This document shows positions 1-64,000 of a DNA stretch of 64,000 bases, one piece after another (positions within the stretch are counted from its first letter, which is position 1; every line of letters begins with the position of its first letter). The stretch spans positions 1-64,000 of the forward strand of contig JAJDDN010000006.1 in NCBI GenBank assembly GCA_029260295.1. Direction: 5' to 3'. A model generated the notes under the pieces. The model was not told the DNA's origin. It searched no databases and saw only the letters and a program-made list of their open reading frames with translations. The DNA is from Phycisphaerales bacterium. Its GTDB lineage: Bacteria; Planctomycetota; Phycisphaerae; Phycisphaerales; UBA1924. The position numbers were made by a program, and so were the translations under genes.

Positions 1-1880
<1,880 letters not shown>

Positions 1881-2207
1881 ACCCGACCAAGCGCCGATCC
1901 ATGCCGAAGCATACATCGATTCTTAAATCGTTCCGTCAATGACTGCCCTCCTCTGCTGAGGTTACAGGACAATCAGCCAACTCCGCCAAGCCCTTCTTTA
2001 TAAGGGGTGCCTTGCACTTAGTTGGTACCATTCAGACGCATAAATGAGATTTCTCGTTTGTTAGTATTCATTCTCAATACAGTCTACATCCAAGCCTGTG
2101 GGCTTGGTGCATCTGTATCTGCTCGTCGTCATTCACTTGTCAAAGATGCCAGGTCAGAAGGATCAACCTTACTGACTTGTGTGCGACCCGGTTTGAGTCG
2201 CGGGGAG

Positions 2208-2236
2208 ATAGTACACCGCCGATTTCTTGGATCAAA
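2208..2236 (-). promoter_or_regulatory. Candidate promoter for the unlinked 23S rRNA gene
   Basis: On the minus strand, TTGATC (or TTTGAT one base earlier) at about 2230-2236 is followed 16-17 bases later by TACTAT at 2208-2213. This is an acceptable sigma70 pair with correct spacing. It lies some 330 bases upstream of the mature 23S 5' end, a plausible leader length for rRNA. The -35 match is only partial, so this is a candidate. Confidence 0.35.
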
Positions 2237-2246
2237 TTTGAAGGGC

Positions 2247-2284
2247 CACAATTCTGCAATTGAGGTCACAATTCTTCACAATTC
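2247..2284 (-). repeat. Three helically phased GAATTGTG repeats upstream of the rRNA promoter
   Basis: The octamer CACAATTC (GAATTGTG on the transcribed strand) occurs at 2247-2254, 2267-2274 and 2277-2284. The offsets of 20 and 10 bases are whole helical turns. The copies sit directly upstream of the candidate -35 box, where UP elements or activator sites of rRNA promoters usually lie. The function is inferred from position and phasing only. Confidence 0.45.
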
Positions 2285-2362
2285 ATTCTATTGGATGGTA
2301 CTGATCGTGCGCCTAGGCATCGAATTAACCAGCACGCTCTATCCCCGAGCTGGTGGGTCCAT

Positions 2363-2386
2363 AAAAAACCCCGCTCTGAGGCGGGG
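2363..2386 (-). terminator. Rho-independent terminator of the pilM-type operon
   Basis: On the minus strand the stem CCCCGC/GCGGGG with a six-base loop is followed at once by six T residues (2363-2368). It lies about 30 bases after the stop codon of the gene ending at 2417 and separates that operon from the rRNA gene. Confidence 0.85.
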
Positions 2387-2416
2387 ATTGGGGCTATTGG
2401 CTCTTTGGCGTCTTTG

Positions 2417-4366
2417 TTACGGGTCGACAGTGATAAAGAGATCCGCGGCCTCTGACTTCGCTGGTTGGCCTGTAGGACGGAGCTGTGAGCGTGACGCTTT
2501 GGTCGCTGAGGACTGGGCCTGGTTGTAGAGCTGGGAGTTGCGATCGATTGCAGGGATCCTGCTGTCAAGAGAGCCGTCGGCCATGCGGAAGAGCAGGCGG
2601 AGATTCTGGGCATCTTGGGAGTTGCTGGGGCTGAGCGGGTCGCTGGCGACCTGGATCATGAATGAGTCAAGGTTGATTGAGAGGCGGTCTGGGGCTGAGA
2701 AGAGCCCCTGAGGGAACTCTGTGTCGCTTTGGCCTGCGTTGACGCTTTCGATGTAGCTTGCGACATTATCTGAGTCGATCGCCTCGGTATCGATGAGGAA
2801 GAGATTTGATGAGATCCGCATATCGCCCATGAGGGGTTGGCCGGGCGAGATGCTGCCTGAGGAACGGCGGTAGTAGCCGTAGTACATGGAGTAGAGCTCG
2901 ACCCTTGCTTGGGGGAGTTGTTCGCCGATGAGTGGCTGGGAGGCTTCGGTGACGAAGAAGAACTCTTTGGCACCAACACCGACGGGTTCTGACCATTCTG
3001 ACCAGTCGCCACTAGCGAATGGTTCGACGGTCAATGCTTGCTGGGCGTCGTTTGTTTCGTCGAGGTATGGGCCCTTGCGGAAGTATGGGTTGTTGAGGAC
3101 TACGCGGGTCCTGTAGCGGTATGTTTCGCCGGCGTCTACGCCCATGTCGTGGGCCCAGAGTTGTACGAACTCTTGGTCGAGGATATCGGAGGATGCGGCG
3201 CCGGCGAGGTCTGATTCGACGCCGAGTCGTTCGAGGGTGGTTTGGAGGGTTTCGATCTGGGATTCGAGGCGTTCAATTTTTTGGTCGTTGACATCGCTTC
3301 TGCTTGTGGTACGCGCCCCACTGGTGCGTGGGTCTCTTGTAGTGGTTGATCTGGCGGTCTTCCCGCCTCCGGTTGACCGGGTATTGCTGGCAGTCGATCT
3401 TGTAGGGTTTTTGAGCCGTTCTACTTCTGCTGTGAGGCGAGTTAGTTGGCGTTGGGCTCTTTGTGTTTCAGTGAGTCCTGAGGCTTGGGAGTCGAGGGCG
3501 TCTGAGGGGGGCTGCCAGAGCGGGCCTGAGATTGTTGGTGGGAACATTGGCCGCATGACTTCGCTTGCGACTTCTTGGGCGCTTGCGATGATGGTGTTGA
3601 GACGGACGAGTCCGTCGTCTTTGGTGACCGCGCCTGTTGGAAGGGGGGTGCCTGGGGGCGTGGAGATTGATTCTGAGGCTGACCAGGAGCCATCGTCTTG
3701 GAGTGCTTGCCGCTCGACATCGAGGCCCATGACGGCCATGCCTGTGGAGACCCAGAAGAGGCGTGGGACGCCTGGGAACTCATTGGTGCCTTGGAGCACA
3801 TCGCGGAGTGCGGTGCCTGAGAAATCGACTTCGATGGAGACTGAGGGGAAATCGAATGGTTGTGCGGCGGGGATGAACTCTTCGTATTCCGGGATTTCGA
3901 GGATCGCGTATGGATCTAGGGTGCCCCAGGTTGAGCTTGCGATTGGTGTTGATGTTGCGGGGACATGCATGGATTCGATAGGTCCAACAGCGGGGCCGCC
4001 ACCTTCGGTGATGACGATACTGAGCATAGAAGCGATATCGATCCCTGAGCCGAGGGCGGAGGCGAGCTGAGCCGTGTCACCTGAGCTTGCTTTGAATGCT
4101 TTGTTGTAGCGTTCGACGAGGTTTACTGGTTGGACATCGGGGAGTGCAGGGGAGAGGTCTGAGATCTGGCTCTGGAGGGCGTTGGCCTTGGATTCGAGCT
4201 CGTTGTAGATCTGGTCGGGGCTGACGCTCCGTGATGAATCTATGGCGACCTTGTTTGGCTCTGTGACAAACTGCATCGAGATGACCCCGAGGAAGATGAC
4301 CACGGTGAGCCCGAGGACTGCTTTTTCGATGTGTTGAGCGATTGGATTGACGCCTTTGAGTTTCAT
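2417..4366 (-). CDS. Single-pass membrane protein of the pilM-type operon, function unknown
   Basis: 649 residues and third gene of a three-gene operon. An N-terminal membrane segment (about residues 15-33, AVLGLTVVIFLGVISM) is followed by a large extracytoplasmic part, a topology shared with PilO and PilP. The middle (about residues 300-395) is low complexity, rich in Thr, Ser and Arg, and leads into a short coiled-coil-like stretch (ERLESQIETLQTTLERLG). I recognise no named domain. The position after a PilM-PilN fusion and another bitopic protein suggests it is the periplasmic partner that replaces PilP in this system; this is inference. The gene starts 61 bases after its neighbour and ends at a strong terminator. 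Part of the opposite strand is open as an ORF but reads as a shadow. Confidence 0.75.
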   Translation of the reverse strand: MKLKGVNPIAQHIEKAVLGLTVVIFLGVISMQFVTEPNKVAIDSSRSVSPDQIYNELESKANALQSQISDLSPALPDVQPVNLVERYNKAFKASSGDTAQLASALGSGIDIASMLSIVITEGGGPAVGPIESMHVPATSTPIASSTWGTLDPYAILEIPEYEEFIPAAQPFDFPSVSIEVDFSGTALRDVLQGTNEFPGVPRLFWVSTGMAVMGLDVERQALQDDGSWSASESISTPPGTPLPTGAVTKDDGLVRLNTIIASAQEVASEVMRPMFPPTISGPLWQPPSDALDSQASGLTETQRAQRQLTRLTAEVERLKNPTRSTASNTRSTGGGKTARSTTTRDPRTSGARTTSRSDVNDQKIERLESQIETLQTTLERLGVESDLAGAASSDILDQEFVQLWAHDMGVDAGETYRYRTRVVLNNPYFRKGPYLDETNDAQQALTVEPFASGDWSEWSEPVGVGAKEFFFVTEASQPLIGEQLPQARVELYSMYYGYYRRSSGSISPGQPLMGDMRISSNLFLIDTEAIDSDNVASYIESVNAGQSDTEFPQGLFSAPDRLSINLDSFMIQVASDPLSPSNSQDAQNLRLLFRMADGSLDSRIPAIDRNSQLYNQAQSSATKASRSQLRPTGQPAKSEAADLFITVDP

Positions 4367-4427
4367 AGTTTATTCTCGATGCGTGTGCGGTTAAATGGTG
4401 TAATACAGGATCAAATCAATAGAGTTT

Positions 4428-5798
4428 TTAGCCGTCGTAATCGTCTGGGTTGTCTGAATCCAGTACGACTCCGAGCGATGTGCGGATGGGCTCTGGCATC
4501 AGGTCTTTGGTCCATGAGCGGAGCCAGACTGTTTCGATGGTGAGCTGGGCGCGGACGAGATGATCTTCGCCGTAGTAAAAACCATTGGCCAGCGCGTCCC
4601 AGACATCGACCTGGGTGAGGTCGGCGTCGATGACGGTCATGTAGTTGGTCTTTCCTAGGGCGTCAAAGAATGTGGGGAGGTCTTTGGAGGAGACGATGAC
4701 GGTGAGGTCTACATAGCGGATGTCGTAGAGCGAGCCCATGACGCCGCCGGTGCGGCCTGTGTAGCTTTTGGTGACTGTTGATTCGGTTGGGTCTGGCGAT
4801 GAGGAACTGCTTCTTGAGTCTCGTCCGCCACTTCTGGAGCTGCTGCCGTAATCGTCGTCGGTTGCTTGGGCGATTGCTGCACCAAACTCCTTGACACGGA
4901 TCTTTTCGACATGCTTAACCGGTGCGTCTGGGACCGCAAGTGAGACGCCCGAGGCGTCGGTGTTGGCTGCGGTGATGCCTCGGAGGACATCGGAGATGAC
5001 CCAGTAGTCCCAGGTCCATGTGTAGACGGCCGATGGGTTGATCGGGTCGTAGCCGGGTGGGACTGCGGGGACATGTGAGTACCCTGCTTCTGGGCTTTCG
5101 GTTTGGATTGCACTGATTGGGCAATAGAACGCGATGGATTCGGCGCGACCGGCGTATTCATCGAGGCGGCGTTTGATGAGGGCTTGATCGAGGAGTGCTG
5201 CTTGCTCTACCGAGACATTGCCGTCGGAGCTTGTGGCGGCGTAGTTGTCTTCTTGTTGCTGTTTGAACTGCTCCAGTGTGGCCTGGAGTGTTTCGGGATC
5301 TGGGGCGTCGCCGGCGTTGAGTTTGCGGAGGAGGCGGGTGTAGACGGAGGGGGCTTCGTCTGTGCCTGCGATGAGTTCGCCGAGACGGAACCCGCGACTG
5401 CGGAGTTCGCTATCGGATTCGGCTTCTGGGAGGAGCCCTTCTACGAGGACCTTGTGGTTTTCGATGTTGAACTGGGTGCCGCGCTCGATGACTTCTGCGA
5501 CCTGGATATCACGCTCGTCTTTGCGTTCTTGATAGAACTTGGTGACGATTGAGTTTGGGGCCCGGCTTTCGCTGAGCCCTTCTTCGCCGCTGAGTACCGC
5601 GGGGAGCGAGTATTCGATTGAGCTGGCCTTTCTCAGGCTGTTCTTTTCTTTATTGAATGCATCGGTCGCTGCGGTCTCGATGGAGTTGTTCCAGCCGCTG
5701 GAGAAGAACCAGCCGACGGGGAGCAGGATGACGATGAGTGCGCTTGAGATGACGATCAAAATATTTGCTTTGATCCATTGGAGGATTGTTCCGGCCAT
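4428..5798 (-). CDS. Single-pass membrane protein, PilO-like position in the operon
   Basis: 456 residues. A hydrophobic segment near the N-terminus (about residues 12-32, ILIVISSALIVILLPVGWFF) anchors a long extracytoplasmic part. A Ser/Arg/Gly-rich linker (about residues 315-340) separates two soluble regions. The start codon overlaps the stop of the upstream PilM-PilN gene in a TAATG junction, and GGAG lies 8 bases before the ATG, so translation is probably coupled. Membrane topology and operon position fit a PilO-like assembly partner, but the protein is more than twice the usual PilO length and I see no diagnostic motif, so the assignment stays open. Confidence 0.75.
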   Translation of the reverse strand: MAGTILQWIKANILIVISSALIVILLPVGWFFSSGWNNSIETAATDAFNKEKNSLRKASSIEYSLPAVLSGEEGLSESRAPNSIVTKFYQERKDERDIQVAEVIERGTQFNIENHKVLVEGLLPEAESDSELRSRGFRLGELIAGTDEAPSVYTRLLRKLNAGDAPDPETLQATLEQFKQQQEDNYAATSSDGNVSVEQAALLDQALIKRRLDEYAGRAESIAFYCPISAIQTESPEAGYSHVPAVPPGYDPINPSAVYTWTWDYWVISDVLRGITAANTDASGVSLAVPDAPVKHVEKIRVKEFGAAIAQATDDDYGSSSRSGGRDSRSSSSSPDPTESTVTKSYTGRTGGVMGSLYDIRYVDLTVIVSSKDLPTFFDALGKTNYMTVIDADLTQVDVWDALANGFYYGEDHLVRAQLTIETVWLRSWTKDLMPEPIRTSLGVVLDSDNPDDYDG

Positions 5799-7732
5799 TA
5801 TTCATCTCCTTCGTACGAGTTCATATCGAACACAGCGAACCAGGTGACGGTGACGCGTGTGGTTTGTTCTGGGGTTTCTGGTATTGAATAGTCGAACGGT
5901 GCGATGTTGTTGATATCGCTTGAGCCGCCGCTCGAACCGGGTCTCCCGCCTTGGTTGCGGCCACCTTGTTTGGGATTGTTCCGGGTTGTAGGCCGGGTTG
6001 CGGCGGTGGATTCACCGGATTCCCATGGCTTCTTGTCGTCGGACTCGATGGCGTAGAGGGACTGGAGTTTGGGGAGTTCGTTCTGGAGGATCGGTTGGAC
6101 GATGTCGTACATGAATCCGCTGAGGGTGGTGCCGGGGAGCGGGACATCGAACTCTGCGGTGACCTTGACCCTTCGGAGATTGCCGATTCGGTTTGATATG
6201 CTGTTCATGTCTTCTTCAGCATCGCGGCCGCTCGAAGCGGCTTGTTCTGGCGAATCGAGGAAGTCGGTGTTGAGGGTGACGAGGGTGAATGGGTCGGCGT
6301 CTCCGATCTGTCTGCTGATCGGGGAATCGGTTTCGACCTGTGCTTTGACAGCATCTTTGACCATTGAGATCAGGCGTGAGGTGTCATCGAGGACCGCGGC
6401 GTAGAGGGCGCGGTCGTCTACGAGCCCGACGATTTCGGATGCTTGCATTGAGCTGCGTGAGTCGGAGGTGACGCCGGCCTGGCTTGCGTCGTCAGCGAGC
6501 CTGCGTGCTTCGCCGACGACGGTGCCGATGACTGTTGGTTTATCGGCGCCCTGGAATGCGGTTGAGTCGATCAGCGGACGGATGAACATCGCTCCGGCGG
6601 CTGCGGCGGCGAGGCCTGCTCCGACGGCGAAGTACGGGACCTTGCGTTTCCACATGGCTTCTTTGAGCACGGTGACGGGCATGAGGTTTGCCCGGAGTGG
6701 TGCGCGTCCGAAGGCTTGGTTTACGCAGCCATAGGCGGTGGCCATGTTGACGCAGGAGGCTTGGAACTCTCCGGCGCGGGGGCCTTCGAGATTGAGCTTT
6801 TTGAACTGCTCCATGCGGTAGACATCGAGCTGGAGCTGTTGCTTGAGGTATTTTCTCAGTCCGGGCAAGCGGAAGGTTGATCCGAGGCCGATGAGGCGTT
6901 TGAGGTCGGCGTCTGCGTGGACTGATTGGTAGAAGCCGATGGAGCGTTGGATCTCGCCGACGATGTCGGAGAAGACGGGGCGCATGGCTTGGAAGACATG
7001 GCGGGCGTGCTTGGACTGGTCGGACTCGCGTTTGAGTTTTTCTGCTTTGGAATAGGAGAGTTTGAATGCGCTCACGAGTGCTTCGGTGAACTGGTGTCCG
7101 CCGATTGGGAATGAGCGGACCCAGACGCGGCCGGCCTCGGCGATGATCATGTCGGTGGCGACGGTGCCTATGTCGAGGATGATGGTGCCCGGGGTGTCTT
7201 CGGTGAACTCAAGATCCACGGCCAGTGCGTTGTAGGCGGCGACCGGGGAGAGGGTGGCGAGCTCTGGGGTGATGCCAACATCGTTGAGCATCGCGAGCTG
7301 CTCGGCCATCTTCTGGCGGGTGACGGCGAAGATGCCGACCTCGATGTCAGGAGAGTCTGGGGAGACGAAGGTTTGGTAGTCCCATTCAACTTCTTCGAGC
7401 GGGAAGGGGATTTGCTGGACGGCCTCGAACTTGACGATGTCGGGTACCTTTTTAGGCTCGACAGGGGGGAGGGTCGCGAAGCGTGCGAAGGACTGGTGGC
7501 CTGGGATGGACACGGCGATGCGTGCGTTGGACAGGTCGTGCTTGGACACGAGGGTTCCTAGGGCGACACGCATTGCGTCGTTCTGATCGAGCTCTGGGGT
7601 CGAGAGGACTTTGGGGTGATTGACGACCGCAAAGTCGAGGACTTTGAGGGTGCCCCCGTCGTTCTCGACCTTGAGGGCTTTGATGGCCCCGAAGCCCATT
7701 TCGATTCCCCAGCAGATATTTGATGAAGCCAT
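5798..7732 (-). CDS. PilM-PilN fusion protein (type IV pilus/type II secretion inner-membrane assembly)
   Basis: 644 residues. Residues 1 to about 345 match PilM, the actin-like cytoplasmic ATPase-fold protein: IEMGFGAIKALKV at the start, the IPGH and EAVQQIPFPLEEVEWDYQ blocks, the phosphate-binding LDIGTVATDM near residue 186, and IGLGSTFRLPGL near 281. At 349-352 comes NLMP, the type of motif with which PilN normally begins and docks into PilM. It is followed by basic residues, a membrane segment at about 366-386 and a periplasmic tail, as in PilN. In most bacteria these are two genes. The ATG is preceded by GGAG with good spacing. This gene heads a three-gene operon with two further single-pass proteins. 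A second, unfused pilM-N set lies at 47931-49853. Confidence 0.8.
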   Translation of the reverse strand: MASSNICWGIEMGFGAIKALKVENDGGTLKVLDFAVVNHPKVLSTPELDQNDAMRVALGTLVSKHDLSNARIAVSIPGHQSFARFATLPPVEPKKVPDIVKFEAVQQIPFPLEEVEWDYQTFVSPDSPDIEVGIFAVTRQKMAEQLAMLNDVGITPELATLSPVAAYNALAVDLEFTEDTPGTIILDIGTVATDMIIAEAGRVWVRSFPIGGHQFTEALVSAFKLSYSKAEKLKRESDQSKHARHVFQAMRPVFSDIVGEIQRSIGFYQSVHADADLKRLIGLGSTFRLPGLRKYLKQQLQLDVYRMEQFKKLNLEGPRAGEFQASCVNMATAYGCVNQAFGRAPLRANLMPVTVLKEAMWKRKVPYFAVGAGLAAAAAGAMFIRPLIDSTAFQGADKPTVIGTVVGEARRLADDASQAGVTSDSRSSMQASEIVGLVDDRALYAAVLDDTSRLISMVKDAVKAQVETDSPISRQIGDADPFTLVTLNTDFLDSPEQAASSGRDAEEDMNSISNRIGNLRRVKVTAEFDVPLPGTTLSGFMYDIVQPILQNELPKLQSLYAIESDDKKPWESGESTAATRPTTRNNPKQGGRNQGGRPGSSGGSSDINNIAPFDYSIPETPEQTTRVTVTWFAVFDMNSYEGDE

Positions 7733-7911
7733 GACTTCTCCGTATTAAATGATGCACGCCGGTATCGACCCGGCGCGAGGGCATGATGGTATTCGCAATG
7801 CATGCCTCAGCACACAATACGATAGATTTAAGCCTCGGATGCGGGCTTGAGGGGGGTTGTGACAGTCGTGTGACAAACCGTGACCGGGCTCAAACTGAGG
7901 ACCAAGCCTGA

Positions 7912-9282
7912 TTAGAACATGGCCAATGCGGCGGTTGATACAAAGGTGTTCCCGTTGGGATCCATCGCGGCGGCGTAGTTGAGCAGCTCGACCCTCTCTG
8001 GGCTTGCAAGACGCATGGCGGCGGTCATGTTGCCAACCGAGCACCAGCGGGTGGGATTCTGCTGCCAGCTGATGGAGCCGATGAGGTCGTCGATTTTCTT
8101 GTCGGCGTAGAGAGTGAGCATCTCGTGGTCGTGCTTGGCGACTTGGGCGCGGAAGGCCTTGGCGGGTTCTTCTTCGCCTGCGAGGGCTTGTTGATCGCCG
8201 AAGGCGGGGCCTACATGGGAGAGATCGGCGCTGGAGACGATGAGTGTTTTTCCTGGGAGATCGGCCAAAACCGTGTTTAAAGCGTCAATAAAGGGGTCAA
8301 GATCGAGTCCGGAGCCGTCATAGGACTCGCCGCTGTTGACGATTGGGTCGTGGATGAGTGCTCCGAAGATGGCGGGGTAGTTGCCGGCGTCGTCTTGGCC
8401 GAAGATATGCTGGATCCAGGGCATGTGGAGCTCGATGGAGTGCTCGTTTTCGTGGTCGTAGCGGTTTTCGAAGAGTTTGGCGGCGTTGTCTTCGCCGAGG
8501 GCTGATTTGAGTTTCTCGACGAGGTCTGCATCGAGGTTACAGATGCCGAGGGGCGATTCGTATCCTTTATTGCAGCCGCAGACGCCGGTGGATTGACCGA
8601 AGTGGTTGGTACCAAGGATGATAATGCGGTCTGGGCGGTCTGTGGTGCGGAGGCGGCCGTAGACGCTTGCGTAGTTCATCCAGCCTCGGGCGTAATCGAC
8701 ATGGGGGGCGACGATTGCTTTTGGGAGGGTATCGAAGGAGGGATTGTCGGCTTCTTTGAGGGCTGCGTCGATCCAGCTGTCCATGATTTCGCGGAGCTTT
8801 GCGGGGCCTTGCTCGATTTTTTGTTCTTCTGTGGTTTCTTCGCCGTGCTCTTGCATGACGAGCATGTCTGCGAACTGCGCGGTTGATCCTGGAGGGAGGA
8901 GGTCTGCGTTGTCGAAATCGTTGTGCATTTTGGTGAGGAGGGCATCGAAGACTGGGCCGAAGAGCATTCCCGCTTCGTCGAGCTGTGCGACGAGATTTTC
9001 GAGCATCGGTCGTTCGAGGCCATTTCCGACCTCTGTGACGATCTGATCTATTGTTCGGGAACCGTCGAGTAGTCCGATAATTTGTTGGAATGCGGGGTGT
9101 GTGACGACCATTTTCTGTGAGATTTGTTGTGCGTCGGTGAGTCCGAGCATGACGGCTTGTTGGCCTTGGGCGTCTTTGACGGGGAAAGGGACGCCTCTGA
9201 TCTTGCGGACTTTCGGGGTTTGTTGGTGATCTGCGTTTGGATCGAAGACTGGTTGAGTGGGTGCGTTGGGCTGGTCTGACAT
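7912..9282 (-). CDS. MEMO-family protein (AmmeMemoRadiSam system protein B) with N-terminal extension
   Basis: 456 residues from the ATG at 9282, which has GGAG six bases upstream; a TTG four codons earlier is less likely. The C-terminal 270 residues are a MEMO domain, related to extradiol dioxygenases. It has the expected histidine positions in APHVDYA, LGTNHFGQ and ENEHSIELHMPW, and the SSADLSHVG block. The first 150 residues form a separate domain: a GVPFPVKDAQG start and the LLDGSRTIDQIVTEVG signature recall PqqD-like peptide-binding winged helices. MEMO proteins often sit beside AMMECR1 and a radical SAM enzyme; neither is here. The exact reaction of this family is not settled. Confidence 0.85.
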   Translation of the reverse strand: MSDQPNAPTQPVFDPNADHQQTPKVRKIRGVPFPVKDAQGQQAVMLGLTDAQQISQKMVVTHPAFQQIIGLLDGSRTIDQIVTEVGNGLERPMLENLVAQLDEAGMLFGPVFDALLTKMHNDFDNADLLPPGSTAQFADMLVMQEHGEETTEEQKIEQGPAKLREIMDSWIDAALKEADNPSFDTLPKAIVAPHVDYARGWMNYASVYGRLRTTDRPDRIIILGTNHFGQSTGVCGCNKGYESPLGICNLDADLVEKLKSALGEDNAAKLFENRYDHENEHSIELHMPWIQHIFGQDDAGNYPAIFGALIHDPIVNSGESYDGSGLDLDPFIDALNTVLADLPGKTLIVSSADLSHVGPAFGDQQALAGEEEPAKAFRAQVAKHDHEMLTLYADKKIDDLIGSISWQQNPTRWCSVGNMTAAMRLASPERVELLNYAAAMDPNGNTFVSTAALAMF

Positions 9283-9481
9283 CGGACACTCCAAATATGC
9301 GGGAGGGAGGTTGAAATGGGTTAAATATTGAGTCGGTAAGACTCTAGGGGGACATGAATTGGATTCCTTGTAATAGCGGGCTAAACTTCTCGTCCTGCCC
9401 AGATTGTGTAGGATTTCAAAAGATACAACCGCGCTGCTCTGGGAGTTTGCGCTGTGCTAGCAACGGACTTAGGAAGCAGCC

Positions 9482-9799
9482 ATGATCGATACACTCAGCG
9501 CCGGCGACACCATTTCATTGACCATCGACAAAGTGCCCGCCAATAAAGCGGCTTGCGACACCATTGTTCGGATGATGCGTCGCGATCCTGACATCAAGCG
9601 TTCACTCGCTCGTGCTCAGCGGATGCGTCGTCAGCGGATGCACTCATACATCCGTGGTGGACGCATGTGGTACTCACGCGAGAAGGCTGCGAAGATCGCT
9701 GTATGCGAGCAGGGCAAGACCTGGAGCATGGTCTTCACCTATGACATCACTCCCGATCTTGGATCGGTTGAGCAGTACCTGAAGATCGCCAAGTCGTAA
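9482..9799 (+). CDS. Small conserved-looking basic protein, function unknown
   Basis: 105 residues with AGGAAG eight bases before the ATG. The middle is strongly basic and Arg/Met-rich (about residues 35-60, RRDPDIKRSLARAQRMRRQRM), followed by WYSREKAAKIAVCEQGKTWSM. No signal peptide or membrane segment is visible. It is soluble and possibly nucleic-acid associated, but no family is recognised. It lies 57 bases upstream of a copper-binding lipoprotein gene on the same strand, but their roles need not be linked. Confidence 0.7.
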   Translation: MIDTLSAGDTISLTIDKVPANKAACDTIVRMMRRDPDIKRSLARAQRMRRQRMHSYIRGGRMWYSREKAAKIAVCEQGKTWSMVFTYDITPDLGSVEQYLKIAKS

Positions 9800-9856
9800 G
9801 ACGGCGGTTTGTTTCAAACACAACTTGCTTTTAAACAACTTGAATTGGAGAACGGC

Positions 9857-10417
9857 ATGAGAGCTTTGCTGGACACACTGCGGATTTCACTAGCGGGTTT
9901 GGCTATCGGTGCACTTGCACTCGGTGGTTGCTCGGACACGCCGCACGATGAGCACGCGGGACACGATCACGGCTCAGAGGACCACGACGATGCGGCGGCT
10001 GCGGCTACTGAAGTTGTTGACGAGCATGCGGGTCATGATCATGGTGAGGCTGTTGAAGAAACGAAGGGCGCTGTCCGGACTGATATTTATGTCGGGATTC
10101 TTGGCGAGCTGACCTTTGTGCCTGAAGCCGGGGATACCAAGCGGCATCCGAAGATTCATCACATGCAGATCCCGACCTTCAAGCGTGAAGACGGGACGGT
10201 CCCCACTTCTCCCGACGGGATCGCTGGGATGCGTTCGATGACGATGGAGTTCCCATTGGCTGAGGGGGTTTCGATCGATGGTTTTTCGACTGGTGACAAG
10301 GTCCGGTTCTCGTTCCGCGTGAACTGGGGCGGGGCCATCGCTTGGGAGATGACCGGGATTGAACCGATTGATGCGGGGACCGAGATTGATTACTCGAATG
10401 CGAAAGCTGAGCCTTAA
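9857..10417 (+). CDS. CusF-like copper-binding lipoprotein with His-rich N-terminal region
   Basis: 186 residues from the ATG at 9857, which has GGAG six bases upstream; a longer frame from 9809 lacks this. A lipoprotein signal ends in ALALGGCSD, giving a lipidated Cys. Two His clusters follow (HAGHDHG twice, separated by an acidic Ala-rich stretch) and should bind divalent metals. The C-terminal 70 residues resemble the CusF/periplasmic copper-binding domain, with the MRSMTMEFPL block, GDKVRFSFRV and the closing MTGIEPI. The protein probably buffers copper at the membrane surface. No CusA/B-type efflux pump is next to it. A strong terminator follows at 10447. Confidence 0.8.
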   Translation: MRALLDTLRISLAGLAIGALALGGCSDTPHDEHAGHDHGSEDHDDAAAAATEVVDEHAGHDHGEAVEETKGAVRTDIYVGILGELTFVPEAGDTKRHPKIHHMQIPTFKREDGTVPTSPDGIAGMRSMTMEFPLAEGVSIDGFSTGDKVRFSFRVNWGGAIAWEMTGIEPIDAGTEIDYSNAKAEP

Positions 10418-10446
10418 TCAGTTGTTGATTCCATAGAAAAGCTTCG

Positions 10447-10470
10447 AACCACGCTTGGCGTGGTTTTTTT
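10447..10470 (+). terminator. Rho-independent terminator after the CusF-like gene
   Basis: An eight-base stem AACCACGC/GCGTGGTT with a three-base loop runs into a tract of T residues (10463-10470), about 30 bases after the stop codon. Confidence 0.9.
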
Positions 10471-10503
10471 ATTGGTTGGTTGTGGCGAGTAGTGTGTGGG
10501 TGT

Positions 10504-10540
10504 AAAAAAACCCGGCGTCCAGCTCGAAAGCCAAACGCCG
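10504..10540 (-). terminator. Probable terminator, minus strand
   Basis: On the minus strand a CGGCGT/ACGCCG stem with a loop of about 16 bases is followed by GGG and seven T residues (10504-10510). It ends transcription from the uracil-DNA glycosylase gene, whose stop lies 213 bases upstream, or from an unseen small RNA in between. Confidence 0.65.
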
Positions 10541-10753
10541 AGTCTCGTGGGGGTCGGGAGGAGAACACACTCGCGGCACAGCGGTATATAAAGATCGAAA
10601 TCATCTTCGATGGTGCTGAGGCGAGCTGGTTTGTTCAAATGGATGCGAGAACCGGATCCATGCGTGCGAGAAACACAAGCAGATATTCGCACAAACTCAG
10701 TACACGGTTTCGTGTCGATACAAAATAAATCAAAGTTCTTTGGTTGCTCGGAA
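10541..10753 (-). other. Intergenic stretch; long 3' UTR or possible small RNA
   Basis: Between the glycosylase stop and the minus-strand terminator lie 213 bases with no convincing gene. A small hairpin (ATCGAA ... TTCGAT) lies near 10592-10610, next to an AT-rich TATATA. The stretch matches no RNA family I know. Either it is a long 3' UTR or it encodes a small transcript ending at the terminator. Confidence 0.3.
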
Positions 10754-11665
10754 TCAGGGCTCTTTGAGGCCTAAACGCTCAATGACCATAGTGAGATCCG
10801 ACCAGACCTTGCGGCGGTTGTCCTCGGTATAGGCGCGGAGGAGGAAGGCTGGGTGGTAGGTGGGCATGAGGTCGATTGCGGGGAGGCCGGAATCATTGAA
10901 GGGGGGGGATGGGAAGGCGTGGAACTGGCCCCGCATGGATCGCATGGGCAGGGATGAGCCTAGGAGGAGGTGGGTGGCGGGGAGTCCGAGGGTGACGATG
11001 ACCTTTGGATTGATGATGCGGATCTGCTCGATGAGATACGGGGCGCAGATGCTGGCCTGGTCTTGGGTCGGGGTCGCGTTGTTTGTGGGGCGGGTCTTGA
11101 GGACATTGGTGATGTAGACCGATTCACGGGAGAGACCCATAGCGACGATCATTTTTTCGAGCAGTTCGCCGGCGCGGCCTACGAAGGGGCGGCCGGTTTG
11201 GTCTTCTTGCTCGCCTGGGGCTTCGCCGATGAACATGAGATCGGCGGCGGGGTCGCCCTGGCCGAAGACGATGTTGGTGAAGGTGGTGTTGAAATGGGCG
11301 TGGGGTGCGTCGGCTTTGTATTTATCGCAGAGCGCGTCGAGCTTTGCTTGGGGATCTGGGATCGACTCGTGGCAGGCCCGGATCGAGGCGGTGTCGATCT
11401 TGATGTCGAGGGTCACCTTTGGAGCTGGGGGCGCAACGGCAAAGTCATGGAGCGGCTTGGGCTCGATGGCTGATTCCGGCTTGGAGCGAACTGGCAGATC
11501 TGGGAGTGAAGGGTCAGGCTCTTGATGGGCGTGATCTTCAAACTTTGGGGGGAGGCTTGGGGGGTTGGGGGGGTTGGGGGGTGTTCCTAATGGGAGGAAA
11601 TCCACGCCGAGGAGTTGGGTGGTTCTTGCATGCTGGGCGAGTAGGGTTCTGGCGTGGTCAGACAT
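10754..11665 (-). CDS. Uracil-DNA glycosylase, family 4-like
   Basis: 303 residues. The C-terminal 200 residues carry the family 4 signature: motif GEAPGEQED with GRPFVGRAGELL, then VYITNVLK, INPKVIVTLG and the catalytic-loop TYHPAFLL. The enzyme would excise uracil from DNA at the start of base excision repair. Family 4 enzymes bind a 4Fe-4S cluster through four Cys, two in a CxxC near the start of the domain, one in KCRP and one about 15 residues later. Here KCRP is KTRP and the CxxC is reduced to a single Cys, so two ligands are missing. The first 95 residues are Pro-rich and disordered-looking. They may link to a partner, as similar extensions do in polymerase-associated homologues. Confidence 0.88.
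   Translation of the reverse strand: MSDHARTLLAQHARTTQLLGVDFLPLGTPPNPPNPPSLPPKFEDHAHQEPDPSLPDLPVRSKPESAIEPKPLHDFAVAPPAPKVTLDIKIDTASIRACHESIPDPQAKLDALCDKYKADAPHAHFNTTFTNIVFGQGDPAADLMFIGEAPGEQEDQTGRPFVGRAGELLEKMIVAMGLSRESVYITNVLKTRPTNNATPTQDQASICAPYLIEQIRIINPKVIVTLGLPATHLLLGSSLPMRSMRGQFHAFPSPPFNDSGLPAIDLMPTYHPAFLLRAYTEDNRRKVWSDLTMVIERLGLKEP
11546..11581 (+). other. G-rich tract with G-quadruplex potential inside the glycosylase gene
   Basis: Four runs of six or more G residues are separated by short loops (GAGGCTT, TT, TT). On the coding strand this is C-rich and encodes the PPNPPNPPSLPP linker, about residues 28-40. The run pattern meets the usual G-quadruplex rule on the template strand. Confidence 0.6.
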
Positions 11666-11701
11666 ACTGGAACGAATCGTTGTAATGTGGAACGCTTTGG
11701 G

Positions 11702-12004
11702 TTATGGGGAGCTTGGGAGGGCGTTCTCGGCGTCGTCGATGAGTTCTTCAACTGCATCAACAGCGTCATCGGTTCCTTCGGCGGCTTCTTCTTCGGCGGC
11801 ATCGATGATTGCTTGGGTTTCGGCATCGACGGCAGGGCGTTCTTCTCGCTCGCGGGGTGTGTATTCACGGTCGGGATCAACCTTGAACTTGTTTGCGCTC
11901 ATCATGTCGGGGACGAGGGCGCCTGCGAGGGCGCCGACGATGAGGCCGAGGATGAGGCCTGGGAGGAAGGCGTGGGCAAAGGAAGTGTTGTTTTGTTCGC
12001 TCAT
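11702..12004 (-). CDS. Small acidic membrane-anchored protein, function unknown
   Basis: 100 residues from the ATG at 12004, with GAGGAG about nine bases upstream; an ATG eight codons earlier lacks a binding site. A Gly/Ala-rich membrane segment (about residues 10-32, FLPGLILGLIVGALAGALV) is followed by a short basic stretch and a strongly acidic, helical tail (DAAEEEAAEGTDDAVDAVEELIDDAENA). I recognise no family. It may be a small envelope or stress protein. It lies just upstream of the glycosylase gene on the same strand. Confidence 0.65.
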   Translation of the reverse strand: MSEQNNTSFAHAFLPGLILGLIVGALAGALVPDMMSANKFKVDPDREYTPREREERPAVDAETQAIIDAAEEEAAEGTDDAVDAVEELIDDAENALPSSP

Positions 12005-12150
12005 GGCTGAGATCTCCTCTGGAGACATAGATGGAATTACTTGGCTTGTTTACGGCAGCTCGGGTAGAGCCCAATTGAATACCAAGTTTATACGATCGAG
12101 TGCCCTGGGGGGTCGATCGGTTCATGATCGGCTTGAGAGAGCCGGATTAT

Positions 12151-12393
12151 TTAGCGTAATCGTCGAATTCTGTATGCCCAGCGGGCGTATTCGAGTGCCA
12201 ATCGGTGCTTTCCGGGTTGGTTGGCGGGTTGGTTGGCGGGTTGGCTGGCGGGGGCATCGGAGCTTGGGAAGGCGGTGTTTATCCGCCAGTTCCAGTAGGA
12301 AGATTTGAAGTTGAGCCGGGAACAGATCGCGAATGTGACGAGGACCCAGAGGGCTCCGAGGGTGTCGATGATGTTGTTCATGAGACGGATCAC
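12151..12393 (-). CDS. Small conserved membrane protein of the WRWRxETAF type
   Basis: About 80 residues. An N-terminal membrane segment (LGALWVLVTFAI) is followed by SRLNFKSSYWNWRINTAF and ends in LEYARWAYRIRR. This pattern matches a widespread small protein of unknown function that I know as YWRWRxETAF ... LEYGRW. The loop between the two blocks is a Pro/Ala/Asn/Gln repeat coded by 12-bp tandem units. The GTG at 12393 overlaps the stop of the upstream epimerase gene (GTGA), which favours coupled translation; an ATG at 12381 is an alternative start. Neither has a clear ribosome binding site. No function is known. Confidence 0.65.
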   Translation of the reverse strand: MIRLMNNIIDTLGALWVLVTFAICSRLNFKSSYWNWRINTAFPSSDAPASQPANQPANQPGKHRLALEYARWAYRIRRLR

Positions 12394-13415
12394 TGTTGTG
12401 ACTTTGCAGCTAGGTGGTGGTCGCGGTACCAGATTGCGGTGGATTTGAGGCCTTCATCAAGGGTGGTGACGGGTTGGTATCCCAGGGCTGATTGGCCTTT
12501 GGAGATGTCGGCGACGGAGTCTTGGACTTCGCCGATGCGTTCGGGTTGGTGGGCGGGATCGAGACCAGAGAGCCCGAGGAGTTCTTTGAGGGATGAAGCG
12601 AGCTGGTTGATGGAGGTTTGCTTGCCGGCTCCGATGTTGAAGACCTCGCCTTTGATTTTGGAATCGTTGGCGGCGGCGAGGAGATTGGCGTAGACCGCGT
12701 TGGTGACATGGGTGAAGTCGCGGGTTTGGTTGCCGGTGCCGAAGATTGTTGGGGATTGGTTGTTGAGGTAACAATCGAGGAATGCGGGGACGACTGCGGC
12801 GTATGCGGAATCGGCGGCTTGGCGTGGGCCGAAGATGTTGAAGTAGCGGAGGCATGCGGTGTCGATGCCGTAGCAGGTTGCCCATGATCGGCAGAGGGAT
12901 TCGCCGGCGAGTTTGGCGGCTGCGTAGGGGGATTCTGGTTCTGGGGCTTGGGTTTCTTGCTTGGGGAGGGTTGGGTTGTCTCCATACGCTGATGAAGATG
13001 CTGAGTAGATGACTCGTGCTGCGCCTGCTTTTTGTGCGGCGGTCAGGACGCGCATGGTGCCTGTGGCGTTGACGACCCATGTTCTTGCGGGGTCTTCGAC
13101 GGATTTGGGGACTGAGCCGAGGGCGGCGAGGTGGAAGACGAAGCGGGCGCCTTCGACGGCGGCACCGAGGGAGATGGGGTCGAGGATTGAGCCTTGGATG
13201 AAGCGGAGCTGTTCTGGGCTGGATTCGATCTGGGAGGCGATCTGTGAGGCGTCTGAGTTTGAGAGGTCGTCGATGACGGTGATGCGGGCTCCGAGATTGA
13301 GGAGGGCGTCGATGAGGTGGCCGCCGATGAACCCGGCTCCGCCGGTGACGGTGACAACGGTGTTGTTGAGTTTATTGCGGAGGGGTTCGGATTGTGTGTC
13401 TGTGAGCCAGGTCAT
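12390..13415 (-). CDS. NAD-dependent sugar-nucleotide epimerase/dehydratase
   Basis: 341 residues from the ATG at 13415; the frame is open 56 codons further, but that part has no family match. It is an extended short-chain dehydrogenase: TGGAGFIGGH binds NAD near the N-terminus, HLAALGSVP follows, and SSSAYGD with YAAAK gives the catalytic Ser and Tyr-Lys pair. RYFNIFGPRQ and the RDFTHV block are typical of UDP-glucose/UDP-GlcNAc 4-epimerases such as WbpP. It probably supplies a sugar nucleotide for surface polysaccharide. It shares a short divergent intergenic region with a methyltransferase gene and overlaps a small membrane protein gene downstream. Confidence 0.88.
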   Translation of the reverse strand: MTWLTDTQSEPLRNKLNNTVVTVTGGAGFIGGHLIDALLNLGARITVIDDLSNSDASQIASQIESSPEQLRFIQGSILDPISLGAAVEGARFVFHLAALGSVPKSVEDPARTWVVNATGTMRVLTAAQKAGAARVIYSASSSAYGDNPTLPKQETQAPEPESPYAAAKLAGESLCRSWATCYGIDTACLRYFNIFGPRQAADSAYAAVVPAFLDCYLNNQSPTIFGTGNQTRDFTHVTNAVYANLLAAANDSKIKGEVFNIGAGKQTSINQLASSLKELLGLSGLDPAHQPERIGEVQDSVADISKGQSALGYQPVTTLDEGLKSTAIWYRDHHLAAKSQQ

Positions 13416-13573
13416 ATGTCTGTGATTGTATGGCGGCTTTGAGCGGAAGACTGGGAGTTCTTGCTGGGGACAATAAAGGTGTTTGGCGTGTTGAATAGTG
13501 GTTTCTTTTGACTGAACGCTGTACCAGAATCGAATATTGATACAAACCGTGCGGAAGTGTCGATTGTGTCTTG

Positions 13574-14263
13574 ATGGATACACTCGAAACTAAGCCGCCG
13601 CTCCCGTTTGTACAGCAGTTCTTTGATGCGTTGCATCGGACCAATCCTTATGAGGGGTTTGATACTGGGGGCCGCGAGGCAGCTGCACCGGCAGCAAACC
13701 GTGATGTTTTTTTGTCATTGTTTGAAAAACTCAAGCCGGCCTTGGTTGTGGAGGTTGGGGCCTGGAAGGGTGCTACATCGATTGTGTTTGCTGAGGCGAT
13801 GCGAAAGGCGCGGGCGGATTCTTGCTTGGTGTGTGTTGATACCTGGCTGGGATCAGTTGAGCACCTGACTACGCCGCCGAGCGAGGAGTGGGATATCCGT
13901 CCGATGATGGAGAACGGGTTCCCGAGGCTTTATGAGTACTGGATGACGACTATTCTTGGCGCAGGGGTTGAAGACATGGTGGTGCCGTTGCCCAATACGA
14001 GCACGACCGCTGCGAAGTGGTTTACGAAAGCTGGGATTCGTCCGGGGATGGTGTTTATTGATGCGGGGCACGATGAGGATGATGTCGCTGCGGATATCGC
14101 GGCGTGGTGGCCGTTGCTGTTGCCTAATGGGGTGATGGCCGGGGATGACTGGTCGCCGATGTGGCCCGGGGTTGAACGCGCGGTCAGCGTGTTCTGTGAA
14201 TCGCATGGTCTACAGGTTCAGGTTTCGGGCCCGAACTGGATTGTTCAAAAACCGGCTCAATAA
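13574..14263 (+). CDS. Class I SAM-dependent methyltransferase
   Basis: 229 residues from the ATG at 13574, which directly follows a possible TTG start. The Rossmann fold shows VVEVGAWKGATSIVFAEAM as the SAM-binding motif I near residue 60, then CLVCVDTWLG, and FIDAGHDEDDVAADI as the acidic motif. The pattern VFIDAGH ... D..AWWPLL..GG fits the Methyltransf_24 group, often found with glycan or natural-product genes. The substrate cannot be read from sequence. It is divergent from the epimerase and convergent with the 14-repeat protein, 28 bases away. Confidence 0.82.
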   Translation: MDTLETKPPLPFVQQFFDALHRTNPYEGFDTGGREAAAPAANRDVFLSLFEKLKPALVVEVGAWKGATSIVFAEAMRKARADSCLVCVDTWLGSVEHLTTPPSEEWDIRPMMENGFPRLYEYWMTTILGAGVEDMVVPLPNTSTTAAKWFTKAGIRPGMVFIDAGHDEDDVAADIAAWWPLLLPNGVMAGDDWSPMWPGVERAVSVFCESHGLQVQVSGPNWIVQKPAQ

Positions 14264-14291
14264 AGATATTCACCCGGCTCTATCTTTGCGA

Positions 14292-16724
14292 TCAAGGGCA
14301 TCCTGCCGAGAACGCACTGAGGAACGAGACGATATCGTTGAAATCGAGAAATCCATCCCCAGTGAAGTCCGCGATCGGATCATTGTTGCCAAAGGCGGTG
14401 ATGAAGATGACGAAGTCGAAGAAGTCGAGGTCGCCGTCGCCGGTGAGGTCTGCGTAGCATGGGACCGGGTTGGTATCAATGACATACGCTGCTCCGGCGT
14501 TGTCTCCATTTTCGTCATCTGCGTAGGCGCCGGTGACGATGAAGCCGTTATCGATTGCGATTGTGGACCCGAATCGGGCGCCGTTTGAAGATGCCCATGG
14601 GAGTAGCTTGTCGAGTTGCTCGGATGTGGTTGCATCGAAAAGATACGCGGAACCCGATTCTGTCTCGGAGCCGTCATTGAGCATTGATCCGACTGAAACG
14701 ATGTTGTTGTCGATGTCGATAGAGCTTCCGAACCGGTCGCCGTCGGCGAGATCGTCCGGGATGAGTGTTGCGATTTGGATGCCTGTGGGGACATCGAAGA
14801 GGTAGGCCGCTCCTGATTTGATACCAACTTGGTTTGCCCATATCGCGCCGACGGCGACGGTATCGTTGTCGATGGCGATGGAACTGCCGAAGAATGCTTG
14901 GGCTTGCCCGTCATCTGGGAGGAGTTTGGCGAGTTGGGTGCCTGTGGCGGCATCGAAGAGGTAGGCGGACCCTGAGTCTGTGCCGGTGTCATCGTCGTGG
15001 CGTGATCCGACGGCGACGATGCCGTTGTGGATTGCTACGGAGATCCCGAAGCGGTCATCGAAGGCGCCGTCGTCGGGGAGGAGCTTTCGGATTTGGGCGC
15101 CGGTTGTCGCATCGAAGAGGTATGCGGAGCCTGATTGGAAGCCATTGTCGTCGTCGTACCAGGACCCGACGACGGCGATGTTGTTGTCGATGGCGACGGA
15201 GATCCCGAACCAGTCTTCGGGGGCGCCGTCGTTTGGGAGGAGCTTGGCGATTTGGTTGCCGGTGGTGGCGTCGAAGAGGTATGCGGATCCGGACTTTAAG
15301 CCGTTGTCGTCGTCCCAGTTTGCGCCGATGAGGACGGTGTTGTTGCTGATCGCAGTTGAGTTGCCGAAGAACTCTGCGGGCCCTCCGTCGTCTGGAACGA
15401 GTCTGGCGTACGGGTTTGTGGAGGTTACATTGTAGAGGTATGCGGAACCAGAGAAGATGCCGTGATCGTCTTCTCTTGAAGCGCCGATGACCATGATGTC
15501 GTTGTCGAGTGCGACTGAGTTTCCGAAGTTGTCAAAGAATGTGCCGTCTTCGGGGAGGAACTTGGCGATTTGTGTTGTGGTGGAGATTGTGAACGCGTAT
15601 GCGGATCCGGTGTTGTTCCCATTGGCATCGTCGGTGGGTGCTGAAGTGGCAAGGACGCCGTTGTGCAGGGCTACCGCAAAGCCGAGCTGATCTCCATCGG
15701 CATCGGGTTCGGTGGTGTGGATTTTGCCGATTTGAACCCCTGTGAATGGGTTGAAGGTATAGACCGATCCGGAGCTCGATCCGTTGACATCGTCCCCGAA
15801 GGCTCCGACGGCGATTACTGTGTTGTCGAGAGCGATCGAGGTCCCGAAAAACTGGCCCCGTATATCATCGTTTGGTTGTACTTTGACGAGTTGGACGCCT
15901 GTGAAGGCGTTGAAGAGGTATGCCGCTCCCGTGCTGGTGTTGACTTCGAACGCTGTGACTGCTGCTACGCCATTGAAGATATCGACAGAGCGTCCAAAGC
16001 TACGAAGTACTTCGCCGTCGCTTGGGAATAGTTTGGCGAGTTGAACGCCTGTGATTGCATCGAAGACATATGCGGAACCCGAGTTCTCCCCGTTGTCGTC
16101 GTCTGCGGGTGCTCCAACCACAACGAGCCCGTTGTGGATGGCAACTGTTTCACCGAAGTGGTCGAGCTCTGCACCGTCGTTTGGGAGTAGTTTGACGATT
16201 TGCTGCCCTGTGGCGGCGTCGAAGACATAGGCCGAGCCAGAGGCAAGGCCGTTGTCGTTATCGAAGTGTGCTCCTACGGCAACGAGTCCGTTGTGGATGT
16301 CGATTGATATTCCGAAGAAATCAATTGGGGCCCCATCGTTTGGGAGGAGTTTGAAGAGCTGGGTGCCTGTGATTCGGTCGAAGAGGTAGGCCGAGCCCGC
16401 CCGATCGCCGTTGCTGCTGTCGGCCCAGGATCCGATCGCGACGATGTTGTTGCTCATCGCTACGGAGGTGCCGAATCGTTGTTGGAAGGTGTTGTCAGCT
16501 GGGAGGAGTTTGGCTACTTGCGTATTTGTCGCTGAATCGAAGATATAGACGGCACCGGAGAGGTCGCCCCTTGGTGCTCCGACCGCGATAAATCCATTAT
16601 CGATTGCGATTGAATCGCCAAAGTCTGCTCCGCGGAGCGGGTTTGGGGCTTTGATTTTCTGTCCCCAGGCCGGGGCGGCGAGAGCGATGGTCACGAGGGC
16701 GGACAGAAGGATTCGTTTTTTCAT
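14292..16724 (-). CDS. Exported 14-repeat FG-GAP beta-propeller protein with dockerin-like tail
   Basis: 810 residues. A signal peptide (MKKRILLSALVTIALAAPAWG) is followed by 14 repeats of about 53 residues, each of the form FG.SVAI.N..VAVGA..DD..G..SGSAYLFDA.TG.Q..KLLP.DGA. Fourteen repeats would fold as two seven-bladed propellers. Acidic DDDNG loops probably bind calcium. The last 55 residues are the dockerin-like tail with two calcium loops (DLTGDGDLDFFD and DFTGDGFLDFND), opened by a Cys and closed by AGCP. AAAGGA lies nine bases before the ATG and a perfect 22-bp palindrome lies 20 bases upstream. Probably a surface or extracellular protein. It is first in order from the left of six genes with this tail. 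Confidence 0.85.
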   Translation of the reverse strand: MKKRILLSALVTIALAAPAWGQKIKAPNPLRGADFGDSIAIDNGFIAVGAPRGDLSGAVYIFDSATNTQVAKLLPADNTFQQRFGTSVAMSNNIVAIGSWADSSNGDRAGSAYLFDRITGTQLFKLLPNDGAPIDFFGISIDIHNGLVAVGAHFDNDNGLASGSAYVFDAATGQQIVKLLPNDGAELDHFGETVAIHNGLVVVGAPADDDNGENSGSAYVFDAITGVQLAKLFPSDGEVLRSFGRSVDIFNGVAAVTAFEVNTSTGAAYLFNAFTGVQLVKVQPNDDIRGQFFGTSIALDNTVIAVGAFGDDVNGSSSGSVYTFNPFTGVQIGKIHTTEPDADGDQLGFAVALHNGVLATSAPTDDANGNNTGSAYAFTISTTTQIAKFLPEDGTFFDNFGNSVALDNDIMVIGASREDDHGIFSGSAYLYNVTSTNPYARLVPDDGGPAEFFGNSTAISNNTVLIGANWDDDNGLKSGSAYLFDATTGNQIAKLLPNDGAPEDWFGISVAIDNNIAVVGSWYDDDNGFQSGSAYLFDATTGAQIRKLLPDDGAFDDRFGISVAIHNGIVAVGSRHDDDTGTDSGSAYLFDAATGTQLAKLLPDDGQAQAFFGSSIAIDNDTVAVGAIWANQVGIKSGAAYLFDVPTGIQIATLIPDDLADGDRFGSSIDIDNNIVSVGSMLNDGSETESGSAYLFDATTSEQLDKLLPWASSNGARFGSTIAIDNGFIVTGAYADDENGDNAGAAYVIDTNPVPCYADLTGDGDLDFFDFVIFITAFGNNDPIADFTGDGFLDFNDIVSFLSAFSAGCP

Positions 16725-16743
16725 AATTAATGGTCCTTTATAC

Positions 16744-16765
16744 AGTATTCAATATATTGAATACT
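16744..16765. promoter_or_regulatory. Perfect 22-bp palindrome in front of the 14-repeat propeller gene
   Basis: The half-site AGTATTCAATA is followed immediately by its exact reverse complement, ending 20 bases upstream of the ATG at 16724. It sits in an AT-rich stretch that also offers TATAAA as a -10-like box on the minus strand. A dimeric repressor or activator site is the simplest reading. A hairpin in the mRNA leader is the alternative. Confidence 0.55.
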
Positions 16766-16824
16766 ACATTTATTCCCACTTGAAAATCAATGAAAAAACA
16801 ATAATCCTGATAACTCAATACTTT

Positions 16825-18486
16825 CTAAGGGCATCCGGTGCTAAAAGCGGTGAGGAAGGCGGCGATGTCGAAGAAGTCGAAGCTGCCGTCGCCGGTGAAA
16901 TCGGCGATTGGATCGCTGCTACCAAAGGCGGTGAGGAATGCGGCGATGTCGAAGAAATCCAGCGTGCCGTCGTTGGTGAGGTCGGCGGGGCAGGAGTTGC
17001 AGATGGCTTCGACCATGACGAGGCGGTCTTCTTCGAGGGGGAGTTGGTAGAGAGAGCCATCGGCGGAGTAGAAGTACCAATCATTGAGCCCGCCGATGGT
17101 TGGGGTGCCGGTGAAGGTGTCGGTGAACTCGACGGCGGCGGTCCATGAATCGGTGAGCGGCCCGGCGGCCCAGCCGTCGGTGTTGGGGGCGTCCCAGGTG
17201 TGGCGGATTCGCAGGACGCTTGTGCCTTCGTCGCGGTAGAGATCGAATGGATCGTCTCTGAAGGCGTAGTTTGGGGTGATGCCTGTGAATGTGGCACGCA
17301 TCTCGGTGCGGCCTCCGGCGTTGGTGGTCGCGGCATCGTGGACCATGACCAATGACTGGCCGCCGGGCGCGACGGTCATGAACATGTGGGAGCGGTCGAG
17401 GGTGAGGAAGGGTTGTCCGCCGTGGTAGTACTGTTCGTTTTGTTGCCAGCCGTAGACTGTTGTGAGGCTTTCGTTGAACTCGTATGGGGTGATGTCGGTG
17501 GCGATGGTGTCAAAGACCCCGCTGCCGGCGACGGTTTCTACTTTGAGTGTCCAACTCATTTCATAGGCGGGCGCGATTGTTTGTGGGTTGCTGGTTGCTT
17601 GGCGGGAGAGGGCATCGGTGATGATAACGCGGTAGTCGTGGGCTTGGTTGAGCGCGGGGGCGAGGAGTGTAGGGAGGATTTCGCCATCGATATCTGCAAA
17701 GGAGCCCATCGGTGGTGCGTGCTGCCATTGGTAGAGGAATCCTGGGAGTCCTTGGTTTGGTGTTGATGTGATTGCGATTGGGTTGCCGTAGCACTGGGTG
17801 TCGGTGGATGCGGCTGCTGTGACTGTTGGGGGCGGCGGGATTGTTGTTGGGGTGAAGTTGTCGAAGGCGAGGCCGATGGAGCCGGCGTTACCGGTGTAGC
17901 GGAGGAGGATGAAGTGGATGTCGGCGGTGGCGTGGTCGAAGAGGAACCCGAATGCTCGACCGTCACCGAAGCCGTTGGGGCCGCCGCACTCGCTGATGCC
18001 GTTGGGTGCGGTGAGCACGACGGTGTCGATGACGGCCATGGTTGCGTCGAGCGCTTCGATGGTCCATTCTTCGAAGGTCGGTCCGGTGCGGCGGTCGATG
18101 TCGAGGATCGCGCCGGCGGCTTGTGCGACGGGGTCGGTGTAGGTGAGCAGGAGTGTGCCGGCTTGGTTGCTGACGGCGTTGTCATCGGTGAGGAATGAAT
18201 CGCCAATGCCTTGCCCGTCGAGCGGGGTGTCTGAGCCGCAGCCTGCGAAGGCGGTTTGTGGCGCGCCGACCTTGGCGATTTGGGGCGAGCCGATGGAGAG
18301 GAGGGTGATGGGATCGACGAGATCGAAGCGGATGCCGTGCTCTGCTTCGTATTCGTCAGATATGAGTTGTTGGTCGGTAGTTGGGCTGCCTCCTGGGAGG
18401 GTTTCGAAATCGATGGCTTGGGCGTTTGCCGAACCGGCCAGAGCGAAAGCTGCCAGAATGCTTAGAGTTATTGATTGCTTTATCAT
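16825..18486 (-). CDS. Exported protein with dockerin-like C-terminal tail
   Basis: 553 residues from the ATG at 18486, with AGAGGGA upstream; a frame seven codons longer is less likely. The signal peptide ends near ALAGSANAQ. Residues about 25-230 form a beta-rich domain (IDFETLPGGSP start, Cys pairs in AGCGSDTP and SECGGPNG), resembling planctomycete secreted domains that describe a range or date-like FETLPGG protein; no firm name. An Ig-like segment (VTAAASTDTQCYG) and a second beta domain follow. The tail opens with CPADL, has two loops (DLTNDGTLDFFD, DFTGDGSFDFFD) and ends STGCP. Expected outside the cell or in the periplasm. Confidence 0.8.
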   Translation of the reverse strand: MIKQSITLSILAAFALAGSANAQAIDFETLPGGSPTTDQQLISDEYEAEHGIRFDLVDPITLLSIGSPQIAKVGAPQTAFAGCGSDTPLDGQGIGDSFLTDDNAVSNQAGTLLLTYTDPVAQAAGAILDIDRRTGPTFEEWTIEALDATMAVIDTVVLTAPNGISECGGPNGFGDGRAFGFLFDHATADIHFILLRYTGNAGSIGLAFDNFTPTTIPPPPTVTAAASTDTQCYGNPIAITSTPNQGLPGFLYQWQHAPPMGSFADIDGEILPTLLAPALNQAHDYRVIITDALSRQATSNPQTIAPAYEMSWTLKVETVAGSGVFDTIATDITPYEFNESLTTVYGWQQNEQYYHGGQPFLTLDRSHMFMTVAPGGQSLVMVHDAATTNAGGRTEMRATFTGITPNYAFRDDPFDLYRDEGTSVLRIRHTWDAPNTDGWAAGPLTDSWTAAVEFTDTFTGTPTIGGLNDWYFYSADGSLYQLPLEEDRLVMVEAICNSCPADLTNDGTLDFFDIAAFLTAFGSSDPIADFTGDGSFDFFDIAAFLTAFSTGCP

Positions 18487-18557
18487 TAATGATCCCTCTT
18501 GACTCAAGATGTTTCCGAGATGGAGGGGTGATTCTTCAACCCGGAGCCTGTTTATAT

Positions 18558-18590
18558 TAAAAAGCCGACGACCCTATGGTCGCCGAAGCT
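18558..18590 (-). terminator. Terminator after the three-domain dockerin-tagged gene
   Basis: On the minus strand GGTC and its flanking bases pair with GACC across an ATAG loop, inside a longer imperfect GC-rich stem, and five T residues follow (18559-18563). It lies about 45 bases after the stop at 18633. Confidence 0.7.
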
Positions 18591-18632
18591 TTGTGCTTTG
18601 TCAAGAAAATTCGAACCTTAGAAACCGCTGCT

Positions 18633-20900
18633 TTATGGGCATCCTGCTGAGAATACGGTAAGGAAGGTAGCGATGTCGAAGAAATCGAAGCTGCCATCAC
18701 CGGTGAAATCTGCGACAGGGTCGTTGTTGCTGAAGGCGGTGAGGAAAGTTACGATGTCGAAGAAGTCGAGTGCTCCGTCGCCGGTGAGGTCAGCCGGGCA
18801 CGCAACCGGGGTGAAGAAGACCGAAGTCGAAGATACGAAGCCGGTGATGTTGGTTGATCCAAGACCGAATCCAGGGCAGTCGTCGGCGAAGCTGATCGGC
18901 GATGCGACGAGGTTGATGTCCATCTCGTATATTTCGCCGGACTCGAGAACATCGGCGGGGATGGTGACCGAGTTGGTCGCTGGATCGAGCACGGCCTCGA
19001 ACGGCTTTGTGTCGGTCCCGGTGTTGAATATTTCGAAGAACACATGGGTGACATTGGGGCTTGGGAGTGCCCAGTGGATTGTGATTGGTTGGGTTGGGTC
19101 CATGCCGTTGAGATCGGAGAACGAGGTTCCGATGAGGTAGGGAACATCCGGGTAATCATCGGCACCGAATGTGACGACCTGATCGCGAGTGCCCAATGCG
19201 CCGTCTTGGATGTGGATGGTGTAGGACATGGAGCTGGGGAAGCTGGCGTCGAGGCCTTCTTTGGATCCGAATTCTACATTTGTTTGGTCCAGTTCCCAGA
19301 TGCCTGGCTCGTCTTCGAGGAAGGGGATGGTGGTGATGCCGTTGGTTACATGCCCTGATGCAAAACCGCCGTCGAATGTATCGAGGAATCCGTCGAAGCG
19401 GTAGAGCAATGGCAAGGTTGGCTGTGTGTTGTCGGCGGACTGGGTGTAGATGATTTCTTTGATGACGGCTGATTCTTCAACATCGGTGCAGCCGAGGGCG
19501 GCGGTTGTGATGTCGGCGAAGGTGATTGATTCGTACCCGTTGAGGCCTTGGGCCTGGATGCCGAATCCGGGGAATGGGCTTCCGGTGAAGGCGTTGCCGT
19601 TGACGAATCCGATCTCGAAGTGGTATTGGGTATCCGGGGACATGGTGTTGGCCGGGATCAGGAAGTCGCCTTGGCCCGAGGGAAAGAACATGTCGAGAAC
19701 GCAAGAATCGTTGTTGGGGTCGTAGATGGCGAAGATGACAAAGTCTGTGAGGGGGCCTGGGTTGACCCAATCGACAAGGAGGGGTTGGGCGGTATCGATA
19801 TTCTGGATGTCGTTAAAGCTTGCTGGGGTGAAGGCCGGGGGAGCGGGATAGATTTCAGTGCCTGTGGGGAAGCTTTGAGACGAGTTTCCCAGAGCACCAC
19901 CTGAGATTGCAAAGGTGTAACTGATGGCTCCCGGATATGCGGCGTCGAGGGATGCTTGGTCTGGGTACCCGATGAAGATCCCCCACTCTCCTGGGAAGTC
20001 TTCGGTCATCGGGTTGCTGTTGACCGTTGCGGAGGTGGCGTCGCCGGGGGCCATGTTGATTGTGGTATCGACGACATACTCGAATGGTGTTGTTGGTGGT
20101 GATTGGGAGGTTTGCTCATAGTCGCGGGCTTTGGTGAACCAGAAGTCAACAACACCGGAGTTTCCGAGGGTATCGGTGGTGAACTCTGCGATGGTGACCG
20201 ATGCGTACCCGGCGAGGCCGTTGGAGGAGGCACCGAATCCGGGGTTTGGCTGGCCTTGGGTTTGAACCGCGTTTGCGAACACGATTTCTATTTCATACAG
20301 TTCGTTTGGATTGAGCGTATTTGCAGGGACGACGAAACTGGTTTGTGATACGGGGAGATCGACATCAACGATGTAGTCGTCAGTTGTAGGTGAGTAGATC
20401 GCAAAGGCCATGTAGTTGGTGTTTGAATCGGCGGCGGACCATTCGACGATGAGGGGCTGGGTGGTGTCTGCGTTCTGGGCGGCGTTGTAGCTTGCTGGGG
20501 TGAGTGTGGGGGGCGCAGGGTAGATGGCCGGGAGTGTGAGATTAAGTGTTTCGTCGCGGGAACCGAGGGTGCCGCCTTGGAGATGGAGGTTGTATGCAGT
20601 CATTGGGTAGGCGGCGTCGAGGGCCCCTTGGGAAGCGAAGGAGACTTCAAGATCCCACTCGCCCGGGTACTCTTCGATGAGGGGCTGGCCGTTGACGGTC
20701 ATCATGGTTGCGTCGCCGGCTTCCATTTCGCCGAAGGAGTTGAAGTTGTAGGTATGGGGAGCGATCGGTGGAGTAATCGAATTCTGAGCATAGAGACGGA
20801 TTTTGGCGACATCGTAATCGAAGACATCAGCGGCGGCGTGGGAAATGCCCATCGCTAGGATTCCTGCAACACATGCGGCGACTTGATTGAATCGGGTCAT
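18633..20900 (-). CDS. Exported protein with three about 190-residue repeats and dockerin-like tail
   Basis: 755 residues from the ATG at 20900, which has AGGAG seven bases upstream. A signal peptide (CVAGILAMGISHAAA) is followed by three related domains of about 190-210 residues. Each shows a PGEW block (EEYPGEWDLEV, EDFPGEWGIFI, EDEPGIWELDQ), then LDAAYP or LDASFP, GGTLGSRDE-like turns, an AQNADTTQPLIVEW-type block, and a P.PGFG segment near its end. The second half of each domain looks like a fibronectin-type beta sandwich. The tail is CPADLTGDGALDFFD ... DFTGDGSFDFFD ... SAGCP. Function unknown; it may be an adhesive or structural surface protein. Confidence 0.8.
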   Translation of the reverse strand: MTRFNQVAACVAGILAMGISHAAADVFDYDVAKIRLYAQNSITPPIAPHTYNFNSFGEMEAGDATMMTVNGQPLIEEYPGEWDLEVSFASQGALDAAYPMTAYNLHLQGGTLGSRDETLNLTLPAIYPAPPTLTPASYNAAQNADTTQPLIVEWSAADSNTNYMAFAIYSPTTDDYIVDVDLPVSQTSFVVPANTLNPNELYEIEIVFANAVQTQGQPNPGFGASSNGLAGYASVTIAEFTTDTLGNSGVVDFWFTKARDYEQTSQSPPTTPFEYVVDTTINMAPGDATSATVNSNPMTEDFPGEWGIFIGYPDQASLDAAYPGAISYTFAISGGALGNSSQSFPTGTEIYPAPPAFTPASFNDIQNIDTAQPLLVDWVNPGPLTDFVIFAIYDPNNDSCVLDMFFPSGQGDFLIPANTMSPDTQYHFEIGFVNGNAFTGSPFPGFGIQAQGLNGYESITFADITTAALGCTDVEESAVIKEIIYTQSADNTQPTLPLLYRFDGFLDTFDGGFASGHVTNGITTIPFLEDEPGIWELDQTNVEFGSKEGLDASFPSSMSYTIHIQDGALGTRDQVVTFGADDYPDVPYLIGTSFSDLNGMDPTQPITIHWALPSPNVTHVFFEIFNTGTDTKPFEAVLDPATNSVTIPADVLESGEIYEMDINLVASPISFADDCPGFGLGSTNITGFVSSTSVFFTPVACPADLTGDGALDFFDIVTFLTAFSNNDPVADFTGDGSFDFFDIATFLTVFSAGCP

Positions 20901-21339
20901 CTTTTGGCTCCTGAGCGATTGATGAGGTGGTTGGATCAATAGTAGAGAATTGGCGACCTCAATAAAGACAATTCGTCTGGAAATGCCCAGAATACCTCAG
21001 AAACCATTGGGTAAGGGGGTCCGTTAACCGGTGATTACACTGGATCTTGGGATGCGACCGGCCTCATTGGGATCGATCTGATCCGGGATCGCTTGGACTC
21101 CGGCCGCGGTGTTCTTGTTGCCCAGTTCTCTCTGATACATACCGGGTTCTTCTGCGGCAGGAACATGTCGGGCATCGGTGCGCCAACGAATCAAATCCAA
21201 CTTGTGCTCAACAGGAAAGCAAGTGGAATCTGCTAAACAACTGGCACTTGTTCTTTTTGGTGTCAGTGTTTAGTTGCGATCTGTGTTCTCGGTCGTGATT
21301 GGTTGATTCGTAAAACGCACACTTGAAGAAAGGAACCAC
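20901..21339. other. Divergent intergenic region with a start-less open frame
   Basis: 439 bases separate the minus-strand three-domain gene from the plus-strand PEP-CTERM gene and should hold both promoters. A plus-strand frame is open from 21015 to the stop at 21236 (73 codons) with no start codon near its beginning. Its residue make-up looks coding-like (GDYTGSWDATGLIG, VAQFSLIHTGFFCG), but I recognise no family. It may be the remnant of a lost gene or chance. Confidence 0.3.
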
Positions 21340-21945
21340 ATGCTTTACCAAAGAAACAACTCACGACACCACCGTTCGATTACTGGAACTGTCGGCATCG
21401 GTTCTTTGGTCATCGCTTTGGGATCGGGGCCTGCGATGGGGGATCTTGTGTATGAGCTTGAGGCTCTCGAAGGCGAGTTTGCGGGATCGCATATTTCAGG
21501 GTTTGTTACGCTGTCAGATGCGATGGCGGGGACGAGCGTTTGGAACCTGGCCCAGGCGATCAGCTTTGACTTTGCATCTGATTATGGGCCTGGGTACAGC
21601 TGGGACATGAGTGATCTGATTGTGTCCAACGATGTCGCGTTCTTGGGCGTGATCGGTGATGCGGTGCTCCGGCCTACTGCTGTCGGGGGGCATCCTGGGT
21701 ATGGACCCGACTGGAGGATGGACACGGAGCCGCACACCATGCCCGGGAGCATTGCCCTTGGTCTTGGGGCGGACAACGGATCGCCTATCTGGAACCTCGT
21801 TGAGCTTGGCGGCGACGGGAACCTTGATTACCGTACAGCGATGAGCCCCGCGGGCGCACCGCAATGGCAACTGACTCTTGTTCCATCGCCTGCAACGGGC
21901 TGCTTGCTGTTGCTTGGATTTGCCGGGATGAAACGGCGGCGTTAA
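21340..21945 (+). CDS. PEP-CTERM-type exported protein
   Basis: 201 residues, with AAAGGA before the ATG. An N-terminal signal (GTVGIGSLVIALGSGPAMG) precedes a beta-rich domain of about 150 residues (GDLVYELEALEGEF, DFASDYGPGYSWD, SDLIVSNDVAFLG). The end is a PEP-CTERM-like sorting tag: VPSPATG, a hydrophobic stretch CLLLLGFAGM and a final KRRR. Such tags are cut and anchored by exosortase (EpsH/XrtA type). No exosortase is in the window. The gene is the only plus-strand member inside the dockerin-tagged array, and its stop overlaps the stop of the convergent neighbour by four bases (TTAA). Confidence 0.75.
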   Translation: MLYQRNNSRHHRSITGTVGIGSLVIALGSGPAMGDLVYELEALEGEFAGSHISGFVTLSDAMAGTSVWNLAQAISFDFASDYGPGYSWDMSDLIVSNDVAFLGVIGDAVLRPTAVGGHPGYGPDWRMDTEPHTMPGSIALGLGADNGSPIWNLVELGGDGNLDYRTAMSPAGAPQWQLTLVPSPATGCLLLLGFAGMKRRR

Positions 21946-23735
21946 GGACAGCCCGCTGAAAAAGCGGTCAGGAATGCGCTGATGTCGAAGAAATCAAATA
22001 TCCCGTCGCCTGTAAAATCGGCGGCGGGAATTCCTGCTGAAAATGCGGTGAGAAATCCGCTAATGTCGAAGAAATCGAGGATGCCATCGGCGGTGAGGTC
22101 GGCGGGGCATAGGGGGGCGTTGATCGTTGCGGTGGACTGGAGTTGGATGGGATCTCCCCCGCCCGAATGGATCATCGAGAGGCGGGTTGTGTGCTGGCCT
22201 GGGAGAACCGCGGCGGTGTCCCACTGGGCGAGGGCCCCGTTGTTGACTGGCGTGGGCACCGGGCCATCGATCATGATCCAGTCTGGGTCATCTAGGAACT
22301 CTACATCAAAGGACACAAACTCGAAGAAAGATTGGGGCCCGGTGATCATGCGGGCTGATCCGGAGACGGGGACGATGTCGCCGCGGGTAGCAGTGAGGGG
22401 ATTGAGAGCGGCGATAAAGATCGCAGCAGAATCGTGGGCACGGGGATCTCCTGTGGTTGTGGAGTTGTAGAACGCGGAGATCGAATCGCCGGTGGCGTCG
22501 ATGACGGGGCTCATGAATGAGGAGCTTGCGCCAACAAAAAGCGAGTTGTCTTCGATGGTGATCTGGGTCAGGCAGAGCGACTGGAGGAAGAATAGTTGTC
22601 CTTGCCCGTTTGTGTGCATGTGTCCGCCTGAGCCATCGCAGATCGATTGCTCGACGGTGACCACGGCGAGGTCGTCTGAGAAGACTTCGCCGAAGATGGT
22701 GTTGCGCATAGTCAGAATCGTCTGGCCCCAGGCGTAATAGTTCCAAGTCTGAACGGTTGAGTTGACAAACCGTTGCTGTACTCCGCCCCAGATGAATGTT
22801 GAATCGGCGATATGCATCCCGTTTGCTACGCCGGAGATTTCGAAGCTGTCGTTGCTTTCGAAGATGTTTCCAACGACCCGGAGTTCTGAGTCGCGGATGG
22901 TGGCGTCTGAGCCGTCGCGGGCCATGATCGCCCACATTGATTGGGTGCATTCTTCGATCCGTGTGGTGTAGGGGATCCCCGACGCCCAGGATGATTTGGA
23001 GTTGAGCTCGAAGATCGCGACATCGCCAGGGCTGGGGAGGGTTGTGTCGACGATCGAGCCGTCGGGTAGGGTTAGCCAGAAGAGTACTGTCTCACACCTA
23101 TACAGCAAGAGCGATGAAGTCCCGATCTGCAGAAACTCTCCGGCGTTTGTGATATTGGATAGTTCCACATCCCCGCCATCGAACAGTGCCCATGTCGCGA
23201 AGCCGTTGACAACCTCGACATCGAACCAGACGGCTTTTGCACCGATTGCCATGGAGAAAGAATGCCCTCCTCCATCGATCACGGTCCCGTGGAGTTCTAT
23301 TGAAGACTGCTCCCAGACGAGTATTTCAGATTCGTAGCTGTAAGTCTGTAGAAACTCAAGACGGCCGGCGTTTCCTACCAGTTGACCGTCACCTACAAGA
23401 TGGATATCGCCATTAATTCTGAGCGTCCCGGTTGGGGCGATTTCAACTCGTCCGTCTCCGATGATCTGAAGATCGCCTTGGATGACCTCGAGCCCTGAGA
23501 CGACGAGGACTTCGCCCGGGGTATCTCCTACGACCATTCCTACCGCTGCGTTGCCGAGCTGGGGGTCATTTGGCTTGGCGATGTTGTATTGGTTCGGGGT
23601 GTTCAAGATCCTACGGAAATCTGGGGAGACGACCGATCGATTCTCGGGTGGGGCGACCTCGATGGCCGCGATGACCGTGGCATTAGTCAAGAGGAGCTGA
23701 GATGCACAAACAAGGTATGGAATCACATTCTTCAT
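21942..23735 (-). CDS. Exported beta-helix-like protein with dockerin-like tail
   Basis: 597 residues. A signal peptide (VCASQLLLTNATVIAA) is followed by about 420 residues of short beta strands with regular hydrophobic spacing (GDLQIIGDGRVEIAPTG, LRINGDIHLVGDGQLVG, VELSNITNAGEFLQIG). This pattern suggests a right-handed parallel beta helix as in polysaccharide-binding or pectate-lyase-like proteins. A beta-sandwich-like segment follows (LTATRGDIVPVSGSARM). The tail is CPADLTADGILDFFD ... DFTGDGIFDFFD ... SAGCP; its first loop has Ala in place of Gly. No catalytic residues are evident. The nearest GGAG is 16 bases before the ATG, so the start is less certain. Confidence 0.78.
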   Translation of the reverse strand: MKNVIPYLVCASQLLLTNATVIAAIEVAPPENRSVVSPDFRRILNTPNQYNIAKPNDPQLGNAAVGMVVGDTPGEVLVVSGLEVIQGDLQIIGDGRVEIAPTGTLRINGDIHLVGDGQLVGNAGRLEFLQTYSYESEILVWEQSSIELHGTVIDGGGHSFSMAIGAKAVWFDVEVVNGFATWALFDGGDVELSNITNAGEFLQIGTSSLLLYRCETVLFWLTLPDGSIVDTTLPSPGDVAIFELNSKSSWASGIPYTTRIEECTQSMWAIMARDGSDATIRDSELRVVGNIFESNDSFEISGVANGMHIADSTFIWGGVQQRFVNSTVQTWNYYAWGQTILTMRNTIFGEVFSDDLAVVTVEQSICDGSGGHMHTNGQGQLFFLQSLCLTQITIEDNSLFVGASSSFMSPVIDATGDSISAFYNSTTTGDPRAHDSAAIFIAALNPLTATRGDIVPVSGSARMITGPQSFFEFVSFDVEFLDDPDWIMIDGPVPTPVNNGALAQWDTAAVLPGQHTTRLSMIHSGGGDPIQLQSTATINAPLCPADLTADGILDFFDISGFLTAFSAGIPAADFTGDGIFDFFDISAFLTAFSAGCP

Positions 23736-23799
23736 ATGAATCTATTGGGATACTCCGAGTTTGTTTTTACCCACGGACTAAAGAACCGTTTTTGGAAAG

Positions 23800-25209
23800 T
23801 TATGGGCACCCGTTGGAGAAGAGTGTCAGGAACGCGCTGATGTCGAAGAAGTCAAGCACGCCGTCAGTGGTGAAATCGGCGAGGAGATCTCCATCACCAA
23901 AGGCGGTGAGGAAAGCGGAGATGTCGAAGAAATCGAGGGTTCCGTCGCCGGTGAGGTCGGCGGGGCATTGGGCTGCGCAGTTGAGTTCGATGAGGTATGC
24001 AGATCCGGCGTCTGGCCCCCACCAGAAGTCATCGTTGCCGTCGGCGCCGATGATGGCGAAATCGTCTGATACAGCAACCGAGTAGCCATAGAAATCCCCG
24101 CCTTCTTGGTCGGAGGCGGTGAGCTTATTGTCAAGTGTCCAATCGCCTGCGGATCGCGAGTATGCGTAGGCCGCGCCGGCGTTGAAGAGCCCCGAGGCGT
24201 CCCGCTCGCCCCACGCTCCAACGATCGCGCGGCCGTTGTGGATGGCGACATCCTGGCCGAAGAACTTGGAGTTGGTTGGATCAAAGGCGTTGAGTTTGGT
24301 GTGCTGAGACCACCCGGCACTGTGCTCGAAGATGTAGGCAGAGCCCGAGCGGTTGGCAGAATCATCGTCGTAGCGGGCGCCGATGATTAGGGCGTTGCCG
24401 CTGATGTCGAGGCGTTCGCCGAACTGGTCGTCGGTTGCGCCATCGCTGGCGGTGAGCTTGGCGGTCTGGCTCCATGCGCTTCCATCAAACTCGAAGATGT
24501 AGGCCGAGCCGGAGGTTGAGCCGTTGTCGTCGTCGCCGTCGGCCCCGACCAGGACGCGGTTGCCGGAAACAGCGACATCGATCCCGAAGTGGTCGAACTC
24601 GGCGATGTCATCTGAGACAAGCTGGGTATCGAATGTCCATGCCCCGTCAATGAACCGGTATACATACGCGGCCCCGGAGTTCGAACCCATTGAATCGGTC
24701 AGCGAAGCACTCAGGACGATGATGCCGTTGTCGATGTCTACAGCGGATGCGAAGTTGTCGCCGGCGGCGAGCATCGGGGGGACGAGCTTGGCGGTCTGGG
24801 TCCATGTGCCTTTGATCTTTGTAAAGACATAGGCGGCTCCCGCGCCCGAGCCTGCGTCGTCATCTCCTGGGGTTCCGATGACGATGGTGTTGTTGTGGAT
24901 CGCGACACTGTCGCCGAAGCCGTCGGAAGTTCCAAGTCCGATGGCAGCGAGTTTTTGTGTTTCGTTCCAGCCTGAGCCATTGAAGGTGAGCACATAGACC
25001 GACCCGGAATCAGAGGCCCCGGCACTGTCATGCAGGGAGCCAACTACTGCGGTGGTTGAATCGATCGCGACGGCCCACCCGTAGCCATCGAAGGCCTCGC
25101 CGTCGTCTGCGACCATCATCGAGACCTGGCTGGGGGAGCAGGGCTGGGCGTGGGCAACCGATCCTGACAGAGCGATGAGTGCGGCCGGGAGGTACAAACG
25201 GGTATTCAT
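23800..25209 (-). CDS. Exported 7-repeat FG-GAP beta-propeller protein with dockerin-like tail
   Basis: 469 residues. The signal peptide ends in GSVAHAQ. Seven repeats of about 55 residues (FG..VAI.N...VGA..DD...SGSAYIFE..G.W.QT.KL.A.DG) match one seven-bladed propeller, half the number in the gene at 14292-16724 and clearly the same repeat family. The tail is CPADLTGDGTLDFFD ... DFTTDGVLDFFD ... SNGCP. The acidic loops suggest calcium binding. It is 64 bases from its upstream neighbour in the array. Confidence 0.85.
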   Translation of the reverse strand: MNTRLYLPAALIALSGSVAHAQPCSPSQVSMMVADDGEAFDGYGWAVAIDSTTAVVGSLHDSAGASDSGSVYVLTFNGSGWNETQKLAAIGLGTSDGFGDSVAIHNNTIVIGTPGDDDAGSGAGAAYVFTKIKGTWTQTAKLVPPMLAAGDNFASAVDIDNGIIVLSASLTDSMGSNSGAAYVYRFIDGAWTFDTQLVSDDIAEFDHFGIDVAVSGNRVLVGADGDDDNGSTSGSAYIFEFDGSAWSQTAKLTASDGATDDQFGERLDISGNALIIGARYDDDSANRSGSAYIFEHSAGWSQHTKLNAFDPTNSKFFGQDVAIHNGRAIVGAWGERDASGLFNAGAAYAYSRSAGDWTLDNKLTASDQEGGDFYGYSVAVSDDFAIIGADGNDDFWWGPDAGSAYLIELNCAAQCPADLTGDGTLDFFDISAFLTAFGDGDLLADFTTDGVLDFFDISAFLTLFSNGCP

Positions 25210-25273
25210 GCTGGGTATCTCTGGATGGGGTGCTGTGCAGGTGGAACGAATTTGCCGAGGGGTATGGTATCAG

Positions 25274-25310
25274 AAAGAACCGCACAATCCAAGGGGAATT
25301 GTGCGGTTCT
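25274..25310 (-). terminator. Hairpin after the VCBS-repeat gene
   Basis: A 13-bp perfect stem (AGAACCGCACAAT and its complement) with a loop of about nine bases lies 40 bases after the stop at 25349. The following T tract on the minus strand is short (TTTCT), so termination may be partial. Confidence 0.6.
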
Positions 25311-25348
25311 GTGGGATCAATTCGTGATATTTTGAGTGTTCTACAAGG

Positions 25349-26677
25349 TTATGGGCACCCTGCGGAGAATGCGGTGAGGAATGTGCTGATGTCGAAGAAA
25401 TCGAAGCTGCCATCGCCGGTGAAGTCTGCGACGGGGTCCTGATTCCCGAAGGCGGTGAGGAAGGCGGAGATGTCGAAAAAATCGAGGGTGCCGTCGCCGG
25501 TGAGATCTGCGGGGCAATCCTGCGGCGCACACTGGTTGACTACAACCTGCATTTCACCATAAAACACATTGGCAATCACAAGATCAATGTCTGAATCACC
25601 ATCAATGTCAGCAAGGCTTTCGCCACCCGGGAAGAAGTCAAGAATGACTTGCTCTTGGAACTGGAGCGCACCGGATCCGTCATTTGTTAATACAACAATT
25701 CGCCCTTCATTGCTTCCCTGGGTTGCCATGGCATCTATATGCCCATCCCCATCAATATCTTGAGTCAAAACATTGAAGAAAGTGCCGGCGCTCTGAGCGA
25801 ATGGGAGGATCGCCTGATAGGTTGCATCCCCGTTTCCTAGAAAGACCCCAATACTCTCTGGGGGAACATTGTTCGTTCGCCCAGCATTTGCGACAACGAT
25901 ATCTAGAACTCCATCGGAGTTCATATCTGCAACGCTCGCATCCTTTGGCCAGTGACTCCCCGAGCCCGCTACAAGTAGTGGAAAGTTAAATGTTCCGTTT
26001 CCGTTGTTGAGCATAACTCCAACCCCATTGGACCCATCCCGGACGACAACTAGGTCAAGATCGCCATCGTTGTCCGCATCGCCAATATCTAAACTCCGAG
26101 GCGTTTGCCCTGATCCATATACAACAACCGGAGCAAAGACTGCGGGGCCGCTGTTGATGTAGACACCTACATTCCCCGAGGAAGAGTTGGCAACAGCGAT
26201 ATCTAAATCTCCATCGGAATCGAGATCGCCAATGACTATATGACTCGGGTTCTGCCATGTGCTGTATACAACACGGTCTGCGAATGATCCGTCGCCGTTA
26301 TTAAGCATGACCGACAGGCCATCTTCGTCCCCAAGGCCAGTCGAGTGCCGGAATGGTGCCGCAATATCTAAATCGCCATCGTCATCAAGATCACCGAGTG
26401 CGAGATCCCGTACTCCCTTTCCAATGAAGAATCTCAGAGGAGACGCAAAGCTTCCGTCTCCATTGTTCAAGAAGACATCTAGCGATTCATCTGAGGAACC
26501 ATCAAAGTACACCAGGAGATCCATATCCCCGTCGGAATCTACATCACTTAGACAGCTATTCACGGGGAGTGGCCCGGTCAGAAGAGGCGTTGCCGAGACA
26601 GTCCAATCGGCACAAGATTGCGCTGCAGCGTTGTGCGAGAGAATGACACACGCGAATAACTGAACTCGTCTATACAT
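25349..26677 (-). CDS. Exported VCBS/FG-GAP 7-repeat protein with dockerin-like tail
   Basis: 442 residues from the ATG at 26677, which has AAGGGG upstream; a frame seven codons longer is less likely. The signal peptide ends near SHNAAAQ. Seven calcium-type loops of the form D.D.DGD.D recur about every 50 residues (DVDSDGDMDL, DLDDDGDLDI, DLDSDGDLDI, DADNDGDLDL, DMNSDGVLDI, DIDGDGHIDA, DIDGDSDIDL), each followed by GV.LNNG.G.F. This is the VCBS/FG-GAP pattern of integrin-like propellers. The tail is CPADLTGDGTLDFFD ... DFTGDGSFDFFD ... SAGCP. It is the rightmost member of the array. Confidence 0.85.
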   Translation of the reverse strand: MYRRVQLFACVILSHNAAAQSCADWTVSATPLLTGPLPVNSCLSDVDSDGDMDLLVYFDGSSDESLDVFLNNGDGSFASPLRFFIGKGVRDLALGDLDDDGDLDIAAPFRHSTGLGDEDGLSVMLNNGDGSFADRVVYSTWQNPSHIVIGDLDSDGDLDIAVANSSSGNVGVYINSGPAVFAPVVVYGSGQTPRSLDIGDADNDGDLDLVVVRDGSNGVGVMLNNGNGTFNFPLLVAGSGSHWPKDASVADMNSDGVLDIVVANAGRTNNVPPESIGVFLGNGDATYQAILPFAQSAGTFFNVLTQDIDGDGHIDAMATQGSNEGRIVVLTNDGSGALQFQEQVILDFFPGGESLADIDGDSDIDLVIANVFYGEMQVVVNQCAPQDCPADLTGDGTLDFFDISAFLTAFGNQDPVADFTGDGSFDFFDISTFLTAFSAGCP

Positions 26678-26760
26678 ATTTGGGTCACCCCTTGCCACTA
26701 GTTTCGAATATCTGAATTGATCTACGACTATAGAATATAATACATTTCCATGATGAGACC

Positions 26761-26790
26761 AAGAAAAAGCTCGCCAATTTGGCGAGCTTT
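26761..26790 (-). terminator. Rho-independent terminator of atpA
   Basis: On the minus strand AAAGCTCGCC pairs with GGCGAGCTTT across a five-base loop, followed by TTTTTCTT. It lies 30 bases after the atpA stop. Confidence 0.9.
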
Positions 26791-26819
26791 GAATGATTTG
26801 ATTCTTTGCTACGAACGCT

Positions 26820-28394
<1,575 letters not shown>

Positions 28395-28422
28395 GGGTGG
28401 CTCCCTGATCGCCCTGTGTGTC

Positions 28423-28450
28423 TTGATAACGGGCGGTTGTATCGTGTCAA
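28423..28450 (-). promoter_or_regulatory. sigma70-type promoter of atpA
   Basis: On the minus strand TTGACA (28445-28450) is followed after 16 bases by TATCAA (28423-28428). Transcription would begin near 28415 and leave a leader of about 20 bases before the GTG start at 28394. The consensus -35 and its position support both monocistronic atpA and the chosen start. Confidence 0.55.
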
Positions 28451-28584
28451 TATCGCGGAAGTAACTGATCACCAATCGCCGGCTCCGGTGCCGACAATGG
28501 GGTCCAAAGGGTAGGGCGAGTCAGGCCCGAAGTCATTGAATTGTGGAGGATTCGGTAGCCCGGAGCCGTCAATTCTTTTATGGA

Positions 28585-29673
28585 TTAGGGGGTTGCCGCG
28601 GCGGGATCCTGGACGGGGGCTGGGACCGGGGAGATGGTGAAGCCGATCTCGGGTAGATCTGAGAGGATTTGGACGCGTTCTGGGAGCCCTAGAAGCGAAA
28701 CTTGCTTAGTAGAGATGCCCCGCTCCAGATCTTGAAATGAAAGCGAGAGGATCGCGGAGGGGATAATTGAGCCGTCGGCGATCGATGCGAGGGTTTCGGA
28801 TGGGCCTGAAATTTGGATCGAGACGAGATCTTCGCTGCCTGGGTTGAGAGCGACATTCCATCGCCCGACCTCTCCTGGAGCAAGGAGGACCTGAATCGGG
28901 AGCCGGTCGATTACGGCGGTTTGGGTAAGCGATCGGATGGTGAGCCGGATATCGACCCTGCTGGGATTCATCACCGGTGCCCACCCTTGGACCTGAGAAG
29001 CATCGATGGCGATCGGGACGGTGAGGGCTACGCCGGGGATTGTTTCGAGTCGCCCTGGGGTCAGGGTGGAGAGCAAGCTTGGAGATGGGATCGCGAGCAC
29101 TTCTCGTCCTTCGAGTATGGCGATTTGAGCTGCGGGCCCCTGGAGTGAGATCGTCTGAGGAATTGACCGGACCGGGCCATCGAGGGCAACGCCCGGGGGG
29201 AGCTCAACCCGGACTGGGAGCTCGATTGAAACGAGCTCATCGACCTCTACTTTGGCAAGATCGCTGGAGAGGGAGCGGATTGATACGCCGTGGGAGTGGA
29301 GCGGAGTGAGATTTCGGAGGATTGATCTCATGTCGAGATCATGGATGCCTGGCCTTGAGGGGATTTGGTCCCCAACGATGAGCTGGACGCGGCCCCTGAG
29401 ATCTCTCGATGCTTGGTCGAGTGATGCGAGTGATCCTTCGAGTTCTACATCGATCGATGCGGCCCAGTGCTCCCCGACGGCGGGGCGGACCACATAGCGG
29501 TGCTGGGGGTCTTGAGAGTTCCCGACAAGAACGATCTGCAGCTCGACCATACGGGTCTGGACCATTCTCGATTCGGCGAGGAGCCAGATAAGGATCGCGA
29601 GGAACGAGACAAGGATCACCGTCCGGAAATGCGCCCAAAAACCAATTTTTTTGTTTGTTGAAGCTGGGGGCAT
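28585..29673 (-). CDS. YbbR-domain membrane protein (CdaR-like)
   Basis: 362 residues. A membrane segment near residues 15-33 (TVILVSFLAILIWLLAES) is followed by extracytoplasmic YbbR-type repeats. These are recognisable by the recurring pattern of strands ending in G-P-x-x-I/L (ISLQGPAAQIAIL, VSIQISGPSETLASI) and by PVRVELPPGVALDG. YbbR proteins (CdaR) bind and adjust the membrane diadenylate cyclase CdaA. The start codon shares bases with the cdaA stop (TGATG), so the two are translationally coupled. No glmM follows, although it often completes this operon elsewhere. Confidence 0.8.
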   Translation of the reverse strand: MPPASTNKKIGFWAHFRTVILVSFLAILIWLLAESRMVQTRMVELQIVLVGNSQDPQHRYVVRPAVGEHWAASIDVELEGSLASLDQASRDLRGRVQLIVGDQIPSRPGIHDLDMRSILRNLTPLHSHGVSIRSLSSDLAKVEVDELVSIELPVRVELPPGVALDGPVRSIPQTISLQGPAAQIAILEGREVLAIPSPSLLSTLTPGRLETIPGVALTVPIAIDASQVQGWAPVMNPSRVDIRLTIRSLTQTAVIDRLPIQVLLAPGEVGRWNVALNPGSEDLVSIQISGPSETLASIADGSIIPSAILSLSFQDLERGISTKQVSLLGLPERVQILSDLPEIGFTISPVPAPVQDPAAATP

Positions 29674-30641
29674 CAGGAAACCTCTCGCTGGTCATCTGGG
29701 CTTTCAGAGATGGCGCCTGCGGGTGCGGGCTTGGTCACTTCGTCAACGAATCCTGACTCTGGGTCATCTGTGGCGACCTCTGGGATCATCTCGGCCTCTG
29801 ACTCTTCGTGCTGCCCGAGGAGCACGCGGATTGTTGATTCGAGGTCTGCACGCTCGATTGGAGCTGAGAGCTTTCCGCGCTGGGCGGTGCGGATGTGGCC
29901 GGTTTCTTCGGAGACGACCAGGACCAGTGCGTCTGAGTCTTTGGTGACCCCGAGAGCGGCCCGGTGGCGGGAGCCGAAGGATTGGTCGGTGATTTCTGAG
30001 GCGCTGGCCATCGGGAGCTGGACGCCGGCGGAGTGGATTCGTTCGCCACGGATCACGACAGCAAGGTCGTGGAGCGCTGATCCCGGATGGAAGATCGTCT
30101 GGATCAGCGAGGAAGTGAGCTTTGCGTCAAGGTCTGTGCCGCCCTCGGTCATGGCTTTGAGTCCGACGCGTCGTTCGATGACGATGATGGCGCCAAACTT
30201 GGCCTTTGAGAGGAATACGCATGCCGGGGCGAGCTGGGCGGCGACGGCCGAGGCCCCTTCTTGAGTAGTCCCAAAGAACCGGGTCTCCCCGAGACGGATC
30301 AGTGCTCTTCGGAGTTCTGGTTGGAAAATGACAACCAAAGCGAGGGCGAAGCCCGCTAGAACACGGTCGTAGAGGTACGCGAGGCGGGCGAGGGTGTCGT
30401 CACCTAGGACTCGGACAACGACTGTTCCGACGATCAGAACGAAGATTAAGCCTTTAATCGCCCGTGCGGCACGGGTGCCTTGGAGGAATCGGAGGGCGAC
30501 ATAGACCATGATCCAGATAATCGCGAGTTCGACCAGAACTTCCCACACGGCGTACGCGCTGAGGCGGTTGAACAAATCCTGGATTCGGGTGATCAATCCC
30601 ACAGGCGTACCCTTTGGGGTCAGGCGATAATGAGCAGACAT
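29673..30641 (-). CDS. cdaA: Diadenylate cyclase (CdaA-type), c-di-AMP synthase
   Basis: 322 residues. Two or three N-terminal membrane helices (ELAIIWIMVYVALRFL, GLIFVLIVGTVVVRVLG, AGFALALVVIFQPEL) precede the DAC domain. The family block IFQPELRRAL is exact. The catalytic domain has GSRHRAALGV (RHR motif) and VLVVSEETG. The usual DGA motif before it (LHDGAVII) reads LHDLAVVI, so the Gly is replaced by Leu. DAC enzymes join two ATP into c-di-AMP, and the DGA and RHR motifs shape the active site. The change may lower or alter activity. The C-terminal 40 residues are an acidic, Pro-rich tail. The ATG lacks an obvious ribosome binding site. Confidence 0.85.
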   Translation of the reverse strand: MSAHYRLTPKGTPVGLITRIQDLFNRLSAYAVWEVLVELAIIWIMVYVALRFLQGTRAARAIKGLIFVLIVGTVVVRVLGDDTLARLAYLYDRVLAGFALALVVIFQPELRRALIRLGETRFFGTTQEGASAVAAQLAPACVFLSKAKFGAIIVIERRVGLKAMTEGGTDLDAKLTSSLIQTIFHPGSALHDLAVVIRGERIHSAGVQLPMASASEITDQSFGSRHRAALGVTKDSDALVLVVSEETGHIRTAQRGKLSAPIERADLESTIRVLLGQHEESEAEMIPEVATDDPESGFVDEVTKPAPAGAISESPDDQREVS

Positions 30642-30742
30642 GAATCGGCATGCAAACAGATGCTTTGGTGCGTGATTCTAACCGATTTAGCGACGCCCTG
30701 CTCGGTTTTGGCTGCTTGAGAGGCGTAAAGAAAGGATTGGCG

Positions 30743-31024
30743 ATGGGCTACACGATTTTGCATGTCGAGACCACACCCAATCCGTTAGCGCGGAAGCTGA
30801 TTGTTGATCCGGTGCCGGGGCGGATTGTGTCGGTGTTTGATGCCTCAAAAGGATCCGACGATCCGCTGGCGGCGGCGGTCCTTGGGTGTGATGGGGTGAC
30901 CAATGTGCTGATTCATTCGGAGTTTATTTCGGTCTGTTTCACACCTGATACCAAATGGGCGACGCTCAAGGCCCAGATCGGGCGGGCGATCGGCGATGTT
31001 AACAAGGTTGGCGTGGATGACTGA
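30743..31024 (+). CDS. Nfu/NifU N-terminal domain protein
   Basis: 93 residues from the ATG at 30743, with AAAGGA upstream. It consists of a single Nfu_N domain: TPNPLARKLIVD at the start, FDASKGSDDPLAAAVLGCDGV, and TNVLIHSEFISVCFTPDTKWATLKAQI. The C-terminal NifU domain with its CxxC iron-sulfur site is absent, so this is a stand-alone N-domain. It may assist Fe-S protein maturation. The next gene is MutY, itself an Fe-S enzyme, and its start overlaps this stop by eight bases, which makes a functional link attractive. Confidence 0.82.
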   Translation: MGYTILHVETTPNPLARKLIVDPVPGRIVSVFDASKGSDDPLAAAVLGCDGVTNVLIHSEFISVCFTPDTKWATLKAQIGRAIGDVNKVGVDD

Positions 31025-32036
31025 TGCTGCTGTCTGCCAATCTCTTGAGGCGTGGTTTGCCCGGGCGATGAGGCCGCTGCCTTGGCGGGTGTCGCTTCGG
31101 GATCCGTACCGGTCGCTGGTGAGCGAGTTCATGCTCCAACAGACGCAGGTGTCGAGGGTGCTTGAGAAGTTTGAGCCGTTCGTTGAGCGGTTTCCAAATA
31201 TTGGTGTTCTTGCAGCCGCCGATGAGGAGGCGGTGCTTGGGGAATGGTCTGGGCTTGGGTACTACCGAAGGGCACGGATGCTTCACGCGTGTGCTCAGGC
31301 GATTGTTGAAAATCACAGCGGGGTGATCCCGAGTGGGGTTGATGAGTTGATGGCGCTGCCTGGGATTGGTCGGTACACGGCTGGGGCGATGGCGTCGATG
31401 GTGTTTGGCGATCGGGAGCCGTTGGTGGACGGGAATGTGATGCGGGTGTTGCAGAGGTTGCACAACAACGCGGATCAGCAGACGGATCCCAAGACGATCA
31501 AGTGGGCGTGGGAGCGGGCGGCGGGGTTGGTCGAGGCCTCGGGTGATCCTGGGGCCCTTAATGAGTCGCTGATGGAGTTGGGCGCGACGGTGTGCACGCC
31601 TAAACGGATCCAGTGTGAACGGTGCCCGCTCGCTGGGATGTGCGAGGCGCTCAAAGCGGGGACGACGGAGTCGGTGCCTCCGCCTAAGCCTCGGGCCAAG
31701 CGGAAGGAGTTGTTTTGTGCATCGGTGCTGGTGACCGATGACGCGGGGCGGGTGCTCTTTGAGCAGCGGGCTCCCGATGGGTTGTGGGGGAATATGTGGC
31801 AGGTGCCGACGATCGAGCGGGATGACCGCCCCACTGCTTCTGAAATGGGTCAGGCTGCGGAGTTGATTGATTCGTTTATTCACCAAACGACGCATCGGAT
31901 CGTCTGCTTTGATGTGTACCGGTGCGATTCTTGGGAAATCACGGATGGACAGCGGTTCCTGAGCGTGGATCAGATCGATTCGCTAGGAGTTTCCAACGCT
32001 CAGCGGCGGATCCTCGAAATCAGCGATACACTCTAG
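31017..32036 (+). CDS. mutY: A/G-specific adenine glycosylase
   Basis: 339 residues from the ATG at 31017. The helix-hairpin-helix glycosylase domain has SEFMLQQTQV (with the catalytic Glu), LPGIGRYTAGA and VDGNVMRVL with the catalytic Asp. The 4Fe-4S loop C-x6-C-x2-C-x5-C is complete (CTPKRIQCERCPLAGMC). The C-terminal part is the Nudix-like 8-oxoG recognition domain (FEQRAPDGLWGNMWQVP). The enzyme removes adenine paired with 8-oxoguanine. It overlaps the Nfu-N gene upstream and is followed after two bases by a glycosyltransferase gene. Confidence 0.95.
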   Translation: MTDAAVCQSLEAWFARAMRPLPWRVSLRDPYRSLVSEFMLQQTQVSRVLEKFEPFVERFPNIGVLAAADEEAVLGEWSGLGYYRRARMLHACAQAIVENHSGVIPSGVDELMALPGIGRYTAGAMASMVFGDREPLVDGNVMRVLQRLHNNADQQTDPKTIKWAWERAAGLVEASGDPGALNESLMELGATVCTPKRIQCERCPLAGMCEALKAGTTESVPPPKPRAKRKELFCASVLVTDDAGRVLFEQRAPDGLWGNMWQVPTIERDDRPTASEMGQAAELIDSFIHQTTHRIVCFDVYRCDSWEITDGQRFLSVDQIDSLGVSNAQRRILEISDTL

Positions 32037-32038
32037 TC

Positions 32039-32788
32039 ATGATTCTTGGCGTACTCATCCCGGTCTACAACGAAGAGAAGCTGCTCGAACGGATGTTCGC
32101 TCGGCTCCAGAATACCCCTGTCCCCACATTGCCCGACGGGACCCCTGTCGAGCGGCGGGTGTACTTCATCAACGATGGATCGACCGATGGGTCAAACGCG
32201 ATCATCAGCAAGCTCGGACACAACGAGGGTGTCCATGCGATTCACCAGCCATCGAATCAGGGCAAGGGCTCGGCGATCAATGTCGGGTTTATGCGGGCGG
32301 TTAACGACGGGTGTGATGTGCTGATTATCCAGGACGCGGATATGGAGTATGACCCTGCTGAGCATGATGCGGTACTGGCGCCGATTCTTGATGGACGCGC
32401 CGACGCGGTAATCGGAACTCGGTTCTTGGGACAGACGCACCGGGTGCTGTACTACTGGCACTCGATCGCGAATCGGTTTATCACGCTGTTCTCTAATATG
32501 CTCAGCAACCTGAACCTGACTGATATTGAGTGCGGATACAAGGCGTTCACCAAAAAAGCGATTAAGGATATTCGGATCACCGAGGATCGGTTTGGGCTCG
32601 AGCCTGAGCTTGTCGCCAAGCTCTCCAAAGCACGGATCGAGGATCCGGAGTCTAAGTTGTACAGGCCGCTGCGGATCTATGAGGTGCCGATCTCGTATGC
32701 GGGGCGGACCTATCAAGAGGGCAAGAAGATCGGGTGGAAGGACGGCGTTGAGGCGCTGTGGTGTATTGTCAAGCACAACTTGCGTTGA
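32039..32788 (+). CDS. Family 2 glycosyltransferase, dolichol-/polyprenyl-phosphate mannosyltransferase-like
   Basis: 249 residues. The GT2 fold shows LIPVYNEEKLL, INDGSTDGS, NQGKGSAINVGF and the DXD-type QDADMEYDP. TDIECGYKAFTK is typical of the DPM1/polyprenyl-phosphate glycosyltransferase group. It would move a sugar from a nucleotide donor to a polyprenyl phosphate at the cytoplasmic face. There are no membrane segments. The start lies two bases after the mutY stop, so it is co-transcribed with DNA repair genes despite no obvious link. Confidence 0.88.
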   Translation: MILGVLIPVYNEEKLLERMFARLQNTPVPTLPDGTPVERRVYFINDGSTDGSNAIISKLGHNEGVHAIHQPSNQGKGSAINVGFMRAVNDGCDVLIIQDADMEYDPAEHDAVLAPILDGRADAVIGTRFLGQTHRVLYYWHSIANRFITLFSNMLSNLNLTDIECGYKAFTKKAIKDIRITEDRFGLEPELVAKLSKARIEDPESKLYRPLRIYEVPISYAGRTYQEGKKIGWKDGVEALWCIVKHNLR

Positions 32789-32810
32789 ACCCGATTGCTT
32801 TCGCTTTAGA

Positions 32811-32960
32811 ACCCCTCCCTGCGCCCCGCAGGGAGGTGCCGAGTCTTCGAGGCGGAGGGGTGTCTTCGAGGATTCGCAAAGCTGCTGATGTTGATAACGC
32901 CGCCCAAAGACCCCTCCGTCACGCTGCGCGTGCCACCTCCCCGCGGGGCGCGGGGAGGGA
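32811..32960. repeat. Inverted-repeat element between convergent genes
   Basis: Two copies of an about 52-bp GC-rich unit face each other (32811-32864 and 32910-32960). Each contains its own palindrome of the type CCTCCCTGCG-CCCCGCAGGGAGG and a GGCGGAGGGGT or ACCCCTCCGTC end. The 45-bp middle is unlike the arms. It could be a small non-autonomous mobile repeat, and it can act as a bidirectional terminator for the glycosyltransferase and purK. Confidence 0.65.
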
Positions 32961-32985
32961 CAAGAGTGGGTGTTTCGCCAATTGT

Positions 32986-34116
32986 CTAGCCCACGATGCG
33001 CGTGAAGCGTTCGAGCATCGCGTCGAGCTCGCTTTCTGATGGGGCATTGAGGGTGATGTGCCCGATCTTTCGACCCGGGCGGGGCTCTTTGCCGTAGAGA
33101 TGGATATTGGCGTTGGGCATGGCTTCCATTGATCCTGCTCTTGGTTCGTTCCCGATGAGATTGATCATGGCGCTGTGGCCGGTGGGCTCTGCGCTTCCCA
33201 GTTCCATCCCGAGCACTGCACGCATGTGGTTTTCGAACTGGCTGGTCTTTGCGCCTTCGATGGTCCAGTGGCCGGTGTTGTGGACGCGGGGGGCGATTTC
33301 GTTTGCGAGCAGCTTCGCGTCCGCGCCTTGCCCGACCTGGAAGAACTCGACGGCGAGCGTGCCGGCATACTCGAAGTGTTCGAGGATTTTTTTGACTGAA
33401 TCGCGTGCCTTTTCTTCGACTGCTTTATGGACTTGTCTTGCGGGGGCCTTTGTGAGGCGGAGGATCCCGCCTCGGTGGATGTTTTCGCTGAGGGGGTAGT
33501 ACTCGATGTGGCCGTCCACTGATCGCGTCGCGATGATGGAGAGTTCCCGGGTAAACTCGATGAAGCCGTCGAGGATCGCGGGGACTTTGCCGAGGGTATC
33601 CCATGCCTGGGCGGCTTTGGTTGGATCGCTGATGAGGACCTGTCCTTTGCCGTCGTAGCCGAGGGTTCGGGCTTTGAGAATCGAGGGGGCACCGACTTGT
33701 TCTAGGCTCTGGATCAGTTGATCGAGCGAATCGACCTGGGCGAAGGGCGGAACGGGGATGCCGAGGTCTTTGAACATTGCTCGTTCGCTGAGCCGGTCTT
33801 GGGAGGTGCTGAGTGCGGCGGGGTTTGGGTGGATTGAGCCGTGGCCTGCGATGAGGGCGGCGCCTTGGCCGGGGACATTCTCGAACTCGTAGGTGACGAC
33901 ATCGCAGGATTTGGCGAGCTTGATGAGGGCTTGCTCGTCGTCGTAATCAGCGACGATCTGATCGCATTGGCCGAGATCGTTTGTTGCACAGCAGTCTGGG
34001 TTTGGGTCGAGGACGGTGCACTTGATCCCGAGATGGCGGACGGAGCTTGCGAGCATTTGGGCGAGTTGGCCGCCGCCGATGATCCCGACTGTACCGATGG
34101 TGCGTGGTTTGGTCAT
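32986..34116 (-). CDS. purK: N5-carboxyaminoimidazole ribonucleotide synthase
   Basis: 376 residues with the ATP-grasp fold. The N-terminal [13 protein letters not shown], the TYEFENVP block, [13 protein letters not shown] and [27 protein letters not shown] are diagnostic of PurK. It carboxylates AIR with bicarbonate and ATP in purine synthesis. Its ATG overlaps the purE stop in an ATGA junction, and the product of PurK is the substrate of PurE. The gene ends near an inverted-repeat element that may terminate it. Confidence 0.96.
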
Positions 34117-34625
34117 GGGCGTGGGTCTGGGTTGTCGAGGACTGTTTGTGTCTGGTTGGCTCTGAACTCTTCGAGTTTCTTGTGGATCTCTGGGTATTTA
34201 TTTGCCAGGATCGAGGCGGCCAGCAGGGCTGCGTTCTTGGCGCCGGACTTGCCGATCGCGACGGTTGCGACGGGGATGCCCGCGGGCATCTGGGCGATTG
34301 ACAACAACGAATCCATGCCTTTGAGCGATTTGCTCTCGACGGGTACGCCGATCACGGGAAGCGTGGTCATGGATGCGACCATGCCTGGGAGATGAGCCGC
34401 CCCGCCGGCACCGGCGATGATGACTTCGATTCCGCGGTCGCGTGCGCCCTTGGCGTGCTCGACGAGCAGGTCGGGCGTGCGGTGTGCCGAGACGATTTTG
34501 ACTTCATGTGGAACGCCCAGCAGATCGAGCATCGCCCCGGCGTGCTCCATGACATCGGGCCAGTCGGATTTTGAACCCATGATGACACTCACGAAGTCTC
34601 TTTGTTGGGTTTTGAGATCAGCCAT
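34113..34625 (-). CDS. purE: N5-carboxyaminoimidazole ribonucleotide mutase
   Basis: 170 residues from the ATG at 34625, with GGAGAG upstream; a GTG two codons earlier is weaker. [39 protein letters not shown] and [11 protein letters not shown] are the signature blocks of class I PurE, including the active-site Ser, Asp and His. It rearranges N5-CAIR to CAIR. The C-terminal 15 residues are a nonconserved extension that ends in the overlap with purK. Confidence 0.96.
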
Positions 34626-34647
34626 AAACACTCTCCGTGATTCGGGA

Positions 34648-36324
34648 TTATGGGGATGGGATCAGATTGGTATTGACCTTCATTGTTTGCTCGATGAGAT
34701 CATATCCGGGGATGAACATCGGGGCGTAGTCATCTGGGTATACCGATTGAAACTCGATAATTCGCCCGTCGGTGAGCGGGACAACCAGGATCGTGACATT
34801 CCAGTCCATCTGCGAATCTGAGAGATACTTTCCTTGTGCTCCGAATCCAACATAGCCGTTCCACTCGTCCATTGCGGTTTCGTCGATCAGGCGGCCGGTG
34901 TCTGAATAGGCGTTGATGCTCACACCCAACTCGGCGCGGGGGCCAAGATCCGAATCGTATATATATACACGGAAAGAGCCGTAGCCGGGAGTTCGTGCTT
35001 CGACTGTGAGCCCGCCGGGCTGAGTTGAGCCGTCTTCATTGGTGGTATCGTCTTCTGGAGTGACTGTCAGCCACCAGTTGGAAGGGATGTCGAAGCTCAG
35101 TTCGTCTTGCATCATTGTGTATGTACGATCAAGATTCGGAGTCATTGTATAGGGATCGGTGGCTTTCATGGATCGGAGGATGTGATCGAATCCGGGTTCA
35201 ATTTTTTCTTCGATGGAGCTCTCGGCGATTGAATAAATGAGCAAGGCGACATTGTCTCTCAGGAGCGTCTGGAAGATATTTAGGGTGTACTCGGTGCCTT
35301 CGATCATTCCCCGATACTTGGTGCCTTGCCCTTGGAACTTGCCCATCCGCTCAAGAGTTGATTCGACCTCAATCCCATCGATTCCATAGCTATCTTTGAT
35401 GTACTCAAGATAGCCTTCTATAGAGTTATGATCCGGTTCTATATATTCAATATTGAACTCGATGATGGCGTCAGCGAGAAAGGGTTCCACCTGGACCCAT
35501 GTATACGGGCCGGGGATTGCGTCATCCTTTGATACGGACCAGTTGGATGGGTATTGGAACTCGAATGAATCACTACTAAACTGGGACGGCGAATCGAGTT
35601 GGGGATCAACCGCGACGCCCTGCATAAATGAAAGCCCGATGATCACTGCCAGTGCCACGAGGCGGATCAGGATTGGTAGGACGAGAAACCAGATCGCCGC
35701 CCACACTCGATTGGCGTCAAAGACCGTCCGAACCCCTGCATAGAGGGTAAAGGACGACCAGACCTGGAACAATATAACCAAGCCGAGCGTCACAAAAACC
35801 GAGACCGTTCCTTCATTCTGCATGTAATCATCAAAGTCATCGAAGGTCATCGCTGCATAGAAGATCACACCGAGCGTGACAAGATGCTTGGCAATCCCTG
35901 CGGCCATATAGACCCGGCCTGTTTCCTGCCACTCCCCGCTTTGGACTCCGCACATTCGAAGACGGAGTCTGAACCACAAACCACCAATCCCATAGATCAT
36001 GAGCCCTCGCAGGATGCCGCCGCCGAAACCCACCCCAAAGATGAAGGCCCATGTCTTTGAGTAACTCAACATCGATTGACCCAAAAACTGTTTGCTTTGC
36101 AGGCTGTCGAGTACTGACGAAGCTCCCGACACCCAAATAATCAGGAACAGAGCGGCCGTTGAAAGATTCACCGCTTTGTGCTTCATATACCGCGAGGGCT
36201 GAAACAGATACACAAACGGCAGTGCGAGCAATGAAATATGTTTAGGCGATTCATCGAGGGTGAAATCGGTTTGCACACTCGAGGAATCGCGCTCTGGTTG
36301 AAACGGGGTACGATTTGGATCCAT
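34648..36324 (-). CDS. Yip1-like membrane protein with two PsbP-like extracytoplasmic domains
   Basis: 558 residues from the ATG at 36324, with AGGTGA upstream; a GTG four codons earlier is possible. The first 230 residues carry about five membrane segments in a Yip1-like layout ([79 protein letters not shown]). Two homologous outer domains follow. Each starts with a [11 protein letters not shown] or [13 protein letters not shown] block, as in PsbP/DUF-type domains that assist membrane complexes. The combination is unfamiliar to me. The gene precedes purE by 22 bases and may be co-transcribed. Confidence 0.7.
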
Positions 36325-36362
36325 TGAGTTATTCACCTAAATATCAGTTATCCGGGCATCAT

Positions 36363-37466
36363 CTACCAATCAAACGAACAGCCGAAGACCATCGAGCCCC
36401 AGGTTTGGGAGTCTGGCTGGAGTTCGAATCGCTCTGTTTGGGTGTTCTGGGTCCATCCGAGGTAGAGGCCTTTGTAGCGGGTGATGAGCCCGAAGGAGAA
36501 GGTGGCGACCAAGGGTTCGCGCATTGCTGAGCGGGAGTCGTGGAAGACGGTGCCGTCGAGGAAAATGTCATGGGCGATGGCGTCTACACCGAGGCGGGCG
36601 TAGGCGTAGATGGACCATTTGGAATCAGAAGACTCGCTGACACGGACGGTGTGGTCCTTGTGACCAAGCAAGGTCGCGGGACCGAAATCGCTGGGGAGAT
36701 TTTTACCGACTCTGAGTGTCATGGATGACCGAGCGGCGATGGAAACTGTGCCGAGGTCAAAGCCAAGAGCGGGGAGTATTTCCATTTCAAGCCCGCCAAC
36801 ATTTGCAGCTTCGCTTTTCCATGTACGGGTGAATGCGAAGTTGATGGTTGGCTCGCCGGGGAGCTGGGTGTCCCAGCCGACGGGATCATCTTCGTCGGGA
36901 AAGATGTTGTGGATCCAGTTCTGGACACCTTCTGCGCCGCTGGAATGGCCGGTGAGTCCGAGGTCGAGACCGAAGTGGTCGTGGGTGTTGTTGTCGGCGC
37001 GCTGGAATGAGAGGGCAAGAGCAAGGTGCCCGGCGTAGGGGTGATCGCGAGCCGGGGGGTTGGGCGAGAGAATACTTTGGGGGGTGTAGATGCGTTGTTT
37101 GATCGCGACGCCGACGCCAAAGCGTTGGTCTTCTGGGTTATCGTCTGATATGGCGAACTTTGATTGGAAGGCCTGTGAGAGGTGCGGGTCGAAGGAGAGT
37201 TCAATGCCGTTGCCATTGGTGTAGTAGCGGTCGGTGTCGTCGGTGAAGTTTGGGATGGTGCCGTCGTTGTCCCAGTAGAGGGTGAGGTCGCGGAAGGTGT
37301 AGTTTTTGAGGTTGAAGATTTGGGTCCAGGAATCGCTGCCCTGATCAACCGATTCGGCGGCTGTGGCCACTACCCCTTCATCAGGCTGGGCCAGGAGCTG
37401 GGTAGAACACAAGACCAGCGGGATACATGCTATTGAGAACCAATCACAACGAATCAGACGAATCAT
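36363..37466 (-). CDS. LpxR-like outer-membrane lipid A 3'-O-deacylase
   Basis: 367 residues from the ATG at 37466, which opens a signal peptide ending in STQLLAQ. Later blocks match the LpxR (DUF2219) family: YWDNDGTIPNFTDDTDRYYTNG, ARDHPYAGHLALALS, SSGAEGVQNWIHNIFPDEDDPVGWDTQLPGEPTINFAFTR (in several parts), and a final beta strand ending in SFDW, as expected for an outer-membrane barrel. LpxR removes the 3' acyloxyacyl chain from lipid A in a calcium-dependent way. It implies an LPS-type outer membrane. The two active-site residues proposed in Salmonella (an Asn near the start and a His) have plausible equivalents, but I cannot align them exactly. Confidence 0.82.
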   Translation of the reverse strand: MIRLIRCDWFSIACIPLVLCSTQLLAQPDEGVVATAAESVDQGSDSWTQIFNLKNYTFRDLTLYWDNDGTIPNFTDDTDRYYTNGNGIELSFDPHLSQAFQSKFAISDDNPEDQRFGVGVAIKQRIYTPQSILSPNPPARDHPYAGHLALALSFQRADNNTHDHFGLDLGLTGHSSGAEGVQNWIHNIFPDEDDPVGWDTQLPGEPTINFAFTRTWKSEAANVGGLEMEILPALGFDLGTVSIAARSSMTLRVGKNLPSDFGPATLLGHKDHTVRVSESSDSKWSIYAYARLGVDAIAHDIFLDGTVFHDSRSAMREPLVATFSFGLITRYKGLYLGWTQNTQTERFELQPDSQTWGSMVFGCSFDW

Positions 37467-37536
37467 GAGCAGATGATAGCGTAAACAAACATTCATTGTG
37501 AACACTTCGGCGGTTCTTGCCGATAGAGTGAGTCTT

Positions 37537-38283
37537 ATGGGCCATCATCACGACATCCATGCCGACCATTCGCCTCAGGCGATCCGCGATCGGCTCGACG
37601 GCAATGCCAATCCCTCGTATATCAAAGACTTCATTTATGGAGCGATTGATGGGGCCGTCACTACATTTGCGATCGTCGCGGCCTCGGTTGGGGCCGGGCT
37701 CTCGTCGGGTGTGGTGATTGTGCTTGGACTGGCGAACCTGCTCGCAGACGGGTTCTCGATGGCGGCCTCGAACTATCTGGGGACCAAAGCGGATCAGCAG
37801 TTGTTTGAAAAGACCAAAGCCGAGGAACACGAAGAGATCGAGATCCACCCGGAAGGGGAGATCGAAGAGATCCGCCAGATCTTCTCGGCTCAAGGATTCG
37901 AAGGCGAGAACCTCGAGCACATCGTCGAGGTCATTACCAATGACAAAGAACTCTGGGTCAAGACGATGCTCCGCGAGGAGCACGGGCTCGAAGAGGGCGG
38001 ACCCGAAGCGTTCAAGGCGGCCAAAGCGACCTTTATTGCGTTCTTGGTTGTGGGTGCGGTGCCTTTGATGCCTTACTTTGCTGGCGCGTTTGTGGAGATC
38101 CCGCAGCAGTTCGCGATTTCGATCATCATGACGGCATTCGCGTTCCTGATGGTGGGATGGATCAAGGGGCGGATTGTGGGCGTTGACAAGCTCCGCTCGG
38201 CGCTCGAAACACTTGCGATTGGTGGGGCGGCGGCGGCGGTTGCGTATGTTGTGGGCGTGCTGCTGCGTGGTATGGCGGGGTAG
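37537..38283 (+). CDS. VIT1/CCC1-family iron/manganese transporter
   Basis: 248 residues from the ATG at 37537. [27 protein letters not shown]-type sequence (in parts) opens the first membrane helices. [17 protein letters not shown] is the family signature. A charged cytoplasmic metal-binding region rich in Glu follows (about residues 90-160). Three more membrane helices close the protein. VIT1/CCC1 proteins move Fe2+ or Mn2+ out of the cytoplasm. The N-terminus adds a His-rich HHHDIHADH. It is divergent from the LpxR-like gene with about 70 bases between. Confidence 0.88.
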
Positions 38284-38415
38284 GCGGATTGAGCTACAAA
38301 GCAAACCGTGGCAATTTCAATGCCCGTTGCTTGTAGTACAAGACACTGCTTGCCGAAGACGGTCAAGCAGTGGCACCTGCTATCGTTTTAGTCTTCATCG
38401 CTCTTTGAGAGCTTG

Positions 38416-38532
38416 GCCGGGTGCCCCGACCCGGATTCTTATCCGCGTCGGGTCTTTGGAACACAGCGGTCATTGGTTGTTCTGGAATCTCCAATCCCGA
38501 CGCGCCGAAGACGGCGGGTCGGGGCACCCGGC
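38416..38532. repeat. Nested inverted-repeat element
   Basis: A perfect 18-bp inverted repeat (GCCGGGTGCCCCGACCCG at 38416-38433 and its complement at 38515-38532) encloses a second 9-bp pair (CGCGTCGGG at 38444-38452, CCCGACGCG at 38496-38504). The element is about 117 bp with no internal gene and overlaps a small ORF on the minus strand. It is probably a short dispersed repeat, or a strong hairpin after acs and the transporter gene. Confidence 0.65.
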
Positions 38533-38642
38533 TTCTGTAAATGATCAAAAGAATGTCTTCGGCGGTACAAAACTGAACAGGCCCCAGCGATGCCTCCAAA
38601 GAATACACAGAATCCGACTACCAAGATTACATCAGACAGCAT
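38439..38642 (-). CDS. Possible small membrane protein coupled to acs
   Basis: 67 residues. The ATG overlaps the acs stop as TAATG, the arrangement of a translationally coupled gene. The N-terminal 25 residues form a clear membrane helix (DVILVVGFCVFFGGIAGA) followed by YRRRH, in line with the positive-inside rule. Beyond residue 40 the sequence lies in the inverted-repeat element, so the natural C-terminus may have been replaced by an insertion. acs is often followed by small membrane proteins such as DUF485, but I see no DUF485 motif. Confidence 0.4.
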   Translation of the reverse strand: MLSDVILVVGFCVFFGGIAGACSVLYRRRHSFDHLQKPGAPTRRLRRVGIGDSRTTNDRCVPKTRRG

Positions 38643-40651
38643 TAACCCTCGTCTTTCTCGGAGAGTTTGGCGACCACGGACAAATCTTCGAGGGTGCTCA
38701 TGTCTTGGGTGATGTTGATGTCACCCGCAGCAATAGACCGCAGCAGTCTTCGCATGATCTTGCCGGAGCGAGTCTTTGGGAGGGCGTTGGTGAAGCGGAT
38801 CATGTCGGGCTTGGCGATGGCGCCGATTTCTGTTGCGACATGGGCGCGGAGGGTTTTGATGAGATCATCGTCGCCTTCAAAGCCAGGCGCGGGGGTCACA
38901 AACGCTGCGATGCCGGTGCCTTTGATTTCGTGGGGCATGCCGACGACGGCGGCTTCTACGACCGACTCATGGGAGACCAGTGCGGACTCGACTTCCATTG
39001 TTCCTAGGCGGTGGCCTGAGACATTGATGACATCGTCGGTTCGGCCCATGATCCAAAAATTGCCCAGTTCGTCGCGGCGGGTGTTGTCGCCCGCGGCGTA
39101 ATACGGCTCGCCGTCTTTGGCGACGGTGGACCAGTAGGTGTCGATGTACCTTTGGCGGTCGCCGTAGACGCCGCGGAGCATGGCGGGCCAGGGTTTGCGG
39201 ATGGTCATGAGGCCTCCGACATTTTCTTTGGCGACATTGCCGGCTTCGTCGCAGACGGCTGCGTCGATCCCGAACATCGGGAGGGTGCAGGAGCCGGGCT
39301 TGGTTGGTGTCGCGCCGGGGAGCGGGGTCAGGACATGGCCGCCGGTCTCGGTTTGCCAGTAGGTGTCGACGATCGGGCAGACGCCGCGGCCGATTTTGTT
39401 GCGGTACCACATCCATGCTTCGGGGTTGATGGGTTCGCCGACGGTGCCGAGGACTTGGATGGACGAGAGATCACAGGAAGCTGGGTGCTCGTCGCCCCAT
39501 TTCATGAACGCGCGGATGGCAGTCGGCGCGGTGTAGAACTGGGTGACTTTGTAGCGATCGACGATCTGCCAGAAGCGTGCGGGGGTTGGGTAGTCTGGGC
39601 CGCCTTCGAACATGAGGGTTGGGACGCGGTTTGGGAGCAGGCCGTAGACGATGTAGGAGTGCCCGGTGATCCAGCCGCAGTCGGCGGTGCACCAGAAGGT
39701 TTGGTTGGTGTCTGGGACGAGGTTGAAGGTGTACTTGGCGGTTGTTGCGGTGAAGAGCATGTAGCCCGCGGTGGTGTGGACGATGCCCTTGGGCTTGCCG
39801 GTGGAACCTGAGGTGTAGAGCAGGAAGAGCATGTCTTCTGATTCGAGTTCTTCGCACGGACAGTCCGCAGAAGCGGCTCCGGTTTCGGTTGCCCAGTCCG
39901 AGTCGATCGTGTGCATCGGCGCGCCGCAGTTTGTGCGGTTCAAGACCAGTACGGATTCGACCGGGCTGTCGTTGCCCATTGATTCGATCGCGTCGTCTAC
40001 ATTCTTCTTGAGCTCGACGACCTTGCCTCGCCGCCATGAGCCGTCGCAGGTGAGGATCATTTTGGATTTGGCGTCGCCGACGCGGTCGGCGATGGCTTGT
40101 GCGCTGAATCCTCCGAAAATAACAGAGTGCGGTGCGCCGATGCGGGCACAGGCGAGCATCGCGATGGCGAGCTCGGGGACCATGCCCATGTAAATAGTCA
40201 CGATATCGCCCTTGGTGATGCCCTTGGATTTGAGGGCATTGGCGAGCTTGGAAACTTCTGTTTGGAGTTCTTTGTAGGAAAGAGTGCGTTGGTCTACTGG
40301 TGAACCGTTGTCGCCGACGGGTTCGCCTTCCCAGATGATGGCGGGTTGGTCGCCGTGGCCGGATTCTACTTGTCTATCTACACAGTTGTAGCAGACATTG
40401 GTTTTGGCGCCGTTGAACCATTTAGCGTCGGGGGCGTTCCATTCCAAGACGGTGTCCCATTTTTTGAACCAGTGGAAGTCTTCTGCGACCTTTGCCCAGA
40501 ATGCTTCTGGGTTGTCGATGGATTCTTTGTACATTTCGTTGTACTGGTCGAGCGAGGAGATGAGCCATTCGGGGCCGCCGACATCTTTGGCGGATGGCGG
40601 AATGAAGACGCGGGTTTCTTGAAGGACGGATTCGATGCCTTGGTCTGCCAT
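38642..40651 (-). CDS. acsA: Acetyl-CoA synthetase
   Basis: 669 residues, with GGAG before the ATG. The whole acetate-CoA ligase is recognisable: WFNGAKTNVCYNCVDRQV, the AMP-binding LYTSGSTGKPKGIVHT, the Trp-containing TADCGWITGHSYIVYG pocket, TYWQTETGG, MGRTDDVINVSGHRLGT, and the C-terminal PKTRSGKIMRR with the regulatory Lys. It makes acetyl-CoA from acetate, ATP and CoA through acetyl-AMP. Lys acetylation probably controls it, but no acetyltransferase or deacetylase gene is nearby. Confidence 0.97.
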   Translation of the reverse strand: MADQGIESVLQETRVFIPPSAKDVGGPEWLISSLDQYNEMYKESIDNPEAFWAKVAEDFHWFKKWDTVLEWNAPDAKWFNGAKTNVCYNCVDRQVESGHGDQPAIIWEGEPVGDNGSPVDQRTLSYKELQTEVSKLANALKSKGITKGDIVTIYMGMVPELAIAMLACARIGAPHSVIFGGFSAQAIADRVGDAKSKMILTCDGSWRRGKVVELKKNVDDAIESMGNDSPVESVLVLNRTNCGAPMHTIDSDWATETGAASADCPCEELESEDMLFLLYTSGSTGKPKGIVHTTAGYMLFTATTAKYTFNLVPDTNQTFWCTADCGWITGHSYIVYGLLPNRVPTLMFEGGPDYPTPARFWQIVDRYKVTQFYTAPTAIRAFMKWGDEHPASCDLSSIQVLGTVGEPINPEAWMWYRNKIGRGVCPIVDTYWQTETGGHVLTPLPGATPTKPGSCTLPMFGIDAAVCDEAGNVAKENVGGLMTIRKPWPAMLRGVYGDRQRYIDTYWSTVAKDGEPYYAAGDNTRRDELGNFWIMGRTDDVINVSGHRLGTMEVESALVSHESVVEAAVVGMPHEIKGTGIAAFVTPAPGFEGDDDLIKTLRAHVATEIGAIAKPDMIRFTNALPKTRSGKIMRRLLRSIAAGDINITQDMSTLEDLSVVAKLSEKDEG

Positions 40652-40726
40652 GATGACTCCTCAATGATCGCACGATCGCGACCTGAGCCATTCTATGCAA
40701 ACCACACGGATCCACATGCTATCGGG

Positions 40727-41491
40727 CTAAATTTCCAGAACAGTCCGCTCGGCGTACGCCGCGACAATCCCGGCAACGAAGTCCGCGTCGCGCCGGTTAT
40801 TGAGCAAGTGATCCGCCTGGTCGAGAGAGATAAAGCTCTTGGGATGCTTTGCCCATTCGTAGATCTGGGCGGCGTTCTCGACCCCTACAATCTGGTCTAT
40901 CGGCGAGTGAAAGATCAGCAGCGGTCGCCCGAGTTCAGCGATTGATTTCTTCGGGTTTTGGGCCGCGAGATCATCGACGAGTTGTTTGCCGATCCGGAAC
41001 GCCCTGCCGCCAAGCGACACTTCCGCTGATCCATGCTGATTAATTTCATCAAGCTTGGCATCGAAGAGGTGGCCGACATGCGCCGGATCCGCGGGCGCCC
41101 CGATGGTCACGATTGCCTTCACATCGATGAGCCGTTCGGCGACACCGATCACCGCGGCCCCGCCGAGGCTGTGGCCGATCAAGAGTTCGGCCGGCGCGTG
41201 GTGCTCTTGGAGCCAGTGGGCGGCGTCTTGGAGGTCCTGCATATTGGAACCGAACGATGTTGAATCGAACTCGCCCCCGCTCTCTCCGAGACCCGTGAAA
41301 TCTATCCGAAGCACGCCGATGCCCCGTTCCATCAGCCCCTTGGAGACGCGGCTGGCCGCCAGAGAGTCTTTAGAACAGGTGAAGCAATGAGCAAAGATGG
41401 CAAAGGTACGCGCCTGTCCATCCGGGAGATCGAGGCGTCCCGAAATCATCTCTCCGGTAGAGTTCTCAAACTGGACACGGGCGCTTGGCAT
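40727..41491 (-). CDS. Alpha/beta hydrolase, YtmA/OsmC-associated-like peptidase fold
   Basis: 254 residues, with GAGG seven bases before the ATG. It has an alpha/beta hydrolase fold with nucleophile elbow GHSLGGAAV, an acid in HSPIDQIV and a His in DQADHLL, forming the Ser-Asp-His triad. The start (FENSTGEMISGRLDLPDG, FAHCFTCSKD) matches the group often fused to OsmC domains and annotated as bifunctional hydrolase/OsmC. Here the OsmC part is absent and no OsmC gene is adjacent. The substrate is unknown. It is cytoplasmic. Confidence 0.82.
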   Translation of the reverse strand: MPSARVQFENSTGEMISGRLDLPDGQARTFAIFAHCFTCSKDSLAASRVSKGLMERGIGVLRIDFTGLGESGGEFDSTSFGSNMQDLQDAAHWLQEHHAPAELLIGHSLGGAAVIGVAERLIDVKAIVTIGAPADPAHVGHLFDAKLDEINQHGSAEVSLGGRAFRIGKQLVDDLAAQNPKKSIAELGRPLLIFHSPIDQIVGVENAAQIYEWAKHPKSFISLDQADHLLNNRRDADFVAGIVAAYAERTVLEI

Positions 41492-41592
41492 GGGTGAACC
41501 TCATCTTTGTTTTCTCTTGTACTTTTAACGGCATCGTATCACACAGAACAGAATGACGGCGATCTTTATTCCCTTGTCGGCGTGCTCAGTGC

Positions 41593-42006
41593 TCAGTAAC
41601 GACGATCGGATTCATTTATTTCGATGTCGTTTGCGCTCATGTCACGCCTCGCCATCAGTCCTGATTCGTCGAACTCCCAGTGCTCGTTGCCGTGGGTACG
41701 GAACCATTGGCCTGCGTTGTCGTGCCATTCGTATTCAAAGCGGACGCTGATGCGGTTGTCGGTAAACGCCCAGAGTTCTTTCATCAGCCGGTAGTCGAGC
41801 TCTCTTTCCCATTTGCCCGCGAGGAACTCCTCGACGGCGCCACGGCCTTCGAAGATCTGATCTCGATTGCGCCATCGGGTATCGATGGTGTACGCCTGCG
41901 CAACGCGTTTGGGATCGCGTGAGTTCCACCCGTCCTCGGCGGCTTGGACCTTGGCGAGTGCGGATTCTTTGGTAAACGGCGGACGGATATCGGTGGGCGA
42001 TGCCAT
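41593..42006 (-). CDS. NTF2-like protein (DUF1348 type)
   Basis: 137 residues from the ATG at 42006; the longer open frame has no family match. [46 protein letters not shown] and [21 protein letters not shown] are the blocks of the DUF1348/SnoaL-like family, ending in [14 protein letters not shown]. The cone-shaped fold can hold small hydrophobic ligands; no function is established. It lies last in the TetR-controlled gene set. GGAG before the start is part of a 9-bp inverted repeat that could hide it. Confidence 0.85.
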
Positions 42007-42078
42007 TGTGGATCTCCAGAGAGTGTGAGTTGTCGCGTTGCTGAAAGGACCACGCCCGCGTTTGCGGGCGAGATCCAC
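42007..42078 (-). promoter_or_regulatory. Possible translational attenuator before the NTF2-like gene
   Basis: On the minus strand GTGGATCTC (42070-42078) is exactly complementary to GAGATCCAC (42008-42016), which contains the end of the GGAG ribosome binding site and stops one base before the ATG at 42006. Between them is a second hairpin (GCCCGC, AAAC loop, GCGGGC at about 42053-42068). The closed form would block the start; other pairings could open it. No ligand class is recognised. Confidence 0.4.
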
Positions 42079-42112
42079 AAAGGAGGAAATCGAACTCGAT
42101 TGAAGATGAATA

Positions 42113-43102
42113 TCAATCCAGACGGCGGATGAAATCTCGGATCAGGGCGGCGATGAGGTCGCCGTCTTCTTCAAGGGCGAAGTGGCCGGTGTCGAGGATA
42201 TGAAGCTCGGCGTCGGGGAGATCACGCAGGTACGGGTGGGCACCGGGTTCTGGGAAGATCGGGTCGTTTGCGCCCCAGGTGATCAGCATCGGTGGCTGGT
42301 TGTCGCGGAAGTACTGCTGCCACTCTGGGTACAAGGGTGGGTTGGTGCCGTAGTCGTAGAACATATCGAGCTGGACATCGTCGTTGCCCGGGCGGTCGAG
42401 CAATGGCTGGACGACGAGCCAGTTGTCTGGGGAGATGATGGTTTGATCGCGGACGCCGGTGGTGTATTGCCATTTGGTCGCGCCGAGGGTGAGCAATCCG
42501 CGGAGTTCGTTGCGATCTGACTCTGCGCCGGTTTCCCAGTACTTCTTGATCGGGATCCAGAAATCTTCGAGGCCCTCGTCGTAGGCGTTGCCATTCTGGA
42601 CGACAAACCCCGCGACGCGTTCTGGGTGTTCTGTTGCGATGCGGTAGCCGACGGGTGCGCCGTAGTCCATGACATAGAGCACATAGTCATCGAAGCCCTT
42701 GCGCTCAAGGAGCTCATCGACGATATCAGCCGTGTTGTCGAAGGTGTAGTTGTAGTCGTCAGTACTCGGGGCGGAGCTGAGGCCGTAGCCTGGGTAGTCC
42801 GGGGCGATGATGTGGAAATCGTCGCCGAGTTCTTCGATCAGATTGCGGAACATGTGCGAGGAGGTCGGGAAGCCGTGGAGGAGAACGAGCTGGGGCTGCC
42901 CCACTGTACCGGCCTGACGGTAGAATATTTCGAGCCCGTCGATTGTTTCGGTGCCGTAGCGGACGGCTGAGTTTTGCGAATCGCGGGTGCTTTCGCTTGC
43001 TTCTGGCAGGTTGGCCGCTTCTCCGCCGGCTTGGGTCAGCGGAGTAAGGCCCGAGAGTGCGATCAGGGTTGTGGTGCGGAGGATGTTGTTGTTGAGTTTC
43101 AT
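42113..43102 (-). CDS. Exported alpha/beta hydrolase, epoxide hydrolase/haloalkane dehalogenase-like
   Basis: 329 residues. A signal peptide ([17 protein letters not shown]) leads to an alpha/beta hydrolase. [16 protein letters not shown] holds the oxyanion region, PDYPGYGLS follows, and the nucleophile elbow is VMDYGAPVG with Asp rather than Ser, as in dehalogenases and epoxide hydrolases. [15 protein letters not shown] provides the acid and [10 protein letters not shown] the His. A cap domain lies between (about residues 175-250). It would act in the periplasm on an epoxide or halide substrate, not predictable further. It belongs to the divergent TetR-linked gene set. Confidence 0.87.
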
Positions 43103-43147
43103 GATTGGTTTCCTATGTGTTGAGGGGTTTGTATTACTGATGTGTGA

Positions 43148-43696
43148 TTACGAAGCGTTGGCGGGTGAGCGGACGATTGGGAAATCGATGTCGACCTCGG
43201 CGATGTGGTTGAAGTAGTTGGTGAAGATGTTGATCGAGACGACCGCGATGATCTCGACGATCTCTTCTTGCGTGAATCCCGCATTGCGGACCGCGGCAAG
43301 ATCTGCATCCTCAGCCCAGCCACGCTTGTCAACGATCGCTTTGGCGAAGGCCAGGGCGGCCTGGGTCTTGGGATCGCTGGATTCACCGGACAGGTTCTGG
43401 GTCAGCTCGTCTGAATCGACGCCGGCACCTTTGCCCATCAGCGTGTGCGCCGAGGCGCAGTAGTCGCAGCTGTTGAGCCCGGCGGTGGTCAGGGCGAGCT
43501 GCTCGCGGAGGGCCGGGGAGATTGAGGATTCGCCGATCGCTTGCGAGAACGCGAGGTACGCGCTGAGTGCGGCCGGTGAGTGGGCGATGGAGCCGTAGAG
43601 GTTGGGGACCATCCCGATCTTGGCGTTGACCTGCGATAGGATCTCGGCGGAGGCGGGTGGTGCGGTTTCGATGCTGAGTGGATTGATGCGTGTCAT
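43148..43696 (-). CDS. Carboxymuconolactone decarboxylase/AhpD-like protein
   Basis: 182 residues from the ATG at 43696, with GGAGA upstream. The CMD/AhpD-like domain has the redox pair in LNSCDYCASAHTLMGKGAG with the following His, and an upstream Glu in LREQLALTTAG. AhpD-like proteins use the CxxC to reduce peroxiredoxins or to remove peroxides. The later AFAKAIVDKRGWAEDADLAAVRNAGF-like region fits uncharacterised peroxidase-related CMD proteins. It is the first gene on the minus strand facing the TetR regulator across a region with two palindromes, so it is probably the regulator's main target. Confidence 0.88.
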   Translation of the reverse strand: MTRINPLSIETAPPASAEILSQVNAKIGMVPNLYGSIAHSPAALSAYLAFSQAIGESSISPALREQLALTTAGLNSCDYCASAHTLMGKGAGVDSDELTQNLSGESSDPKTQAALAFAKAIVDKRGWAEDADLAAVRNAGFTQEEIVEIIAVVSINIFTNYFNHIAEVDIDFPIVRSPANAS

Positions 43697-43762
43697 GGTG
43701 TTTCTCCTTTGGGGAGGTTCGGGGTGTATGACGAGTATGGGAATCATGCTCGCTACCTATAC

Positions 43763-43784
43763 ATACTTACTGATCAGTCAGTAT
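43763..43784. promoter_or_regulatory. Operator-like palindrome 1 (TetR-type)
   Basis: A 22-bp near-perfect palindrome centred on TGATCA (ATACTTACTGA then TCAGTCAGTAT, one mismatched pair) lies about 65 bases upstream of the CMD gene. The ACTGATCAGT core is common among TetR-family operators. Confidence 0.6.
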
Positions 43785-43891
43785 ATTTCAAGCGAAATGT
43801 ATTTTTTTCTGACTCTGACGGGGTGCCGGGCCTGTTTTTTGATGATTAAGTGGTTTATTAGGCAATAAATGGGCAATTTGGTTGTTTGCAT

Positions 43892-43913
43892 ATATACTTA
43901 TTAGTCAGTATAT
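43892..43913. promoter_or_regulatory. Operator-like palindrome 2 (TetR-type)
   Basis: ATATACT and AGTATAT flank an eight-base centre (TATTAGTC) 20 bases upstream of the TetR start. It shares the ATACTTA and TCAGTAT half-sites with palindrome 1 but is four bases shorter between them. The position suggests autorepression. Confidence 0.6.
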
Positions 43914-43933
43914 TTCTTGAAAGCGAGGCCAAG

Positions 43934-44527
43934 ATGCCCCCCAGCAGACGCGACGAGCTTGTCGATTCAGCCATGAAGGTCTTTTACAGCAACGGATTCC
44001 ACAACACCGGGCTGGATCTGATCCTCAAAGACAGCGGCATCAGCCGAATGACGCTCTACAACCACTTCAAATCCAAAGACGAGCTGATCGTCGCGGCCCT
44101 CCGAAGGCGCGATGAGATGTTCCGCAACAACCTGATGAAGTTTGTCGAGTCGCAATCCAAGGACTCGGCCGAGCGGATTCTCGCGGTTTTTGATGCGCTC
44201 GACGCGTGGTTTAATGAGGACACCTTCAACGGGTGCATGTTTATTAATGCGTCGGCGGAGTTCTGTGATCCGGATTGCCCCGCCCGGCGTGTCGTTGCCG
44301 AGCACAAACTCGAGATCCTCCGGTATATCCAGGAGCTTTGTACAGCTGCGGATCTCTGCGATCCAAAAGAACTCGCCCAGCAGATCAATCTTCTGATCGA
44401 AGGATCAATCGTGGTTGCCCATACCGTCGCGCGCGTGAGCAATAACGATCAGTCACTCAGCGACGCGGCACAGCGCGCCAAGGGGATGGCGACGAAGATG
44501 GTTGAAAACGCGAAGCCGCCTGCTTAG
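43934..44527 (+). CDS. TetR-family transcriptional regulator
   Basis: 197 residues from the ATG at 43934. The N-terminal helix-turn-helix is typical: RRDELVDSAMKVFYSNGFHNTGLDLILKDSG (in parts), ISRMTLYNHFKSKDELI. The C-terminal ligand domain contains NGCMFINASAEFCDPDCPARRVVAEHK, a TetR_C pattern with several Cys that could sense oxidants or electrophiles. It is divergent from the CMD, hydrolase and NTF2-like genes and has palindromes at both promoters. Its stop overlaps that of pilB, which is convergent. Confidence 0.92.
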   Translation: MPPSRRDELVDSAMKVFYSNGFHNTGLDLILKDSGISRMTLYNHFKSKDELIVAALRRRDEMFRNNLMKFVESQSKDSAERILAVFDALDAWFNEDTFNGCMFINASAEFCDPDCPARRVVAEHKLEILRYIQELCTAADLCDPKELAQQINLLIEGSIVVAHTVARVSNNDQSLSDAAQRAKGMATKMVENAKPPA

Positions 44528-46530
44528 TGCGCCGAGGTGACGCGGAGGACTTCTTGGATACTTGTCAGCCCTTCGGTCGCCTTGGCGATACCGTCGGCGC
44601 GGAGGGAGTTCATGCCGCGTTCTAAACACAGACGGCGGAACTCGGAGACATTGGGGTTCCGTGCGATGACATCTCGCAGATTGTCGTCGACCGCGAGCAT
44701 CTCGTAGATACCGACCCGGCCCGCGTAGCCGGTGTTGCGGCACTTGTCGCACCCGACTGGCGACCACATCTCGTGCCCTGGGAGCCCGTTCATCTCGAGG
44801 AACTCGGTCATCTCTTCGGTAGGCTCGGTCTGCGCTTTGCAGACTTTGCACAAGCGACGCAGGAGCCGCTGGGCGAGGACGCCGTTGAGGGCGGCACCGA
44901 CGAGGAAAGGTTCTAGACCAATGTTGACTAATCGTGTCACCGAGCTGGGCGCGTCGTTGGTGTGCAATGTCGAAAGAACCAAGTGGCCGGTGAGCGCGGC
45001 CTGGACCGCGGTGTGTGCGGTTTCGTGATCGCGGATTTCGCCGAGCATGATGACATCGGGATCCTGGCGGAGCAGGGCCTTGAGTGCTTTGGCGAAGGTC
45101 ATATCGATCTTGGCGTGGGTCTGGGTCTGGGTGATGCCTTCGAGGTGGTACTCGATCGGGTCTTCGACGGTGGAGACATTGAGTCTTGCGGTGTCGATCT
45201 GGCGGAGTGATGAGTAGAGCGTGGTGGTTTTACCAGAGCCGGTCGGGCCGGTGACCAGGAGGATGCCGTGGGGCTGTTTGATCTGGCCCTTCCAGATATC
45301 GAGTGTGCAGTCATCGAATCCGAGGTCTTCGAGCTCGACATTGATCGATTTGGTATCGAGGATACGCATCACGATTTTTTCACCGTACCCGGTGGGGAGC
45401 GAGGAGACACGCAGATCGAGCTTGCGGCCCTGAACCGTACACCGGATGCGGCCGTCCTGAGGCATTCGGCGTTCGGCGATGTCGAGATCGGCCATGATCT
45501 TGAGGCGTGAGGTGATCGCCGCGGACATTGAGGGCGGCGGGTTCATAGATTCGTAGAGCACGCCGTCGATGCGGAGGCGGACTTTGATTTTTTTCTCGCC
45601 CGGCTCGATGTGGATATCCGAAGCGCCTTCTTTGACCGCGTTCTGGATGATGTAGTTCACATAGCGGATAACCGGAGACTCGCCGGCCTGCGCTTCGAGA
45701 TCGACCGCTTCGTCCTGCTGGACTGAAGAAACTTCCACATCGCCCTCATCGATGTCGGCGAGGATCTCGGAGATATCCATGTCTTCGCCCGACTCATGAC
45801 CGATGAGATCCAGCACCCCGCGGATATCGCCGGGGGTAACCAGCACCAGCTTGACGCTCGGCACATGCAGGCGCGATGAGATCTCGTCAATCATAAAGAC
45901 ATCGTCTGGTGCGACCACCCCGACCACTACGCGGGTCCCGGCGGTCCGCAACGGGATGACCTGGTGGGCCTTGCAGAACTCCGGGGTGAGCCGTTGGAGG
46001 AGTTTGCCATCAAACCCGCCATCGAGCCCGGCTTCAAGATCGATGCGCTCGAAGGGAACTCCGGCACGCAAGGCAACGATTTCTTGCACCTTCTCTTCAT
46101 CGGCCCCCTGCTCGATGAGCAGCTCGACAAGGACGGTGCCCGGCGATTGCTTGATGACCTGCTGGGCGGCGGTAATCTGCTCCGCATTCACAGCACCTGA
46201 TTCGATCAGTTGCTGAGTCAAATCAACATCTACGGTAACAGAATCGCCGTCGGATAAATCTGGGCGATAGATTTCGTGAACGGCTTTGTTCACACCGGTA
46301 CCTGGAGCAGCAATCTGTGCTTCAAGCACGGCTGGATCTTCGTCAACACTCGGGCTTTCTTGGCCGAATCGTCGCTGGCCCGATGGCATCGACGGGAGCG
46401 GAGAGAACGACCCGGCACGCTTATCGAGCCGGTGAGTTGGCCGTGGCTTTGGTCCCTTGGGCGCGCGGCGCGGCTTCTGGTCACCTTGACCGACTCCGAG
46501 TTCACTTAGGATGTCATCAATATCCGACAT
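44524..46530 (-). CDS. pilB: Type IV pilus/type II secretion assembly ATPase
   Basis: 668 residues. An N-terminal basic, disordered region and an MshEN/GspE N-domain (about 100-250) precede the ATPase. Walker A GPTGSGKTT is at 428-436, Asp box GEIRDHETA follows LLRQDPDVIML, and the His box STLHTNDA is present. The zinc-binding tetracysteine motif reads CKVCK and CDKC. It is the extension motor that assembles pilins, or pseudopilins, at the inner membrane. It is the last gene of the pilM-N-O-P-B operon. No retraction ATPase pilT or pilin gene is in the window. Confidence 0.93.
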   Translation of the reverse strand: MSDIDDILSELGVGQGDQKPRRAPKGPKPRPTHRLDKRAGSFSPLPSMPSGQRRFGQESPSVDEDPAVLEAQIAAPGTGVNKAVHEIYRPDLSDGDSVTVDVDLTQQLIESGAVNAEQITAAQQVIKQSPGTVLVELLIEQGADEEKVQEIVALRAGVPFERIDLEAGLDGGFDGKLLQRLTPEFCKAHQVIPLRTAGTRVVVGVVAPDDVFMIDEISSRLHVPSVKLVLVTPGDIRGVLDLIGHESGEDMDISEILADIDEGDVEVSSVQQDEAVDLEAQAGESPVIRYVNYIIQNAVKEGASDIHIEPGEKKIKVRLRIDGVLYESMNPPPSMSAAITSRLKIMADLDIAERRMPQDGRIRCTVQGRKLDLRVSSLPTGYGEKIVMRILDTKSINVELEDLGFDDCTLDIWKGQIKQPHGILLVTGPTGSGKTTTLYSSLRQIDTARLNVSTVEDPIEYHLEGITQTQTHAKIDMTFAKALKALLRQDPDVIMLGEIRDHETAHTAVQAALTGHLVLSTLHTNDAPSSVTRLVNIGLEPFLVGAALNGVLAQRLLRRLCKVCKAQTEPTEEMTEFLEMNGLPGHEMWSPVGCDKCRNTGYAGRVGIYEMLAVDDNLRDVIARNPNVSEFRRLCLERGMNSLRADGIAKATEGLTSIQEVLRVTSAH

Positions 46531-46566
46531 GGTGCCGAGTTCCTTGATTGCTGACTTGGGTTTCCA

Positions 46567-47340
46567 TTAGTTGATCCGCTTGGCGCCCGACCCAAGCTTG
46601 AGTTCATACTTGATCCCATCAACCTCTAGGATCACGACAGCCCCCTTGATTGAGAGCACCTTGAAAGTATCTGCGACGGTCATTCCGACCCCGACGGGCT
46701 CGCCTGATATCCGCGCGACAGGGCGTGTGCCACCGATGATGCTCTGGATCGAGAGCCCGCTGGCTACCAGATCGTAACTTGCTGCCTTTGCCTCTTGCTC
46801 ATCGCGTTCCATTTGAGCCCGGAGCTTGGCGAGCCTTGCCTTGGTTGCATTCGAGTCATCCTTGGTAGGAACCGGTATTGAAAGCGTATCGTCGCCGATC
46901 GCCGCCTGAGCCAGTGTGAACGGGGCTTGGGGCAGATCGGTATCCTTGGCAAACTGAACCGAGATAGATACCTCTTCAAGATCAGCCATGATCGAATCGA
47001 ACCGTTTGATGAAATCGGGGGTGTTTGTTGAGGCGGTGTAATCAACCAGGCTGACGGACTCTTTGATCCCGGCCTGCATGCCGATGTGCCGCATCGCATA
47101 GATTGATCCAACCCCGATGGCAAAGACCAGGCCGGCCAGGATGACCTGCCCGTTGAACTTTGAAGGCTCCGCAGAAACGAGCGGCGATCCTGATCCGCCA
47201 TCGGATGTGTCGGCCCCGAGCCCTTGCGGGATCGCGGGGACCCCGGTTGCTTCGTCTGGCTTGTTGAGGTCTAGGAACACATTCGATTTGCCTTGATCTT
47301 GCTCAGGCTCTTTGGGGCTGTATGGGTTTGCATCACTCAT
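46567..47340 (-). CDS. PilP-position membrane protein of the pil operon
   Basis: 257 residues. The first 75 residues are cytoplasmic and Pro/Gly-rich. One membrane segment follows (VILAGLVFAIGVGSIYAM). A coiled-coil-like stretch (ATKARLAKLRAQMERDEQEAKA) leads to a C-terminal beta domain (SGEPVGVGMTVADTFKVLSIKGAVVILEVDG) in which a short conserved strand pattern resembles the HR domain of PilP/GspC. The ATG overlaps the pilO stop (ATGA). It probably links the PilMNO platform to a secretin, which is not encoded here. Confidence 0.72.
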   Translation of the reverse strand: MSDANPYSPKEPEQDQGKSNVFLDLNKPDEATGVPAIPQGLGADTSDGGSGSPLVSAEPSKFNGQVILAGLVFAIGVGSIYAMRHIGMQAGIKESVSLVDYTASTNTPDFIKRFDSIMADLEEVSISVQFAKDTDLPQAPFTLAQAAIGDDTLSIPVPTKDDSNATKARLAKLRAQMERDEQEAKAASYDLVASGLSIQSIIGGTRPVARISGEPVGVGMTVADTFKVLSIKGAVVILEVDGIKYELKLGSGAKRIN

Positions 47341-47876
47341 GAGGTTGCCTCCGTCCGGAAGAAGATGCTGAGCGTGAAACTCGCTTTGATCTCGGTATCC
47401 CCGCTGCTTGTGTCTTCGACCTTGAGATCTATGATGCGAGTGATCCGGGGCATCTGCTCGACTTTGAGCAGGAACTCATAGAAACCCGACCATGATCCCT
47501 CGATGCTCATCTCTAACGGCTGCTCGCGGAACTGTGCAGCCGCGAGTTGTTTGGTGCTTTTGAGAGTCGGAGAGCTGAGCCCTGATTCGATCGCCAGCGC
47601 CGAGACATGACGGACGATCTGATCCACCTCTTTGTTTGAAGGGAGCATCGATTCCATCGCGTCGATACGCTCGGTGATTTGTTCGTTGATGAGCTGGAGA
47701 TTATCGTTGCGGGCGGTTTCGATGCGGAGCTTGCTGAGCATCTCCTGCTTGTGGGCGATCTCGATCTTGGCACTCTCGATGTTCGCGCTCTGAGGACGGA
47801 ACACCAACATATAACTGACAACCGGCAAGAGCAGGACTGTCAGGAAGAGTACGAGTTCTCTGATTCCAAACTGCAT
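47337..47876 (-). CDS. pilO: Type IV pilus inner-membrane protein PilO
   Basis: 179 residues, with GGAG before the ATG. A membrane helix at about residues 8-26 (LVLFLTVLLLPVVSYMLVF) is followed by a coiled coil (EIAHKQEMLSKLRIETARN) and a ferredoxin-like fold (REQPLEMSIEGSWSGFYEFLLKVEQMPRITRI). This order is the PilO/GspM pattern. It pairs with PilN in the inner membrane to align the pilus machine. It is third in the operon and overlaps the next gene by four bases. Confidence 0.82.
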   Translation of the reverse strand: MQFGIRELVLFLTVLLLPVVSYMLVFRPQSANIESAKIEIAHKQEMLSKLRIETARNDNLQLINEQITERIDAMESMLPSNKEVDQIVRHVSALAIESGLSSPTLKSTKQLAAAQFREQPLEMSIEGSWSGFYEFLLKVEQMPRITRIIDLKVEDTSSGDTEIKASFTLSIFFRTEATS

Positions 47877-47930
47877 ATGAATCTCCTTGGATTCGATGAT
47901 CGGTTTCGGTGCATTCAGTAGCCGAAGCCT

Positions 47931-48698
47931 TTATTCCTGATCCTCATCGTGCACCGTGGCAACAACATCGTCGTCGATCCCGATCGCGAGTGTGCCTTGA
48001 ACAAGATTTGCATCGGCATTGGGCGAGAGCGACATCGTGATGCGGAACTTGCGGTAACTAATTGAATCAATCAATGTCTGGTTAATAAACTGAAGCTCCA
48101 CGGCTTTGAGCAGGGGCGAATCTTTGAGTGACGCTAAATAATCGGCGATGTCATCGTTGTTCTCTGAGAGGCCATCAACCGACACGGTGAACTTGAACTT
48201 TGGCGGGTGGACCTTTGGGGCCACCGGCTTCTGATCCTTCCCATTCCCGACCCCGCTCACGCCGATGGACTTTACGGCACCCTTTGCGGCGGCCTTGGGC
48301 GCTGGCGGGCGGACGCGGTCGCCCTCTAGGTTAATCTCGGTCAGCGTGATCCCTGAGCCGATCCCACGGACGATCTCACCCATAAGCACCGAACGCGGGA
48401 CCCGATCTTTGAGGGCGGTAACGACCTCGGCCTTGTCGGTCAATACAACGCGTTGTTCTTCGAGCACCTTGAGCTGCTCAATCTTGGCGGATTCTTCCTT
48501 GAAAGCCGCGGCGACAACCTGCTGCTCATCTCGTACCCGGTTCCAACGCTGGTGGTTCACAAAGAACGCCCCGATCACACCGGCTAGCACAAGCACAAAG
48601 AGCAGGATGGCAACCATCGACGCCCGCGCCTGGCCTTTGCCCCGGACATAATCCGTTGGCAGGAAGCTCGCGCCCTCGTTGTTTTTGTTCGCACCCAT
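47931..48698 (-). CDS. pilN: Type IV pilus inner-membrane protein PilN
   Basis: 255 residues from the ATG at 48698, with GGAG seven bases upstream. A short N-terminal cytoplasmic peptide holds SFLPTDYVRG, the PilM-docking type of motif. A membrane helix (MVAILLFVLVLAGVIGAFF) and a coiled coil (EQQVVAAAFKEESAKIEQLKVLEEQR) follow. The periplasmic domain has the PilN-like VLMGEIVRGIGSGITLTEINLEG block and is interrupted by a Lys/Pro-rich insertion of about 45 residues. It partners PilO and binds PilM. Confidence 0.83.
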   Translation of the reverse strand: MGANKNNEGASFLPTDYVRGKGQARASMVAILLFVLVLAGVIGAFFVNHQRWNRVRDEQQVVAAAFKEESAKIEQLKVLEEQRVVLTDKAEVVTALKDRVPRSVLMGEIVRGIGSGITLTEINLEGDRVRPPAPKAAAKGAVKSIGVSGVGNGKDQKPVAPKVHPPKFKFTVSVDGLSENNDDIADYLASLKDSPLLKAVELQFINQTLIDSISYRKFRITMSLSPNADANLVQGTLAIGIDDDVVATVHDEDQE

Positions 48699-48725
48699 CA
48701 AAGACTCCTCATCAAAAATCGCTGC

Positions 48726-49853
48726 TCAAAGATCCGTCGGACACAAAGCGCACCCGACGGTTGTCGCCCATCCCGGCTGGGACCGACTTAGATCGACTCC
48801 GGAAACAGGGACTTTGCCCGCCCGGCCTAACCGACTCATTGGATCAATCACTTGTGTCTCAAGATTCAGTACACGCGCCAGATGTGCACTGATCGCAGAA
48901 TGCCCCGCCATCCCACCGACAAAGTAAGCCCGCTCGATATGGATTTCAGGCTGTGAGGCTCTCTGGTACCGGAGGCACATCATAATCTCGTCTATAAGTA
49001 TCTCAAGAGGTTCGGAAATATCAGGATCGTCCGTACCCTGGTGTGAATCTGGGTTGGGCCCGGCACCGACCGGGACTGCTGCGATCTCGTGGATACGCCC
49101 GCGCATCGCCCGCGCTTCCATGAGCGTGCATCGGTATTGACGGCAGATGGCCTTGTCAAAGGAAATCGAACCAAACTCAATGGTCCGAGCAAATACGATC
49201 TTGCCTTTATGCAAAATCATGACAATGGTGCACGCGCTGCCCAGATCGATCAGCAATGAAGCCCCCTGATCAGATGCATCCGATGGAATTACCTGCCGGA
49301 GTGTTTCGAATGTGTTGTGGATCCCCACCGGCTCGAGCTTGGCACGCTTGAGCGAATCCATCATGCGCGAGACAAAGGACTTTGAAGCTCCGAAGCAGAT
49401 GACTTCCTGCTTGTTACCCTGCTTGGGTTGACCGACTTCGATACTCCGGACCAGAAGAGCACCCGGATCGCAACCAAGTCGATCGCTCAGCTGACCGGCG
49501 GCGATGTCGTTGATCGGCACACCCGGAACCGGGGTGACCTGCAGGTGCTTGCACGACATCTGGAGTGTCGGGATCACGCACGCGGCCCGGAGCCCGGTGA
49601 GCTTGCCGCTCTTGATGATCTTGGGGAGTGCATCGAACTGAAACAGGATTCGCTTGGAGGGATTGTCGAGGAGATCGTCTGGAGTGTTGAGTTGAGCAGC
49701 GCTCTCGATTGATGCCGGGTTGCCATCGGAGACTTTGAGCACACGAAGCGCGGACACACCAAAGTCCACGGCCAGGGGGTGGCCGTGGGGACGCATCGAG
49801 TTCATCGATTTGAGCGTCGTTCGGAGTTGGTCAAATACGCGTGGTTTGCCCAT
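48726..49853 (-). CDS. pilM: Type IV pilus assembly protein PilM
   Basis: 375 residues from the ATG at 49853. The actin-like fold shows LAVDFGVSALRVLKV, ASLLIDLGSACTIVMILHKGKIVFARTI (in parts) as the phosphate-binding region, and YFVGGMAGHSAISAHLARVL. It is a cytoplasmic partner of PilN. Like most PilM proteins it ends with a short tail and has no membrane segment. It heads the operon pilM-N-O-P-B. The other PilM domain in this window (5798-7732) is much longer and fused to a PilN-like part. The start lacks a strong ribosome binding site; upstream codons do not match the family. Confidence 0.87.
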   Translation of the reverse strand: MGKPRVFDQLRTTLKSMNSMRPHGHPLAVDFGVSALRVLKVSDGNPASIESAAQLNTPDDLLDNPSKRILFQFDALPKIIKSGKLTGLRAACVIPTLQMSCKHLQVTPVPGVPINDIAAGQLSDRLGCDPGALLVRSIEVGQPKQGNKQEVICFGASKSFVSRMMDSLKRAKLEPVGIHNTFETLRQVIPSDASDQGASLLIDLGSACTIVMILHKGKIVFARTIEFGSISFDKAICRQYRCTLMEARAMRGRIHEIAAVPVGAGPNPDSHQGTDDPDISEPLEILIDEIMMCLRYQRASQPEIHIERAYFVGGMAGHSAISAHLARVLNLETQVIDPMSRLGRAGKVPVSGVDLSRSQPGWATTVGCALCPTDL

Positions 49854-50057
49854 AGCTTTCTTTGTTCCTCGGTTCCTACACCGCCCGGCGTCGTGTCCGA
49901 TCCCGGGTTGACAGAGCCGCTCCCGGAGATCACTCTCTACGGAATCGGCCTGATCCGGGGGGATATGTGGGCATGATGAAGGAATACAAGGACCCAAGTC
50001 AACGCATAACGATCAGATCGCGCAGATCGTACAGATGGAAAGATGATGGTCCGCTGA

Positions 50058-50765
50058 TCAGCGCAGCCGTCCGAGAACCTCTGTGAGCCCGTTGAGTGCT
50101 GAATCTAGATCCCAGATCTGATTCTTCCGGTTTCCGGTCGTGTTTGAGATCACACGGAGTTCTCCTGTTCGGATAGAGGGGTTGATCAGTTGTCCCGCCA
50201 CGGCGCATGCCGCCCCCTCCATCGCTTCGGCGACCGCATCGGTACGGGACACCACCCCTGTGGCGCAGCCGTCATCCCCGGAACACCAAGAAACTGTCGC
50301 GATAATGCCCTGGGTATCAGCGAGCGAACCGAGAAGGCTTGTGAGTTCAGGATCGTGATCGATCCCCATTTGGCCATCGGCGAATGGCGCGAATCCCAGT
50401 TCGCTCATTGGGATAAAGCCATCGGTGGCCCCGACCCCTTCATCAGAAAAACTCGACCGGATCGCGGCAACGGATGTTCCAATTTCCAGCGGATGATCGT
50501 TTGGAAGTGATCCGGCGACCCCGACTGAAATCACGGACCCGTACGGCTGTAGAGTTAATGCCCGCGAGGTTGCGGCGGCGGCGGATGCTTTGCCCACACC
50601 GCTGAGGACAAGATCAAACCGGTCGTCAAGCTTCACGGCTTGGCCCAATACCAACTCACCATCGATCTGGAATCCATTTACGAACGCACCAGCCGTGGCC
50701 TGGAACTCTTTGGGTGCGGCCGCCACAAGCAAGCAACGGTCGGTGGGTGTGATGATCGAATCCAT
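50058..50765 (-). CDS. mqnB: Futalosine hydrolase
   Basis: 235 residues from the ATG at 50765. It belongs to the nucleoside phosphorylase family: SGVGKASAAAATSRAL, VGVAGSLPNDHPLEIGT and the acidic DEGV with MSELGF. AMEGAACAVAGQ is the ribose-binding Met-Glu block. The ending GELRVISNTTGNRKNQIWDL is typical of MqnB rather than of MTA/SAH nucleosidase. It cleaves futalosine to dehypoxanthine futalosine in the alternative menaquinone pathway. Other mqn genes are not in the window. Confidence 0.9.
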   Translation of the reverse strand: MDSIITPTDRCLLVAAAPKEFQATAGAFVNGFQIDGELVLGQAVKLDDRFDLVLSGVGKASAAAATSRALTLQPYGSVISVGVAGSLPNDHPLEIGTSVAAIRSSFSDEGVGATDGFIPMSELGFAPFADGQMGIDHDPELTSLLGSLADTQGIIATVSWCSGDDGCATGVVSRTDAVAEAMEGAACAVAGQLINPSIRTGELRVISNTTGNRKNQIWDLDSALNGLTEVLGRLR

Positions 50766-50834
50766 ACACAAGCGTAGCCTGATCGCGCCCATCACGATAC
50801 GGGGTGATTCTCTCGTAATCGGATGGGAATCGGC

Positions 50835-52103
50835 TTAAGCGGCTTCCTCTGGCATGTACTGATACAAGCCATTACTCAGATTCCGTTCAAAGACCCTCAG
50901 ATCAAACTGTCCTTTGGTCACGGGATAGAAGTTGTATTCTGAGACATCCATGCCGTCGCATTCAACGATGGTGATGGTTCTGTTTTCTTGAAGATCAAAC
51001 ACCCGTCCGAGCTCTTCGTATTCAAAGTGCAGCATCTCATGAACCTGAGGCCTGCACGGGTCCGCTTGATTCCAATCTGTGACAACGCCTTCAACACCAT
51101 TACTCAGCCGCACCTTGGTACCGGGTGGATACGCAGGACAAACCGCCAGCAACGCCTTGAAGACCACCGGATCGAGCCAGTCGCCGTAAGGCTTACCCAT
51201 CATTTTTTTGAGTGTGCACACTGGAGGCAAGGGTCTTTCGTCTCCCGGGTCTTCGCCAACCGACGAGGCGCTGTGGCTGAGCCGATCAAAGAGATCGGCC
51301 GCAAGGATGATGCGTGGATAGATATGGATTTCACTCCCGAAGAGCCCGCTTGGCTCATCCCCTTCGCGATCTTTGAGCGGGAATCCTGATCCATCGAAAT
51401 GCTGATGGTGATGCAGGACCGCGCTGGCCGCCGGTGCGCGGAGCGACCCTCGGACCGCTTCGAATCCGATCGAGGCGTGTGCCTGCCATTCTGGATCGCT
51501 CGGGTCATGATTTTTATTCCATCGTTCGAGGACCTCATCGTCGAGACGCATCATCCCGATATCATGGAGCATTCCCGCCACTCCGAGGTTGGTCACATCG
51601 CTTGCAAACTTGGACTTCACATACTTGCGTTCTTGTACCATGTAGAACCCAAGCCTCATCCCAAGAAGAAGACTCAGGAATCCGACATTGGCCCCGTGGC
51701 GGACCGCTGGGAACCCAGAATCGACAAGTTCGCCGACGAAAATGGAACTCTTTGGATCGTCAATTAGGGTCTTGAGCAGGCTCGACATGGATGATTTGTA
51801 CTGCTGAAAGTCGAGCTTTGCGTGGGCATCTTGGGAGGCGTTTACGAATGCCTTGGAGACATCACCCGCGATGAGCGCACGCGAGGCCATGACCTTGGGG
51901 CTGATGAACTCACCGACCATTTCCATTCCCGGATAGTGAATCCAGACCTCCGGGATCTTCATCTCGGTGAGCCGATCGATCGCACCTTGCTCGAGCGTCG
52001 CCTTTGCGCGGAGCAACACCATCTGGCCTTCAGACCGAGGATGAAAAACTGGCTGGGCCAACACCATTCCTGGTTTGGCATGAGACATCTGAACTCGCAG
52101 CAT
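50835..52103 (-). CDS. HD-GYP domain protein, cyclic-di-GMP phosphodiesterase type
   Basis: 422 residues from the ATG at 52103; an earlier frame start lacks homology. The N-terminal part (GMVLAQPVFHPRSEGQMVLLRAKATL) is the small domain often placed before HD-GYP. Metal ligands are in AGMLHDIG (about residue 180) and HHHQHFDGSGFP, where the usual GYP reads GFP. IILAADLFDRL closes the core. Such enzymes hydrolyse c-di-GMP. The neighbourhood of pil genes fits a role in surface-associated motility control, but that is inference. Activity depends on all metal ligands, which appear present. Confidence 0.87.
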   Translation of the reverse strand: MLRVQMSHAKPGMVLAQPVFHPRSEGQMVLLRAKATLEQGAIDRLTEMKIPEVWIHYPGMEMVGEFISPKVMASRALIAGDVSKAFVNASQDAHAKLDFQQYKSSMSSLLKTLIDDPKSSIFVGELVDSGFPAVRHGANVGFLSLLLGMRLGFYMVQERKYVKSKFASDVTNLGVAGMLHDIGMMRLDDEVLERWNKNHDPSDPEWQAHASIGFEAVRGSLRAPAASAVLHHHQHFDGSGFPLKDREGDEPSGLFGSEIHIYPRIILAADLFDRLSHSASSVGEDPGDERPLPPVCTLKKMMGKPYGDWLDPVVFKALLAVCPAYPPGTKVRLSNGVEGVVTDWNQADPCRPQVHEMLHFEYEELGRVFDLQENRTITIVECDGMDVSEYNFYPVTKGQFDLRVFERNLSNGLYQYMPEEAA

Positions 52104-52181
52104 CAAACGCTCCTGGGCGGCACTTCCAACAAGCACACCCCTGATCTTCGTCAATCACGGGATTGTGATGAAGTAAACAAC

Positions 52182-53135
52182 TCAGGAAACGACCGGATTT
52201 CCTGTGTATGAAACGACCACATACACCAGGTACCCCGCGAGTAACACCAGTCCGGACCACTTGGCAATTACCGGACGCACCAATATCCAGACCATAAAGA
52301 GCATCGCGACCCCGAGCATCGCCCAGAGATGCCAGCCCATCGATGGATCCATCCAAAGGGGTTTGACCATCGCCGTCACCCCGAGCACCGAGAGCAGATT
52401 GAACACATTGGAGCCGACGATGTTCCCCACCGCCATGTCGGCCTGCTTGCTTATCGCGGCGCGGATCGTCGCGGCCAGTTCAGGAACACTGGTCCCAAAC
52501 GCCACGATCGTGGTCCCGATAACACCCGCCGGGATCCCGATCGATTCTGCGAGATCTACTGATCCCATGACCAATACCTTGGCGCCAAGACCCAGACCCG
52601 CGATCCCCGCTACAACATAAACGAGGTCCACCCAGATCGGTTTGATCTTGGCGACCGCGTCCTCGAGCCCGTGCTCAATATCCTCTTTATGCGAGCGGAC
52701 GATATAGATCACATACGCGATCAATCCAGCGAATAGAACGCCACCCTCCACCCGTGTAATGACCCCATCAATAAGCATCACCATGGCCCCGATGGTCACC
52801 ATGCACATCAGTGGGATTTCGACAAGACGAACCCGCCGGTGGACTGCGATGGGCATGATCAACCCGCCAATCCCGAGGATCAACGCGATATTGGCGATGT
52901 TCGAGCCCACCACATTACCAATCGCAAGATCTGTCTCCCCCTGAATCGCCGCGCCAATACACGCAAACAACTCGGGGGCACTGGTCCCGAATGCGACTAC
53001 GGTGACGCCGATCGCAAACGGGCTCAGCCCCAGATGCTTGGCGAGCTGGGCCGATCCGCGGACAAGCGCATCGGCCGCGACAATCAGCACCGCTAATCCA
53101 ACCAACAGAATGAGAATCGCCAGTACTTGCGTCAC
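52182..53135 (-). CDS. Calcium/sodium antiporter, CaCA family
   Basis: 317 residues from the GTG at 53135. This start overlaps the stop of the previous gene in a GTGA junction; the longer open frame upstream codes for no membrane protein. Two inverted alpha repeats are plain: AFGTSAPEL with GNVVGSNIANIALILG, and AFGTSVPEL with GNIVGSNVFNLLSVLG. About ten membrane helices surround them and a charged loop (RSHKEDIEHGLEDAVAKI) lies in the middle. It exchanges Na+ for Ca2+, as in YrbG. It is co-translated with a lipoprotein gene. Confidence 0.92.
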   Translation of the reverse strand: MTQVLAILILLVGLAVLIVAADALVRGSAQLAKHLGLSPFAIGVTVVAFGTSAPELFACIGAAIQGETDLAIGNVVGSNIANIALILGIGGLIMPIAVHRRVRLVEIPLMCMVTIGAMVMLIDGVITRVEGGVLFAGLIAYVIYIVRSHKEDIEHGLEDAVAKIKPIWVDLVYVVAGIAGLGLGAKVLVMGSVDLAESIGIPAGVIGTTIVAFGTSVPELAATIRAAISKQADMAVGNIVGSNVFNLLSVLGVTAMVKPLWMDPSMGWHLWAMLGVAMLFMVWILVRPVIAKWSGLVLLAGYLVYVVVSYTGNPVVS

Positions 53136-54118
53136 GGAGTGGTCCCCTGCTCTGGTGAACGGCTTGATCCCAGCAAGCGGTACGACCCGCCTACTTTTGG
53201 CACCAGCACAATAAGAACCTTCTTGGGCGAAACATACCTTTTGCCTGGCGCAACATAGCCTGTCCCAGGAGTCGATAACATCTGCTGACCAAGAGTCCGT
53301 GCCAGCGGAGCCGATGGGCCAAGCGACCCGTCGGATGCCTGCGACACAGAAACCGTGTCTGATCCGATCTCGTTGAGCCACTGAATCGAGGGGTCTTCAC
53401 CAACAAGCACCAGTGCTGAGTTTGAATCGAGCACCTGGCTCATTTTGAGCTCATCAATGAGTACGCCCCCGTCGAGGGCCGTCTGCACCGCGGGGGTGTC
53501 CCAACGATTGTCTTGCTTCTCATGAGTCATCTGGAGCGCAAGGTCAATGTGCAGCCTGGCTCTAACATCGGACCCGGTCATTTCAGGAGTGGTCCAGACT
53601 CGGCCCAATAGACGAGGACGGCCGCTGAGTTCCTCGAAATGCGCCGAAGATAAACCATCGCCGACCCGGACGGTTCCATTGCGGATCTGGCCGGTCCGGA
53701 TCAATGGACGCCACTGCGGGAACTCGCCCATCCATCGGACCTGGGCGGCCTGGGTGAGAGTCAGCGAACCGAGCACCCCGTCAAGCACATCGACTGGCAC
53801 GACAACCCATCGGAGCCCCCATGAACCCCACCGCTCCCGGTCTTCAATGAGCATTGCTCCGGGATCATTCATAAATGGCGACAGAGCCTCGGCCACTCGA
53901 TCCCCGGCATCATCAACAGTGAGAACCCGGAGTTCGAGCCCACGCTGTGACGGAGCCGCGGAAAGATCGGCCTCGATCTGGGTTTCGAGCTTGACAGAAT
54001 CAGCCCATGATCGGCTCTTTGAGCCTTCTGTCCCTGAAGACGAGCATGCAGACATCGCCGCGACGAGTAGTGTCGCGCCGGCCAGCATGCTCAGCTTGCT
54101 CGTGATTGAATCAGGCAT
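53132..54118 (-). CDS. Putative lipoprotein, function unknown
   Basis: 328 residues from the ATG at 54118. A lipoprotein signal (MLAGATLLVAAMSACSSS) gives a lipidated Cys. The rest is a mixed alpha/beta protein with no family that I recognise (LELRVLTVDDAGDRVAEALSPF, GRPRLLGRVWTTPEMTG, KRYVSPKKVLIVLVPK). Its start overlaps the LOG gene stop by eight bases (ATGCCTGA), and its stop overlaps the antiporter start by four, so all three are probably expressed together. It may be an envelope protein of this chain. Confidence 0.72.
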   Translation of the reverse strand: MPDSITSKLSMLAGATLLVAAMSACSSSGTEGSKSRSWADSVKLETQIEADLSAAPSQRGLELRVLTVDDAGDRVAEALSPFMNDPGAMLIEDRERWGSWGLRWVVVPVDVLDGVLGSLTLTQAAQVRWMGEFPQWRPLIRTGQIRNGTVRVGDGLSSAHFEELSGRPRLLGRVWTTPEMTGSDVRARLHIDLALQMTHEKQDNRWDTPAVQTALDGGVLIDELKMSQVLDSNSALVLVGEDPSIQWLNEIGSDTVSVSQASDGSLGPSAPLARTLGQQMLSTPGTGYVAPGKRYVSPKKVLIVLVPKVGGSYRLLGSSRSPEQGTTP

Positions 54119-55262
54119 CTGCGAAGGTGTTGATCCTGTCAAGCAATGCCCGGACGAGCCCGAACTTGTACTTGGTGTGCGTAAAGACAACACGCGGCAG
54201 ATCCAGGTGATCCTTCTCTTGTGGGAGCGGCTCTGACATATGAATATCGCCGCTCTTGACAAGAATCGAGAACTCATCGTTGAGGATCTTGATCTGCTCG
54301 TCGGTCAGGACCTTCTTGATGCGGATAACCAGCTCGTCGCGGACATACCGCGAGGAGTGATAGACCGAGTAGAACTTGGTGACATGATCGGCCGCGTCTT
54401 GCGGGTTCTTGGCGTGGTAGTAGAGATGGTTATCTTCTTCGCTGATCCAGCCGCGGGTCTGGAGCTGGGTCTTGGTGTAATGAACCCAGCCGTCCCAGTA
54501 CGAGCCGTTCTCATCGTTGTCTTCTTGCCCATCGACAAAGACGATTGGGATGATGCTGGCCTTTCCGGTCTGGACGAGGGTGAGTGTTTCGTAGCACTCA
54601 TCGAGCGTGCCGAAGCCGCCGGGGAAACACACGACCGCTTCTGCCTGCGACAAGAACATGAGCTTACGGGTAAAGAAGTAGCGGAAGTTGATGAGTTTTT
54701 CATCGCCCGCGATGACGGTGTTTGCCGAGGTTTCAAACGGCAGACGGATCGCGACGCCGAAGCTCGCTTCGCGTCCGGGACCCTCGTGGCCCGCTTTCAT
54801 GATGCCGTCGCCGGCACCGGTGATCGCCATCCAGCCCGCCTCGGCCATGAGCTTTGAGAACTCGACTGCGGCGATGTAGTCCGGGTGGTCTTCCGGGGTT
54901 CTCGCTGAACCAAAGATGGTGACCTTGTGGGGCTCTGGGTACTCGCCAAAGACGCGGTACGCGTAACGGAGCTCCTTGATCGTCGCGGTCATCAGCTTGA
55001 GTTCGCCCGTGTCGCGGCCATCGGGGATCAGCTTGAGCCCCGCGGTGATGAGTTCACGAACGAGTTTGGCGTCGTAGTCGCTGGGTGTCCCGGCGACTTT
55101 CTCGATGAGCTCGATGATACCTTCTTGGATCTCCCCGTCATCGGCGCGGCGGACGGCTTGTGCCTCCGGTGGTGCGGCCTGCTCGCTCTTTGGCTGAGTG
55201 CTTGAAGGGGGATCGAGTTCGACCCGGTTGTGATCTGGCGAGCGGTTTGGTTCTGATGTCAT
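54111..55262 (-). CDS. LOG family protein (TIGR00730-type Rossmann fold)
   Basis: 383 residues from the ATG at 55262. The core is GSARTPEDHPDYIAAVEFSKLMAEAG (in parts), ITGAGDGIMKAGHEGPGREASFG and the diagnostic VCFPGGFGTLDECYETLTLVQTGK. LOG proteins release free cytokinin-type bases from nucleotides by phosphoribohydrolase action; the bacterial role is often unclear. This member is longer than usual, with an acidic N-terminal extension of about 80 residues and a 100-residue C-terminal helical part (NHLYYHAKNPQDAADHVTKFY). The gene starts an overlapping three-gene unit. Confidence 0.88.
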   Translation of the reverse strand: MTSEPNRSPDHNRVELDPPSSTQPKSEQAAPPEAQAVRRADDGEIQEGIIELIEKVAGTPSDYDAKLVRELITAGLKLIPDGRDTGELKLMTATIKELRYAYRVFGEYPEPHKVTIFGSARTPEDHPDYIAAVEFSKLMAEAGWMAITGAGDGIMKAGHEGPGREASFGVAIRLPFETSANTVIAGDEKLINFRYFFTRKLMFLSQAEAVVCFPGGFGTLDECYETLTLVQTGKASIIPIVFVDGQEDNDENGSYWDGWVHYTKTQLQTRGWISEEDNHLYYHAKNPQDAADHVTKFYSVYHSSRYVRDELVIRIKKVLTDEQIKILNDEFSILVKSGDIHMSEPLPQEKDHLDLPRVVFTHTKYKFGLVRALLDRINTFADA

Positions 55263-55362
55263 AAAATACTTATCTTTCTTGTCTGTGGGCACACCCGATG
55301 TGTGCCCGGTTTTCAACATTATTGTTGCTTGCTTCGTTTGTTAACTTGTTGTGTTCTTTTGA

Positions 55363-58300
55363 TTAGTTGTCCTGAGAATCGGCGTTGGCCGAAGTGTTGA
55401 TGGGCGTGGGCTCATCGTTGGAAGGTTTGATGACCCGGTCATCTTGCTTGCGACGCAACCGTCCGGATCCGACCCGTGTTCGGCTCTCGACTTCCCTGAG
55501 CCGTCGTTGTTGTTCGGTTTCATTGGTGCCGAACATTGAGTCGAGTAATCGTTTGGCCGTTCCGAACTGTTCGGGCCAGTAGGCGATCGATCCGGGTACA
55601 CCCGTGACTCTGATGGTGATCAGTTCATCCCGGATCCCTTCGAGAAGGTTCGAAAGAATCGGGATCGGGGCGATCGATCGCGACCGGAAGCGTAGATCAA
55701 TATCTCGTGAAGTCCAGTCCATGGTGCCATAGCCGAGGATCTCGATGGCCTCAGACGACGCGCTGAGACGCTCAAAGGCGATTGACGAGCCATCAATGTA
55801 CATTTCGGCCTCTGCAAGATTGAGCCGAGACCCGGTCGGGAGTTTGAGATTGCTCGCTTCGATCAGGTTAATGAGCCCCGGGAGTGCAACGATTGAGCCC
55901 CCCGATACGCGTACAAACCCGCGTCCGTACCGCTCCTCTGGGATCCCGATCGGTCCGCTCATGGCCAGATCGGCGTTCATGATGCCCTTGGAAAGATCCG
56001 AATCGACATTCCATGCGGAGCGAACCGTCGAAGACTCCGGGCTCGGCGGGCCTTCGAGCCCTTCGACTGGAAGGAAAATATCGTCGAAGATCGGGGCCGC
56101 CCGCACACCGGAGGTACGAATCTCGGTGGCATACATCGGGACTCCCTGGTCATCTGCACGCACCTGAGCATTCCCTGAGATCATCCCGCCGTGCATCCCG
56201 GCCCGGAAGTCTGGGACAAGTACCACGCCCATCGCGTCGGGATCGTTAATGATCCTCGCCTGAGCGTTGTGTACTCTGAGAAGCCCGGCGCGCAACCTTG
56301 ATGCTTCAAGATCAAGCTGATACTCAAGCCGTGGCGCATCAGAGCCCTCGGGTTTCTCGCCTGAGACCACACTGAAATCAACCCGCCCGTCGAGTTCAGT
56401 GATCGGGACACCAACGAGTGCGCTGACATCGAGCATCGTCGCAGAGCCGTCAATCGTAAAGGTCGTCGATTCGGTCCCGAGCTTATCGGCGACGATATGC
56501 AGATGCTCAAGATCAATCGGGCCCGCGGCGTGAACCTCAAGCTGGTCAACGACTCCTGTAAGTGTGTCGGGGAGGATTACGCGCATCGGGCCGTTGAGGA
56601 CATCGCCCGTGGCGCCCATGGTGATATCAATCCATGCACCGTCGCCCGGCGTGACGCTCCACTTTCCGTCGACCGAGAGGGCGTACTCGTTATTCGTCGC
56701 GACGATGTTATCAAAGTATCCGTCGAGCCCATCGAATCTGATCGAGCCGTCGAGTTTGTTCTCTGGTTCGATTTTTTCGCCGCTTTTATCAAGAACTATT
56801 TCATCGTTCCAGAACTCGAGCGTGTCGCCGTTGCGTTCTAGTGTGAGTGTCCGAGGGATCAGGGAGCCGTCGATCTCAACACTGGGCAACGCGAGCTGGC
56901 CGCGTGGGGCCTTTGAGAACCTGGCCCCGTCGAGCGGGGTGATGTCTATGAGCAGATCAAACTCCCCGTCGAGCCCGTAGAACTCGAAGAACTCGCCCGC
57001 ACCCTTGGAACCTCCTGAACCCATGCGATCGACAATCGCCCGGACACCGGGGGACCCGAGCCGACCGTTGTCCATCGACAGACGGATCGAGGGTTCGTTA
57101 TTGAGTTCGAGCAGCTGTCCGCCCTGCGCTAGGCGGATCGACCCGGCAAGACTGATCTCGCCCATCGGCTCATGATCGATACTAAACGGGATACTAAAGC
57201 CCCGGCTCTCAAGCTTTGGTCGAATCCCAAGATCCAGAGCGATCGGCCCGATGGATGTCCCCAACTGGTAGCGGTGGTCCTCGAACGAAAATCCAACCGA
57301 ATCGATCTGGTTGATCTGAAGGCTTGTATTGAGCGATCCACCTACACGCCCCTCAAGTGTCGCAAGGATATCGAGCACGCCGTCGGGATCGTACTGTTCT
57401 CTCCAATCAACAACCCGCTTTGCAAAGTTTGGAGACAGCACCGCGATCGCGTGCTCAAGAGGCATCGCGATATCAAGCCCATCGGCGCGGACACGCGTAT
57501 AGATTGCAGGACCAGAAACCGGGGGACCGGCCTCGAAGGGCAGCAGCCCGTCCTGACGCTTGATGTTCCCGAACTTGGGCTGGCGCGGGAGTGTGAGCTG
57601 GGTCAGCATCTCGATGGGTGTTGGCGGGATCGGCTGTGACGGGGACTCCATCATCCCCTCAAGGAAGACAACGATGAGTGATTCGGTGACCGAGATGGTC
57701 CCGGTCATATCAGTCAACTGGACGGACTCAAGCCCGAGATCGCTGACCGATTTGCTCGATGAATCATCGAGCAACTGGAGCCCCATCGCCAGCGGATGCG
57801 CTGAGCCTGTAATCACCCCGGCCTCGACTTCATACACAACACGCCCGTCAGCCCCGGGTCCGATCCGGGCATCGGCCTCGACAACCCCCTGCATCCGGAG
57901 CCGGTCCAGAATCCTCCGGAGTGTGATCTCGCTGGGGTCTGCGGGCTGGGTGTCGTAGTACCCCGGGATCGCGGCGACCAGGCGTTCGTCGATCGGGATA
58001 TCGCGGGCCTTGATCTCAACATATGGCTGAGGATCATCGAATCCTTCGCGGGTTTCAAACCTTGCGTCAACCGTGGCCGAACCGCCGCTGAGCCCCATAT
58101 ACCGCCCCCCGCTGAGGTACACCGAGTTGTCGGCGATCGTGATCGCGACATCTTTGGCAACAATCGGGAGCGGAAACTGCTTGGGTACGATCCCGGCGCT
58201 GGGGATCAATGCCGCGATGTCTGTGGTCCAGCGATCATCTTCGGGCATCTCTGGGTGGCGTTGAAGAGTCACCTCGACCTCGATAAGTCCGCCAAAGTCA

Positions 58301-59988
58301 AACTCCGGGACGCGGAGTCTTGTGTTCATCGTCGCCAGCTCACCTGAGAGCTTTGCCCGCTCTGATTCGGCCGAGCCCGCTGGTAACGAAGCGATTTTGC
58401 TAACCAGCGCATTACGGTTCCGGGTGATTTCTTCACGCTGCTGGGGAGTGAGCAGGAAGCCTGATTCGAGTAGGTGGTCGTACTTCTGCCGAGAGAAAAG
58501 GGTGTCCACTAGTTCTTGCTGATCGTCGTCCATTGCACCCATCAGCAGACGGTCGATGGGCAGGTTCTCCACGGCAATGATGATCTCGACAACCGAATCT
58601 TCGCCGAGTCCGACGAACTGCCCGTTGGCAAGGAGCCTGGCACCGGTAGGCCCCGTGCCCGTGATGTTGTCGATCAGAACCCCATCGGGAGTGAAGGAGA
58701 TGACGCCGGCGACATTCTCGAACGGATACATGAACTCCGTGTATTTGGCCGATCCGTTCGACACCACGGCCTCCCCCGAGACCAAGATCGCGGTATCTTC
58801 ATCGAGCCGCTCGAGATGGACCGTTGCCAGGATGTCGGCCTCAAGCCCGGAGAACCGGTCGAGTTTATCCGATACCCGGTCCGGCAAAAATTGGAGCGGA
58901 CGAAAGCCTTCTTCGATCCGGAACCGTGTCTGAAGATCGCAATCAAATGGACTGGCCTGCAAATACCCTTGATAATTAAGATCGAGCTTATAGAGCAGGT
59001 CGTCGATATCGCCTTCGAGCTTTGCGATCAATCCGCCGTTGACAAAGTCGATGGTGCCCTTGGTCGATCGCATCCGTAGAAACTGCTCGGGCCCCGCGAA
59101 GTCCGAGAGCGGGATAAACGGCATGCTGACATCCACCCCATCGAGAATGAGTGTAATTTTGAGTTCGCCATCGGGATCAACCCGGAAGCGGGTCGGAGCG
59201 AGCTTGCCGCTCAGGGCGAGTGATTCATAAATGCCGCGCACATTTGATGGGACAATCCTCGCCGGCCAATCGTCGAGCGTCAATCCGGTCATCGCGCCGA
59301 TTACACCATCTTTGGAGACGGTGCCGTTGATCTGGAAGTCACCGAAAGAATCTTGAAGACCCGAAGACATAGAAGGCTGCGTAGAGGTTGCGATAAAGTT
59401 GAACTTCGCCACACCATCTGAATCCGGACGGGCAAAGCTCCCGGCGACCGAGAGCTCTTTGAGCGATGTGTATACCCCGCCGCTGTGCTCCCCGACCTCG
59501 ATGACGCCATTGTTGATGATGATCGCCGGAGTCGCTGCCCCGCCGCCCCCGGATTGCTGGAGGGTGAGCGATTGAAGGTTCAGGATGCCTGTTTGTGTAT
59601 CTTGGCTGACCCGGAGCCTGGGGTGGTCGATAAGCACACTGGAGATTGCTTTGGACCCCGACAAGATCGAGCCCCAGTTGACGGAGATGGTTGCGGTATC
59701 GAGCCGGATGATCTCGCCACCGATGCCATCGATATCTGGCGCCCGCAGGATCGCGTCGCGGAGTTGAATCTCGGTCGTCGGCATCAGCACGACGGAGCCT
59801 TGGGTCACTTGGAGACCTGTTTCCCGCTCGATGATGGGGATGACAAATCTGGTCAGCCCGCCCGAACTCGCCAAGATAACGACCCCGAGAAACAGCACCG
59901 CGGGGACCCCGAAGAGCCAGAGCAGCAGCCGACGACGCTTTTTGGGCTTTGGTGTGGTCTTGATCGTGCTGGGAGAGGGGTCAGGCAT
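55363..59988 (-). CDS. Very large AsmA/TamB-like membrane-anchored periplasmic protein
   Basis: 1541 residues. A basic N-terminus (KPKKRRRLLLWLFGVPAVLFLGVVILA) gives one membrane anchor. The rest is an extended repetitive beta structure of the AsmA type: IERETGLQVTQGSVVLMPTTEIQLRDAILRAPDI at the start, LNLQSLTLQQ, and near the C-terminus the AsmA_2-like block ISGNAQVRAD, GRGFVRVSGGSIVALPGLINLIE, EILGYGTMDWTSRDIDLRFRSRS, as in proteins that span the periplasm and carry lipids to the outer membrane. The length matches TamB-type bridges. The C-terminal 60 residues are charged and disordered. It is divergent from radA with about 80 bases between them. Confidence 0.8.
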   Translation of the reverse strand: MPDPSPSTIKTTPKPKKRRRLLLWLFGVPAVLFLGVVILASSGGLTRFVIPIIERETGLQVTQGSVVLMPTTEIQLRDAILRAPDIDGIGGEIIRLDTATISVNWGSILSGSKAISSVLIDHPRLRVSQDTQTGILNLQSLTLQQSGGGGAATPAIIINNGVIEVGEHSGGVYTSLKELSVAGSFARPDSDGVAKFNFIATSTQPSMSSGLQDSFGDFQINGTVSKDGVIGAMTGLTLDDWPARIVPSNVRGIYESLALSGKLAPTRFRVDPDGELKITLILDGVDVSMPFIPLSDFAGPEQFLRMRSTKGTIDFVNGGLIAKLEGDIDDLLYKLDLNYQGYLQASPFDCDLQTRFRIEEGFRPLQFLPDRVSDKLDRFSGLEADILATVHLERLDEDTAILVSGEAVVSNGSAKYTEFMYPFENVAGVISFTPDGVLIDNITGTGPTGARLLANGQFVGLGEDSVVEIIIAVENLPIDRLLMGAMDDDQQELVDTLFSRQKYDHLLESGFLLTPQQREEITRNRNALVSKIASLPAGSAESERAKLSGELATMNTRLRVPEFDFGGLIEVEVTLQRHPEMPEDDRWTTDIAALIPSAGIVPKQFPLPIVAKDVAITIADNSVYLSGGRYMGLSGGSATVDARFETREGFDDPQPYVEIKARDIPIDERLVAAIPGYYDTQPADPSEITLRRILDRLRMQGVVEADARIGPGADGRVVYEVEAGVITGSAHPLAMGLQLLDDSSSKSVSDLGLESVQLTDMTGTISVTESLIVVFLEGMMESPSQPIPPTPIEMLTQLTLPRQPKFGNIKRQDGLLPFEAGPPVSGPAIYTRVRADGLDIAMPLEHAIAVLSPNFAKRVVDWREQYDPDGVLDILATLEGRVGGSLNTSLQINQIDSVGFSFEDHRYQLGTSIGPIALDLGIRPKLESRGFSIPFSIDHEPMGEISLAGSIRLAQGGQLLELNNEPSIRLSMDNGRLGSPGVRAIVDRMGSGGSKGAGEFFEFYGLDGEFDLLIDITPLDGARFSKAPRGQLALPSVEIDGSLIPRTLTLERNGDTLEFWNDEIVLDKSGEKIEPENKLDGSIRFDGLDGYFDNIVATNNEYALSVDGKWSVTPGDGAWIDITMGATGDVLNGPMRVILPDTLTGVVDQLEVHAAGPIDLEHLHIVADKLGTESTTFTIDGSATMLDVSALVGVPITELDGRVDFSVVSGEKPEGSDAPRLEYQLDLEASRLRAGLLRVHNAQARIINDPDAMGVVLVPDFRAGMHGGMISGNAQVRADDQGVPMYATEIRTSGVRAAPIFDDIFLPVEGLEGPPSPESSTVRSAWNVDSDLSKGIMNADLAMSGPIGIPEERYGRGFVRVSGGSIVALPGLINLIEASNLKLPTGSRLNLAEAEMYIDGSSIAFERLSASSEAIEILGYGTMDWTSRDIDLRFRSRSIAPIPILSNLLEGIRDELITIRVTGVPGSIAYWPEQFGTAKRLLDSMFGTNETEQQRRLREVESRTRVGSGRLRRKQDDRVIKPSNDEPTPINTSANADSQDN

Positions 59989-60067
59989 CGGGTATATATA
60001 GTCTACGCACCCCGCACACCGAACAGATCCCTTCTGCCATGCTTTCAGATGGCTATGATTGCCTCAT

Positions 60068-61516
60068 ATGAGCAAAACACGCACCATCTATGTCTGCACC
60101 AACTGCGGCTCGACCCACAACTCCTGGATGGGCAAATGCTCAGACTGCGGCACTTGGGACTCGCTCGAAGAATCCCAGTTCGACAAATCCGCCGACACCG
60201 ACCCCCATCGCGGGAGTTCATGGGTCGAAACCAAAGCGGGAACCGACACCCCCACCGCGACCTCGATCACCGAGATCATGTCCACCACCGGACCGATCCG
60301 CCGGCTCCCGACCGGGATCACGGAGTTCGACCGTGTGCTGGGCGGCTCCGACACCGACCCAACCAAGGGCCTCGTCCCCGGCTCGGTCGTGCTGGTCGGC
60401 GGCGAACCCGGGATCGGCAAATCGACGCTGCTGTTGCAAGCCGCGGGCGCATGGGCGTCGCCGATCAACATGGACGCCAAGCAAGCGGACTGGACGAGCA
60501 AGGTTTTGTATGTGTCATCCGAAGAATCCGCGCAGCAGATCCAGTTGCGCTCGGATCGCTTGGGTGTTGCCGATGCCGATGGATTGTTCGTGCTTGCTGA
60601 TACGAACCTTGCGCGGATTCTTGATCAAGCGCGGAAGATCAAGCCCGATGTGTGTGTGATCGATTCGATCCAGATGATTTACAAGGCCGACCTCGAAGCG
60701 GCACCCGGATCTGTCACGCAGTTGCGTCGGTGTTGCTCGGAACTCGTCTACTTCGCCAAGGCCACCGGGATCTCGATTGTGCTCGTTGGGCATGTGACCA
60801 AAGAAGGCACGCTTGCCGGGCCTCGGATGCTTGAGCACATGGTCGATGCGGTGCTGTACTTCGAAGGCGACCGGTACCACTCAGCAAGAATCGTCCGCGC
60901 GATCAAGAACCGATTCGGGACGACCTTAGAACTGGGCATCTTCGAGATGACCGGGCAGGGTTTACAACAGCTCCCCGGCGGGATGTCGGTCGCCGCGATC
61001 CAGGGCGGAAGCGAACACCGACCCGGAGCAATCGTCTGCCCCGCAATGCACGGCTCCCGCTGCGTCTGCGTAGAAATCCAAGCACTGACCGCGACGGGCT
61101 TCGTGGGAAGTGCGAAACGCAAATCCTCTGGGCTCGATTCGAGCCGGCTGGCGATGCTGATTGCGGTCCTCGAACAGCACGGCGGGCTCCGGCTCGCGGA
61201 CCGTGATGTGTTTACCTCGGTGGTTGGCGGGTTGAAGATTGTTGAACCAGCCGCGGATTTGGCGATCTCGCTTGCGATCGCCGGAGCGCATTACAAACGC
61301 TCGCTCCCCCCTACCACTATCGCCATCGGCGAGGTCGGGCTCGGCGGCGAGCTGCGATCCGCCACCCAACTCGAACAACGCCTCCGCGAATCGGCACGAT
61401 TGGGCTACACCCATGCCATGATCCCCGCGGCGGGCTCTGCGAAACTGCCGAAGATCAAGGGGATGGAACTGATCCCAGCGAAAAATGTGTCGCAGGCGAT
61501 TGAGCGGTTGATGTAA
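60068..61516 (+). CDS. radA: DNA repair ATPase RadA
   Basis: 482 residues from the ATG at 60068. The N-terminal C4 zinc finger has Cys at 10, 13, 24 and 27. A RecA-like core follows: Walker A GGEPGIGKSTLL, VLYVSSEES, Walker B region VCVIDSIQMIY, the RadA-specific KNRFG motif and SVAAIQGGSEHRPGA. The C-terminal Lon-like domain has GFVGSAKRKSSGLD and IAIGEVGLGGELR. RadA drives branch migration in recombination. It is complete and of typical length. Confidence 0.96.
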   Translation: MSKTRTIYVCTNCGSTHNSWMGKCSDCGTWDSLEESQFDKSADTDPHRGSSWVETKAGTDTPTATSITEIMSTTGPIRRLPTGITEFDRVLGGSDTDPTKGLVPGSVVLVGGEPGIGKSTLLLQAAGAWASPINMDAKQADWTSKVLYVSSEESAQQIQLRSDRLGVADADGLFVLADTNLARILDQARKIKPDVCVIDSIQMIYKADLEAAPGSVTQLRRCCSELVYFAKATGISIVLVGHVTKEGTLAGPRMLEHMVDAVLYFEGDRYHSARIVRAIKNRFGTTLELGIFEMTGQGLQQLPGGMSVAAIQGGSEHRPGAIVCPAMHGSRCVCVEIQALTATGFVGSAKRKSSGLDSSRLAMLIAVLEQHGGLRLADRDVFTSVVGGLKIVEPAADLAISLAIAGAHYKRSLPPTTIAIGEVGLGGELRSATQLEQRLRESARLGYTHAMIPAAGSAKLPKIKGMELIPAKNVSQAIERLM

Positions 61517-61551
61517 CTCCGAGAGAGTACATGGGCCTTATTCAGAATCGA

Positions 61552-62322
61552 TCAACAACGGAACACATCCAGCGACTTGGTAAATATCGAAGTACACCAT
61601 TCATACGCGTTGATCGGGCCCGGGCCCCAGTAGTCGATGCGGGCGAAGCCCTGATCGAAGAGGTGCCGATACGCACTGGCGTACTCGTCCCGATCGGAGT
61701 TATCAAAAACGATGATGCCGCCGGGCTTCACTCGATCCGAAGCAAGCTGAGCACAAGCCTCACGAGCCATGCCGTCGACGACAATCACATCAAAGTAAGC
61801 ACGCGGAAAGGTCATCAGTTCCGCAATGTACGACAAGAATGGCTCTGTCGCCATCCCACGCTCAGTGAGGGTCTCTGCATCAAGATGAGCAGGCAAAGCA
61901 GTCAACTCCCCCATATCCTCTCTCAGTTGCTCGAAGTGCTCCGCATTGCTCTGATCTTCGCTCTCTCTCAATCGAACATCCGAGCGTTCGCCGGTATTGG
62001 AATGCTTGTACCACTGGCGGTCATGCTCGACGCTGATGACTTCTTTGGCGTGCGATTGCCACCAGAGTGTGCTGTTGCCGCTTCCGTACTCAAATACGAT
62101 CGCCTCAGACGGGACAATACGTTCAAGAACGCGGATCGCTGGATAGGTGTACCACGGAACGGGACCATTTAGATCAACAGAAGCATTCTGTACGACAGAC
62201 TGAGCCCAACCTCTTTTCCCAAGATACTGCCCAAGGAAAGAACGAACGCGCCGACGATGGACGGTACTGAGCGAAGACCAACCATTGAGCCGAGCGAGAC
62301 GGTAACGATTAAGTTCAAACAT
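61552..62322 (-). CDS. Class I SAM-dependent methyltransferase
   Basis: 256 residues. Motif I is IVFEYGSGNSTLWWQSHAKEV near residue 95, then VISVEHDRQWY; VIVVDGMARE and GGIIVFDNSDR follow. EYGSGNSTLWW is typical of a family of plain methyltransferases near polysaccharide genes. The N-terminus is basic and helical (MFELNRYRLARLNGWSSL). The substrate is unknown. It lies 40 bases upstream-adjacent to the thioesterase gene on the same strand and is convergent with radA. Confidence 0.82.
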   Translation of the reverse strand: MFELNRYRLARLNGWSSLSTVHRRRVRSFLGQYLGKRGWAQSVVQNASVDLNGPVPWYTYPAIRVLERIVPSEAIVFEYGSGNSTLWWQSHAKEVISVEHDRQWYKHSNTGERSDVRLRESEDQSNAEHFEQLREDMGELTALPAHLDAETLTERGMATEPFLSYIAELMTFPRAYFDVIVVDGMAREACAQLASDRVKPGGIIVFDNSDRDEYASAYRHLFDQGFARIDYWGPGPINAYEWCTSIFTKSLDVFRC

Positions 62323-62362
62323 GAATACTTTTCCTCTGGTTCAACTCGAATCCAAAACCCTA

Positions 62363-62818
62363 TCAACAACCAGCGAGCGATGCAGGCAACGCCCTCGGCC
62401 GACCATCTCCCCCCACACACGCCAGCTCCGTTGTCGCCACCGCACACACCCCATCACTCGGCACAGACGGATCGCTCACGTCGGGTGCTTTACCCAGCCG
62501 CTCGACTAGCACGATCTCGTAGGAATGATGCAACTTGACCTTGCTTGCCTTGTCCACCTTGGTGCGGATCTCGACCAGATCGTCGTACTTGAGCGGGCGG
62601 CGGTATTTGACCTCGACCTTGGTCACCACCAGAAACACGCCCGCCGCTTCGAGGGCCGCGTAGCTCATGCCGACTTCGCGGAGCAGCTCGGTCCGCCCCA
62701 TCTCCATCCAAGGCAGGTAGCTCGAATGATGCACCACACCCATCGGGTCGCACTCGACATAGCGGACATGGAGTTGGTGGGTTCCTGATTTGGGGTGTGT
62801 TGATTGGGGGGTGGTCAT
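62363..62818 (-). CDS. Acyl-CoA thioesterase, YbgC/4HBT type
   Basis: 151 residues from the ATG at 62818. The hot-dog fold is shown by HVRYVECDPMGVVHHSSYLPWMEMGRTELLRE (in parts), with the catalytic Asp in ECDPMGVVHHSSY, and TKVEVKYRRPLKYDDLVEIRTKV. It hydrolyses short or hydroxy acyl-CoA esters. The sequence near residues 110-125 (GKAPDVSDPSVPSDG) is an insertion not seen in most YbgC proteins. It is divergent from trmB with only 35 bases between the two start codons. Confidence 0.88.
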   Translation of the reverse strand: MTTPQSTHPKSGTHQLHVRYVECDPMGVVHHSSYLPWMEMGRTELLREVGMSYAALEAAGVFLVVTKVEVKYRRPLKYDDLVEIRTKVDKASKVKLHHSYEIVLVERLGKAPDVSDPSVPSDGVCAVATTELACVGGDGRPRALPASLAGC

Positions 62819-62853
62819 GCCGAACCATAGGGCCGCGCATACACTCACTCCCT

Positions 62854-63645
62854 ATGTCATTCGGACTCGGACACGGCAAACCTCTCGACAGCGCCCCAGG
62901 CGTGGTCGGGGTCTCACGCGAAGAAATGCCCGAACTCCCCGACACGGTCATCACCGATCCAGAATCCGGACGGCTCGATCCTCGCACATGGTTCGCCGAT
63001 CCATCCAAACGGTTTGAACTCGAGATCGGATCGGGCAAGGGGGCGTTCCTTGTCCAGCAGGCGGATCTCGAACCAGACACCAACTTCCTTGGCATCGAAT
63101 GGGCTGGCGAGTTCGCGGCCTACACCGCCGACCGCATCCGCCGCAAGCGGGAGAACGAGGGCACGCACACCAATGTCCGCGTCCTGCACGGCGACGCCGC
63201 CCAGTTCCTGCAATGGCGATGCCCCGATGAATCGATCGATGTGCTGCACCTCTACTTCTCTGACCCCTGGCCAAAGAACAAGCACCACAAGAAACGCGTG
63301 ATCCAGCATCAGACCTTGTTTGATATCTGGCGATGCCTCAAACCCGGCGGCGAACTTCGCGTCGTCACCGACCACGACGACCTGTGGGCATGGGACCTGG
63401 CGCACTTCGACCACTGGGGCAAAGGGTCATCGGCGATGCACGAAGATTTTTCGCGCCCCAAGATCCCCGCCGCGCCTCCTGCGATTTATGAGTTCTTGAA
63501 TAGCCGCGAAGTGCTCCCCTACGAGCACACCGGTTTCGATGCCCCAGAATCCGCGGGCGAAGGCGAACTCGTCGGCACCAACTTCGAACGCAAGTTCCGC
63601 ATCGAAGGCCGGAGCTTCAATGCGGGTGTGCTTCGGAAGCTCTAA
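62854..63645 (+). CDS. trmB: tRNA (guanine-N7-)-methyltransferase
   Basis: 263 residues from the ATG at 62854. FELEIGSGKGAFLVQQA binds SAM, IEWAGEFAAYTADRIRR is the family helix, and VLHLYFSDPWPKNKHHKKRVIQ with GGELRVVTDHDDLW is diagnostic of TrmB. FERKFRIEGR near the C-terminus completes the pattern. It methylates G46 in tRNA. The first 50 residues (PGVVGVSREEMPELPDTVI) are longer than in E. coli. Confidence 0.95.
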   Translation: MSFGLGHGKPLDSAPGVVGVSREEMPELPDTVITDPESGRLDPRTWFADPSKRFELEIGSGKGAFLVQQADLEPDTNFLGIEWAGEFAAYTADRIRRKRENEGTHTNVRVLHGDAAQFLQWRCPDESIDVLHLYFSDPWPKNKHHKKRVIQHQTLFDIWRCLKPGGELRVVTDHDDLWAWDLAHFDHWGKGSSAMHEDFSRPKIPAAPPAIYEFLNSREVLPYEHTGFDAPESAGEGELVGTNFERKFRIEGRSFNAGVLRKL

Positions 63646-64000
63646 GCAAAAATGGCAATCACGCCAGATAGCAATGCCAACAAAAAGAATACTCCAAAAA
63701 CGATCCAATACACACGCATCATGGAATTGTATGTTTTCTCAGATTCACTTTCCGGATGATCATTTTTGTTTGCGATAGATGTTAAAACAGTAAAGAGTTC
63801 GTCCGCTCGATCAAAATGTTCTACAAATCGAAACTTTGAATCATGCGTGAAAATTGTGAAATAGGTGCCTCCACGGCTGTATGAGCTCATGGTGTGACAG
63901 ATATCTGAATATTGGAGAGTGACCTGTTTCTTTGGCAGGATATCAAAGAAACCCTTCGGATAAATAAATCCGCGAATGACAAGACTTTTGTTGTAACTAT
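63642..64000 (-). CDS. Membrane protein, 5' part outside window
   Basis: The frame stays open from the stop at 63642 to the right edge, so the start lies beyond 64000; an internal ATG at 63890 is probably not the start. The visible part is about 118 residues. A soluble segment (SYNKSLVIRGFIYPKGFF, RFVEHFDRADELFTVLTSI) is followed by one C-terminal membrane helix (YWIVFGVFFLLALLSGVIAIFA). The local base composition is more AT-rich than the neighbouring genes. No family is recognised. Its stop overlaps that of the convergent trmB by three bases. Confidence 0.65.
   Translation of the reverse strand, partial: SYNKSLVIRGFIYPKGFFDILPKKQVTLQYSDICHTMSSYSRGGTYFTIFTHDSKFRFVEHFDRADELFTVLTSIANKNDHPESESEKTYNSMMRVYWIVFGVFFLLALLSGVIAIFA

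Follow-up and report, generated by a model that had tools for sequence, protein, structure and literature searches.

GC-type dockerin tails on exported proteins of a Phycisphaerales bacterium as candidate docking tags with genome-specific recognition residues

In the PEP-CTERM, GlyGly-CTERM and MYXO-CTERM systems a single C-terminal tag is common to many different exported proteins, and these tags have a membrane helix and a basic end and are processed. Such systems (treated in PMC1569441, PMC3237569 and PMC11980579), in which PEP-CTERM is paired with exosortase and GlyGly-CTERM with rhombosortase, offer one comparison for the protein tails considered here; the other is offered by the dockerins, which are known from cohesin-based complexes. 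PMC6780208 places the recognition residues of type-I dockerins at positions 10, 11, 17, 18 and 22, and a head-to-tail clasp of the dockerin is known in the form of stacking between Tyr-5 and Pro-66 (PMC4728124). Planctomycetes dockerins on non-cellulase proteins have been described in the freshwater Nemodlikiaceae, where the proposed complex, the planctosome, is presented as built on cohesin modules (PMC6461901).

The window analyzed here, a stretch of 64,000 nucleotides from a Phycisphaerales genome, contains six minus-strand ORFs between positions 14292 and 26698 that share one C-terminal tail (Table 1). The initial annotation had described them as six proteins ending in one 55-residue, two-loop, Cys-closed unit, and both the ORFs and the matches of all six tails to the NCBIfam model NF041540 bear this out. 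Its view of their bodies as unrelated holds only in part, since at the Pfam gathering cut-off two are FG-GAP_2 and one FG-GAP_3 proteins; of the others, one has a single fn3 match and two match no Pfam family. The sixth gene has two possible starts, GTG at 26698 or ATG at 26677. The plus-strand gene within the array overlaps by 4 bases the 3' end of the gene for the 597-aa protein, and its product ends in VPSPATGCLLLLGFAGMKRRR, which we take to be a PEP-CTERM-like motif. A crude signal-peptide rule is positive in 44 of 48 full-length tailed ORFs versus 69 of 133 other ORFs, counts that weakly support the export of most of the tailed proteins.

Table 1. Coordinates of the tailed genes, their tails and the intervening gene in the window
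Feature	Coordinates	Strand	Evidence
FG-GAP_2 propeller protein, 810 aa, signal-peptide-like start, GC-type dockerin tail	14292..16724	-	ORF, NF041540, Pfam
Tail 1, running from Cys to GCP (55 aa), N replaces second F in half 2	14295..14459	-	
560-aa protein with GC-type dockerin tail, without Pfam family	16825..18507	-	ORF, NF041540, Pfam
Tail 2	16828..16992	-	
768-aa protein with GC-type dockerin tail, one fn3 match, repeated units (by eye)	18633..20939	-	
Tail 3	18636..18800	-	
PEP-CTERM-like exported protein, 201 aa, within array, without tail, without Pfam family	21340..21945	+	
597-aa protein with GC-type dockerin tail, beta-helix-like (by eye), matching no Pfam family above cut-off	21942..23735	-	
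Tail 4	21945..22109	-	
469-aa FG-GAP_2 propeller protein with GC-type dockerin tail	23800..25209	-	
Tail 5	23803..23967	-	
449-aa FG-GAP_3 propeller protein (442 aa if started at ATG 26677) with GC-type dockerin tail	25349..26698	-	
Tail 6	25352..25516	-	

In an alignment of the six tails, spanning C-x-AD to the terminal GCP, 33 of 57 columns are invariant; tail 1, besides the N listed in Table 1, has Y rather than P after the first Cys. All six pass NF041540 ('GC-type dockerin') with 44.6-48.2 bits, the curated cut-off being 29 bits. Judged by these scores, the tail is a GC-type dockerin, a domain already catalogued by NCBI (NF041540, dockerin_GC), in agreement with the planctomycete GC-type dockerin identity that the initial annotation gave it. 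We take from the family name that Gly-Cys at or near the C-terminus is a trait of NF041540; the terminus is exactly GCP in all six array tails and in 72 of the 84 distinct tails read from this genome, confirming their flush C-terminal placement. Out of 414 tails collected from this and other genomes (tails from some other loci and one stretch of G202 being left aside in all tabulations), 381 parse as two calcium loops with acidic residues at positions 1, 5 and 12. These positions are uninformative, as the parsing pattern itself admits nothing but D at positions 1 and 12 and one of D, N and E at position 5. Each half would comprise one calcium loop and one helix, and the tail is predicted to bind calcium.

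The two loop-helix halves, their similarity to each other, the calcium-loop spacing and the place of the recognition positions are all as in type-I dockerin (PF00404), from which the GC-type tail differs in its Cys at both ends, its flush C-terminus and its FF/L face. Among solved structures, the closest in sequence are likewise dockerins, albeit with weak matches (2y3n_B, E 0.0013). PF00404 scores tail 6 at 13.8 bits, under the Pfam gathering score of 22.9, and has no match over the gathering cut-off in the six whole array proteins; at E<=1 it matches 59 of 81 tails, the best at 1.8e-6. No paper in the open-licence PMC literature was found for 'GC-type dockerin' and its variants, nor for 'dockerin' together with 'PEP-CTERM'; given that the names of NF041540 are absent from these papers, we know of no report on a partner, on the Cys pair or on the genome-specific residues described below.

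A profile search of the whole genome, which the initial annotation had proposed, recovered 105 tail matches at E<=1e-3, 98 over the NF041540 cut-off and 7 below it. Exactly six of the 105 fall in the window, so the tail is by no means confined to this locus; with no match in any of 14 control genomes, its occurrence in the array is not due to chance. All 16 genomes sampled from the same family bear the tail, as do 13 of 15 from a second family, in which G166 and G176 are the negatives; with these 29 counted as tail-rich, the other 32 of the 61 genomes of the order are tail-poor. Three relatives from one genus have at least 150 matches each at E<=1e-3; in G175 and some other relatives many matches score under the model cut-off.

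The tail also comes and goes on a single type of body. Taking the best TIGR04312 protein per genome, all 23 tail-rich genomes compared have it there and none of 7 tail-poor ones does, the comparison taking in 30 of 36 genomes that had a match. The tailed orthologs of G161, G200, G180 and G194, four in number, did not parse as loop pairs and were judged by eye; in some of the 23 the end Cys is absent. When tail-poor orthologs were compared in full, homology stopped just ahead of the tail in 4 of 5. In seven genomes tested, the tail of the TIGR04312 protein shares an identity of 0.57-0.86 with the tails that other bodies of that genome bear, and of 0.25-0.36 with the tails of its orthologs elsewhere.

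Cohesin (PF00963) was detected in 5 of the 61 genomes of the order, and a local profile detected it in 6 of 61; eight cohesin-like domains had been found in the order, and the profile was built from all of them except L059. By both profiles the genome of the array (G000) has no cohesin-bearing scaffoldin of the kind that defines cellulosome and planctosome, and even at E<=10 the local profile yields no cohesin candidate there; in five tail-rich genomes it gives at this threshold a single match (E 0.53, in G187). The tail-bearing genome thus differs from those with type-I dockerins of cellulosomes. The planctosome resembles the present case in having Planctomycetes dockerins on non-cellulase proteins; in contrast to it, the tail-rich genomes bear dozens to more than 100 tails, with cohesin undetectable in 24 of 29 such genomes from the two families. 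A cohesin of recognizable sequence is rejected as the general partner, though one strongly diverged could have escaped these profiles. By eye, several of the cohesins that were found occur in proteins also bearing dockerin-like loops.

Sortase was detected in none of the 61 genomes of the order, and exosortase in all 61, with or without the tail. Since exosortase is present regardless of the tail it does not track it, and both enzymes are ruled out as tail readers by their distribution. The absence of cohesin and sortase reported for the neighborhood of the array is thus upheld more widely; the co-occurring cohesin or transpeptidase family for which the initial annotation suggested a search did not emerge, as none of the three families tracks the tail. 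A single tag on many bodies, as with PEP-CTERM or GlyGly-CTERM, its flush C-terminal position and its carriage by a choice-of-anchor body would all suit a C-terminal sorting signal with a protease or transpeptidase dedicated to its cleavage, but the six sequences display a complete two-loop domain with neither the transmembrane helix nor the basic end of sortase and exosortase signals, neither sortase nor exosortase tracks the tag, and its distribution, unlike that of PEP-CTERM-type tags, is independent of exosortase. We regard a sorting signal as extremely improbable, and the processing enzyme postulated earlier is unsupported on the same grounds.

The tails of each genome share a characteristic set of helix residues, here termed its dialect. 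In the 15 genomes tabulated (those with fewer than 9 usable tails, seven in number, being excluded, and genomes being counted without regard to kinship), the majority residue is alike in both halves at positions 10, 11, 13, 14 and 17 in all 15, and at positions 2 and 8 in only 3 and 4 of 15, respectively, which makes the halves distinguishable rather than fresh copies of each other. Within genomes the entropy is 0.29-0.75 bits at positions 10, 11, 14 and 17 and 1.4-2.6 bits at 7, 15 and 18, a uniformity that is inflated by eight named MAGs recruited through the pattern CPADLT/LDFFD and by the use of mostly top-scoring tails from comparison genomes; the set from the genome of the array, 84 distinct tails of the 105 matches, was chosen irrespective of dialect. 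Its face in both halves is F10, F11, S/A14 and L17, with T common at 18, and across genomes the 10-11 pair is FF, TL, IF, FA or AA, with LL in another family's dockerins. The genome-specific dialect, which includes the recognition positions 10 and 11, is alike on unrelated bodies and in both halves. Recognition position 17 differs in only 1 of 15 genomes and position 18 is free to vary within genomes, leaving 10, 11 and 14 as the positions that carry the dialect.

Such uniformity might have arisen without any selection on the face, simply because tails were recently duplicated or underwent gene conversion, and identical loop-helix residues are indeed shared by a set of five among 41 tails in G199, by two pairs among 26 in G165 and by single pairs in G095 and in another genome (DDGE). 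In each of the four genomes tested, codon identity is likewise above the value expected at saturation, most of all in G095 (0.686 versus 0.562). At conserved positions of the tails from the genome of the array, however, the identity of synonymous codons is 0.494, where codon usage in these same proteins predicts 0.429, i.e. synonymous codons are near saturation, the free positions have diversified, and the halves keep distinct residues at 2 and 8 yet the same ones at 10, 11, 13, 14 and 17. The codon test makes gene conversion unlikely as the main cause of the uniformity, for all the excess in those four genomes, and we consider an origin without selection very improbable.

Calcium loops are common protein stabilizers, and the tail could instead be a calcium-stabilized folding or protective cap that binds nothing, the dialect then being the founder tail of a lineage kept by constraints of the fold. 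The searches for cohesin and sortase over 61 genomes, which disclosed no partner, are consistent with such a cap, as is the amount of change between genomes at positions 13 and 16, taken as helix core, which is as high as that at face positions and shows that between-genome change is not restricted to the recognition face. Nevertheless, 10, 11 and 14 are near-fixed in each genome with several residue sets across genera, while drift is seen at 7, 15 and 18 and synonymous change approaches saturation, and one orthologous body has or lacks the tail according to genome, making a mere cap unlikely. Among 80 tails of the genome of the array (one duplicate included), FF is present in both halves of 70, in one half of 6 and in neither half of 4, against 0.6 expected by independence; this excess speaks against a simple rescue by half 2 of an FF-less half 1, and indicates that whole tails decay together, a point that counts against the docking-tag reading favored below.

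A further alternative is that the hydrophobic faces of GC-type dockerins pair with one another, linking exported proteins into a matrix with no separate receptor. This would account for the uniform dialect and the joint change of both halves without a cohesin, and would suit the hydrophobic face (FF plus L17) of the array tails; on the other hand, type-I dockerins use the same face to bind cohesins (PMC6780208), and AA or TL at 10-11 in some genomes is less obviously sticky. Tail-tail assembly appears to us quite unlikely.

We favor, with a probability of about 0.6, the reading that the tail serves for docking and that a genome-specific partner keeps it under selection. As a dockerin-type tag it would end about 100 mostly exported proteins of the genome, and with the same recognition face (10, 11 and 14, predicted to be exposed) on both halves, either half could be bound by the partner, as in type-I dockerins. 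One partner would be common to all tails of a genome, partner and tails changing together between genera, and might be a receptor without recognizable cohesin sequence or, less likely, other tails; both its existence and its place are conjectured from the tails. The variation of the tail between relatives suggests that each lineage reads the tag with a partner of its own. The tailed proteins may be located at the surface, with the tag possibly holding exported proteins there or in a matrix. As to the common receptor or processing enzyme proposed initially, the dialect pattern speaks for some form of shared reader, while cleavage is unsupported; of the proposed new surface-display system the shared genome-wide tag stands, whereas the receptor was not found and the domain had already been named by NCBI. 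More tentatively, we can envisage that Phycisphaerales-type bacteria dock proteins outside the cell on a large scale: dozens to more than 100 exported proteins would bear a dockerin tag that is twofold-symmetric and clasped by a disulfide, the code of this tag being re-set in each genus along with one non-cohesin partner. About 100 or more dockerins per genome without a recognizable cohesin would imply an unrecognized receptor fold or self-assembly; if the envisaged system is real, dockerin recognition would have been solved in a second way, and the tag-receptor pairs of the various genera would form a natural, mutually distinct set. Should the dialects be matched pairs, they would provide ready-made orthogonal, disulfide-stabilized connectors for protein assembly, and would account for the organization of exported propellers, peptidases and cytochromes in these bacteria.

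As regards the Cys that bound the tail, both are present in 354 of the 381 parsed two-loop tails from 22 genomes, the N-terminal one alone in 2, the C-terminal one alone in 6 (one of these a parsing artefact and really a pair) and neither in 19; the other 33 of the 414 tails, 27 without a parsable loop pair and 6 open-ended, were not used in this count. The corresponding numbers are 10, 1, 0 and 10 in G149 (p 3e-5) and 14, 1, 0 and 8 in G170 (p 2e-5). Such joint retention or loss of the two end Cys points to a disulfide clasp, by which they would close the tail. Internal Cys occur in 4 of the 19 tails that have neither end Cys, in two of these 4 as a pair.

Six minus-strand genes of the window encode proteins with a common C-terminal tail of 55 residues, and all six pass the cut-off of the NCBIfam model NF041540 'dockerin_GC'; three have FG-GAP propeller bodies, one has an fn3 match and two lack a Pfam family at cut-off. 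This GC-type dockerin domain is already catalogued by NCBI, and hence the array itself is ordinary for the family. The parent genome (2.9 Mb in 8 contigs, with the window making up the initial 64 kb of contig C6) contains 105 NF041540 matches, 98 of them over the cut-off.

Coordinates of the features discussed
Feature	Location	Positions	Strand	Remark
Array of six tailed genes	window	14292-26698	-	
PEP-CTERM-like protein without tail	window	21340-21945	+	among the six tailed genes
Large-subunit rRNA gene	window	1-1879	-	cut by contig end
Single-loop tail	locus L148, parent genome	46-1302		stretch with the tail; both end Cys kept

In a sample of 149 genomes from the phylum any tail match was found in nine, and one over the cut-off in five; all four heavily loaded genomes belong to the window's own family. 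Within the order, 35 of 61 genomes give a match (30 over the cut-off), comprising all 16 of the own family (at least 30 each, counted up to 81), 13 of 15 in a second family, f77 (at least 16 each), and six others with 1 to 9. Three genomes (G002, G034 and G095) have at least 150 each. Public relatives of the tail come mainly from MAGs labelled Phycisphaerales, with some labelled just Planctomycetota or bacterium (79 loci kept), which suggests that the window belongs to that order. The ordinary dockerin PF00404 is present in 57 of the 61 genomes. Of the 15 loci read in G182, which is from another family (L321-L335, 12 parsed), 10 have a PEP-CTERM-like end immediately after a dockerin pair. Hence, the GC-type tails seem to form one branch, Cys-closed and flush with the C-terminus, of a dockerin repertoire that spans the order. 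A PEP-CTERM-like end is combined with none of 414 GC-type tails, the two being tags that occur side by side in the parent genome. There, a motif rule recovers six PEP-CTERM-like proteins interspersed with GC-tailed genes (one in the window, the others in L145, L150, L154, L155 and L157).

Numbered from D1 of the calcium loop, both halves of the parent genome's tails mostly read D9 F10 F11 D12 I13 S/A14 A15 F16 L17 T18 A19 F20. Other genomes have different dialects, such as DFFDVQ-FL (G187), NTLDVLAFLNAY (G199), TIFDFLAFQN-F (G095), NFADLN-VLS-F (G165) and -AADLA-LLSAW (G149). The dockerin pairs of G182 (L321-L335) have their own, LLDLSILASNF. Between-genome information, computed without regard to kinship, is highest at positions 14, 13 and 10, followed by 11, 18, 16 and 8, and its excess over a shuffled baseline ranks 13, 14, 10, 16, 11; the majority residue at 17 differs in just one genome. 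As 13 and 16 stand alongside 10, 11 and 14, the change spans the recognition face plus part of the presumed helix core, not the face alone. Excerpts of PMC6780208 place the cohesin recognition residues of dockerin at 10, 11, 17, 18 and 22, and by periodicity position 14 should share their helix face. The majority residue of the two halves is identical in all 15 genomes at 10, 11, 13, 14 and 17; at most other positions it is so in 10 to 15 of them, but at 2 and 8 in just 3 and 4, indicating that the halves are distinguishable yet change together; the uniformity of the comparison tails is somewhat inflated, since these are mostly best-scoring and eight of the 15 genomes were recruited by pattern scan, while the parent genome's set, 84 distinct tails among 105 matches, was not selected by dialect.

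Codon identity among the parent genome's tails is 0.494 (80 tails, 29 conserved positions), and the codon usage of these proteins predicts 0.429; observed/expected values elsewhere are 0.715/0.651 (G199), 0.720/0.645 (G165) and 0.686/0.562 (G095). The parental excess comes chiefly from F10 and F16, mostly TTC; F10 is TTC in 73/75 and 74/78 cases in the two halves and the adjacent F11 is mixed, a preference that perhaps avoids runs of T. Given these codon values and the diversified free positions, uniformity at 10, 11 and 14 is maintained largely at the protein level, pointing to selection and not copying.

Among the first 25 of 49 families of tailed bodies are FG-GAP and LVIVD propellers, subtilases, M12B, M10 and M43 peptidases, MauG-type haem proteins and a multihaem-type cytochrome. 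Signal-peptide-like starts occur in 44 of 48 tailed ORFs by a crude rule also positive for 69 of 133 others; together with the body types these suggest export and a surface location. The 'choice-of-anchor B' model TIGR04312 matches 9 of 83 body stretches of the parent genome (some cut at the 5' end) at E<=1e-3; its cut-off is passed at just one place in that genome, the rest probably being partial propeller matches. The best TIGR04312 protein of 30 genomes (36 have a match; all 30 are over the cut-off) ends in a dockerin pair, whether Cys is present or not, in 23/23 tail-rich genomes and in 0/7 tail-poor ones (six of family f79 and G176 of f77). In four of five tail-poor orthologs compared in full, homology to the parental 781-residue protein ends at 720-724, just before the tail, and in the short G162 ortholog at residue 442; all five run 98-148 residues further. 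Ortholog bodies are 37-55% identical to the parental one. Over tail positions 8-20 the mean identity in seven genomes is 0.57-0.86 to other-body tails of the same genome and 0.25-0.36 to ortholog tails elsewhere (single best 0.65), no better than the 0.26-0.39 to unrelated tails elsewhere. The tail thus goes with the genome, not with the body.

Of 381 parsable tails, scored for Cys before loop 1 and after helix 2, 354 have both, 19 neither and eight are discordant (one a parsing artefact). The informative cases lie within G149 (10 of 21 tails with neither Cys) and G170 (8 of 23), where joint presence or absence is the pattern predicted by a disulfide, suggesting that one joins the two ends. 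This putative bond would be a counterpart of the Tyr-5/Pro-66 head-to-tail clasp of type-I dockerin described in excerpts of PMC4728124. Internal Cys occur in four of the 19 tails lacking end Cys, and in some ortholog tails Cys flank the inter-half linker, not the two ends (G170, G190, G196, G156; L342, L352, L356, L367). Single-loop tails keeping both end Cys were also seen in L148, L073, L120 and L170, the first three retaining the FF dialect.

We infer that the tail is probably a docking tag selected for a genome-specific, twofold-symmetric face: a partner common to one genome's tails would yield the dialect, codon and ortholog patterns, which match what such a putative partner would produce. 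The same tails might possibly assemble with each other, or act as a non-binding calcium cap. Where FF is lost from a tail, both halves tend to be affected, which weakens a simple dual-binding model. Cohesin PF00963 is found in five of the 61 genomes and a local cohesin profile matches in six; by either search five of the 29 tail-rich genomes are positive (G170, G196, G152, G191, G203), and the parent genome yields none even at E<=10, though the partner could conceivably be a cohesin too diverged to see. Sortase is absent from all 61 genomes, and exosortase is present in all, including those without the tail. To judge from the literature searched, this mapping across the order is new, and so too are the co-occurrence of the two Cys, the genome-specific dialects with their codon control and the ortholog tail swap. 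Among solved structures, those closest in sequence include dockerins, with weak scores. L057, L058, L061 and L062 (G203, G191) have a cohesin-like domain together with parts that look HYR-like and dockerin-like by eye, and so resemble the adaptor of the planctosome as described in excerpts of PMC6461901.
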